From contig DUNT01000009.1 of NCBI GenBank assembly GCA_012839205.1, positions 1-35,518 of the forward strand: DNA of 35,518 nt, written 5' to 3'. The notes under the pieces were generated by a model. That model was not told the origin of the DNA. It did no database searches and saw only the letters and a program-made list of their open reading frames with translations. The position numbers were made by a program, and so were the translations under genes. The stretch is from Clostridiaceae bacterium. GTDB lineage: Bacteria; Bacillota; Clostridia; DSM-8532. Numbering within the stretch: the first letter of the stretch is position 1; every line of letters starts with the position of its first letter. Shown one piece after another: positions 1 through 35,518 of the stretch.

Positions 1-1251
1 ATCGCCATTTTGTTTTATAAGACGTACAGAAGCTGTAGCAGTAATGGTATTACCAGTATTAATGACAAATCTGTCAAGTTTATAGATCTCAGGTACTTGC
101 ACCGCTTTATGCTGTAATAGCACCTCTAGGTCTGCATCCTGTACGACTTTTTTCTTATCTGCCAGTATCTTGAACTTGTTAAAGGCTTCATCCAGCTCTT
201 CTTTACTAAGGTTGTAACCTAATATTTTCAACCTGTCCTCAAAGGCATGTCTTCCTGAGTGCTTACCAAGCACCATATTATTTTGGGTTAGTCCTATTGA
301 TTCAGGAGTAATAATCTCATATGTGCTTTTTTCAGCCAGAACACCATGCTGGTGTATTCCGGACTCGTGAGCAAATGCATTTGCCCCAACAATAGCCTTA
401 TTGGGCTGCACAGGTACACCTGTAATACTGCTGATAAGCCTTGAAGATCTGGAAATCTGTGTTGTATCCAGCCGTACATCCATATTGTAAAGATATTGCC
501 TGGTCTTAATTGCCATAACAACTTCTTCTACGGCAGCATTACCCGCTCTTTCACCTATTCCGTTTATGGTACATTCAAGCTGAGTGGCACCAGCTCTTGC
601 TGCAGCCAGGGTATTGGCTACTGCCATTCCAAGGTCATTATGGCAATGCACCGCAATCTGAGCTTTGTCACTGTTACTGACATTTTCCTTAATGTTTTTT
701 ATAAATTCATAGAATTCATCCGGTGTAGTATATCCAACTGTATCGGGTACGTTGATTACTGTGGCACCTGCATCAATTACAGCTTCAAATACCTGATATA
801 AGAATTCCGGCTCGCTTCTTGTGGCATCCTCGGCAGAAAACTCAATATCAGAACAATATTTTTTCGCATAGGCTACCATGTTTTTTGCCCGCTCCAGAAC
901 TTCTTCAGGTGTCATCCTCAATTTATACTTCATATGGATGGGGGAGGTTGCCAAAAACACATGTATTCTCGGACTTACAGCATTCTTAATAGCTTCCCAT
1001 GATTTATCGATATCTTGCGGAAGAGCCCTGGACAAACTGGTAACAGTACAATCTTTTAGAGTTTCAGCAATTGCTTTAACCGACTGAAAATCTCCGGGAG
1101 AAGAAATTGCAAATCCGGCCTCAATAATATCTACCTTCATTCGCTCCAGCTGTTTTGCGACTTCTAACTTTTCCTGAAGATTCATGCTGCATCCAGGGGA
1201 CTGCTCCCCATCCCTTAAGGTTGTATCAAAAATATATATACGCCTAGACAT
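1..1251 (-). CDS. leuA: 2-isopropylmalate synthase, N-terminal 417 residues (runs off window)
   Basis: Condenses acetyl-CoA with 2-oxoisovalerate, the first committed step of leucine synthesis. The reading frame is open from an ATG at 1251 (ribosome site AGGAGG seven bases before it) to the window edge, so the C-terminal roughly 90 residues are missing. Visible landmarks in order are DTTLRDGEQ near residue 9 (divalent metal and substrate site), HCHNDLG (metal-binding His pair), HESGIHQHG and GKHSGRHA, all typical of the HMGL-like TIM barrel and linker of LeuA. The window ends inside the C-terminal regulatory domain that gives leucine feedback in this family. It lies 25 bases after ilvC with no terminator between, so it is the last visible gene of the ilvBNC-leu operon. 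A homocitrate or citramalate synthase is less likely given the HESGIHQHG motif and the operon, but cannot be excluded. Confidence 0.93.
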   Translation of the reverse strand, partial: MSRRIYIFDTTLRDGEQSPGCSMNLQEKLEVAKQLERMKVDIIEAGFAISSPGDFQSVKAIAETLKDCTVTSLSRALPQDIDKSWEAIKNAVSPRIHVFLATSPIHMKYKLRMTPEEVLERAKNMVAYAKKYCSDIEFSAEDATRSEPEFLYQVFEAVIDAGATVINVPDTVGYTTPDEFYEFIKNIKENVSNSDKAQIAVHCHNDLGMAVANTLAAARAGATQLECTINGIGERAGNAAVEEVVMAIKTRQYLYNMDVRLDTTQISRSSRLISSITGVPVQPNKAIVGANAFAHESGIHQHGVLAEKSTYEIITPESIGLTQNNMVLGKHSGRHAFEDRLKILGYNLSKEELDEAFNKFKILADKKKVVQDADLEVLLQHKAVQVPEIYKLDRFVINTGNTITATASVRLIKQNGD

Positions 1252-1276
1252 ACTAAACCTCCTGAGCACTTATTTG

Positions 1277-2269
<993 letters not shown>

Positions 2270-2785
2270 CTATTCCTCCTCACCTTTAATTTGATTTTTG
2301 ATATGCTTGTTTCCTCTTTCAATAGCAGTAAGTCCTGTTCGAACAACTTCAGCTATCCCGTAATTGTTCATAAGATTTATAAAGGCTTCAATTTTTGATT
2401 CGTCACCCGTCATTTCAACTGTAAGTGTTTCGTTTGAGACATCAACAATATTCGCTCTGAAGATAGATACAATTTCAATAATTGAAGCTCTTGTTTCCAT
2501 AGTTGTATTAACCTTAATCATAGCCAGCTCTCTGAACACTGATTTTTCTGCATCAAGTTCAACGATTTTGATTACATCAATCAGCTTATTAAGCTGTTTC
2601 TTAATCTGTTCAAGAATGTAATCGTCACCGCTCACAACAATAGTCATCCGGGACACTTTTGGATCCTCTGTCTCTCCAACTGACAGGCTGTCAATGTTAT
2701 AGCCCCTTCGGCTAAAGAGCCCCGATACACGACTTAGTACACCGGACTGGTTTTCTACCAGTACCGAGAGAACATGTCTGTTCAT
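2270..2785 (-). CDS. ilvN: Acetolactate synthase small (regulatory) subunit
   Basis: Regulatory subunit that activates the IlvB catalytic subunit and carries valine feedback inhibition. The 171 residues open with an ACT domain (VLVENQSGVLSRV..LFSRRGYNI, about residues 5-75). A second ACT-like domain of the ALS small-subunit type follows (GLTAIERG near the end). I place the start at the ATG at 2785 because GGGAG lies eight bases upstream; an in-frame GTG at 2794 lies on the ribosome site itself. The gene sits 77 bases after ilvB and three bases before ilvC in the T-box-controlled operon. Confidence 0.95.
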   Translation of the reverse strand: MNRHVLSVLVENQSGVLSRVSGLFSRRGYNIDSLSVGETEDPKVSRMTIVVSGDDYILEQIKKQLNKLIDVIKIVELDAEKSVFRELAMIKVNTTMETRASIIEIVSIFRANIVDVSNETLTVEMTGDESKIEAFINLMNNYGIAEVVRTGLTAIERGNKHIKNQIKGEEE

Positions 2786-2862
2786 ACTTTTCACTCCCTG
2801 TTATTCATTTTTCAATTATTACGCTTAATAATAAAGTGAATATATCCTTTTTACAGGTGTGG

Positions 2863-4485
2863 TCATATTAATGTGCTCTCGTCAGGATCTACCACACACT
2901 CCAATAAAAACGGACCTTTATGCTTGATAGCTTTTTCAAATGCATCTTCCAGCTGCGAATCTGTTGTAATTCTTACACCTTCAATTCGGAATGCATTACA
3001 CAGCTTGATAAAATCAGGGTTTTTGTCCAGCTCCACCGCATTAGCTTTTCCGTAGAATCTGTCCTGCAGTTCTCTGACCATCCCAAGCCTTGAATTGTTA
3101 AAAAGAAGTATTATAATTTCTAAATTGTAATATGAAATTGTTCCCAGTTCATGAAGGCTCATCTGAAAGCCACCGTCTCCTACAACCGCTATTACCTGAC
3201 GTTCAGGTGCCGCTATTTTCGCACCTGCCGCCGCCGGTAAACTGTAGCCCATTGTGCCGAGGCCTCCTGATGTAAGAAAGCTCCTTCCAATTCTATCTTC
3301 AAAATACCTGGCAGCCCAGATTTGGTTCTGCCCCACATCTGCAACAATAATTGCTTCATCATTCAACTTTTTAGATAATGTTTCCATTGCATACCTGGGA
3401 TTCACAAAACCGGTTTTTCTGCACTTAACAGTACCTTCAAAACTCTTTAGCTGAGTTAGCCATTCATCAGTGTCGGTTCTGTCTGTTGTATCTATCCTGT
3501 CAATCATTTGTGTGAGTATGGTTTTGGCATCCCCCACCATAGGTATTTGCGTTCCAACATTTTTGCCAATTTCAGCCGGGTCTACATCTATATGTATTAT
3601 CCTGACATCTTCAGTTGTTTTTTCGGGAATACCGCCCCAGGCTCTGTCTGCTACTCTGGTTCCGATAATGATTAACAAATCAGCCTTTGCCACAGCACGA
3701 TTTGCCTCTGAAAATCCATGATTCCCAATCATACCGATATAATGCCTGTTAAGGCTGGGTAATGAGCCTTTACCCATCAACGTGTGAACTAAGGGAATAC
3801 CCGTCTTTTCAACAAAGGTCAGAAGCTCACCTTCGGCATGAGATAAAAGGACTCCTCCACCTGCAATTATAAGAGGACGTTTGCTTTCGGATATAGCCTT
3901 AACTGCGCGCTTTACCTGCCCTACATGGCCTTTGGTGGTTGGTTTATAGCCTCTGATATCAACAGTTTCTGGTATGTCTGTTTTTTCTATTTTAGCGGCC
4001 TGGATATCACTGGGGATATCAATCAATACCGGTCCAGGTCTGCCCGTTGATGCAATATAGAATGCTTCCTTAATAATTCTGGGCAAATCATTCTCATTTT
4101 TCACCAAATAGCTGTGCTTTGTAAAAGACTCGGCAGCTCCTGTTATATCGGCCTCCTGAAACATGTCCCGGCCTATTTTGGAGGAATTGACCTGACCTGT
4201 AATAACAACAAGAGGGATTGAATCCATATATGCTGTTGCAATACCAGTAATTAAATTTGTTGCTCCGGGACCTGAGGTCGCTATACATACTCCAACTTTA
4301 CCAGAAACTCTTGCGTACCCACTTGCACTGTGAGCAGCAGCTTGTTCCTGGCGCACCAAGACGTGACGAATATTTGATTTTCTGAGAGCTTCATATACTT
4401 CTAATATATGTCCCCCAGGATAACCAAAAACAGTATCAACATTTTCATTGATTAAGCTTTTAATAATTGCTTCTGCTGCTTTCAC
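2863..4485 (-). CDS. ilvB: Acetolactate synthase large (catalytic) subunit
   Basis: Thiamine-diphosphate enzyme joining two pyruvates, or pyruvate and 2-oxobutyrate, at the entry to branched-chain amino acid synthesis. It has the three-domain POX fold: an N-terminal pyrimidine-binding domain with the catalytic Glu in VRQEQAAAH (Glu47 from my start), a central domain, and a C-terminal ThDP domain with GDGGFQMS...NN. I choose the GTG at 4485 because AGAGAGG stands eight bases upstream and the protein then starts with the family-typical MKAAEAIIKSL, giving 540 residues. The frame extends to an ATG at 4533, but nothing resembling a ribosome site precedes that codon, which is only 16 bases after the T-box terminator. 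First gene of the operon. Confidence 0.96.
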   Translation of the reverse strand: MKAAEAIIKSLINENVDTVFGYPGGHILEVYEALRKSNIRHVLVRQEQAAAHSASGYARVSGKVGVCIATSGPGATNLITGIATAYMDSIPLVVITGQVNSSKIGRDMFQEADITGAAESFTKHSYLVKNENDLPRIIKEAFYIASTGRPGPVLIDIPSDIQAAKIEKTDIPETVDIRGYKPTTKGHVGQVKRAVKAISESKRPLIIAGGGVLLSHAEGELLTFVEKTGIPLVHTLMGKGSLPSLNRHYIGMIGNHGFSEANRAVAKADLLIIIGTRVADRAWGGIPEKTTEDVRIIHIDVDPAEIGKNVGTQIPMVGDAKTILTQMIDRIDTTDRTDTDEWLTQLKSFEGTVKCRKTGFVNPRYAMETLSKKLNDEAIIVADVGQNQIWAARYFEDRIGRSFLTSGGLGTMGYSLPAAAGAKIAAPERQVIAVVGDGGFQMSLHELGTISYYNLEIIILLFNNSRLGMVRELQDRFYGKANAVELDKNPDFIKLCNAFRIEGVRITTDSQLEDAFEKAIKHKGPFLLECVVDPDESTLI

Positions 4486-4549
4486 GTCTTTCACCTCTCT
4501 TAATACTTGTATATCCGGTTTTTGCTGTATCATTTAATTATATGTATGC

Positions 4550-4594
4550 AAAAAACCCTCGCACCGTCGATATATAATACAACAGGGACGAGGG
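4550..4594 (-). terminator. T-box terminator hairpin
   Basis: CCCTCGTCCC on the left arm pairs imperfectly with GACGGTGCGAGGG and is followed by TTTTTT (4550-4555) on the minus strand. The left arm overlaps the end of the antiterminator, as expected for mutually exclusive T-box structures. Confidence 0.9.
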
Positions 4595-4843
4595 ATATAC
4601 TCTACGCGTTACCACCCTATTTTATCTTTATTTCACAATAAAGACCTCACTAGGTTCAAACAAACCTTCGCCTGTAACGGGGCTGACCGTTACCTCCTAC
4701 TAAAAATTTTCAGAAGTACTGCTCGGGAGGGATTCGTTTTCATTGATCCTGCCAATTTACACCACCCATTGGCTCTCTTTAAGGATTTTGCTATGAAAAG
4801 CTGGCTCCTTCATTGCATTTATTCAGGGATTATTAAGTTATTG
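4550..4843 (-). promoter_or_regulatory. T-box leader of the ilvBNC-leuA operon
   Basis: On the minus strand the leader contains the T-box core GGGTGGTAACGCG (4605-4617). The UGGU there can pair with an ACCA tRNA end. A competing terminator follows. Further upstream, within stem I, is a perfect hairpin GCCAAT/ATTGGC with a GGTGGTGTAA loop, typical of the distal part of stem I. The 3' side of stem I reads CGAATCCCTCCCGAGC; by position the specifier could be ATC (isoleucine), but I could not fold the whole stem. Uncharged tRNA would favour the antiterminator and switch on branched-chain amino acid synthesis. The T-box call is firm; the specifier is tentative. Confidence 0.93.
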
Positions 4844-4849
4844 CTTTGT

Positions 4850-4879
4850 ATTATATCAGCATCAATTACTTTATGTCAA
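4850..4879 (-). promoter_or_regulatory. Promoter of the ilv operon
   Basis: Minus-strand TTGACA (4874-4879) and TATAAT (4850-4855) are separated by 18 bases. The start of transcription would fall near 4843, immediately before the T-box leader. Confidence 0.85.
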
Positions 4880-5030
4880 TGACGGGATAATTGCCAAATT
4901 TTTATTAATTTTTTGTATGTTTTATATGCTTTTTGCATCAAATAACAATGTAATTGAAAACAGCACCACTGCCTGGTACATAATAACGTATTATTGTACT
5001 ATACGATAATGGATTAATTTATAAAAATAG

Positions 5031-5060
5031 TTGCTATTATATAAGATGTTGTGATAAAAT
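5031..5060 (+). promoter_or_regulatory. Probable promoter of rpmB
   Basis: TTGCTA and TAAAAT are separated by 18 bases, about 70 bases before the gene. It diverges from the ilv promoter. The rest of 4880-5132 is AT-rich spacer with nothing else recognisable. Confidence 0.5.
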
Positions 5061-5132
5061 GATTTTTGCTGTGAAGATTTGATAATAATGATTTATCCAT
5101 TTATATACATGGATTGCAGGGAGGTGTAACAT

Positions 5133-5321
5133 ATGGCAAAGTGCGAAGTATGTGATAAAGGTCAACATTTTGGTATACAGGTAAGTCACTCTCACAGGAG
5201 AAGTAATAGAGTCTGGAAACCTAACGTGAGAAAGGTAAAAGTTATGGTTGACGGCATTTCAAAAAGAATGCACATTTGTGCTAAATGCCTGCGTTCCAGT
5301 AAAATAGCTAAATCTGTATAA
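5133..5321 (+). CDS. rpmB: 50S ribosomal protein L28 (zinc-type)
   Basis: A 62-residue component of the large ribosomal subunit. The sequence MAKCEVCDKG at the start and HICAKCLRS near the end supply two CxxC pairs (Cys4, Cys7, Cys49, Cys52) that mark the zinc-binding form of L28. The family core HRRSNRVWKPN is clear. Ribosome site GGGAGGTG stands eight bases before the ATG. Monocistronic: a promoter upstream and a strong terminator 30 bases downstream. It often sits in this zinc-dependent form in Clostridia. Confidence 0.97.
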   Translation: MAKCEVCDKGQHFGIQVSHSHRRSNRVWKPNVRKVKVMVDGISKRMHICAKCLRSSKIAKSV

Positions 5322-5352
5322 TATGTACAAATTTCAGAATGTAGATTTAAAC

Positions 5353-5386
5353 AAAAAATGTGGCGTTGCAAATGCCACATTTTTTA
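5353..5386. terminator. Bidirectional terminator shared by rpmB and spoVM
   Basis: AAAAAATGTGGC and GCCACATTTTTT form a perfect 12-base-pair stem around a nine-base loop. The flanking A and T runs give a U tract on both strands, so it can stop rpmB from the left and spoVM from the right. Confidence 0.92.
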
Positions 5387-5452
5387 TTGTGAATCAAACA
5401 AGTATGCGATATGCTAATGCACATCCGTTTCTTATTCCATTCCTTGCCCATT

Positions 5453-5524
5453 TTAATGGATCTTAAGCAAACGCCTGAGTATTCCTCCCAGGAATCCGGG
5501 CATCTTAAGCACGATAATCCTCAT
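5453..5524 (-). CDS. spoVM: Stage V sporulation protein M (spore-coat anchoring micropeptide)
   Basis: A 23-codon gene. The peptide begins MRIIVLKMPGFLGG and continues ILRRLLKIH. It closely resembles SpoVM, the 26-residue amphipathic helix that marks the curved forespore membrane and anchors the SpoIVA coat basement layer; the xKxPxFLGGIxR pattern, including the Pro that shapes membrane insertion, is intact. GGAGG stands eight bases before the ATG at 5524; another ATG at 5530 is too close to that site. It lies 77 bases after the DUF512 gene on the same strand and ends at the terminator shared with rpmB. It is slightly shorter than the Bacillus protein. The sequence upstream shows no convincing sigma-E promoter by eye. 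Confidence 0.87.
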   Translation of the reverse strand: MRIIVLKMPGFLGGILRRLLKIH

Positions 5525-5601
5525 GTGCATAACCTCCGTGCCAGCTCCTGTCAATAAAGTATATTCTCAAAGGCGCAAAATTGTTAACGCTTTTATAAAA
5601 A

Positions 5602-6924
5602 TTATTTATCCTGGACAAGAGCCTCTATCAAAGCGTGCCCTTCCGAATCCACCAACTGGACTTTTATCCCCAGTTTTTCCTCTAATTCGCCTGCTGTTAC
5701 ATCATCCAGCATAATATCGGTGCCCGCTCTGAACATATTCTTGCACAATAACAGCTTTTCACCCAGATCTTTATCAGTAAGTTGTTTAATAAGGTCATAG
5801 CCCGTTAACAGGCCGGTTACAGTTACATTGGGCCCGAAAAAAGTATTTTCTATGGCATAAACATTAATTTTTAAGCCTTTTATACTATCTTCTATATACG
5901 AGATAATTTCCTTGAAATATTCAAAGACCGAAACACCTGTTGCAATACTGATTTTTTTCTCTCTCCCTGGAAAGAGGGGTTTGTCTTTAAAATCCTTCAA
6001 GGCATCATTAATTTCATAGACAAAAGAGGTAACCATTCCGACACCATTCTCAATCTGTGGAAAATCCTCATAAGCATCATAGTCGGGGAGCGGCTTTCGG
6101 GCCATTATATAAAGCTCGTCAGCTACATAGACTATTCGGCTGCCGTATTTATCAATTAGTTTTCTTTGCCACTTCTCTACCTGATTAACAACTTTTAAGG
6201 CACTTTCCTTATTAAAAGGTGTTAATTGGGCTAAACCATCTCTAAACTGCGTAAGCCCCACCGGAACCACAGAAATGCTATGTAGCTCCGGAGATAGAGA
6301 AGTAAGTTCTCTTATGGTGCGATCAAGCTCTTCACCATCATTTATTCCAGGACAGAGAACAATCTGGCAGTTTACCAAAATTCCGTTTGAAGTAAAACGC
6401 TGAATTTTCTCAAGAATATCACCTGCAAAACGGTTTTTGAGCATCTTAATCCGAAGCTCCGGGTTTGTAGTATGAACTGATATGTTAACAGGAGACATAC
6501 GATAGCGGATAATCCTGTCAATCTCATCATCTGAAAGGTTAGTCATTGTAATATAGTTACCATACAAAAAAGAGAGCCGGGCATCATCGTCTTTAAAATA
6601 AAGAGTATCCCGCATTCCTTTTGGCAGCTGATCTATAAAACAAAAAATACACTTGTTGCGGCAGGGTTTTTCCTCATCTAACAGAGATGTGGCAAATTCT
6701 ATACCTAAATCCTCCATCTCATCTTTTTCTATATCAAACTGCCACCTCTCTCCGTTTTTCTTCTCAATTTCCAAAGTCAAATTCGTATCAGCACAATAAA
6801 ACTTATAGTCAAATACATCATGTATCACTTGTTCATTAACAGACACCAGAAAATCCCCCGGCTCTATTCCGAGTTCATCTGCTATACTATTTTTCAATAT
6901 GCGTGATATCTCAATTTTATGCAT
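5602..6924 (-). CDS. DUF512 family radical-SAM protein with N-terminal PDZ-like domain
   Basis: Function unknown. The 440-residue protein has an N-terminal PDZ-like segment (about residues 5-65, with GIEPGDFLVSVN). It is followed by a cluster motif CRNKCIFCFIDQ in which Cys88, Cys92 and Cys95 have the CxxxCxxC spacing of radical-SAM 4Fe-4S sites. The downstream NISVHTTNPELR and CPGINDGEEL segments are usual in this family, as is the DUF512 C-terminal part (roughly residues 280-430). The family often neighbours the GTPase gene der in Firmicutes. Here it lies between rpmF and spoVM. CGAGGT precedes the ATG, and a terminator of the upstream operon ends only about 14 bases before the start, so expression may depend on read-through or an unseen promoter. 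Confidence 0.85.
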   Translation of the reverse strand: MHKIEISRILKNSIADELGIEPGDFLVSVNEQVIHDVFDYKFYCADTNLTLEIEKKNGERWQFDIEKDEMEDLGIEFATSLLDEEKPCRNKCIFCFIDQLPKGMRDTLYFKDDDARLSFLYGNYITMTNLSDDEIDRIIRYRMSPVNISVHTTNPELRIKMLKNRFAGDILEKIQRFTSNGILVNCQIVLCPGINDGEELDRTIRELTSLSPELHSISVVPVGLTQFRDGLAQLTPFNKESALKVVNQVEKWQRKLIDKYGSRIVYVADELYIMARKPLPDYDAYEDFPQIENGVGMVTSFVYEINDALKDFKDKPLFPGREKKISIATGVSVFEYFKEIISYIEDSIKGLKINVYAIENTFFGPNVTVTGLLTGYDLIKQLTDKDLGEKLLLCKNMFRAGTDIMLDDVTAGELEEKLGIKVQLVDSEGHALIEALVQDK

Positions 6925-6937
6925 AATTAATACCTCG

Positions 6938-6968
6938 AAAAAAACAATAGCAGCTATAAAAAGCTGCT
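6938..6968 (-). terminator. Terminator after yceD-rpmF
   Basis: Minus-strand AGCAGCT and AGCTGCT form a seven-base-pair stem with a short loop, followed by ATTG and a run of seven T. It ends just before the ribosome site of the DUF512 gene. Confidence 0.8.
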
Positions 6969-7004
6969 ACTACTTTTTGAGTCGTCGGAAAGTTCCGGAG
7001 ATAA

Positions 7005-7187
7005 TTACTTTTCGTCTACCTTCACTACTTCCTTGTCATCATAGGTTCCACATTCCTTACAAACTACGTGCGGAAGCTTGAGTGCATGGCATTTTTTGCA
7101 TGCAACCAGATTCGGCGCTGAAAGCTTGTAGTGGGTTCTTCTTTTATTTCTTCTTTGCTTCGACACTTTATTTTTTGGTACCGCCAT
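7005..7187 (-). CDS. rpmF: 50S ribosomal protein L32 (zinc-type)
   Basis: A 60-residue large-subunit protein. It starts MAVPKNKVSKQRRNKRR, the standard L32 opening, and has CKKC (residues 30-33) and CKEC (43-46), a complete zinc ribbon. The start is the ATG at 7187, with GGAGGTG upstream; an earlier in-frame codon at 7196 would lie within that ribosome site. It follows yceD by 54 bases, the common YceD-L32 pairing in bacteria, and is driven by the strong promoter at 7805. Confidence 0.97.
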   Translation of the reverse strand: MAVPKNKVSKQRRNKRRTHYKLSAPNLVACKKCHALKLPHVVCKECGTYDDKEVVKVDEK

Positions 7188-7241
7188 TTGTAACACCTCC
7201 GTTCAGTGTTGGTTTATAAGGTTTCCTGCTGTTAATGTATA

Positions 7242-7748
7242 TCAATCAAAAAATCCTTTTAGCCCTTCTAACCGTGAATCAATTGAATCGTGATTTTCAC
7301 AGTTACAACCTTTTTCGCTGATTTCTGCTCCACATAAAGGGCATAATCCCTGACAATCTTCACTGCAAACTTGTGTCATAGGAATACTTGTTAACACACA
7401 GTCTGCCAAAACTTTGTCCAAATCAAGCGAATTGCCGCTATATGTGAATCTGTCATCCTCAAGGTCCAAATCAGTTTCTTCTTTCTCAATAATCTCCTCA
7501 TCAATATCGACAATATGCTCACGTTCAATTCTTCCTGCACATCTGTCGCAAACTGTCGAATAGACTAATTTGGCACGGCCTGTCAGCTTCAGCATACCAT
7601 TGTTGTTTGTTATACTTCCGGTAAAACTAACCGGGCTGGTAAAAGAAACTGTACCAAGACTTGTTTTTAAATCTTCCAATGCCTCTTCCAACTGAATGCT
7701 GATGGTGCCGCCATTATTCTTTATTATTGAGGTTATGTCAAGTTTCAA
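7242..7748 (-). CDS. yceD: YceD/DUF177 family protein, 23S rRNA accumulation factor
   Basis: A 168-residue member of the YceD family, which in Escherichia coli supports 23S rRNA processing or accumulation; the biochemical role is not settled. Visible features are CDRCAGRIE in the middle and a Cys-rich C-terminus (CSEDCQGLCPLCG, then CNCENH) that may bind zinc. The acidic stretch EEIIEKEETDLDLEDD is characteristic. The start is TTG at 7748, chosen because AGGAGGG lies seven bases upstream. It is the first gene of a two-gene operon with rpmF. Confidence 0.9.
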   Translation of the reverse strand: MKLDITSIIKNNGGTISIQLEEALEDLKTSLGTVSFTSPVSFTGSITNNNGMLKLTGRAKLVYSTVCDRCAGRIEREHIVDIDEEIIEKEETDLDLEDDRFTYSGNSLDLDKVLADCVLTSIPMTQVCSEDCQGLCPLCGAEISEKGCNCENHDSIDSRLEGLKGFFD

Positions 7749-7804
7749 TTCAAATCCCTCCTAAAAAGCACGAATTAAAGCTCCCGGAAGGTCAACATGA
7801 AATA

Positions 7805-7833
7805 TTATACTCACTTGATCCCGCTTTGTCAAT
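7805..7833 (-). promoter_or_regulatory. Consensus promoter of yceD-rpmF
   Basis: Minus-strand TTGACA (7828-7833), a 17-base spacer and TATAAT (7805-7810) match the vegetative consensus exactly. It lies between glyA and yceD. Confidence 0.92.
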
Positions 7834-7873
7834 CATTGCTTTTATGGTTTTAGACCGCTGTTTCAATTAGCTG

Positions 7874-9112
7874 TCAGTATAGCGGGAAACGAGAAGTAAG
7901 CTGACCTGCTCTTTCTATTATCTGCAGCTTGTTGCTTTCGAAATCACCACTTAAAGTTAAACTTATCAGTTCCGCAATTTCACGCATTTCTTTTTCCTTC
8001 ATGCCACGTGATGTAACAGCGGGTGTTCCTATTCGTATACCACTTGTTACAGCAGGGCTTAAGGTATCAAAAGGAATACCGTTTTTATTGACTGTTATCA
8101 TAACTTCGTCAAGCATCAGCTGAGCATCTCTGCCTGTGATCCCCTTATTAGTCAGATTTATCAGCATCAGGTGAGTATCAGTTCCTCCTGATACAATTTC
8201 AAAACCTTTCTCTTTTAGAGCTTCAGACAAGACTTTTGCATTCCTGGCAATCTGCCTCTGGTATTCTTTGAATTCCGGAGTAAGAGCTTCCTTAAAACAA
8301 ATAGCCTTTCCTGCTATAACATGCATCAAAGGACCGCCTTGTATACCAGGAAATACAGAACGATCAATATCCTTAGCATATTTCTCTTTACATAGAATCA
8401 TGCCGCCTCTTGGTCCTCTCAGAGTTTTATGAGTTGTGGTTGTAACAAAGTCGGCATAAGGTACGGGGCTCGGATGCACACCGGCAGCAACAAGGCCTGC
8501 AATATGAGCCATGTCCACCATAAGGTAACAGCCTGCTTCATCGCAGATCTCTCTGAATGCTTTGAAATCTATAATTCTTGAATATGCGCTTGCCCCTGCA
8601 ATAATCATCTTAGGTTTTATTTCCAGGGCTGTTTTGCGCAATTCATCATAATCTATCAGCCCATCGGACTCTCTTACACAATAAGAAACTGGTTTAAAAT
8701 ACTTCCCCGACATATTCAAAGCCATGCCATGGCTTAAATGTCCGCCGTGAGCAAGGTTCATCCCCATAAAAACATCGCCGGGTTTAAGAACAGCATAAAA
8801 AACAGCCATATTTGCCTGGGCGCCTGAATGAGGCTGAACATTAACATGCTCTGCTCCAAATAGCTCTTTTGCTCTGCTGATGGCAAGTGATTCGATTACA
8901 TCCACATGCTCGCAACCGCCATAATAACGTTTCCCCGGATAGCCTTCAGCATATTTATTTGTTAAAGGAGTTCCAACTGCTTCCATAACAGCTTTACTAA
9001 CGAAATTTTCAGAAGCAATGAGTTCGATTTTATCAGATTGTCTTTGAACCTCCTGATAAATAGCTTCCGCAACTTCAGGATCAGCTTTTTCTATTTCTCT
9101 AAATTCAAGCAT
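7874..9112 (-). CDS. glyA: Serine hydroxymethyltransferase
   Basis: PLP enzyme interconverting serine and glycine with transfer of a one-carbon unit to tetrahydrofolate. The 412-residue length is normal. Motifs in order are [25 protein letters not shown]-like segment, DMAHIAGL, and [14 protein letters not shown] with the PLP-binding Lys. The ATG at 9112 has TGGAGG upstream. It stands alone with its own consensus promoter and a short leader that contains a GC hairpin. Confidence 0.98.
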
Positions 9113-9135
9113 TTAATTTTCCTCCATACATCAAT

Positions 9136-9159
9136 AAAACCCCGCTCTCCAGTTTGGGG
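9136..9159 (-). other. Hairpin with T run in the glyA leader
   Basis: Minus-strand CCCC and GGGG around a 12-base loop are followed by TTTT. The predicted transcription start is near 9162, so the hairpin opens the transcript. It may be a weak attenuator or a 5' stabilising stem. Confidence 0.4.
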
Positions 9160-9168
9160 AACATTAGA

Positions 9169-9197
9169 ATTATACGGTTTTTGTTATATTGTGTCAA
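9169..9197 (-). promoter_or_regulatory. Consensus promoter of glyA
   Basis: TTGACA (9192-9197), a 17-base spacer and TATAAT (9169-9174) on the minus strand, an exact match to the vegetative consensus. Confidence 0.92.
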
Positions 9198-9203
9198 CCG
9201 GAT

Positions 9204-9228
9204 TAAAAAAATAGAAACACTCTTTCTG
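9204..9228 (-). terminator. Probable terminator of the rluB operon
   Basis: Minus-strand AGAAA and TTTCT form a short stem followed by ATTTTTTT. It is weak by stem length but sits correctly, 10 bases after the membrane-protein stop codon and just before the glyA promoter. Confidence 0.5.
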
Positions 9229-9238
9229 CTTAATATCT

Positions 9239-10120
9239 TTAAGCTTTTTCAGGTATTTTATCCTTTCTTTCAAGAGTAGCAGCGTCTATAAACATTAGAG
9301 CCGTTAATCTCTGGAATATCAAAAGCACTATAACCTCAAAAAATGCAACTATAAAAAGGGCAAGAGCCGGGTTTTGCACGTCAATTGCAATGGTGTCAAG
9401 AACAAGACCAAGAAAATGTGGCCAGAGACCGTTGAAGATTACTCTCCTTTTACATCCCCTGGTTATATCCAGTGCCACTTTAAAATTCTTTATAATGCCA
9501 GTGTCAAACTCTATAATTAGCAAGTTTTTAAATATAAACAGCATATCAACAGCCAGTACAACGATTGGAAGTAAGGATAAAATTACTACAATTACAGGTA
9601 TAAAAAATGAAATGAATGCCGTTAACACAAATACGCATAAAATTGCAAAAGCAAAAATTCCGTAAAACAAAATATTAAAAACAATAATTTTAATCAGCTT
9701 TTTCAGGAAAAATACTGTTCTCTGTTTCAATGTAGTGTCCGGTTCGGTAAGGCTGTAATAGTAGAATACCCCATAATATGTTGCCAATATATATGCTACA
9801 GCTTTAATCAAAGCATAAATTATTACCACAATTAGCATGGACTCAAAAAATTTGTTTGCAGTTTCCATATTAATTAAGGAAAGATCCAGGGTTTTTGTTT
9901 CAACCTGTTCAATAAGATTTACACTTATTTGCTCGAAGTATAAAAAAGCATCTTCGATATAAGGTCGTGCATAAATATAACCGCCAAAAATAACAGCAAG
10001 TATTAAAATAAATACAATTTGGGCAACAACAGGTTTATCTACATCATGAAACCTGAATGATTCTCTCAGATAAAAAAAGATAGATTTAACTCTGCATCGC
10101 TGGCTTTGCTGTTTATCCAT
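9239..10120 (-). CDS. Uncharacterised multi-pass membrane protein
   Basis: I do not recognise this 293-residue protein. It shows a positively charged cytoplasmic-type N-terminus and about five or six hydrophobic segments, near residues 33-51, 93-117, 145-175, 175-200 and 255-275. Between the first two is a soluble stretch of about 40 residues, and the protein ends in a charged tail. The layout resembles general YciC/DUF-type inner-membrane proteins, without a motif that decides it. The ATG overlaps the end of rluB by eight bases and has GGGGGAAG before it, so it is translated with rluB. No catalytic residues can be named. Confidence 0.75.
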   Translation of the reverse strand: MDKQQSQRCRVKSIFFYLRESFRFHDVDKPVVAQIVFILILAVIFGGYIYARPYIEDAFLYFEQISVNLIEQVETKTLDLSLINMETANKFFESMLIVVIIYALIKAVAYILATYYGVFYYYSLTEPDTTLKQRTVFFLKKLIKIIVFNILFYGIFAFAILCVFVLTAFISFFIPVIVVILSLLPIVVLAVDMLFIFKNLLIIEFDTGIIKNFKVALDITRGCKRRVIFNGLWPHFLGLVLDTIAIDVQNPALALFIVAFFEVIVLLIFQRLTALMFIDAATLERKDKIPEKA

Positions 10121-10838
10121 TTTTCTTCCCCCTGATTTGCTTAACTTCTTTCATTGATAAATACCTCCACTCACCGGGCTTTAAATCTCCTAAAGCAAGT
10201 CTTCCGACAGCAGTTCGTTTAAGCTGCAATACAGGATGCCCCACAGCCTCGCACATACGCCTGACCTGTCTGTTTCTGCCCTCATGTATAATAATTTTTA
10301 ATTCTGTACTTTCAGGTTTAATATCTACAACCTCAACCTGAGCAGGAGCAGTTTGTTTACCATCAAGCATAATCCCGTTTCTTAATGCTTTCAACTCTTT
10401 GTTGGAAGGCATACCCATAACTTCAGCCATATATGTTTTTTGGGTTTCCTGTCCCGGATGAGTGCTTTTAAAGGCAAAATCCCCATCATTGGTAAGGATT
10501 AACAAACCGGTAGTGTCATAATCCAGGCGTCCTACCGGATAAATACGTTCATTGACACCATCAATAAGATCCAATACAGTTTTTCTTCCCTCAGGGTCCG
10601 AAACGGTAGAAACATAGCCTGTCGGCTTATTCAGCATAATATAAATAAGTTTTTCTTCTTTTTTTATAAGTTTCCCATCGACTTCCACTCTGTCCTGCTC
10701 CGACACACAGAAGCCCATTTTGGTGACTATTTCTCCGTTAACCTTTACCCTACCGGCCTGTATCAGCTCCTCTGAATGTCTCCTGGATGCAACTCCACAT
10801 TGAGCCATATACTTTTGCAATCGCATTTTATTATCCAT
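10113..10838 (-). CDS. rluB: 23S rRNA pseudouridine synthase of the RluB/RsuA family
   Basis: Converts a specific uridine in rRNA to pseudouridine; in this family RluB acts on helix 89 of 23S rRNA. It is 241 residues long. An S4 RNA-binding domain occupies residues 5-60 (RLQKYMAQCGVASRR...GRVKVNG). The catalytic motif GRLDYDTTGLLILTNDG has the nucleophile at Asp106. EGRNRQVRRMCE closes the catalytic fold. Start is the ATG at 10838 with GGAAG nine bases upstream. Substrate choice between RluB, RluE and RsuA types cannot be fixed from sequence alone; the length favours RluB. Confidence 0.9.
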   Translation of the reverse strand: MDNKMRLQKYMAQCGVASRRHSEELIQAGRVKVNGEIVTKMGFCVSEQDRVEVDGKLIKKEEKLIYIMLNKPTGYVSTVSDPEGRKTVLDLIDGVNERIYPVGRLDYDTTGLLILTNDGDFAFKSTHPGQETQKTYMAEVMGMPSNKELKALRNGIMLDGKQTAPAQVEVVDIKPESTELKIIIHEGRNRQVRRMCEAVGHPVLQLKRTAVGRLALGDLKPGEWRYLSMKEVKQIRGKKNG

Positions 10839-10864
10839 TGTTTTAATCTTCCTTTTAAAAAATA

Positions 10865-10873
10865 ATTATACCA
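10865..10873 (-). promoter_or_regulatory. Extended -10 promoter of rluB
   Basis: Minus-strand TGGTATAAT is an extended -10 element. No good -35 hexamer stands 17 bases upstream, which is usual for this class. Confidence 0.6.
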
Positions 10874-10986
10874 TAGTTTTTTTATGTTTACTATTTTCCT
10901 AAACCACAACAGCACTAGCAAATAAATTATTATTACAATTGTCTACTTGGAATTATTAATACTTATCTTGACATTAAAGATTATAA

Positions 10987-11007
10987 ATATTAACCTGATA
11001 TTAATAT
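10987..11007. repeat. Inverted repeat upstream of the TIR gene
   Basis: ATATTAA and TTAATAT flank the seven bases CCTGATA, ending eight bases before the GAGGT ribosome site. A TTGACA at 10968-10973 stands just upstream but has no good -10 at normal spacing. It could be an operator, or chance in AT-rich DNA. Confidence 0.35.
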
Positions 11008-11026
11008 GGACAATTGAGGTAATAAA

Positions 11027-14000
11027 ATGAATTATTACAAATATGATGCTTTCATTAGTTACCGTCATACTATGCTTGATGCAGCGGTCGCAGAAAGGCT
11101 TCACCGGTTGCTTGAATCCTTTAAGATTCCAAAAAGCATTGCAAAATCCATCGGCAAAAAAAGAATACAACGAGTTTTCAGAGACAGAGACGAATTGCCT
11201 ACTTCATCAAATCTTGCCGAAAATATCACAGCTGCCCTGGAATCCTCCGAGTTTCTTATAGTTATTTGCTCTCCCAGAACCTCTCAATCACAATGGGTTT
11301 TAACAGAGATTGAGACCTTTAAGAAACTTCACGGTCAAGACAGAATTCTGGCTCTTCTAATTGAAGGAGAACCAGACGAATCATTCCCTGAACAGCTGCG
11401 TTTTATAAAAGAAGAAAAGGTTTTAGAGGATGGAACAGTTGTTGGAACTACTGTGGAAGTGGAACCACTTGCCGCAGATATAAGGGCTGACACCAGAAGA
11501 CAAATGTTCAAAAAACTTAAGACCGAAGTTTTACGCCTTCTTTCACCAATGCTTAATTGCAGCTATGATGACCTTAAACAACGGCATAAGGAACGCCTTA
11601 TAAAAACTGTGCTTACCACATGTATATCATTATCTGCATTTTTTATCGCTTTTGGCTCATTCAATGCATATCAGGCACTTGTTATAAACCAGAAATCTCA
11701 GGAAATTAACCAAAAAGCACAAGAAATAAATCAGAAAAACCTTCAAATCAAAGAACATATTAATCAGATCCAAATAAGCCAATCCAGATATTTGGCTGAT
11801 ATATCCAACAAATACTATGAAAGCGGTGACAGATACCGGGCTATTCTGGCTGCACAGGCAGCTTTACCCAAAAATCTTGACGACCCCGACCGCCCATATG
11901 TTCAGGAAGCGGAATATGCCTTATCACGGGCTTTAGGGGTTTATGAAGTTGATGGCCGTTTTGACGGTGATATTGTACTGGATCATAATATGCCTGTGAG
12001 ATTTTTAATAACCAGTCCTGACGGGAAAACTCTTCTTACTAGCACGACCGATGGATTTTTACATATATGGAATACTGAGGACGGCACCCTCTTAAGATCT
12101 GTTTTCACTGGATATTTCAGTGATGAATATAATACATATTTTATTGATGACAACTACTTTACTACTCTTTGTTATGATGAATCCAATGGTTACTACAACT
12201 ATTCCTGTTTAAATATTAATGGATCAATACTATGGCAAATTAAGATGAATTCGAGCTCGAAGGCGGCGTATAATCCCAATAAAAAGCTTTTGACTGTTTA
12301 CGAAAGTTTAACGTATGACTGGGATCAAAGAGAAATGGTATACTTAGTTGATGCTGTTACAGGTAATGAGCTTTTTTCTACTTCAATAGAAGATTTAATA
12401 AGAAACGCAGCGGCTGATGAATCTACGGATATCTATGTTAACTGCATAACTATGAATAGTGACTCAAGCCTCATCAGCTTTGGTACAAATAACGGTAAAG
12501 TCTTTACAATCGATAGTACCGACGGAAAGCTGATTAATACCCTTGTCACAGAGAACAAAATAGTGGAGAATATTCTATTCTCTGATGACGGATATATGAT
12601 TACCTCGTCTTATTATCTGGCTGATATAGATGAAATTGAAAAAAGCAATGAATGCCTGGAGATTTTCCCACCTCAAAGTAGCACCCCATCTTTCAATTGC
12701 GTCTTTGATGCTATTATTAAGCCTTACTTTTTACAGACCAAACCGTCAAAATTAGTTTTTATTGGGCAAGGGGATATAAATATTATTGATATAAAAACTG
12801 GCATGGTTGACTATGCTTTTATTAGAAACGAAAACATCCTTGATTATTGTATTTTAAATGACAGCATAATAATTACTTCAGACATGGACGGTAGTATTAG
12901 ATTCTCAACATTAAATGATAATATAACTGAGTTGGGGGATTTCAAAATCTCCAGAAATCAGCCTGTTAAAAATGTTGTATTTGCTAACAAAAAACTAATT
13001 TTTTCATTAGGATCCTCAAATAAAGTGTACTTGTACCGGCGGATCTCAAATGAAAGCCATGTACAGTTAGATGGTGACATCAATCCGTTTTCCGAGATTT
13101 TTTATTCTCCCGATGGCAGCCTCGCATTATGTTTTTCTACAGTAACTGATAATATTTCTATATGGGATGTTACGGAACGTAAGGCTATCATATCAAAATC
13201 ATTTAATGATGATATTTCTGATGTTTGCTTTATCAATAACGATACTATATTAGTTTGTTTTGAAAAAAAAGATGATACTCCGGCAAGGTTTGCAACAATC
13301 AGAACTAATGATTTATCTGTTATTTCTGAGAAACGCTTTAACGAAACAAGGTTTTGTATTAATAAGGATTCATCGGTTATGGCCAGATGTGAATATGACG
13401 GGATTTCCTTATACACATTGCCTGATATGACTTTTCTTACAAAAATTAAATATGAAATAGATTCCTCAGGTAGATTTATTCCCTGCTCTTTTACAAATGA
13501 TAACAAATTTTTTGCTGCAATCAAATCTCAAAACGCAATGATTATTGATATACAGACTAAAGATATCTTGCATAATTATAAAAGTGATATTCTCCGTTAC
13601 GGAGTAATCAGCGACGATGGAAAGCTCTGTGCCCTTGCTTTCAATGATAAAACAATTAAGCTGTTTGATGTTGATAATGCTTTGAAAGAAAGGGTTTTAA
13701 TTAATGATTTGCAATTGAGTATAGAAACTATGTTTTTAAGCCCGGACAATAGTTTATTATTTGTGCAGTTAGAAGACAACAGCATTTACATATATGACAC
13801 TGTAAACGGCAGTCTGAAAAAAGTTTTTAATAATGATATAATCGTCACCTCTCTAAAAACGATAAAATTCAGCCGGAATAATGACAAAATTGCTCTCATT
13901 ACCCTCTCAACTGCATGTACATACATCATAGATTCCCACACCCTTAATATACTCGCTAAACCTTTAATTAATGATATCAATAAGGATTTTTCCTACGTTT

Positions 14001-14140
14001 TGTCCCGGGGTGGTGTAATGGATAACAGCTTATACATGGTTCCTGTTTATACTCCTGAAATGCTATTGGTTGAAACAAATAGGCAACTAAACGGCAGAGT
14101 GCTGACCGAGGAAGAAAAAGCTGAAATGTTTATTAATTAG
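11027..14140 (+). CDS. Membrane-anchored TIR-domain protein with C-terminal beta-propeller (WD40-like) repeats
   Basis: A 1037-residue multidomain protein. Residues 5-130 are a TIR domain: it opens YDAFISYRH, has FRDRDELPTSSNL, and carries SQWVLTEIE, where Glu94 sits four residues after Trp90, the position of the catalytic Glu of NAD-cleaving TIRs. Residues about 192-214 form one hydrophobic helix. Residues 224-252 are heptads built on the unit QEINQKA, a likely coiled coil. A helical segment (RYLADISNKYYESGDRYRA, then ALSRALG) precedes about 730 residues of beta-rich repeats. The first is clearly WD40-like (SPDGKTLLTSTTDGFLHIW), and later ones are degenerate (ISIWDV, IKLFDV, IYIYDT). That is enough for roughly two propellers. 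GAGGT precedes the ATG. It stands alone between rluB and ychF, with no partner gene visible. TIR with WD40 is a known combination; function here (NAD depletion, signalling or scaffold) is unproven. Confidence 0.88.
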   Translation: MNYYKYDAFISYRHTMLDAAVAERLHRLLESFKIPKSIAKSIGKKRIQRVFRDRDELPTSSNLAENITAALESSEFLIVICSPRTSQSQWVLTEIETFKKLHGQDRILALLIEGEPDESFPEQLRFIKEEKVLEDGTVVGTTVEVEPLAADIRADTRRQMFKKLKTEVLRLLSPMLNCSYDDLKQRHKERLIKTVLTTCISLSAFFIAFGSFNAYQALVINQKSQEINQKAQEINQKNLQIKEHINQIQISQSRYLADISNKYYESGDRYRAILAAQAALPKNLDDPDRPYVQEAEYALSRALGVYEVDGRFDGDIVLDHNMPVRFLITSPDGKTLLTSTTDGFLHIWNTEDGTLLRSVFTGYFSDEYNTYFIDDNYFTTLCYDESNGYYNYSCLNINGSILWQIKMNSSSKAAYNPNKKLLTVYESLTYDWDQREMVYLVDAVTGNELFSTSIEDLIRNAAADESTDIYVNCITMNSDSSLISFGTNNGKVFTIDSTDGKLINTLVTENKIVENILFSDDGYMITSSYYLADIDEIEKSNECLEIFPPQSSTPSFNCVFDAIIKPYFLQTKPSKLVFIGQGDINIIDIKTGMVDYAFIRNENILDYCILNDSIIITSDMDGSIRFSTLNDNITELGDFKISRNQPVKNVVFANKKLIFSLGSSNKVYLYRRISNESHVQLDGDINPFSEIFYSPDGSLALCFSTVTDNISIWDVTERKAIISKSFNDDISDVCFINNDTILVCFEKKDDTPARFATIRTNDLSVISEKRFNETRFCINKDSSVMARCEYDGISLYTLPDMTFLTKIKYEIDSSGRFIPCSFTNDNKFFAAIKSQNAMIIDIQTKDILHNYKSDILRYGVISDDGKLCALAFNDKTIKLFDVDNALKERVLINDLQLSIETMFLSPDNSLLFVQLEDNSIYIYDTVNGSLKKVFNNDIIVTSLKTIKFSRNNDKIALITLSTACTYIIDSHTLNILAKPLINDINKDFSYVLSRGGVMDNSLYMVPVYTPEMLLVETNRQLNGRVLTEEEKAEMFIN

Positions 14141-14265
14141 TCAATCAATGCATCCCCATTTACCATTTGAGTTTTGTTTTTTTCTTCAGTATATTATTCT
14201 TTACTTTCCATAGTAATCACTAATCTCATATAAATAGCTTTTTCTTTTAATTTCTCTTTCACATA

Positions 14266-14274
14266 TGCTATAAT
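14266..14274 (+). promoter_or_regulatory. Extended -10 promoter of ychF
   Basis: TGCTATAAT, an extended -10 element, lies 55 bases before the ychF start. The remaining bases between the TIR gene stop and this site are T-rich and show no strong terminator hairpin. Confidence 0.65.
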
Positions 14275-14329
14275 GTTTTAGATTAAAATAAGAGTCTCGT
14301 TTTTATTGAATTAATCTGGAGGAATATAG

Positions 14330-15424
14330 ATGAAACTTGGTATTGTTGGGCTTCCCAACGTAGGCAAAAGCACACTTTTTAATGCAATAACAAAAGCAGG
14401 AGCTGAAAGTGCAAACTATCCTTTTTGTACAATAGACCCCAATGTTGGAATAGTAGCCGTACCTGATGAAAGGCTGAATGTTCTGGCTAAAATGTATAAC
14501 CCAAAAAAAGTTATTCCAACTGTAATAGAATTTTTAGATATTGCAGGCTTGGTAAGAGGTGCCAGCAAAGGCGAAGGCTTAGGAAATAAGTTTTTATCAC
14601 ACATCCGGGAAGTGGATGCAATAATCCATGTAGTAAGGTGCTTTGATGATAACGATATAGTTCATGTTGAAGGCTCGGTAGATCCTGCCAGGGATATAGA
14701 AACAATAAATCTTGAGCTTGTGTTCGCAGATATGGAGGCCATTGAAAAACGTATTGAAAAAACCCGAAAACAAATGAAATCCGGTGATAAAAAGTATCAG
14801 ATTGAATTAAACCTGCTGGAAAGAATAAAAGGAGCCCTGGATGCTGGAAAGCCTGTAAGGTCCATGGATTTTGATTCTAATGAGGCAGATTATGTCGATC
14901 AGCTGTTTTTATTGACATCAAAGCCTGTTATGTACTGTGCAAATGTCTCCGAGAACGGGATTTTATCTATTGATCAGAACCCCTATGTTGCAAAAGTAAG
15001 AGATATTGCCAGGGCAGAAAACTCTGAAGTTATAACTATCTGTGCAAAAATTGAGGAAGAAATTGCTCAGCTTGATGACGATGAAAAACAAATGTTTTTA
15101 GAGGAACTGGGGTTAATGGAATCCGGACTTGATAAGCTTATTAAGGCAAGCTACAGACTTCTTGGCCTTATCAGTTTTCTGACAGCAGGCGAAAATGAGG
15201 TGCGTGCCTGGACAATAGTTAAAGGAACAAAAGCCCCTCAGGCCGCCGGCAAAATACATTCCGACTTTGAGAGAGGCTTTATAAGAGCTGAAATTGTAGC
15301 CTTTGACGACCTTATTCGGTACGGTTCTCATACCGCAGCAAAAGAACAGGGGTTAGTCCGTTCTGAGGGAAAAGAATACATTATGAAAGACGGAGATGTA
15401 ACCCTGTTCAGGTTTAATGTATGA
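14330..15424 (+). CDS. ychF: Redox-regulated ATPase YchF (Obg-related)
   Basis: Universally conserved P-loop ATPase that binds ribosomes and is linked to oxidative-stress responses. It is 364 residues, the usual length. GLPNVGKSTLFNAIT is the P-loop (residues 6-20). DIAGLVRGASKGEGLGNKFL is the G3/switch region. A coiled-coil insertion (about residues 130-170) and a C-terminal TGS domain (IRYGS, ending DGDVTLFRFNV) complete the family layout. The ATG has CTGGAGGAA upstream. Monocistronic, with a hairpin directly after the stop codon. Confidence 0.97.
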   Translation: MKLGIVGLPNVGKSTLFNAITKAGAESANYPFCTIDPNVGIVAVPDERLNVLAKMYNPKKVIPTVIEFLDIAGLVRGASKGEGLGNKFLSHIREVDAIIHVVRCFDDNDIVHVEGSVDPARDIETINLELVFADMEAIEKRIEKTRKQMKSGDKKYQIELNLLERIKGALDAGKPVRSMDFDSNEADYVDQLFLLTSKPVMYCANVSENGILSIDQNPYVAKVRDIARAENSEVITICAKIEEEIAQLDDDEKQMFLEELGLMESGLDKLIKASYRLLGLISFLTAGENEVRAWTIVKGTKAPQAAGKIHSDFERGFIRAEIVAFDDLIRYGSHTAAKEQGLVRSEGKEYIMKDGDVTLFRFNV

Positions 15425-15444
15425 GTCAGCAACATTTTGCTGAC
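15425..15444 (+). terminator. Hairpin directly after ychF
   Basis: GTCAGCAA and TTGCTGAC form a perfect eight-base-pair stem with a four-base loop, starting at the base after the stop codon. It has no U tract, so termination is uncertain; it may protect the 3' end together with the adjoining repeat. Confidence 0.45.
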
Positions 15445-15446
15445 AT

Positions 15447-15527
15447 GTCATCCTGAGCAAAGCGAAGGATCTTCCCACAATACTAAAGAAGATCCTTCAT
15501 TCCACTTTTGCTACATTTCAGAATGAC
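15447..15527. repeat. Palindromic intergenic repeat element, copy 1
   Basis: An 81-base element whose ends are GTCATCCTGA and TCAGAATGAC. Its inner arms GAAGGATCTTC and GAAGATCCTTC are perfectly complementary, with AGCAAA/TTTGCT between. The whole can fold as one long hairpin. Its termini recur in the larger element at 24249. It fills the space between the convergent ychF and opuAA genes and ends two bases before the opuAA stop codon, so it probably also acts as a transcript end. Similar GTCATCCTGAGC repeats are common between genes in many bacteria. Confidence 0.8.
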
Positions 15528-15529
15528 TT

Positions 15530-16714
15530 CTATACAAGTGATGACAACACTGCCGCTTTTGATACGATACCTTTGAGACGGTTCTCTTCATCCACAACTG
15601 CTATAGGATACTTTGCCGATGCTGCGACAGATAATAAATCGGAAATAAGGGTATCTTCTGATGTTGTCAATATGTCTCTTATAATCGCATCCTGCATACT
15701 GATTTTGCCAGTTCTGACACTCATGGCATCATCAATGGTCAGTATTCCTATAAGCTCCAACTTGTCTCCCACAACATATGCACTGGATACGCTATGATCA
15801 CGCATTTGTTTAAGGGCATTGTTTGCACCGTCCTTAGTTCTTATCATACATGACGGTGTTTGCATAATATGTTTGACAGAATATATCTGGCCTTTGTCAG
15901 CGCTGTTTATAAAATTCTCTACATATTCATTGGCAGGATTAGAAGCCATATTTTCGGGTGTATCCATCTGTATTATTTTGCCGTCCTTCATTATAGCCAC
16001 CATATCACCTAATTTAAAAGCTTCGTTGATATCGTGTGTAATAAATACTACGGTCTTATTGAGCTTCTTTTGTATTGACAGCAGCTCAAACTGCATATCC
16101 TGTCTTACAAGTGGATCCAGTGCTGAAAATGGTTCATCCATCAAAAGAATGTCCGGGTCATTGGCAAGGGCTCTGGCGATTCCCACACGCTGACGCATAC
16201 CACCGCTTAATTGCGAGATGTTCATATCCTCCCATCCCTCCAGGCCAACCATTTTTATTATTTCTCGTGCCCGTTCTTCTCTTTCTGCTTTCTTTGTTCC
16301 TCTTACTTCAAGTCCATAGGCTACGTTTTCCAGCACATTTCTGTGGGACATAAGCCCAAAACTCTGGAACACCATTGAAACTTTATGTCTTCTGTATTCT
16401 AAAAGTTCTTTTTTATCAAATTTTAATATACTCTTTCCTTCAAAAAGAATATCTCCTGATGTGGGTTTTTGAAGCAGATTCAAACAACGTACTACAGTGG
16501 ATTTACCGGAACCGGACAAGCCTATGAGTACAAATATTTTACCTCTCTCCACCTGAAATGATACATCATTGACGGCAACGGTTACACCCAGCTTTTTAGC
16601 GACTTCTTTCTTGTCGCTTCCACTCTTCATCATCTCAAATGCCGGAACCTTGTTCTTCCCAAACAGTTTGGAGAGGTTCTTTACTTCTAATACTATGTTT
16701 TCATTATTCTTCAA
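15530..16714 (-). CDS. opuAA: Glycine betaine/proline ABC transporter ATPase with CBS pair
   Basis: Energises osmolyte uptake at the cytoplasmic face. It is 394 residues. The ProV-type N-terminal extension is followed by Walker A GLSGSGKST (residues 65-73), the signature LSGGMRQR (169-176), Walker B ILLMDEPFSALDP (189-201) and the switch His in ITHD. The C-terminal 115 residues are two CBS motifs, which in this family sense ionic strength or bind c-di-AMP. It overlaps opuAB by 11 bases and is the last gene of the operon opuAC-opuAB-opuAA. Naming follows Bacillus; substrate is inferred from the binding protein. Confidence 0.93.
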   Translation of the reverse strand: MKNNENIVLEVKNLSKLFGKNKVPAFEMMKSGSDKKEVAKKLGVTVAVNDVSFQVERGKIFVLIGLSGSGKSTVVRCLNLLQKPTSGDILFEGKSILKFDKKELLEYRRHKVSMVFQSFGLMSHRNVLENVAYGLEVRGTKKAEREERAREIIKMVGLEGWEDMNISQLSGGMRQRVGIARALANDPDILLMDEPFSALDPLVRQDMQFELLSIQKKLNKTVVFITHDINEAFKLGDMVAIMKDGKIIQMDTPENMASNPANEYVENFINSADKGQIYSVKHIMQTPSCMIRTKDGANNALKQMRDHSVSSAYVVGDKLELIGILTIDDAMSVRTGKISMQDAIIRDILTTSEDTLISDLLSVAASAKYPIAVVDEENRLKGIVSKAAVLSSLV

Positions 16715-17576
16715 TTGCAGCCTCTCCTTTCTTTATAATTCCCTGTGTTAATCTATCTATGACTATAGCAATAATTACAATTGCAATACCCGCAGTAAAG
16801 CCTCTTCCGGCCTGGAGCCTGTTGATGCTTATAAGAACCTCCTGCCCCAGTCCTGTAACACCAATCATTGAGCCTGTTACCACCATTGATATGGCCATCA
16901 TTATGGTTTGATTTACACCAGTCATAATGGTGGGCATTGCCTGGGGAATTTTTACCTTAATCAACGATTGCCATTTTGTAGAGCCAAAAGCTGTTGCAGC
17001 TTCAACAACCTCACTGTCAACCTGACGGATGCCATGGCTTGTTAATCTGATTAATGGCGGAACAGCATAAATTGTGGTTGCTAAAACCGCCGGAACATTA
17101 CCAAGACCTAAAAGCATAGCTGCAGGAATAAGGTATACAAAACTGGGCATAGTTTGCATTGTATCAAGTATAGGCCTTACAAAAGAATTAAGCCTGTCGC
17201 TGGCAGATACCAGTACCCCGGTAGGAAATCCGATAATAATTGAGATAATAACCGATGCTATGATTATGGTAAGGGTAATATTCATCAAGCCCCAAAGTCC
17301 CATAGCTCCAATTGCGAATACTAACAAAGAATACAGTATTGCTTTACCAATCTTTTTACTCATTCTCCATGTAAGAACGAACACTATGGCAAGTAGTAGC
17401 CACCATGGAATCCTATCAATTACATATCCGATACTATTTAAAAGCACCCGTAAACCACTTGTTATAGCATCAAAGAAGACATCCCATTCGGTTATAAGAT
17501 AATCAATAAAGCGATCAATGGGATCGCTGATATTAAGTTTAATATTAGATGGAAAATTAATTAACCAATCCGGCAT
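16704..17576 (-). CDS. opuAB: Glycine betaine/proline ABC transporter permease
   Basis: Membrane channel subunit, 290 residues. An N-terminal amphipathic stretch and hydrophobic helices around residues 55-75, 80-100 and 100-130 precede the BPD-type permease core. The EAA loop that docks on the ATPase reads EAATAFGSTKWQSLIKVKIP, and family phrases such as LDTMQTMPSFVYLIPA and VPPLIRLT are present. It starts 13 bases after the opuAC stop and overlaps opuAA, so the three subunits are co-translated. Confidence 0.93.
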   Translation of the reverse strand: MPDWLINFPSNIKLNISDPIDRFIDYLITEWDVFFDAITSGLRVLLNSIGYVIDRIPWWLLLAIVFVLTWRMSKKIGKAILYSLLVFAIGAMGLWGLMNITLTIIIASVIISIIIGFPTGVLVSASDRLNSFVRPILDTMQTMPSFVYLIPAAMLLGLGNVPAVLATTIYAVPPLIRLTSHGIRQVDSEVVEAATAFGSTKWQSLIKVKIPQAMPTIMTGVNQTIMMAISMVVTGSMIGVTGLGQEVLISINRLQAGRGFTAGIAIVIIAIVIDRLTQGIIKKGEAAIEE

Positions 17577-17589
17577 AAATTCACCTCAC

Positions 17590-18591
17590 TTACTGACTGA
17601 GCTTGTTTCTTACAAGCGTAGCTTTATCTTCAGGTAACCATTTAGTAAGCAGTTCATCATGTTCCTTTAAAAACCACTTAGCTGCATCTTCCATGGATGC
17701 ATCATTATCTTCGATATATGCCAGAGCTTCAGCAGTTAGAGCACTGCTTGTGCGGTATTTGCTCAAAAATTCTGCAAATTCAGGTGCCTTTTTATAAAAC
17801 TCATTACTTACGCAAATAGTTATATTCATTGAAGGACATTCGGTCTGACCCAAGGGATATAATTCCGGATCAAATGGAGCATCCTCCAAAATAACCAAAT
17901 CTAATTTACCGGTAAGCCATGTTGGATCCCAATGGTATGAAACAATAGCTTCTCCCTTATTATATGCTGCCGCAATTGCTGCAACTGAAGCAGCTTCAGA
18001 GCCCGGATCAAAATAATTGTAGTTTTCATCTAATCCATAAAACTTATACTTGTTCCGCATAACTGTATCAACTTCCCAGCCTGAGATGGCGCCGTATATA
18101 CGTCCTTTTGCATTATCATCTGGATCCTTGAAAATGTGACTGTATTTTTTTAAGTCTTCTACAGTTTTTAAATCAGGAGCCATGGGCTCAATGCCTCTAT
18201 CCGGATCTCCTTCGATTACATATCTTGGTACGTACAGTCCCTGCTTGTTATCATCGAAATTAATGCCAAGCTCTTTGAACTTACCGGCCTTCACATCTTC
18301 GTGATAAGTGGGAAGATTATCAACCCAAACTTCCATATAAACGTCAACATCACCTGCAATCATACCATTATAGGTAATAGGCGTAGTACCGGGAATATCT
18401 TCACCGGCTATGTTGTAAGCAGCACCACCGATAAATGATGCAACAGCATTATGAAAACGTATACTGTCCCATCCCGCATCAGCGAATACAGCTTTAATTT
18501 GTTTAGCATCACCTGAATCAGTACCTGCACAAGCACTGAATAACACAGCAATAACTAAACATGATATTAATAATATTGATTTCTTTTTCAT
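17590..18591 (-). CDS. opuAC: Glycine betaine-type substrate-binding lipoprotein
   Basis: Extracellular solute receptor of the ABC transporter, 333 residues. A signal peptide of Lys-rich start and hydrophobic core ends in the lipobox LFSAC (lipid-modified Cys21), so it is anchored to the outer face of the membrane. Aromatic segments expected to form the betaine cage are visible (WDSIRFHNA, YMEVWVDNLP, YHWDPTWL). The fold is of the ProX/OpuAC class; whether it prefers glycine betaine, proline betaine or carnitine is not readable. First gene of the operon: GGAGG stands upstream of the ATG, and about 95 bases of leader with a terminator hairpin separate it from the promoter. Confidence 0.92.
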   Translation of the reverse strand: MKKKSILLISCLVIAVLFSACAGTDSGDAKQIKAVFADAGWDSIRFHNAVASFIGGAAYNIAGEDIPGTTPITYNGMIAGDVDVYMEVWVDNLPTYHEDVKAGKFKELGINFDDNKQGLYVPRYVIEGDPDRGIEPMAPDLKTVEDLKKYSHIFKDPDDNAKGRIYGAISGWEVDTVMRNKYKFYGLDENYNYFDPGSEAASVAAIAAAYNKGEAIVSYHWDPTWLTGKLDLVILEDAPFDPELYPLGQTECPSMNITICVSNEFYKKAPEFAEFLSKYRTSSALTAEALAYIEDNDASMEDAAKWFLKEHDELLTKWLPEDKATLVRNKLSQ

Positions 18592-18653
18592 ATTTGGCCT
18601 CCAATAATAATTTTATAAATATTCTGACAGCTCTCATAATTAGCTCCTAGACT

Positions 18654-18676
18654 AAAAAAGCAACTTTATAAGTTGC
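18654..18676 (-). terminator. Leader terminator hairpin of the opu operon
   Basis: Minus-strand GCAACTT, loop ATA and AAGTTGC, followed by TTTTTT (18654-18659). It lies about nine bases after the predicted start of transcription and 62 bases before the opuAC start codon. It could stop most transcripts unless relieved, or stop read-through from busR. Confidence 0.75.
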
Positions 18677-18691
18677 AAAACCGCCATACCT

Positions 18692-18720
18692 ATTCTATTT
18701 CAGAAGTTGTCGGTTGTCAA
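18692..18720 (-). promoter_or_regulatory. Promoter of the opu operon
   Basis: TTGACA (18715-18720), a 17-base spacer and TAGAAT (18692-18697) on the minus strand. The only mismatch to consensus is in the -10. Confidence 0.85.
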
Positions 18721-18751
18721 GAAAAACATGCTTACAAATTTTATAAAAAAA

Positions 18752-18766
18752 GTGTAGTTTTTACAC
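18752..18766. promoter_or_regulatory. Inverted repeat upstream of the opu promoter, possible BusR operator
   Basis: GTGTA, five bases GTTTT, TACAC. It stands about 30 bases upstream of the -35 and between busR and the opu operon. Assignment to the regulator is by position only. Confidence 0.35.
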
Positions 18767-18826
18767 AACAACACCCTTTTAAATGATATATGATTTTTTA
18801 TTTTGTTGATTTATAGCATTTTTTAT

Positions 18827-19447
18827 TTATGGATTTACAAACATTGTTACTGCATTTACAGCAGCCTGATCGCCAATAAATATTATTGTGTCATTTTCAG
18901 CAAGTACAGCATAAGGTCCGGGGGATAAAATGATTTCATTGTTGCGGCGAATGGCAACAATTGTAGCACCTGTTGCATGCCAGAAATTTAATTCATTGAT
19001 GCTTTTCCCTACCACCGGTGAACCTTTACCCACCTCCACTTCAAAATTTTTAAGCGGATTGGAATGAGACCATTTTACTGAAAATCTGGTTATCATATTA
19101 GAAACATGTGTTATTTCCTTACTGAGTTTGCTCTGTTTTTCAACAAGGTTTTTAAGTTGCTGGTGGAGGGTTTTGGCGTTTTCTCTGCCTTTAAAACGGT
19201 TTATATATTCCTGGGCGTTTTTTCTGGAAAGAACTACAGCACCACTGCTTTGCTTTACTTCAACTACATTCATATCTGAGAGCAATTTTAGTGATCTTCT
19301 GATAGTTTCCGGTGAAACGCCATATTCAGACGACATAATAGATCTGCCGTATATCTTGGTGTTTTCCTTAAATTCTCCTCGGGCAATCCTTGAGGCAATA
19401 TCTAGCGCAATTTTTAAATAAAGCGGTGTTGCAACCTTTTCACTCAA
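18827..19447 (-). CDS. busR: BusR-like transcription regulator (GntR wHTH + RCK_C domain)
   Basis: Probable c-di-AMP-responsive repressor of the betaine transporter that follows it. The 206 residues split into a GntR-type winged helix (1-75; PLYLKIALDIASRIARGEF, then SPETIRRSLKLL), a helical coiled-coil linker (about 80-122) and an RCK_C/TrkA_C domain (130-206; VGKSINELNFWHATGATIVAIRR, split here by family phrase). This is the exact layout and length of BusR of Lactococcus and Streptococcus, which binds c-di-AMP and shuts off the busA betaine uptake genes. The start is TTG at 19447, with GGAG eight bases upstream. It has its own promoter at 19484-19513 and lies 235 bases upstream of opuAC on the same strand. 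Ligand binding is inferred from the family, not seen. Confidence 0.82.
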   Translation of the reverse strand: MSEKVATPLYLKIALDIASRIARGEFKENTKIYGRSIMSSEYGVSPETIRRSLKLLSDMNVVEVKQSSGAVVLSRKNAQEYINRFKGRENAKTLHQQLKNLVEKQSKLSKEITHVSNMITRFSVKWSHSNPLKNFEVEVGKGSPVVGKSINELNFWHATGATIVAIRRNNEIILSPGPYAVLAENDTIIFIGDQAAVNAVTMFVNP

Positions 19448-19483
19448 TCAAAACACTCCATATAATCATTTTTATTCTACTTT

Positions 19484-19513
19484 ATTGTACATAATAAGCG
19501 GTTAATCAGTCAA
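19484..19513 (-). promoter_or_regulatory. Promoter of busR
   Basis: TTGACT (19508-19513), an 18-base spacer and TACAAT (19484-19489) on the minus strand, about 37 bases before the TTG start. Confidence 0.65.
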
Positions 19514-19589
19514 CTTTTCTAATTAGGATGGCTGCTGCCGGCACAATTGATATTTCCCCGCAAGGCAATTGTTAATACCCAAAATAATA

Positions 19590-19618
19590 TAGAAATTAAA
19601 ATAAGCCCCTTAGGGCTT
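19590..19618 (-). terminator. Terminator after the glycosyltransferase gene
   Basis: Minus-strand AAGCCC and GGGCTT around TAAG, followed by ATTTTAATTT. It closes the miaB-to-glycosyltransferase gene cluster. The bases between here and the busR promoter hold nothing else recognisable. Confidence 0.7.
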
Positions 19619-19635
19619 AAAGAAACATTTACTCA

Positions 19636-20910
19636 TCACCGGTCTATTCTATACCGTTTATTCTTAGTACGGCTTTTTATTAGAAATTTGTTTTTTCTTA
19701 TAACCAGCAATATATATTTAAGCCGAGCCGTTCTTGATGTTTCGCGCTTTATATATGGAGTGTCCAACTCCTTGACTATAAACCTGGCTATATCATGCGC
19801 AGCATCAGGCAATGTTTTTACATATTCATTTTTATAGATATTTTCTTTATACTGCTCCAAAATATCAGTATTTAATACATCATCAATTATTGCCTCAAAT
19901 TCATTTTTATTTCTGGCAAACCAGCCCATTTTATTATTAACACAAAAATCAATATTGCCTTTTTCATGAAGAGCAGCACAGTGGGTGAATATAGTTGGTA
20001 CCTTCTTTACCAGCACTTCGAATGTGGTGGAAGCTCCGCCCTTTGCTATAGCTATATCAGAAGCCTCAAGAAGTTCATGCATGTTATCAACGAATCCTAA
20101 AACCGCTAACGGGGTTTTGGAATCTGTATTAGATTTCATCAAATTTAACTCATTGAACAAATCTTTGTTTTTCCCGCAAATGGCAATAATATTAAAGGGA
20201 AAATTCCTATTATACAGTTCTTTAATATACTCCGAGGTATCCCCTATTCCCTGGCCACCCGATGTTGCTAAAAGGGTTTTGCGTGAAGGGTCCAGACCAA
20301 GGTTATTTAGTATTTCTTCCCTTGTCTTTGTCAGCTGTATAAAGAATTTCTTATTGAGGGGAAACGGCAATACTTTTACCTTGTTTCGGGGTTCTCCCTG
20401 TTTGATTAAAAACTCTTTAGCTTCCTCGGTAGATACAATAACAGCCTCAATTCTTGGATTTACCCATAGATTATGTCCCCGAACAGGATCAGTCATATAG
20501 CTGAATACTTTATATGGCAAATCATATTTGTCTCTTGCAAACAAGGCTACAGAGCTGCAAAAAAAATGAGTAGAAAAAACTATATCGGGCTTATAATTGA
20601 AAATATACTTCATTCCTTTATGAATAAACTGTTGAAAAAATAACCTCATTACAGTATTTGAACGAGTAAGATGATTAAAAGAATCCAGAAGTATGTTCAG
20701 ATTTGTTGTAATCTCTGGCCTGGCTAAAGCCCAATCCCAAAATCCTTTTATTATTTTATCGTCCCATTTGGCACCGGCTTCTTTAGCAAAATCAATTACA
20801 TCAATATGATACCTGCCGGGATACATCTCTTCTATAGCATCCCTGATAGCAAGTGCGGGCATTTTATGCCCACCTCCTGCTTCCACCATAGGTATTAAAA
20901 TCTTTTTCAA
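19636..20910 (-). CDS. GT28-family glycosyltransferase (MGDG synthase / diacylglycerol glucosyltransferase-like)
   Basis: Probably transfers a sugar from a nucleotide donor to diacylglycerol, making a membrane glycolipid; MurG is the better known relative. Of 424 residues, the first half has the MGDG-synthase-type N-terminus (MVEAGGGHKMPALAI near residues 8-22, and FSTHFFCS). The second half has the donor-binding GT-B pattern (LLATSGGQGIGD, then IAKGGASTTFEVLVKKVPTI). I start at TTG 20910 because GGGG is nine bases upstream and MKKILIPMVEAGGGH is the normal opening; an in-frame TTG at 20925 has no clear ribosome site. The C-terminal 40 residues are very basic and may bind the membrane surface. 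It starts 20 bases after hfq. Confidence 0.82.
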   Translation of the reverse strand: MKKILIPMVEAGGGHKMPALAIRDAIEEMYPGRYHIDVIDFAKEAGAKWDDKIIKGFWDWALARPEITTNLNILLDSFNHLTRSNTVMRLFFQQFIHKGMKYIFNYKPDIVFSTHFFCSSVALFARDKYDLPYKVFSYMTDPVRGHNLWVNPRIEAVIVSTEEAKEFLIKQGEPRNKVKVLPFPLNKKFFIQLTKTREEILNNLGLDPSRKTLLATSGGQGIGDTSEYIKELYNRNFPFNIIAICGKNKDLFNELNLMKSNTDSKTPLAVLGFVDNMHELLEASDIAIAKGGASTTFEVLVKKVPTIFTHCAALHEKGNIDFCVNNKMGWFARNKNEFEAIIDDVLNTDILEQYKENIYKNEYVKTLPDAAHDIARFIVKELDTPYIKRETSRTARLKYILLVIRKNKFLIKSRTKNKRYRIDR

Positions 20911-20930
20911 AAAAATCAGCCCCAAATATG

Positions 20931-21167
20931 CTATTCTCTGTTTTCGTTAAATATTATATTAACTGTTTTCATAGGTGAAACTGTAGAAATTGCATGTTTG
21001 TATACTAATTGCTGTTTTCCCTCACTGTCCAGAACCACGGTAAAATTATCAAATCCTTTAACCATACCTCTTAACTGAAAGCCATTTGTAAGATATACAG
21101 TTACAGGTATGTGTTCTTTTCTTACCTGATTCAGAAAAACATCTTGGAGATTAATATTTTTAGTCAT
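20931..21167 (-). CDS. hfq: RNA chaperone Hfq
   Basis: Hexameric Sm-like protein that binds small RNAs and mRNAs. The 78 residues contain the Sm1 motif ([21 protein letters not shown]) and the Sm2 motif (YKHAIST), with a short C-terminal tail as is usual in Firmicutes. Strong ribosome site AGGAGG precedes the ATG. It follows miaA by 68 bases, the conserved miaA-hfq order found across bacteria. Confidence 0.97.
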
Positions 21168-21235
21168 CTCTTCTCCTCCTATTTAGAACAAAAAATATAA
21201 ACTGAACTCATCATCTTGACCCTAATTTTACTAAA

Positions 21236-22165
21236 TTAGCTTTCATTATTCAAGGCATCGGCCAATAATTTTAAAATTGCCCAAGTATTAGCATCACTGT
21301 ATTCTATCCACACCAAGCCTTCCGTTTTTTTAAACCAGGTCATTTGTCGCTTTGCAAGGCGCCGGGTGTTGGTTTTTATCCTGTCTGCTGCCTCGCCTAA
21401 AGTACATTTGCCCTCAATTGCAGCAATTATTTCTTTATATCCTATCCCCTGAAGGGATACAAGATCCGATGAATACCCGCAGCTTAAAAGCTCCTCCACC
21501 TCATCATAGAGCCCTTTTCCCATCATTGTATCTACTCTTTGGTCGATCCGCCGATATAATTCTTTTCGCTCAACATGCAATCCATATACCAAAAATTTAT
21601 ATAGCGGAGGGTTATTCCTTGAAGTTTCCCTGTGCTCCGAAATAGGTATTCCTGTAGTTTTATAGACTTCCAATGCCCTGATTACTCTTTTAATATTATT
21701 GGGATGGATTGACTCGGCACTTTTGGGATCCACTTCTTTAAGATATTTATATAATACCTGCGGCCCTTGCTCTTCAGCCAGATTATTTAGCTTTTCACGA
21801 TATTCCCAATCTGAAACAGTTTCTGAAAAAGTTATATTATATATCAATGAGTTTATATATAGACCTGTACCACCTGCAACTATGGGTGTTTTACCCCTTT
21901 TTACAATATCATTTATGCAGATTAGTGCATCTTCTTTGAATTGAGCAACACTGTATTCCTCATCAGGGTTGACTATATCAATCAGATGATGAGGGACTCC
22001 CCGCCTTTCCTCAATTGTAGGCTTAGCTGTTCCAATATTCATTCCACGATAAATCTGCATGGAGTCAGCAGATATTATTTCACCGTCTATCTTTAATGCT
22101 AATTCAACTGCCAAATCGGTTTTACCTGAGGCTGTTGGCCCAGCAATAACCATTACTTTATTCAT
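21236..22165 (-). CDS. miaA: tRNA dimethylallyltransferase
   Basis: Adds a dimethylallyl group to N6 of A37 in tRNAs reading codons that start with U; MiaB, encoded upstream in the same cluster, then methylthiolates that base. The 309-residue protein shows the P-loop GPTASGKTDLA (8-18), ISADSMQIYRGMNIGTAKPT, HHLIDIVNPDEEYSVAQF and AGGTGLYINSL. The ATG has AAAGG six bases upstream and lies 17 bases after the mutL stop. Confidence 0.97.
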   Translation of the reverse strand: MNKVMVIAGPTASGKTDLAVELALKIDGEIISADSMQIYRGMNIGTAKPTIEERRGVPHHLIDIVNPDEEYSVAQFKEDALICINDIVKRGKTPIVAGGTGLYINSLIYNITFSETVSDWEYREKLNNLAEEQGPQVLYKYLKEVDPKSAESIHPNNIKRVIRALEVYKTTGIPISEHRETSRNNPPLYKFLVYGLHVERKELYRRIDQRVDTMMGKGLYDEVEELLSCGYSSDLVSLQGIGYKEIIAAIEGKCTLGEAADRIKTNTRRLAKRQMTWFKKTEGLVWIEYSDANTWAILKLLADALNNES

Positions 22166-22182
22166 AAGAAACCTTTCTTTGA

Positions 22183-24084
22183 CTACAATATTCTCTTAAA
22201 CCTTTTTTCAAATTCTTTCTTTTCCATCGTTAGGATTACCGGCCTTCCATGGACGCAAGTATAAGGGTTTTCCAACGCACATAAATTCTCTATTAAACCA
22301 AGAATTTCTTCCTTTGAAAGAGGTCTGTTTGCTTTTAATGCACCTTTGCATGAAATCATATAAAGTGTCTCATCGCTGATATCACTTTGGGCCGATCCGG
22401 TTTGAATCCAACGATCCAGTATTTCATTGAAGTCACTGACACTAAAACTGTTTTCGTAAAAATCAGGTATACTCCTGATTATAACTGTATTGGAACCAAA
22501 TGCTTCTATCTCGAATCCTATGCTTTGAAACGCAGATTGTTTTTCCATGACAAAATCATACTCATTAGCAGTTAGTTTGATAATGACCGGTTCAAGCATA
22601 ATCTGAGAAAAGTTCTGATTATTTGCATGCCTTTGCTTTATGTACTCATATCTTATTCTCTCATGAGCTGCATGCTGGTCAATTATATACAGATTGTTCC
22701 CACACTGTAAAAGTATATACGTATCAAAAACCTGCCCGACAATTGTTGCATTCAACAGCTCCTGCAATGATGCTTTTTCGGTTGTCTGTATGGTTTCTTT
22801 TAAAGTACCAATTTCCTGAGATGCCTTGGTTTCTTCAATAATCTCATTTTCTGTAATATAGTGAGTTTCTTTATAGCACTTTTTTTCTATTTCACCGGGT
22901 ACATTACAATCTTGTTCTTCTATTTTAACGGGTATCTCCGGCATTCTGTCAAACAGTGTAGATTGTTTTGGGAATTCAGCACTTGTTTCAGGCCGGGTTT
23001 TTCTATTAACTCTAGGTTCCATTAGAGGGATATTTACCGGTGGGTTATTTTTTACCTCTATCTCACTGGTTTTGGGCTCAAACTCTCTTATTCCTGTTTC
23101 TCTCAAGAGGGTGCCTTTTACACCATGGTAAACAGCGCTGTAAACCGAGCTCTCATTTACAAAACGTACTTCAAGTTTTTGTGGATGTACGTTTACATCG
23201 TAGCTTTCAGCCGGAGATTTAAGATGAAGCACGCAAAAAGGGAACTTGTTTTGCATGAGCATGGTTTTATAGGCATCCTCCAGCGCTTTTGTTATAACCT
23301 TACTCTTAATGTATCTTCCGTTAAGAAATATAGACTGATTATTTCTGTTTCCTCTGGCGATTTCAGGCTTACCTATAAAACCTTCAAGCACAAAGCCTTC
23401 ACTTTTATAGCTGACAGGAAGAACAGATTTTGCAATATCCTTGCCAAAAATACTGTATATAACACTTAATAAATCATGATTACCCGGTGTATGTAATTGT
23501 GTGCGGTTATTCTGAATAAATTTAAAGGATATTCCCGGGTTAGCAAGGGCAAGACGCTGTATTATGTCAGAAATATACCCTGCTTCGGTACTGTCTCTTT
23601 TCAGGAATTTATATCGGGCCGGGGTATTGTAAAAAAGGTTTCTGACTATAAAACTTGTTCCTTTTGGGCTGCCGGTTTGGTGAATAGATATAACCCGTCC
23701 ACCTTCCATTTTAAGTGTTGTGCCTGTTAAAGCATCCTCAGTTTTTGATGTTACTTCCAATTGAGATACAGAAGCAATAGAAGCAAGCGCCTCTCCACGA
23801 AAGCCCATGGTTGAAAGGTCCTCTAAATCTTCAATACGTCTTATTTTGCTGGTGGCATGACGTTCAAATGCAAATTCCAGATCATCTTTTTCTATACCAC
23901 TGCCGTTATCCGTAACACGGATATATGATATGCCGCCATTTCTAATTTCTACAGTAATCTGAGTAGCGCCGGCATCAATGGAGTTTTCCACCATTTCCTT
24001 GACGACCGAGGCCGGTCTTTCAATTACTTCACCCGCCGCTATTTGATTGGCTGTATTTTCATCCAGAATAACAATTTTACTCAT
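22183..24084 (-). CDS. mutL: DNA mismatch repair protein MutL (endonuclease type)
   Basis: ATP-driven partner of MutS. The 633 residues begin with a GHKL ATPase (EMVENSIDAGA, DNGSGI, TMGFRGEAL, GTSF). A variable linker spans about 330-440. The C-terminal dimerisation domain contains the metal-dependent nicking motif DQHAAHERIRYE, plus SCKGA and CVHGRPV, so this is the nicking form used by bacteria without MutH. I start at the ATG at 24084, with GGGAG six bases upstream; the frame extends to a TTG at 24123, which would add 13 residues that break the family opening MSKIVILDENTANQIAAGEV. It is separated from mutS by 0.5 kb of repeats. Confidence 0.96.
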   Translation of the reverse strand: MSKIVILDENTANQIAAGEVIERPASVVKEMVENSIDAGATQITVEIRNGGISYIRVTDNGSGIEKDDLEFAFERHATSKIRRIEDLEDLSTMGFRGEALASIASVSQLEVTSKTEDALTGTTLKMEGGRVISIHQTGSPKGTSFIVRNLFYNTPARYKFLKRDSTEAGYISDIIQRLALANPGISFKFIQNNRTQLHTPGNHDLLSVIYSIFGKDIAKSVLPVSYKSEGFVLEGFIGKPEIARGNRNNQSIFLNGRYIKSKVITKALEDAYKTMLMQNKFPFCVLHLKSPAESYDVNVHPQKLEVRFVNESSVYSAVYHGVKGTLLRETGIREFEPKTSEIEVKNNPPVNIPLMEPRVNRKTRPETSAEFPKQSTLFDRMPEIPVKIEEQDCNVPGEIEKKCYKETHYITENEIIEETKASQEIGTLKETIQTTEKASLQELLNATIVGQVFDTYILLQCGNNLYIIDQHAAHERIRYEYIKQRHANNQNFSQIMLEPVIIKLTANEYDFVMEKQSAFQSIGFEIEAFGSNTVIIRSIPDFYENSFSVSDFNEILDRWIQTGSAQSDISDETLYMISCKGALKANRPLSKEEILGLIENLCALENPYTCVHGRPVILTMEKKEFEKRFKRIL

Positions 24085-24123
24085 ATGATTCTCCCTGATT
24101 ACAATACCTTTATAGTGAGTCAA

Positions 24124-24248
24124 ATGCGCCGCTCCATGAATCCATCAATTGGGAGGTGAGAGATTCGAGGTTTGAAGTATGAAATCGTATAAAAATAATA
24201 CGAGCAAACATCTCACTTCTCACATCCCATCTCTCACATCACGTTATT
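24124..24248. other. Intergenic stretch beside the repeat element
   Basis: Holds no gene. It contains a TCGTAT/ATACGA hairpin with an AT loop and a CT-rich stretch of near-repeats (ATCTCACTTCTCACATCCC, then ATCTCTCACATCA). It reads like degraded intergenic repeat sequence rather than coding or regulatory DNA. No clear mutL promoter was found here. Confidence 0.5.
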
Positions 24249-24344
24249 GTCATCCTGAGCGTAGCGCGGCCCTCCTTTATGTCATCCTGAGCGTAGCACA
24301 GCCCTCCTTTATGTCATCCTGAGCGTAGCACAGCCCTCCTTTAT
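24249..24344. repeat. Three abutting 32-base tandem units
   Basis: Units at 24249-24280, 24281-24312 and 24313-24344 each start GTCATCCTGAGCGTAGC and end CCTCCTTTAT. Units 2 and 3 are identical; unit 1 differs at two bases. A fourth unit starts at 24345 and diverges after 19 bases. Confidence 0.93.
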
Positions 24345-24548
24345 GTCATCCTGAGCGTAGCGCAGCGGAGCCGAAGGATCTTCTTACGTTAAACAATGGA
24401 GCGGCTGCAGCCCGCTGCGATTTAGCGCTCCATCTCCAACATCTAGTTTCTAGTCGCGCCCGCTACTTAAGTCCATGCTCCGCTTTAAATCGCAGCAGCT
24501 ACGCTGCTTTATTACGTTTGTTCAAGCTGTCGTCCTGATCAGAATGAC
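24249..24548. repeat. Composite repeat element between mutS and mutL, copy 2
   Basis: About 300 bases bounded by GTCATCCTGA on the left and CAGAATGAC on the right, the same ends as the 81-base element at 15447. Internally it has a tandem array (24249-24344) and a fourth unit running into GAAGGATCTTC at 24373-24383. It also has inverted pairs ATGGAGC (24396-24402)/GCTCCAT (24427-24433) and GCTGCGATTTA (24414-24424)/TAAATCGCAGC (24486-24496). It is much more GC-rich than its surroundings. No open reading frame of note. It looks like a non-autonomous, MITE- or REP-like insertion that split the mutS-mutL pair. Confidence 0.75.
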
Positions 24549-24587
24549 AATGGAAGGCAAAATAGCAAGTGGGCGAGTTTTTATAAC

Positions 24588-27191
24588 TTACTTCAATTTT
24601 TGCTGCAGGCTGTAAATCTTGTTCAGTGCATCCAGCGGAGTCAATAATGACGGATCTAACATCTTTAGTTCATCTATAACGTCTCTCTCTGCCTTTGAAA
24701 GCGTACTTGATGTAAATAGGTCAAGCTGGCCATCTACTGGCTTTTGTTTGCGTTTTTTTGATGTTTTGTTAATATCAGCCTCATCCAGCTCTTCTAAAAT
24801 CATTTTCGCCCGTTCAAGCACATTAGCCGGTATTCCGGCAAGCCCTGCCACCTCAACACCATAGCTCTTGTCAGCTCCACCACGCATTAACTTTCTTAAG
24901 AAAATAATATCATTTCCTTTCTTACGGACCGAAACACAATAGTTCTTTATTCCGTGCAGCTTTTCCTCAAGCTCAGTAAGTTCATGATAATGTGTGGCAA
25001 AAAGAGTCCTGCATCCCAGTTTTCCTTTATCATTTATATATTCTATGACAGCCCATGCTATACTGAGGCCATCATATGTACTGGTTCCGCGCCCTATCTC
25101 GTCCAGTATCAGGAGGCTATTAGAAGTGGCATTCTCAAGAATATTGGCCACTTCTGTCATTTCAACCATAAAGGTACTTTGTCCTGAAGCTAAATCATCG
25201 GATGCCCCTATTCTGGTAAAAATTCTGTCCACTAATCCGATCCTGGCATATTCTGCCGGAACAAAGCATCCTGCCTGCGCCATTAAGGTAATAAGGGCAA
25301 CCTGTCTCATGTAGGTGGATTTTCCCGCCATATTGGGACCTGTTATTATGCCGATCCTGTTCTCATCATTATCAAGCCAGGTATCGTTAGGCACAAACTG
25401 AGTATCCCCCAGCATTTTCTCCACAACAGGGTGGCGGCCATTTTTAATCTCGATAGTTCCTCCGTCATAAACAACCGGACGTATATATTGATTACGGTCG
25501 GCAACATCTGCATAGGAGCAGAGAGCATCGATTACTGATATACAGTCAGCAGTGGTTTTCAGCCTTTTAACGTGCTGAGAAACTGTATCTCTGATCTGAC
25601 AAAAAAGCTCATATTCCCGCTGGACAACCTTAGACTCAGCTCCTAATATTTTATCCTCCAGGCTCTTGAGCTTGTCCATTGTATAGCGCTCACTATTGAC
25701 CAGTGTTTGTTTTCTCATGTAATCATCAGGTACCAGACCAATATTTGCCTTGGTTACCTCTATGTAATATCCAAAGTTATCGTTATAACGTATTTTTAAG
25801 CTTTTAATTCCTGTTCTTTCCCGCTCCGCAGCCTCAAGCTCGGAAATCCAAGCCTTTCCCTCTGTAGAGGCATGTCTGTATTCATCGACTAATTCGTCAT
25901 AGCCATCCTTAATTATCCCGCCCTCCTTAACAGACAAGGGTGCTTCCTCATCAATGGAAGCATCAATCAGAGCATATATATCTTCTAATAAATCTAGCCT
26001 CTCATACAACTGCCGGTTGTAATCGGCCTTCAGGTCTTGTATTAGCTCTTTTATATACGGCAGTTTAGACAATGAAGAATTGATTGCCAAAAGATCTCTG
26101 GCATTAATAGTGCCGAAAACTAATTTTGAAGTCAGTCTCTCGATGTCATAGACGCCTCTCAAAAGCTCCATAAGTTCACTTCTTATCATGAAACTTTCAT
26201 GAAACTCAGCAACCGCATCCAGTCTAAGATTTATCTCATCAACATCCAATAATGGCTGCTCAATCCAATGTCGCAGCTTTCTGCCTCCCATTGATGTTGA
26301 GGTCTTGTCCAGTACCCATAAAAGTGAACCTTTTTTCTTCCCGTCCCTCATGGTTTCAGTAATCTCCAGGCTTCTTCTGGAGGCGCTGTCCAACATCATG
26401 TATTGCTCTATTTTATATATTCTGATTTTTTCAATATGCTTTAAATCAACCTTTTGGGTTGACTCGAGATAGGTTATCAGTGCGCCCGAAGCACATTGAG
26501 CCAAGTCAAGATTACTAAACGGGTTTTCATTGAAAACTTCAATTAACTTATCCTGGCTGTTTTTTAGTGTAAAATGCTCCCTGTCAATTATTGAAGGGTC
26601 GGTTTTCAGATAATCTTTAAAGTATGCTTTGTATTCCGGTCTTGTGGTAAGTTCCTCATTTACGATTATTTCCGTGGGCTTGTATCTTGAGATTTCATCA
26701 ACAAGCTTTCTCATGGAGCTTCCCCAGGTAATCTGTGTAGAGTAAAATTCACCCGTTGAAACATCCACAACAGCAATACCAAAGTATATTTGCTGACAAT
26801 ATATAGCCATTAGGTAATTGTTTTTCTTCTCCTCCAGCATAGCAGGGTCAATAACTGTACCAGGTGTTATTACCCTGGTTACATCCCTTTTCACAATTCC
26901 CTTAGCTGTTGACGGATCTTCAATTTGTTCACAAATTGCAACCTTATAACCCTTTGCAATAAGCCGGGAGATATAGGTGTGGGCTGCATGATACGGAACA
27001 CCGCACATAGGTGCACGCTCTTCCATACCACAGTCCCTTCCCGTCAGAGTGATCTCAAGCTCCCTTGACGCAAGCTCGGCATCAGAAAAGAACATTTCGT
27101 AAAAGTCTCCCAGTCTGAAAAACAGGATACAGTCTTTATATCGTTCTTTTATCTCCATATACTGCTGCATCATAGGAGTCAGTTTAGCCAA
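24588..27191 (-). CDS. mutS: DNA mismatch repair ATPase MutS
   Basis: Recognises base mismatches and small loops and recruits MutL. The 867 residues include the mismatch-wedge motif GDFYEMF (Phe30-x-Glu32), connector and lever domains, and the C-terminal ABC ATPase with Walker A GPNMAGKST, signature region, Walker B LLILDEIGRGTSTYDG and ATHYHEL. I choose the TTG at 27191, because GGAGG lies eight bases upstream and the protein then begins MAKLTPMMQQYMEIK as in relatives; that start overlaps the miaB stop by eight bases. The longer frame to 27233 would lie inside miaB. Confidence 0.97.
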   Translation of the reverse strand: MAKLTPMMQQYMEIKERYKDCILFFRLGDFYEMFFSDAELASRELEITLTGRDCGMEERAPMCGVPYHAAHTYISRLIAKGYKVAICEQIEDPSTAKGIVKRDVTRVITPGTVIDPAMLEEKKNNYLMAIYCQQIYFGIAVVDVSTGEFYSTQITWGSSMRKLVDEISRYKPTEIIVNEELTTRPEYKAYFKDYLKTDPSIIDREHFTLKNSQDKLIEVFNENPFSNLDLAQCASGALITYLESTQKVDLKHIEKIRIYKIEQYMMLDSASRRSLEITETMRDGKKKGSLLWVLDKTSTSMGGRKLRHWIEQPLLDVDEINLRLDAVAEFHESFMIRSELMELLRGVYDIERLTSKLVFGTINARDLLAINSSLSKLPYIKELIQDLKADYNRQLYERLDLLEDIYALIDASIDEEAPLSVKEGGIIKDGYDELVDEYRHASTEGKAWISELEAAERERTGIKSLKIRYNDNFGYYIEVTKANIGLVPDDYMRKQTLVNSERYTMDKLKSLEDKILGAESKVVQREYELFCQIRDTVSQHVKRLKTTADCISVIDALCSYADVADRNQYIRPVVYDGGTIEIKNGRHPVVEKMLGDTQFVPNDTWLDNDENRIGIITGPNMAGKSTYMRQVALITLMAQAGCFVPAEYARIGLVDRIFTRIGASDDLASGQSTFMVEMTEVANILENATSNSLLILDEIGRGTSTYDGLSIAWAVIEYINDKGKLGCRTLFATHYHELTELEEKLHGIKNYCVSVRKKGNDIIFLRKLMRGGADKSYGVEVAGLAGIPANVLERAKMILEELDEADINKTSKKRKQKPVDGQLDLFTSSTLSKAERDVIDELKMLDPSLLTPLDALNKIYSLQQKLK

Positions 27192-28662
27192 GTTTTTTTC
27201 CTCCCCTTCCTTCCAGCCAGAAAGCACCGGCACGAATAATGTCTACATAAACAGTGTCACCTTTATTTACATTCTCGGCCTTGAAGTTAACCAGGCGGTT
27301 TGAGCGGGTACGTCCACTGAGCATTTCAGGATTATTCTTACTTGGCCCGTCTACTAAAACCTCCACAGATTTACCTTCAAATTTTTTAGCTAAATCTGTG
27401 GCTATTTCGGTTTGAAGATCCACCAGCTTTTTGAACCGTGCACTGATAACCCCGGAAGGAATATCCTGCTCAAGTTTTGCCGCAGGTGTTCCTTTTCGGG
27501 GAGAATAAATAAACATATATGCTGCATCAAAACCTACTTTTTTAACTACATCCAAAGTGTCTTCAAAGTCTTCCACAGTCTCCCCGGGAAAACCAACAAT
27601 AATATCAGTGGTAAGGGCAATCTCCGGGATAGCAGCTTTAATTCTGGATACTAATTCTAAATAGGTTTCTTTTGTATATCTTCTGTTCATTTTTTCCAGG
27701 ATACGACTGCTGCCGGACTGAAACGGCAGATGCAGATGATTACATACTTTTTTGCAAGTTTTCATAGCCTCGATAAGGCTATCTGAAAGATCCTTCGGGT
27801 GAGAGGTCATAAATCTTACTCTCTCAATTCCCTCAATATCTTCAATTGCATAAAGAAGCCTTGCAAACAGATCTTTTTCTCCGAGATCATTGCCGTAGGA
27901 ATTAACGTTCTGTCCCAACAGAGTAATCTCCTTGCAGCCATCTTCTGCAAGCACTTTTATCTCTGCCAGAACATCATTAATATCCCGACTTCTTTCCCTG
28001 CCCCTTACATGGGGCACAATGCAATATGAACAAAAATTATTGCAACCAAGAATAATACTGACCCACGCTTTATGTTTATCAGTACGTTTTATAGGCAGCT
28101 CTTCCACAACTTTATCTTCTTTTTCCCATACCTCAAAAACACGTTTCTTACCAGTAATATAACGATATAGAAGCTGGGGCAGTGTGTGTATATTATGAGT
28201 TCCAAATACAATTTTAACATTATGATATGACTTTCTTATTTTTTCTACCACATGGGACTGCTGCATCATACACCCACAGGCAATTATAAAGGAGCCATTT
28301 TCTTCACATTCTCCTGAAAGCGCGCCTATATGCCCATAAATCCGTTCTTCGGCATTCTCTCTTACACAGCAGGTGACAAATACAATTACATCTGCAGGTT
28401 TGTCTTTCGAAACCTCCTCAAAACCCATATCAGTGAGCATTCCGGCAATGGTTTCCGAATCCCGCTCATTCATTTGGCACCCGAATATTTCTATTTTAAA
28501 TTTTTTCGTTTTACCTGTTTCCAGGGTATAAGCTGTGTTTTGATTCCTTATTTCCTCAACCCATTCAGAGAACTCCGGAGCATTATCTACACCCATTCCC
28601 CCCGATGGTTTTTTAAGCCTAAACCTGTCACCTGCATTATTTTTCTTTATATCCAAATTCAT
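27184..28662 (-). CDS. miaB: tRNA-2-methylthio-N6-dimethylallyladenosine synthase
   Basis: Radical-SAM methylthiotransferase that completes ms2i6A37 on tRNAs prepared by MiaA. It is 492 residues. The N-terminal UPF0004 domain supplies three cluster cysteines (FGCQMNERDSE, VTCCVRENAEE, IACGCMMQ). The radical-SAM site is CNNFCSYCIVPHVRGRE. A C-terminal TRAM domain (about 430-490) binds RNA. Relatives usually begin closer to the first Cys motif, so about 60 N-terminal residues are extra but typical of Clostridia. The start is uncertain: ATG at 28662 has AAAGGG only two bases away, while a TTG at 28656 is at better spacing. First gene of the mismatch-repair and tRNA-modification cluster. Confidence 0.94.
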   Translation of the reverse strand: MNLDIKKNNAGDRFRLKKPSGGMGVDNAPEFSEWVEEIRNQNTAYTLETGKTKKFKIEIFGCQMNERDSETIAGMLTDMGFEEVSKDKPADVIVFVTCCVRENAEERIYGHIGALSGECEENGSFIIACGCMMQQSHVVEKIRKSYHNVKIVFGTHNIHTLPQLLYRYITGKKRVFEVWEKEDKVVEELPIKRTDKHKAWVSIILGCNNFCSYCIVPHVRGRERSRDINDVLAEIKVLAEDGCKEITLLGQNVNSYGNDLGEKDLFARLLYAIEDIEGIERVRFMTSHPKDLSDSLIEAMKTCKKVCNHLHLPFQSGSSRILEKMNRRYTKETYLELVSRIKAAIPEIALTTDIIVGFPGETVEDFEDTLDVVKKVGFDAAYMFIYSPRKGTPAAKLEQDIPSGVISARFKKLVDLQTEIATDLAKKFEGKSVEVLVDGPSKNNPEMLSGRTRSNRLVNFKAENVNKGDTVYVDIIRAGAFWLEGRGGKKLG

Positions 28663-28771
28663 AACCCTTTCTAAAACTGTCAATTTTGAATGTCTTAAGA
28701 ATCTTATCTTCTTTAATCCGTAAGAATATCATAACAAAAACACGAAAAAATATAAAGCCGGATTGCAAACA

Positions 28772-28781
28772 TCACATGTGA
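28772..28781. promoter_or_regulatory. Ten-base palindrome upstream of miaB
   Basis: TCACATGTGA is a perfect palindrome in the region between miaB and the membrane-protein terminator. It could be an operator; nothing confirms it. No convincing miaB promoter was found beside it. Confidence 0.25.
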
Positions 28782-28791
28782 CACATTGTCT

Positions 28792-28824
28792 AAAAAAGGC
28801 ACTGCTTCGGAGCTGTGCCTTTTC
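28792..28824 (-). terminator. Terminator after the BI-1 family gene
   Basis: Minus-strand AAAAGGCAC and GTGCCTTTTTT enclose a GCTCCGAAGC inner stem, giving a long stem with a T run, 37 bases after the stop codon. Confidence 0.9.
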
Positions 28825-28860
28825 GTATAATAATATGTTTTCTTTATTGATTTCTTTATA

Positions 28861-29577
28861 CTATCTTCTTCTGTTGCCAAACAGTCTTAAAATGGTCAAA
28901 AACAGGTTAATAAAATCCAGATACAAGGCTAATGCTCCGATGATTCCAAGGTTTTCCCTCAGCACCGCATTGCCTTCTGTTCCAAAGTAGTAGGCCTTTA
29001 ATTTTTGCATATCATAGGCTGTTAATCCGAGGAATACTATCAGGCTCAAAATGCTGATAAACCACTCCACACCACTACTTCTGAGGAATATATTTACTAC
29101 TGAAAGCACGATAACCCCAATTAAGCCCATAAAAAGAATTGTACGGAATTGTGTTAAATCGGCTTTTGTAAAGTAACCATATATACACATAATACCAAAG
29201 GTAATTGCAGTAATGCCAAATGCAGTTCCTATTGAGTTGCCTGTGTAAGCTAAAAGTATAATGGACAATGTTACTCCGTTCAATGCTGCGTAACCTAAGA
29301 ACAACCCCAATGCAGTGCCGTACCTCAGTCTGGTAATACGGGCAGATAAAACTGCAACCAGCACCAGTTCACCAATCAATAACCCAAAAAACAACAATCT
29401 GTTTGTTACAAGTGCTGTAACTATTTCAAGATTGGTTGATACATAAAATGAAACTCCTGCTGTAAGCAAAAGTCCAATAAACATCCATCCAAAAACCTTT
29501 GATATAAAGGCGTTCATACCTCTAACAGAAGCATATTCTTCTTCGAATGTTCCATAATTTCTGTAATTCTCTTGCAT
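28861..29577 (-). CDS. Bax inhibitor-1 / YbhL-YccA family membrane protein
   Basis: A 238-residue, seven-helix membrane protein of the BI-1 (TMBIM) family, whose studied bacterial member YetJ is a pH-sensitive calcium leak channel. A polar N-terminus (MQENYRNYGTFEEEYASVRG) is followed by seven hydrophobic segments, with the family phrases FGWMFIGLLLTAG, GLTAYDMQKLK and ALYLDFINLFL near the end. The last conserved acidic positions are present. Start chosen at the ATG at 29577: AGAGGTG is six bases upstream, and the GTG at 29586 is part of that site. Monocistronic, with its own promoter and terminator. Confidence 0.9.
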   Translation of the reverse strand: MQENYRNYGTFEEEYASVRGMNAFISKVFGWMFIGLLLTAGVSFYVSTNLEIVTALVTNRLLFFGLLIGELVLVAVLSARITRLRYGTALGLFLGYAALNGVTLSIILLAYTGNSIGTAFGITAITFGIMCIYGYFTKADLTQFRTILFMGLIGVIVLSVVNIFLRSSGVEWFISILSLIVFLGLTAYDMQKLKAYYFGTEGNAVLRENLGIIGALALYLDFINLFLTILRLFGNRRR

Positions 29578-29617
29578 CTTACTCACCTCTTTTGTTAAAT
29601 TATACTTCTTTATAATA

Positions 29618-29646
29618 ATTATATACTGAAATTCGGATAAAGTAAA
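29618..29646 (-). promoter_or_regulatory. Promoter of the BI-1 family gene
   Basis: TTTACT (29641-29646), a 17-base spacer and TATAAT (29618-29623) on the minus strand. Confidence 0.7.
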
Positions 29647-29711
29647 ATTTGGTCATTTTTATTGGTGCATGAGAACAGGGTTATAACCACTATATATCGG
29701 ACATATGGTTG

Positions 29712-30491
29712 TCATGTTTTTAAGAATTTAAGAATACTTTTTTTATACTCAGAATACTGAGAAGTCAGGATCATTTCTCTTTTTCTGGGCCGCTCAAAAT
29801 CTATATTTATTTCACCGTTTATTGTCCCCGGTCTTTCGCTCATTACCAGTACTCTGTCAGACAAATAGATTGCCTCGTCTATGTCATGAGTAACAAAGAG
29901 TACCGTTTTCCTGTGTTTTCCCCATACTAATGTGAGCCAGTCCTGCATCTGCATTCGGGTAATCTCATCTAAAGCCCCAAAGGGTTCATCTAAAAGCATT
30001 ATTTCGCCATCCATAAGATATGTTCTTAATAATGCCGCTCTTTGCCTCATACCCCCTGACAGCTGCCGGGGTCTGTAGTTTTCAAAGCCTGCCAGCCCAA
30101 ACTCCGAAATAAGTGGTTGAATCTCTTCCCTTGCCTTTTTTAAATCGCCTTTTTTTATTTCTATGGGGAGCAGTACATTGGACAGCAAGGATCGCCAAGG
30201 CATAAGGCAGTCCTTCTGCAGCATATAGCAAACAGGAACCCTCTTATATTTGGGATTATCATTTCCTAAGTAGATTTCGCCCTCATAATCCTTTTCAAGA
30301 CCGGCTATAATCTTTAACAGGGTGCTTTTCCCGCATCCGCTGGGCCCAAGTATTGATACAAATTCATTAGCCTGAACCTTAAGATTTACATTTGATAATA
30401 CTCCCAGCCCAGTTCCATCATCATCCGCAAGCCCCGTATAAACCATATTTAGTTCTTTTATTCTAATACTATTATCCATAACACCTGTCAT
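29712..30491 (-). CDS. thiZ: ABC transporter ATPase, thiamine-precursor uptake
   Basis: Motor subunit of the ThiXYZ-type importer. It is 259 residues. Walker A GPSGCGKST, signature LSGGMRQR, Walker B MLLDEPFGALDE and the switch His in VTHDIDEAIYLSD are all intact. It belongs to the nitrate/sulfonate/taurine ATPase group, so assignment to thiamine precursors rests on the operon and its riboswitch. The ATG lies four bases after the thiY stop with no obvious ribosome site, suggesting coupled translation. A second ATG at 30479 is possible. Last gene of the operon; no clear terminator seen after it. Confidence 0.87.
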   Translation of the reverse strand: MTGVMDNSIRIKELNMVYTGLADDDGTGLGVLSNVNLKVQANEFVSILGPSGCGKSTLLKIIAGLEKDYEGEIYLGNDNPKYKRVPVCYMLQKDCLMPWRSLLSNVLLPIEIKKGDLKKAREEIQPLISEFGLAGFENYRPRQLSGGMRQRAALLRTYLMDGEIMLLDEPFGALDEITRMQMQDWLTLVWGKHRKTVLFVTHDIDEAIYLSDRVLVMSERPGTINGEINIDFERPRKREMILTSQYSEYKKSILKFLKT

Positions 30492-30495
30492 TTAA

Positions 30496-31503
30496 TTAAT
30501 CAATGAATTCGTTGGTAAAAGCTTTGGTAACATCAATTTTCTTGTCTATGAAGCCGTTTGCAAACATCCAGTCGGTATAGCGCTGCCATACCTCTTCTTT
30601 TTGGACACCCCAGGTTGCAGCATCATCCTGATATCTATCTGAGAGAAATTTCTGGCTTTCTCTTACCAGCTCCTGATTTATCTCAGGTACTTCTTTAATC
30701 AATATATCTGCCGCTTCTTCAGGATTTTTTATGGCATATTCATATCCTTTTTTAACGCCTTTCATAAAGGCTTCAACAAGTGCCTTATCTTCTTTTAAGA
30801 TAGTTTCATTAGTGATTATTACAGGGGTATAATAGTCAAAAACAGGTGCTTCTTTTCCTAAATCAATATAATTCAGTTCCATACCCTTTTGCTTTGCCTC
30901 AATACCTGCCCAGCCTTCGAAAATCCAGGCAAAATCAATCTGGCCGGTGGCACTGGTCTGAAAGAAATCCGCATCCCCTGTGGTCATAATTGTGACTTTT
31001 GAAAAATCTGCTCCTGCTTGTTCCATCAGATACCTTATAGTTGCCTCTTCCATTTCTGAGCCCCAGCCGCCGTACACCTTACCCTCAAAATCTTTTGGGG
31101 TAAGGATATTTTTCTCTTTTAATGAGGCAAACCCGGATGTATTATGTTGGATAACAGCAGCAATGGAAATCAGTGGTATATCAGCAGCTCGGGCATATGT
31201 CACACTTTCCTGATAGCTGATACCAAACTGTGCTTTGCCAGATGCTACAATTGTATCGCTGGTTCCTTCCGAGGGCTGAATTATTTCAACTTCCAGCCCC
31301 TGTTCTTTAAAGAAGCCCTTATCCTTTGCCACATACAGGCCAGTATGGTTGGTATTGGGCGTCCAGTCCAGCACCGCAGTTACTTTTTTTAAAGCCTCCG
31401 GTTGGGGCTCTTGTAACGGTTGGGTTGTACATGCTGCAATCCCAAATATCATTATAGTTATCAAGAATATATATTTCAGCTTATTGATACTATTATTTGT
31501 CAT
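30496..31503 (-). CDS. thiY: HMP-precursor binding lipoprotein (NMT1/THI5-like)
   Basis: Extracellular receptor of the importer, 335 residues. The signal peptide ends in a lipobox FGIAAC, with the lipidated Cys at residue 25. The mature protein has the NMT1 pattern: LDWTPNTNHTGLYVAKDKGFF, then GISYQESVTYARA and GWGSEMEEATIRYL. Relatives bind N-formyl-4-amino-5-aminomethyl-2-methylpyrimidine or HMP for thiamine salvage. The CCCFC motif of the eukaryotic THI5 synthase is absent, which fits a transport role. It lies between the permease and the ATPase. Confidence 0.87.
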   Translation of the reverse strand: MTNNSINKLKYIFLITIMIFGIAACTTQPLQEPQPEALKKVTAVLDWTPNTNHTGLYVAKDKGFFKEQGLEVEIIQPSEGTSDTIVASGKAQFGISYQESVTYARAADIPLISIAAVIQHNTSGFASLKEKNILTPKDFEGKVYGGWGSEMEEATIRYLMEQAGADFSKVTIMTTGDADFFQTSATGQIDFAWIFEGWAGIEAKQKGMELNYIDLGKEAPVFDYYTPVIITNETILKEDKALVEAFMKGVKKGYEYAIKNPEEAADILIKEVPEINQELVRESQKFLSDRYQDDAATWGVQKEEVWQRYTDWMFANGFIDKKIDVTKAFTNEFID

Positions 31504-31521
31504 AATTAGATTTCACCTTTC

Positions 31522-32310
31522 TCATACATAATCAATTCTTTTTACAAACCTTTTTTCAATGAGTTCTACCAGTTTGTATAACACTAAGCTCAAAACAATA
31601 ATTATAAAAACATCTGCAAAAAGCACTGCTGTCTTAAAACTTGTCATCGCACGGGTCATATAGATTCCAAGCCCCTGTTTTGCTCCTATCCATTCCGATA
31701 TTACCGCTCCGGTAATACTATAGGTTACTGCGATTTTAAGGCCGGAAAACAATCCCGGCAATGCCTGAGGAATTCTTGCAAGTCTGAAACTCTTCCACTT
31801 ACTGGCACCCATGACTTTAAGAATACTGTCCATATCCTCATCTGATTTTATTAAATCTTGTGTGAAGGTAATGCTTATCGGGAAAAAACACATAAGAACT
31901 ACTATTATCACTTTTGGCAAAAAACCAAAGCCAAACCAAATGGCAAATAGCGGAGCCAGAATAATTAGGGGTATGGTTTGGGTTATAACAAATATAGGGT
32001 ATAATGCAATTCTGACAGGTTTGCAGTAACCCATTAAAAGGCCAAAAACTATTCCCAAAAAAATTGCTACACCAAGTCCTGCCAAAGCCTCTCCCAGCGT
32101 TACCAGGATATGGGTTAACAGAAGGTTTCTCTCGTCATAAATTGCTTTGAAAACCGTTATTGGACCCGGCAGAATAAATGGCTGAACATTGAAAAAATCA
32201 ACCGCTGCCTGCCAAAAAAATACAAATAAAACCATTATAATAGCTGGGATTATACTTAATCCAAGTTCTCTATGTTTCTTATTCTGTCCTGTATTTTCTG
32301 ACTTTTTCAT
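31522..32310 (-). CDS. thiX: ABC transporter permease, thiamine-precursor uptake
   Basis: Channel subunit of 262 residues with about six hydrophobic helices, the first around residues 18-38. The cytoplasmic EAA-type loop reads MGASKWKSFRLARIPQALPGLFSG. It belongs to the SsuC/TauC/ThiX permease group. I start at the ATG at 32310; a TTG just before it is possible, and GGAAGGTG serves either. It overlaps the 3' end of the thiamine-binding gene by 32 bases, so translation is linked. Confidence 0.87.
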   Translation of the reverse strand: MKKSENTGQNKKHRELGLSIIPAIIMVLFVFFWQAAVDFFNVQPFILPGPITVFKAIYDERNLLLTHILVTLGEALAGLGVAIFLGIVFGLLMGYCKPVRIALYPIFVITQTIPLIILAPLFAIWFGFGFLPKVIIVVLMCFFPISITFTQDLIKSDEDMDSILKVMGASKWKSFRLARIPQALPGLFSGLKIAVTYSITGAVISEWIGAKQGLGIYMTRAMTSFKTAVLFADVFIIIVLSLVLYKLVELIEKRFVKRIDYV

Positions 32311-32572
32311 CAATTGTTACACCTTCCGGTTTAAAATCAATCTTTACCATAGAAATTACTCTTGTAGCGCCTTCCTGAACACAAACATACTGAGCTTTTT
32401 TAACGATTTCCAAAAGCTCATCCAATTCGCCTTCTATAGTTGTTTCCATCGGACCAACTTCATAGGTTAAACCACTTTCCTCTATCATAGCTATTACCTT
32501 GTCTACAACAGGATAAACAAGTTCATCAGCTACATTAGGGATAACCTGCAGACTTAAATTGATTTTTGACAT
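32279..32572 (-). CDS. Thiamine-binding (DUF77/MTH1187) family protein
   Basis: A 97-residue ferredoxin-like alpha-beta protein of the family that includes the duplicated thiamine-binding YkoF. Recognisable segments are LSLQVIPN at the start, MIEESGLTYEVGPMETTIEG in the middle and KIDFKPEGVTIDEKVRK at the end. It likely binds thiamine or HMP in the cytoplasm and may buffer or present the imported compound; the exact role is not known. GGAGGG precedes the ATG. First gene after the TPP riboswitch. Confidence 0.85.
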   Translation of the reverse strand: MSKINLSLQVIPNVADELVYPVVDKVIAMIEESGLTYEVGPMETTIEGELDELLEIVKKAQYVCVQEGATRVISMVKIDFKPEGVTIDEKVRKYRTE

Positions 32573-32655
32573 TTTTCTTCCCTCCAGTTATTTGGGAACT
32601 TTGAGAGGACCATATCAATGCGAATGTGTAATTGGGATATTTCTCCGGACTTTGG

Positions 32656-32684
32656 AAAAATAAATGCCGCCCATCAGAGGCGGC
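32656..32684 (-). terminator. Riboswitch-controlled terminator
   Basis: Minus-strand GCCGCC, loop TCTGATG, GGCGGC, followed by ATTTATTTTT. It lies about 20 bases after the TPP aptamer and 84 bases before the first gene, the expected place for an OFF switch. Confidence 0.88.
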
Positions 32685-32704
32685 AATATAATCCTTCGAC
32701 ATCG

Positions 32705-32796
32705 TGCATTCCCTCCGCTGGTGCTAACCAGATCAGGTTCAAAATGGTCGGGATACAATCAATCCCCTCTCAGCCGCTTTGCGGCTCCCACATGCA
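32705..32796 (-). promoter_or_regulatory. TPP (THI-box) riboswitch
   Basis: On the minus strand the conserved blocks are in order: CTGAGAGGG (pyrimidine-binding loop), CCCGACC, AACCTGATCTGGTTAGCACC, and GCGGAGGGAATGCA. Outer P1 pairs TGCAT with ATGCA. High TPP should favour the downstream terminator and shut the importer operon. Confidence 0.96.
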
Positions 32797-32814
32797 ATAT
32801 ACTATTTTAAAGCT

Positions 32815-32843
32815 ATTCTACTTAAATAACTTGAAGATGTCAA
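32815..32843 (-). promoter_or_regulatory. Promoter of the TPP riboswitch operon
   Basis: TTGACA (32838-32843), a 17-base spacer and TAGAAT (32815-32820) on the minus strand. It begins 24 bases after the sfsA stop codon. Confidence 0.87.
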
Positions 32844-32866
32844 GATTGTATATTATTTTGTTAAAA

Positions 32867-33559
32867 TCAGAGCACAACAGGAACCGGTTCACCTAAAGCA
32901 ATACAATTAGCTTCTATAATAGTGTCTAAGCATAGAATATGAACTCCCGACTCAAATGCCCTGTTCAGCTCTTTTCCAAACTCAGGGTGTGTTTTAACGT
33001 TTGGTGAAAATGAAGATACACCTTTCATCTGGACAATGAATACAATATAGGCTTCATAGCCTTCAGCTGCAGCTTTAATCAATTCTTTCAAATGTTTTAT
33101 TCCCCTCTCAGTTGGAGCATCAGGGAAAAGGGCAATACCATCCTCCTCCAAAGTAACACCTTTCACCTCAACGAAGGCATTCTTATTATCACTTTCGAGG
33201 TAAAAATCAAACTTTGAATCATTGTACTGTTTTTCCGGTTTAATAATATCAGGTTTCCCTAAATGGGGGAGCTTTAATTTCCCGTTTTGTAGGGTTTCCA
33301 AAACAACTTTGTTAGGTGCTATACTGTCAATATTAACAAGTTTGTCACCTTTTTCTACGGCAATAAGTGTGTAGCCTGTTTTTCTCTTTTTTTGGTCCGA
33401 TATTTCCAGGTATACTTTTACTCCGCTGATTAAGAGTTCACGGCATCTCCCCGTGTTACGCACATGGGCTTTTACCATTTTTCCATCTATATCACAAATT
33501 GCGATAAACCTGTTAGGGCGCTCTATAAATATGGCGCTGATTACGTTTCTGTATTTCAT
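32867..33559 (-). CDS. sfsA: SfsA family DNA-binding / putative nuclease protein
   Basis: SfsA was named for a stimulatory effect on maltose fermentation in Escherichia coli; its fold is a PD-(D/E)xK-like nuclease with an OB-type DNA-binding part, and its natural role is unresolved. The 230 residues show family phrases HVRNTGRCRELL, DFYLESDNKNAFVEVKGVTLEEDG (the likely metal-binding core, Asp and Glu-x-Lys) and LFPDAPTERG. I start at the ATG at 33559: GAGGA is upstream at good spacing and the protein then begins MKYRNVISAIFIERPNRF as in relatives. The frame extends to 33592 without a better ribosome site. Confidence 0.92.
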   Translation of the reverse strand: MKYRNVISAIFIERPNRFIAICDIDGKMVKAHVRNTGRCRELLISGVKVYLEISDQKKRKTGYTLIAVEKGDKLVNIDSIAPNKVVLETLQNGKLKLPHLGKPDIIKPEKQYNDSKFDFYLESDNKNAFVEVKGVTLEEDGIALFPDAPTERGIKHLKELIKAAAEGYEAYIVFIVQMKGVSSFSPNVKTHPEFGKELNRAFESGVHILCLDTIIEANCIALGEPVPVVL

Positions 33560-33680
33560 TGATATCCTCATACGAATAAAAAGTTTGGTCATATGATTTT
33601 AACACAATTAGCTTATATATTCTAATGCAGATTTTTTTCTTAAATAATCATCAGCTTTTCTTGACACTTAATCTGAACAG

Positions 33681-33728
33681 AAAAAGGGCTGTCTCAAAAT
33701 ACATCATCCTCCCTCCATTTTGAGCAGC
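33681..33728 (-). terminator. Terminator after dpaAB
   Basis: Minus-strand GCTGCTCAAAAT and ATTTTGAGACAGCC form a long imperfect stem, followed by CTTTTT. It ends the dipicolinate operon and lies before sfsA. Confidence 0.85.
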
Positions 33729-33750
33729 ACCTGGCTTTTGATTTTCGATA

Positions 33751-34329
33751 TTAAACTAAAATGGGTTCAATCTGCTTTCCATCCAGCGCATGTTCTATGG
33801 TAGGTACAATCAGACCGAATCTTGCAATAAGACTTGTGGGTTTTTTTTCCGAATCATCCTGACCAAAAGGAACAAAATATATGTTTTTGGTATTAAGCAG
33901 AGCCCCCAGATTCTTTGCGCTGGCAGCAAGGCCATCATTAGTCGATATTGCTATTACAACAGGTTTTTGATTTCTCAGGTGTGCTTTTACAGCCATAGTA
34001 ACGGATGTATCTGTAATGCCATTGGCAATCTTTCCTAAAGTATTTCCTGTGCAGGGAGCCACCAGGATCAAATCCAGCTCTTTTTTCGGTCCAATCGGCT
34101 CTGCATCGGCAATGCTCTCAATGCATTCCTTACCTGAAATCAACTCAATACGTTTTTTTATATCTTCAGCCCTTCCAAAGCGTGAATTGATTGTTGCTAC
34201 ACTGTTAGATAATATCGGAGTTATATCGGCTCCCAAAAAAACTAGCCGCTCGAATTCAATTATTGCATCCTGAATTGTACAAAAAGAGCCTGTTATTGCA
34301 ACTCCAATCTTCTTGTTGTTAACATTCAT
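33751..34329 (-). CDS. dpaB: Dipicolinate synthase subunit B
   Basis: Flavoprotein-fold subunit (SpoVFB) that, with DpaA, makes dipicolinic acid from a lysine-pathway intermediate in the mother cell; the acid fills the spore core with calcium. The 192 residues open with GVAITGSFCTIQDAI and carry the flavoprotein phrase LILVAPCTGNTLGKIANGITD. Its ATG overlaps the dpaA stop by four bases (ATGA), so the two subunits are translated together. Confidence 0.95.
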   Translation of the reverse strand: MNVNNKKIGVAITGSFCTIQDAIIEFERLVFLGADITPILSNSVATINSRFGRAEDIKKRIELISGKECIESIADAEPIGPKKELDLILVAPCTGNTLGKIANGITDTSVTMAVKAHLRNQKPVVIAISTNDGLAASAKNLGALLNTKNIYFVPFGQDDSEKKPTSLIARFGLIVPTIEHALDGKQIEPILV

Positions 34330-35204
34330 CTATTATACCCCCCCTCTTCCTCAATAATGTTATAAACTGTACGACGAATGATATCACCCGCCGTTAAGGG
34401 TGCGATTTTCCCTGGGATTCCAAGGGACCAAATAACCTTAAATCCAAGTTCCTCAGCTGCTTTAAAGTCTATACCGCCGGGTTTTGATGCCAAATCCAGC
34501 AATAAACAACCGCTTCTTGTCTTTTCAAGTATTTCTCTTGTAATTACCAGTGAAGGGGCAGTATTTACTATTGCATTCATATCCGAGACATAACGGGCTA
34601 ATTGATGCATGGGAACCGGTTTAAGTCCTTGAGCTTCAATCCAGGCAATATCAGCATATTTTCGTGCAGCTACCCAAACATCTGTCTCAAAGGCCTGAAG
34701 CATCTTGGCCATAATTTTACCTATTCTTCCATACCCAACTATCAGAATACGGCTGTCCATCAATGTCATGGGAAGCTCCTTTATTAGTATATGGACGGCA
34801 CCCTCTGCAGTTGGTACAGCATTCAAAACCATCAATTCTTCTCTTTCAACAATATCTACATGTGTTACCTTCTTTGACTCCAACTGTTTTTTTACACTGT
34901 CCGGTAATTTGCCTGCAATAAAAATAGAATTCTCATCAATCTTTTCAATAACCTCACTAACTGTAGTCTTGTTCTTCGATAAAGGAGCTGAAATAAAACC
35001 ATTCTCTGAAACGAATGGAATTCCTCCAATAATTACTTTTGCTCCATCCAAAATGAAGTCCAGTGGTGCACACTTGTCTGCCCATGGCCTTCCGCTTTTC
35101 TCAAAACCATATATTTCAACGTATTGATAGTCCTTCTTTAATAGCTCTGCCAGATAAACATTGCGCATATCTCCCCCGATTATTGCATATTTTATCCTAT
35201 GCAT
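34326..35204 (-). CDS. dpaA: Dipicolinate synthase subunit A
   Basis: The NAD(P)-binding subunit (SpoVFA), 292 residues. An N-terminal domain starts YAIIGGDMRNVYLAELL, and the dinucleotide-binding Rossmann motif ILIVGYGRIGKIMAKML sits about residue 153. LLDLASKPGGIDF follows near the C-terminus. Some Clostridia lack this operon and use EtfA-linked dipicolinate synthesis, so its presence is informative. GGGAGGG stands seven bases before the ATG. A sigma-K type promoter lies just upstream. Confidence 0.96.
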   Translation of the reverse strand: MHRIKYAIIGGDMRNVYLAELLKKDYQYVEIYGFEKSGRPWADKCAPLDFILDGAKVIIGGIPFVSENGFISAPLSKNKTTVSEVIEKIDENSIFIAGKLPDSVKKQLESKKVTHVDIVEREELMVLNAVPTAEGAVHILIKELPMTLMDSRILIVGYGRIGKIMAKMLQAFETDVWVAARKYADIAWIEAQGLKPVPMHQLARYVSDMNAIVNTAPSLVITREILEKTRSGCLLLDLASKPGGIDFKAAEELGFKVIWSLGIPGKIAPLTAGDIIRRTVYNIIEEEGGYNR

Positions 35205-35237
35205 TCATTAACCCTCCCGCCTTGTAACTCAACAATA

Positions 35238-35265
35238 TATTTTATGAGTTGCTCAACTATCTTGT
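35238..35265 (-). promoter_or_regulatory. Sigma-K-type promoter of dpaAB
   Basis: CATAAAATA (35238-35246, minus strand) matches the sigma-K -10 consensus CATAnnnTA, with AC 17 bases upstream (35264-35265). It lies 34 bases before the dpaA start. Late mother-cell control is known for spoVF in Bacillus. Confidence 0.65.
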
Positions 35266-35518
35266 GTATCAAGCAGGCATGAGTTTCACCAAAAGAGATA
35301 TGAAGTTACTTGGCGGGTTTAGATGTGATAATTTCAACACAGGTTTAAAAGAATGCTTCCTTCGAATTCTAATTTTTAAGTTAAAACTAATAGGACACGC
35401 CATTCTGATACCATTAAATGGCCAGGGACCTTCAAAACTGACTGCTAATTACATCATTTTTGCTATAAATAATTGTGAATATCTTGCTTTATACAGATAA
35501 TTAACGGCGGGAAAACCC
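35266..35518. other. Gene-free right edge
   Basis: About 250 bases upstream of dpaA hold no gene I can support. A plus-strand open frame of 83 codons (35249-35500) has no ribosome site and no familiar features. A GCCATT/AATGGC inverted pair occurs near 35400-35425. The rest is AT-rich. Confidence 0.5.

Follow-up and report, generated by a model that had tools for sequence, protein, structure and literature searches.

Animals, plants, and bacteria all have TIR proteins with known parts in immunity, and several described systems lie close to the one presented here. The ThsB protein of Thoeris has a TIR fold and a catalytic glutamate, as our protein does; the ThsB_TIR model of Pfam and the corresponding PADLOC models match our protein weakly, and a nucleotide made from NAD is the expected product. 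However, our protein adds a membrane anchor and propellers, it has no ThsA, and in its family the usual neighbor encodes a DHH phosphodiesterase. Animal Toll-like and IL-1 receptors are single-pass membrane proteins with the TIR domain inside the cell and the sensor outside, an arrangement that is also predicted here, but in our protein the TIR domain is N-terminal and propellers stand where the animal receptors have LRR or Ig domains; the likeness is one of layout and does not imply that the whole proteins share an ancestor. The phosphodiesterase that accompanies the receptor in relatives has the DHH and DHHA1 motifs of GdpP, NrnA/Pde2, and DhhP and is closest to them in fold; unlike known DHH-DHHA1 phosphodiesterases, it is extended at the C-terminus by about 180 residues and is genetically tied to a TIR receptor. 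In archaea, the DHH-DHHA1 nuclease MAD removes the cyclic oligoadenylate of CRISPR systems, and by analogy it sets a precedent for turning off a nucleotide signal of immunity with a DHH enzyme (PMC7854544). The literature that we searched, with many subscription papers outside our reach, yielded no description of a TIR-DHH pair or of such a receptor tied to a phosphodiesterase gene.

Here we describe a gene at positions 11027-14140 of a 35,518-nucleotide stretch of DNA from a Clostridiaceae bacterium (contig DUNT01000009.1), which we call the window. The explanation that we prefer, and to which we give about an even chance, is that the gene encodes a type II envelope receptor that spans the membrane once, has a Toll-like layout, and makes an NAD-derived signal, that a DHH enzyme is the probable off-switch, and that the window copy is an orphan kept by selection.

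Domain architecture and predicted topology

The gene is divided as follows.

11027-14140, forward strand: whole gene, TIR / transmembrane / coiled-coil / tandem beta-propeller receptor of 1037 amino acids
11051-11401, forward strand: TIR domain, residues 9-125 (Pfam TIR_2, E 9.7e-11; weak TLR1 match in the PDB, E 6e-4)
11306-11308, forward strand: codon of Glu94, the glutamate conserved in TIR NADases (no variation among 89 distinct relatives; the same holds for W90)
11402-11596, forward strand: family-specific extension from the TIR domain to the membrane, residues 126-190, with an EVEPLAADIR motif (alignment conservation)
11597-11665, forward strand: single transmembrane helix, residues 191-213, N-terminus inside by charge bias (hydropathy 1.89; low model confidence)
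11666-11776, forward strand: coiled-coil heptads, residues 214-250 (read from the sequence; model helix 209-265; length varies among relatives)
11777-11956, forward strand: conserved helical linker ahead of the propellers, residues 251-310 (95% identity with the sister species, dN/dS 0.03)
11957-14050, forward strand: tandem beta-propellers of about 15 blades, residues 311-1008 (WD40-type Pfam matches, model, and PDB fold matches; dN/dS 0.25-0.31 in comparisons with the two nearest copies)
14051-14137, forward strand: C-terminal tail with a GRVLTEEE motif (conserved in most full-length close relatives)

The original prediction had described a catalytic-type TIR domain with Glu94 in place, a single helix with heptad repeats, a long WD40-like propeller region, and TIR and propellers on opposite sides of the membrane, and the evidence agrees on each point, with the last of them a matter of predicted topology. 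A chance reading frame is ruled out by a single long conserved frame whose dN/dS is well below 1. The protein belongs to the TIR superfamily, its TIR_2 profile match standing at 42.7 bits against a cut-off of 28, with further matches to ThsB_TIR (7.4e-8) and TIR (1.1e-7). Glu94 and Trp90 do not vary among the 89 distinct family members of at least 600 residues, and in a Phmmer search of PDB sequences, where TLR1 and TLR6 are among the best matches of the TIR domain, Glu94 is paired, in a weak alignment, with the glutamate of the W..E motif of TLR1. This conserved W..E glutamate is the mark of a catalytic (NADase) TIR domain, and cleavage of NAD is predicted from it.

Hydropathy rises to transmembrane strength at residues 191-209 alone; the next best value elsewhere is 1.24. 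Over the 15 residues that flank the helix on each side, lysines plus arginines average 6.2 toward the TIR domain and 2.2 toward the propellers, and the N-terminal flank has the greater number in 88 of the 89 members; this positive-inside bias predicts a cytosolic TIR domain and propellers on the outer side. WD40-type propellers in general are more often cytosolic, which speaks against this arrangement. In an AlphaFold2 model built on a 36-row alignment (mean pLDDT 85), the TIR domain has its alternating strands and helices and the transmembrane segment is poorly modelled (pLDDT below 50 at 195-214), while residues 209-265 form one continuous helix, in which the heptads INQKSQE, INQKAQE, and INQKNLQ can be read from the sequence. 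The original prediction had left the blade count to a structure model, and the roughly 700-residue propeller region of this one contains about 60 strands, or roughly 15 blades, mostly at pLDDT above 85. A fold search of the PDB returned tandem WD40 proteins such as Utp21, Pwp2, and Apaf-1 as top matches; full-length TM-scores are low (0.2-0.3), so these matches back the fold class and not a close relative. The linker and the C-terminal tail may resemble STAND-WD40 conflict proteins.

Neighborhood and insertion site

The neighbors checked are all housekeeping genes (KARI, a TPP enzyme, DUF512, YceD, GlyA, RluB, YchF, ProV/W/OpuAC, GntR, IPP transferase, MutL, and MutS), and none of them is a Thoeris or CBASS partner, just as had been predicted for what was called the only accessory gene in a housekeeping region. 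No credible defence model was found among the neighbors in the window, and a defence island around the window was rejected, the matches to mad3 and mad8 being ABC-type ATPases such as ProV. Thoeris was rejected because no ThsA gene occurs among the checked neighbors, and CBASS because no cyclase does, the SAVED_TIR model being matched by the TIR part alone (residues 8-114); the top PADLOC matches are weak and likewise cover only the TIR portion. Adjoining rluB, at 9239-10120, is a gene for a 293-residue protein that has no Pfam match and is conserved in relatives.

Two further features concern the site itself.

10896-14263, no strand: approximate insertion relative to an empty rluB/ychF junction (empty sites in six relatives)
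10968-10973, forward strand: TTGACA, a candidate -35 element upstream of the gene, also found in the sister species (read from the sequence; only a weak -10, TAACCT, at a spacing of 17)

A consensus promoter scan of the region did no better than on shuffled sequence and did not single out the TTGACA. In six relatives (G002, G004, G006, G007, G011, and G024) rluB and ychF are adjacent, and among genomes with a visible junction just the window's genome and its sister G001 hold the TIR gene there. Other relatives hold it at different junctions, G002 retains a remnant, and G019 has a broken copy plus an intact one. The original prediction had proposed synteny as a check for a variable insertion; with the junction empty in these six relatives, that description holds in the window's genus, but in another family the gene belongs to a near-core pair.

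The DHH-DHHA1 partner in relatives

A single-protein query of genome contigs confirmed no relatives, but an alignment query of the same contigs found at least 502, from which 80 loci, mostly of Lachnospiraceae, were kept; with the window and five loci from related genomes, this gave 86 loci, with some redundancy, for clustering of the neighboring genes. Among the matches listed, a DHH-DHHA1 protein of about 505 residues is encoded at 58 of the 86 loci, and at 51 of those 58 it lies no more than 300 bp from the TIR gene. It precedes the TIR gene on the same strand at 40 of the 58 listed loci and follows it at 11, with five convergent and two divergent arrangements, and 39 of the same-strand pairs listed are separated by at most 25 bp or overlap. 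Such proximity, retained in several gene orders, argues for a functional tie. In some groups the synteny is fixed, as at about 16 of the listed loci, which lie upstream of one tRNA synthetase gene. The partner, absent from the window, is a DHH-DHHA1 phosphodiesterase by its motifs and predicted fold: it matches DHH (6e-17 and 1.1e-15) and DHHA1 (up to 6e-6) in Pfam with both catalytic motifs conserved, and its model (mean pLDDT 90) comes nearest to a T. maritima PDE, GdpP, NrnA/Pde2, and DhhP. The DHH family also contains nanoRNases and pyrophosphatases, so the substrate of the partner need not be the TIR product.

The association holds across whole genomes. The TIR family is present in 29 of 293 Clostridia genomes and a full-type DHH gene in 22, with both in 19, TIR only in 10, DHH only in 3, and neither in 261 (G168, with a weak and different DHH match, was omitted, and the G002 remnant was scored as TIR); Fisher p values are about 8e-20 per genome and 8e-7 by genus, but the genomes counted are related and neither value is corrected for ancestry. 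Within one family, the TIR gene occurs in 60 of 66 genomes and the DHH gene in 59, with both in 58, neither in five, DHH only in one, and TIR only in two, one of which (G337) holds a DHH gene cut at a contig end; in 52 of the 58 double-positive genomes the two lie on one contig within 6 kb. The TIR-DHH pair is thus near-core in this family. Two TIR genes that are full or nearly full persist without DHH (in G000 and G011), so there is no strict requirement for DHH. The expectation of a stand-alone gene fits the window copy and not the family, and the family is not all-in-one, since most relatives pair the receptor with DHH.

Simple phage defence is a weaker reading of the gene once the pair is seen to be near-core in one family. 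In its fullest form, which we consider rather unlikely, that reading would make the protein an abortive-infection receptor, in which phage adsorption or envelope damage leads the TIR domain to destroy NAD and growth stops, with the DHH protein outside the signal path, serving in housekeeping or as a guard. The literature has many TIR NADases in phage defence, within the window's genus the gene has a patchy distribution with duplicated or decayed copies (the G002 remnant and the broken copy of G019), the propellers evolve several-fold faster than the TIR domain, and a sister TIR pair adjoins Wadjet JetC/JetD in G008; however, presence in 60 of 66 genomes of a family is unusual for a phage-defence gene, phage records gave no matches, viral contigs gave 107 pattern matches of which none was confirmed, few copies lie on plasmids, and the weak, TIR-only PADLOC matches and housekeeping neighborhoods also count against it. 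A role in defence is possible, but neither the near-core status of the gene nor its absence from phage records favors it.

The same near-core occurrence with DHH, together with the fixed synteny upstream of the tRNA synthetase gene and near absence from phages and plasmids, would suit a sensor of the envelope or environment outside defence, whose TIR and DHH proteins set the level of a signalling nucleotide and so tune growth or physiology. Its molecular steps would be those of the envelope receptor that we prefer, and only the purpose would differ. Against it stand the patchy and decayed state of the gene in the window's genus and the fact that we know of no bacterial TIR protein with an established housekeeping signalling role, and we regard it as a doubtful, if possible, account.

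Probable loss of DHH and selection on the window copy

No DHH homologue was found in the window's genome, which is 99.7% complete, and the two-gene module is therefore missing there, whereas relatives have DHH. The DHH gene stands ahead of a carbamoyltransferase-type gene (argF/pyrB by sequence reading) in G001, G004, and G005; the window's genome keeps the latter gene and its downstream neighbor, with DHH gone from the site, and in G011 the TIR gene itself adjoins the same carbamoyltransferase-type gene, with no DHH. Since DHH is missing where sisters keep it, the simplest view of the window copy is that loss made it an orphan. It might then be a functionless remnant in decay, as the missing DHH and the gene remnants in relatives could suggest, but the full-length frame, the intact catalytic residues, and the substitution rates make this quite improbable. 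Against G001, overall dN/dS is 0.18, with 0.08 in the TIR domain, 0.03 in the linker, and 0.25 in the propellers, and for the TIR domain it is 0.06-0.08 against the two closest copies; the protein is therefore constrained, with the sensor part changing fastest. The window copy is still under purifying selection, and part of the divergence could pre-date the loss of DHH.

In the envelope-receptor reading that we prefer, the propellers outside would bind some ligand or sense a change in the envelope, the coiled coil would gather the cytosolic TIR domains, and these would cleave NAD via Glu94, giving a nucleotide signal or depleting NAD. In most relatives, the DHH-DHHA1 phosphodiesterase of the adjacent gene would remove the signal; in the window's genome, its loss would have left an orphan receptor retained by selection. 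In this scheme the anatomy, the charge bias, the conserved catalytic residue, the linkage and co-occurrence with DHH, and the lack of DHH in the window's genome are observed, whereas we infer what the TIR domain catalyses, which signal results, what DHH degrades, what the propellers bind, which effector responds, and what purpose the system serves. The broader proposal, of a bacterial Toll-like receptor system with a TIR signal and a dedicated DHH off-switch that is near-core in a Clostridia family and signals beyond phage defence, is one that we advance only tentatively.

In two genomes without DHH (G088 and G171), the gene adjacent to the TIR gene encodes a protein of 551-566 residues with a SLOG-like start, by sequence reading, and membrane segments. 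It resembles SLATT effectors in these segments and in a weak SLATT_3 match, but the match (best 4.7e-5) is under the curated cut-off and the protein occurs in only two genomes; proteins of this kind, as judged by sequence, are expected to be readers of nucleotide signals. Loci L222 (2413-6514) and L223 (6199-10338) show such a SLOG-like/SLATT-like membrane protein, a possible effector, adjoining a TIR-TM-propeller gene.

Other TIR genes were seen along the way. On contig C58 of the window's own genome (L027, 3962-7719), a TIR-TM-TPR protein of 603 residues lies beside a TIR-TM-PDZ protein of 447 residues; the former is of the active type, the latter is a pseudo-TIR that has lost both Trp and Glu, and the pair adjoins a Mur_ligase_C-like protein of 175 residues. 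Active/pseudo-TIR pairs of this kind also occur in G001, G011, G024, and G008, and in G008 (L036, 1-8047) the pair directly adjoins Wadjet JetD and JetC on the same strand. Another locus of G008 (L041, 1714-4818) encodes a TIR-TM protein with RHS/YD-type repeats where the propellers would be, so the outside module seems interchangeable. At L048 (11218-12738) the neighbor has a trypsin-like peptidase domain, and similar proteins occur at three loci.

If the link between receptor and phosphodiesterase is functional, Lachnospiraceae and related Clostridia would commonly carry a simple two-gene TIR signalling module with its own off-switch, whose signal, ligand, and eraser are directly testable, and orphan copies such as the one in the window would show how a TIR receptor behaves without its eraser.

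Follow-up and report, generated by a model that had tools for sequence, protein, structure and literature searches.

The Region Between mutL and mutS

The window, a stretch of 35,518 nucleotides that forms contig C103 of a 2.31-Mb genome (G000, 133 contigs), carries mutL (22183-24084) and mutS (24588-27233), both on the minus strand. The ATG at 24084 was taken as the start of mutL, for which the list of open reading frames has a TTG start at 24123. A mosaic of repeats sits in the gap of about 500 bp between the two genes. The earlier note had described a GC-rich composite repeat at this position, with three 32-bp units of which two are identical, two further inverted pairs and both termini in common with a simpler copy elsewhere in the window, and each of these features was recovered. 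The G+C content of 24249-24548 is 0.530, against 0.386 for the whole window. The simple copy, a pair of hairpins of the same family just past a ychF-like gene, was placed at 15446-15528 (plus strand), and it has the left terminus TGTCATCCTGAG and the right terminus TCAGAATGAC in common with the mosaic.

Read on the plus strand, the mosaic begins with a separate dispersed palindromic repeat, called 'A' here (24137-24247; arms 24153-24178 and 24215-24240), which abuts the array and for which the segment 24135-24250 gave 37 matches in the genome. It is followed by three truncated head units of 32 bp, a variant one at 24248-24279 and two identical ones at 24280-24311 and 24312-24343. Tandem Repeats Finder (TRF) places an array with a period of 32 at 24248-24366, scoring 217 with 3.7 copies and 96% matches. 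A fourth head, at 24344, runs on into an intact C-type hairpin end (24344-24382) with a TGTC tag and an ATCCT...AGGAT stem. Next comes an internal structured module of 145 bp (24383-24527; 33 genome matches for 24380-24530), which contains the inverted pairs GCTGCGATTTA (24414-24424) / TAAATCGCAGC (24486-24496) and ATGGAGCG (24396-24403) / CGCTCCAT (24426-24433). The right end (24528-24549) is a collapsed remnant in which a C head runs into an inverted T head (TGTCGTCCTGA/TCAGAATGACA); it lacks the interior that the copy at C12:34450 has. The left limit first drawn for the composite moves outwards to about 24137, at the 'A' repeat. We read the feature between mutS and mutL as non-autonomous copies of a TGTC-tagged, REP/BIME-like hairpin family, joined into a mosaic.

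At gathering score, Rfam gave no family at the window repeat or at the heads in 16 array stretches, and four matches elsewhere. Two Rfam matches above gathering score lie in the window itself, a T-box leader (4581-4822, minus strand) and a TPP riboswitch (32693-32801, minus strand).

Structure and Distribution of the Hairpin Family

The head sequence TGTCATCCTGAGCGNAGC occurs at 199 places in the 2.31-Mb genome with up to two mismatches and its reversed pattern at none, so the repeats cannot be put down to chance, and the proposal of a non-autonomous dispersed repeat is borne out. Intact hairpins number 187. The element is BIME-like: a typical copy pairs a C-type with a T-type hairpin, both TGTC-tagged, unequal and inverted to each other, around a short core, with the head starts about 70-80 bp apart. 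One variable pair of the stem covaries, being T-A in 79, C-G in 57 and T-G in 2 hairpins of G000 (136 of 138 T-A or C-G). Among the matches listed in 119 stretches from other bacteria the same pair was T-A in 133, C-G in 132, G-C in 7 and any other combination in 9 (272 of 281 hairpins with T-A, C-G or G-C). The outer stem of 5 bp is separated from a variable inner stem by a step of 2+2 unpaired nucleotides, whose letters would allow tandem G.A pairs. The inner stem contains 1.43 pairs in G000 against 0.66 after shuffling (sd 0.11), and 2.20 against 0.71 (sd 0.08) among the matches listed from other bacteria. The hairpin insert measures 6-26 nt and the tail, judged by eye, is CT or CTT. Clusters were intergenic in 63 of 66 cases, while open reading frames cover 0.77 of the fetched stretches.

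Two larger arrangements were also seen in G000. A longer second module (CATGCGTGCCGCTCAGGAATTTCATCC...) recurs at the T-type side of arrays (C14:78411, C8:2697, C124:23713), and at C64:5024 entire two-hairpin copies follow one another in tandem at a spacing of about 89 bp, joined by short linkers rich in pyrimidines.

The family is widespread but patchy. A search for two heads 6-24 nt apart returned at least 119 stretches from at least 96 assemblies, counted by accession prefix. Going by the record titles, we take the matches listed to come from Bacillota, Bacteroidota, Acidobacteriota, Chloroflexota, Pseudomonadota, Actinomycetota, Planctomycetota, Verrucomicrobiota, Gemmatimonadota, Nitrospinota, Eremiobacterota and others. 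As isolates such as Edaphobacter aggregans, Bifidobacterium pluvialisilvae and Sphingobacterium sp. CZ-2 are among the array bearers, mis-binned contigs of MAGs cannot explain everything. Within the phylum of the window the hairpin was found in 25 of 299 sampled genomes, and it was present in 11 of 61 relatives, with a patchy distribution within the genus. Contig C66 of G001, which belongs to the same genus, carries the same array as the Clostridiaceae MAG contig JAAYFU010000016.1.

Growth of the Tandem Arrays

Tandem heads occur at 77 places in 46 loci of G000 and the reversed pattern at none. The arrays have a clear polarity: 68 of the 69 runs of truncated heads (heads without the AAGRAT-like arm) in G000 end inwards in an intact hairpin, as do 148 of 159 among the matches listed in the 119 stretches from elsewhere, three runs at stretch ends being left out of the count. 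Growth at the outer end, which the earlier note had suggested, is in line with this polarity. At the one threshold applied, the outermost truncated head in G000 was worse than the innermost in 21 cases, better in 2 and tied in 11; in other bacteria the figures were 35, 8 and 23 among the matches listed, and past the second unit the decay of the heads is non-monotonic. Within a unit, the part that is shared ends before the apex of the hairpin in 41 of 55 cases here and in 92 of 136 elsewhere (among the matches listed), by a method that is blind to shared parts shorter than 12 nt.

The number of units varies, as had also been anticipated. In the part of the 37 'A' matches that was surveyed, the junction A|TGTC recurs with no extra unit (L286, L287, L289, where the head is cut, L294, C37, C12, C56 and C58), with one (L285, L293), with two (L291), with three in the window and with four (L288); five more 'A' copies, at L290, L292, C94, C55 and C35, lack this junction. 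Of 31 array loci of G001 that were compared, 15 align to stretches of G000 that bear repeats and make up 7.3% of its genome, and by eye the number and sequence of the units at these paired sites mostly differ. The sites thus seem to persist while the arrays turn over.

Plain replication slippage of the unit would produce an array without any enzyme. Units are indeed near-identical within an array, and linker identity is 0.83 within arrays against 0.44 between them. Local duplication of a head together with its flank is clear in a few other bacteria, for example at L154 and L170: elsewhere, among the matches listed, the unit is exactly the head plus the local flank in 8 of 136 arrays against 1.25 expected (4 of the 89 without a decayed head), and with one mismatch allowed in 19 against 4.95 expected (9 of 89). 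However, slippage alone leaves unexplained why runs end in an intact hairpin and why C-rich linkers are alike among the loci of G000, and flank-plus-head duplication accounts for none of the 29 arrays of G000 that have no decayed head upstream. In the window, the linker CCCTCCTTTA differs from the abutting flank CACGTTAT. These last two observations suggest that units probably also passed between loci. The simple slippage proposed earlier therefore agrees with the alikeness of units within an array but not with the linker of the window or with the clean arrays, and as a full account of the arrays we consider it possible, though doubtful.

The spacing of the units raises the question whether the array could be a series of protein-binding sites on one face of the DNA. 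In G000 the unit lengths cluster at 19-21 and 31-33 bp, close to two and three helical turns (R 0.56 at 10.5), and elsewhere a weak, nominally significant phasing was detected (R 0.22, p ~0.001, among the matches listed). Heads also differ less than the rest between neighbouring units elsewhere (0.071 against 0.137, among the matches listed), a difference that the way of detection favours. Yet in G000 the heads show no clear advantage over the remainder of the unit (0.118 against 0.139), and in other bacteria the lengths are spread broadly between 18 and 36, with maxima at 21 and 28 (among the matches listed). Helical phasing was not convincing outside G000, and an array of binding sites seems very unlikely.

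A Predicted GIY-YIG Nuclease Gene Between Hairpin Ends

Two frames of G000 match PF01541. One, of 614 codons, is presumably UvrC; the other, of 98 codons at C13:258-551, is the only small stand-alone GIY-YIG frame in the genome, and its protein, of 94 residues, scores 63.4 bits against a cut-off of 22.6. A T-type hairpin with its head at 227 bounds this gene on one side and a C-type hairpin in inverted orientation, with its head at 580, on the other; the whole spans C13:227-591. It occupies the position of the core in short copies, and its stop codon abuts the C-type hairpin.

Among the loci at hand, phmmer with the C13 protein added five strong matches (E 3.4e-20 or better), in G006 and in stretches titled Clostridia, Proteobacteria, Planctomycetota and Spartobacteria. 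With C13 included, all six distinct strong matches are flanked on either side by a tag no more than 170 bp away, four of them (those in the titled stretches) stemming from the array search and not from a gene search. The seven weak GIY-YIG matches (E 2e-8 or worse) have no heads except for a loose one at L308. A profile search of 398 genomes, which may not take in all 299 genomes of the hairpin sample, gave six strong (E 3e-42 or better) and 31 weak matches (1e-15 or worse). Five of the six genomes with a strong match are also in that sample, and all five contain hairpins (187, 10, 18, 69 and 4), against 25 of 299 overall. Of these six strong genes, all from the phylum of the window, five are tagged on one side or more within 170 bp and two on both, while both-side tags occur at none and one-side tags at two of the 20 weak loci that were scored out of 24. 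The other four (L362, L365, L369 and L371) were not placed by tblastn at 1e-3, and inspection of L365 by hand revealed no tag.

The linkage recurs in other collections and with two types of tagged hairpin, TGTCATYCTGAG hairpins and CGTCAT hairpins. In IMG/VR contigs, tags stand on both sides in 16 of 19 close relatives of the gene; for distant GIY-YIG genes the figure is 2 of 19, and for control intervals 8 of 570. Under a strict test for inverted hairpins the numbers fall to 6 of 19, 0 of 19 and 14 of 1170, and several of the failures have the repeats in opposite order, with the tags facing the gene, or imperfect stems; the orientation is thus not fixed. In the plasmid collection, tblastn matched 34 records, of which 15 were fetched, picked to spread over species. 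Here 9 of 15 passed the flank test against 33 of 450 controls; L344 and L345 fail it despite good hairpins, as the tag is not followed by AT. Among all loci of the flank test, L385, whose upstream flank is missing, was not counted. Inverted tagged hairpins within 150 bp on both sides were found in 8 of 15, against 9 of 600 control intervals. CGTC repeats stand on both sides in Azospirillum, Aeromonas, Rhizobium, one Shinella, Neorhizobium and Novosphingobium, and CGTC/TGTC flanks were seen in the other Shinella and in Sphingobium. In the other seven loci, inspection by eye showed TGTC heads on both sides in Planktothrix, dRS3-like repeats on both sides facing the GIY-YIG gene in Neisseria, related-looking hairpins in Spirosoma and S. 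meliloti, some on one side in Photobacterium and no tagged repeat at the GIY-YIG loci of R. tumorigenes and S. paeninsulae. All these counts come from loci that are related by descent and not independent. At L399 a tagged hairpin of the type CGTCATTGCGAGG...GAAGCAATCT lies beside the GIY-YIG gene, whose opposite flank carries an inverted look-alike, and this may be a third repeat family of the same kind.

The GIY-YIG group has invariant Tyr, Gly, Arg, Glu and Asn columns, and a model of the L199 protein predicted from four sequences, of moderate quality (pLDDT 79, pTM 0.66), resembles in Foldseek UPF0213 BH0048 (E 1.3e-3), Slx1 (0.078) and UvrC (0.10), all with E >0.001. As the Slx1 structure entry is titled as processing branched DNA, this predicted likeness would fit a role at hairpins or cruciforms. 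Searches with the GIY-YIG protein gave no match in phage records at E 1e-10, no useful match by sequence in the PDB and a weak sub-threshold match in NCBIfam. In an all-against-all comparison of 2888 open reading frames from the 119 array stretches, an ABC-transporter-like cluster ranked first among the matches listed; the GIY-YIG cluster stood lower, with 3 frames from 3 genomes that all lie within 1 kb of a head.

The gene could also be a passenger or a regular neighbour, with the repeats being spread by host replication and repair or by another transposase. A close match was found in only two of the 11 hairpin-bearing relatives (G000 and G006), leaving aside partial PF01541 matches in G001, G022 and G058. 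None was found, despite hairpins, in G001 (118 hairpins), G007 (64), G011 (54) and G026 (43). The orientation of the flanking tags varies, the match in G006 carries a stop, the frame at L142 looks broken near its start, and the gene at L171 lies between two-hairpin copies and not clearly between the ends of one copy. The presence of the gene in 2 of 11 relatives fits a passenger, and it also fits non-autonomous copies that outlive their enzyme. Against a passenger stands that the gene fills the core of the element in G000 with its stop codon against the hairpin, that the linkage recurs with two repeat types, and that distant GIY-YIG genes mostly lack it. We therefore consider a passenger unlikely, and favour the reading that the hairpin family has an autonomous form encoding the nuclease.

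Relation to Known Repeats and Nucleases

The closest described repeats are the CGTC-REPs, a superfamily that was surveyed in 2013, occurs in several phyla and includes dRS3 of Neisseria (Di Nocera et al., 2013; PMC3733652). Their unpaired CGTC/TGTC tag, their stem starting from AT and their intergenic location (PMC3733652) recall the family in the window, which has a TGTC tag within the published range (CGTC, with TGTC or CCTC variants) and a stem that starts with AT, and CGTC-type hairpins flank GIY-YIG genes of the same group. The published repeats have stems of 8-9 bp, loops of 4-5 nt and mostly a CCA tail; according to the survey they are mostly inverted dimers, clusters are rare, head-to-tail pairs negligible and transposase genes not associated, and the mode of movement was left open (PMC3733652). 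The family in the window differs in its 5-bp stem, 2+2 unpaired step, variable tip, CT or CTT tail and in the linked nuclease gene, which lies between tagged hairpins of both the TGTC and the CGTC type. Its arrangement is mixed, as inverted pairs are common (157 short ones in the stretches examined) and head-to-tail arrays are common as well (77 places).

As a dispersed unit of two inverted tagged hairpins with a proposed enzyme encoded elsewhere, the family also resembles BIMEs and the REPIN/RAYT system (REPtron), in which the tag is GTAG and the enzyme a Y1 HUH transposase; here the tag is TGTC and no linked Y1 transposase was found. Tandem REPIN clusters that take in flanks are known, and the clusters described in the sections considered here repeat whole REPs or REPINs (PMC3116915), whereas the family in the window piles half hairpins outside one end. 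The tag with its imperfect hairpin, the inverted pairs, the intergenic sites (63 of 66 clusters) and the presence of one Y1_Tnp gene in G000 would suit a classic REP/BIME moved by a RAYT. However, that gene has ends of its own (GGGGTCAGGC), none of the 29 Y1 loci of relatives contains a head with at most one mismatch, and 13 Y1 proteins gave no tblastn match in the 119 array stretches, among the matches listed. The REP-associated transposase that the earlier note had proposed to look for is thus disfavoured as the mobiliser by the other ends of the Y1 gene and the lack of heads at Y1 loci, and this explanation seems most improbable to us. The sole Y1_Tnp gene of G000 (L009, C59:8460-8786) lies between inverted GGGGTCAGGC ends, which fit the published TIRYT consensus GGGGWSAS.

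The nuclease itself shares the GIY-YIG domain, the invariant residues and a similar predicted fold with stand-alone nucleases such as UPF0213 and Slx1. Stand-alone GIY-YIG nucleases also include homing endonucleases and those of Penelope-like elements. Within the open PMC literature, no relevant paper was found that ties GIY-YIG proteins to REP hairpins, and the letters of the motif led to none except the 2013 CGTC survey.

Proposed Mechanism of Spread

Together, these observations led us to propose that the TGTC-tagged family probably has an autonomous form encoding a GIY-YIG nuclease that cuts tagged hairpins, with repair spreading copies and arrays. We lean, with less confidence, towards the wider reading that a dedicated clade of stand-alone GIY-YIG nucleases mobilises TGTC/CGTC REPs across many phyla and that the half-hairpin arrays are scars of repair. 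In the autonomous form, the core would be the gene for a stand-alone endonuclease of about 95 residues, which, with a predicted fold like that of UPF0213, Slx1 and UvrC nuclease domains, would cut at the tagged hairpins. Repair or copying of the cut would spread short copies, and repair at an existing end would add half-hairpin units just outside the intact hairpin. Arrays would then grow outwards, with the older units further out, and units could pass between loci. Cleavage, mobilisation and array growth by repair are what we infer from the repeats and their linkage to the gene. At mutS-mutL, a copy would have inserted and gained three units, and we propose no special role for it there.

If this holds, it would be a REP system in which a GIY-YIG enzyme takes the place of the HUH transposase, and a new enzyme type for bacterial DNA-only mobile elements. 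A small GIY-YIG gene between hairpins in several phyla offers one concrete, testable answer to how CGTC repeats move, and would help to account for a large class of repeats between genes, the array in the window among them.

Effects at the mutS-mutL Junction

The position of the array suggested earlier that it could uncouple mutL from mutS and act as a switch of mutability. About 500 bp of structured DNA parts the two genes, and the RNA fold is mildly better than that of shuffled sequences (z -1.99, 4 of 100 shuffles as good). Between 23900 and 24900, five terminator-like sites were predicted on both strands against 0.7 expected, one of them on the gene strand (24416-24400), and three promoter-like sites against 1.5 expected, which is not clearly above chance. 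The above-chance terminator-like sites and the mildly better fold make some polar effect on mutL possible; for uncoupling, the terminator-like site on the gene strand is weak evidence in favour, and the variability of the junction among relatives speaks against it. The comparison of the junction covers 12 of the 14 genomes in the genus. The gap measures just 19 bp in G011, the relative with the most similar MutL. In G001 it is 279 bp long and holds another array that points the same way, and in nine others it ranges from 28 to 341 bp, some with other inserts. Moreover, G000 has arrays at 45 other loci. A mutation switch at this site is therefore unlikely, and we give very little credence to any explanation of the array by an effect on mutS-mutL expression or mutability.

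The junctions of G006 and G007 (L205 and L206) contain other repeats, GGGACGGTCC-like, which indicates that the site takes up several kinds of repeat. The region around C54:16648 in G000 is near-identical to L250 in G011 (contig C47; about 100% in tblastx), although the MutL proteins of the two species are 80% identical, and this reflects either a recent transfer or a mis-binned contig.
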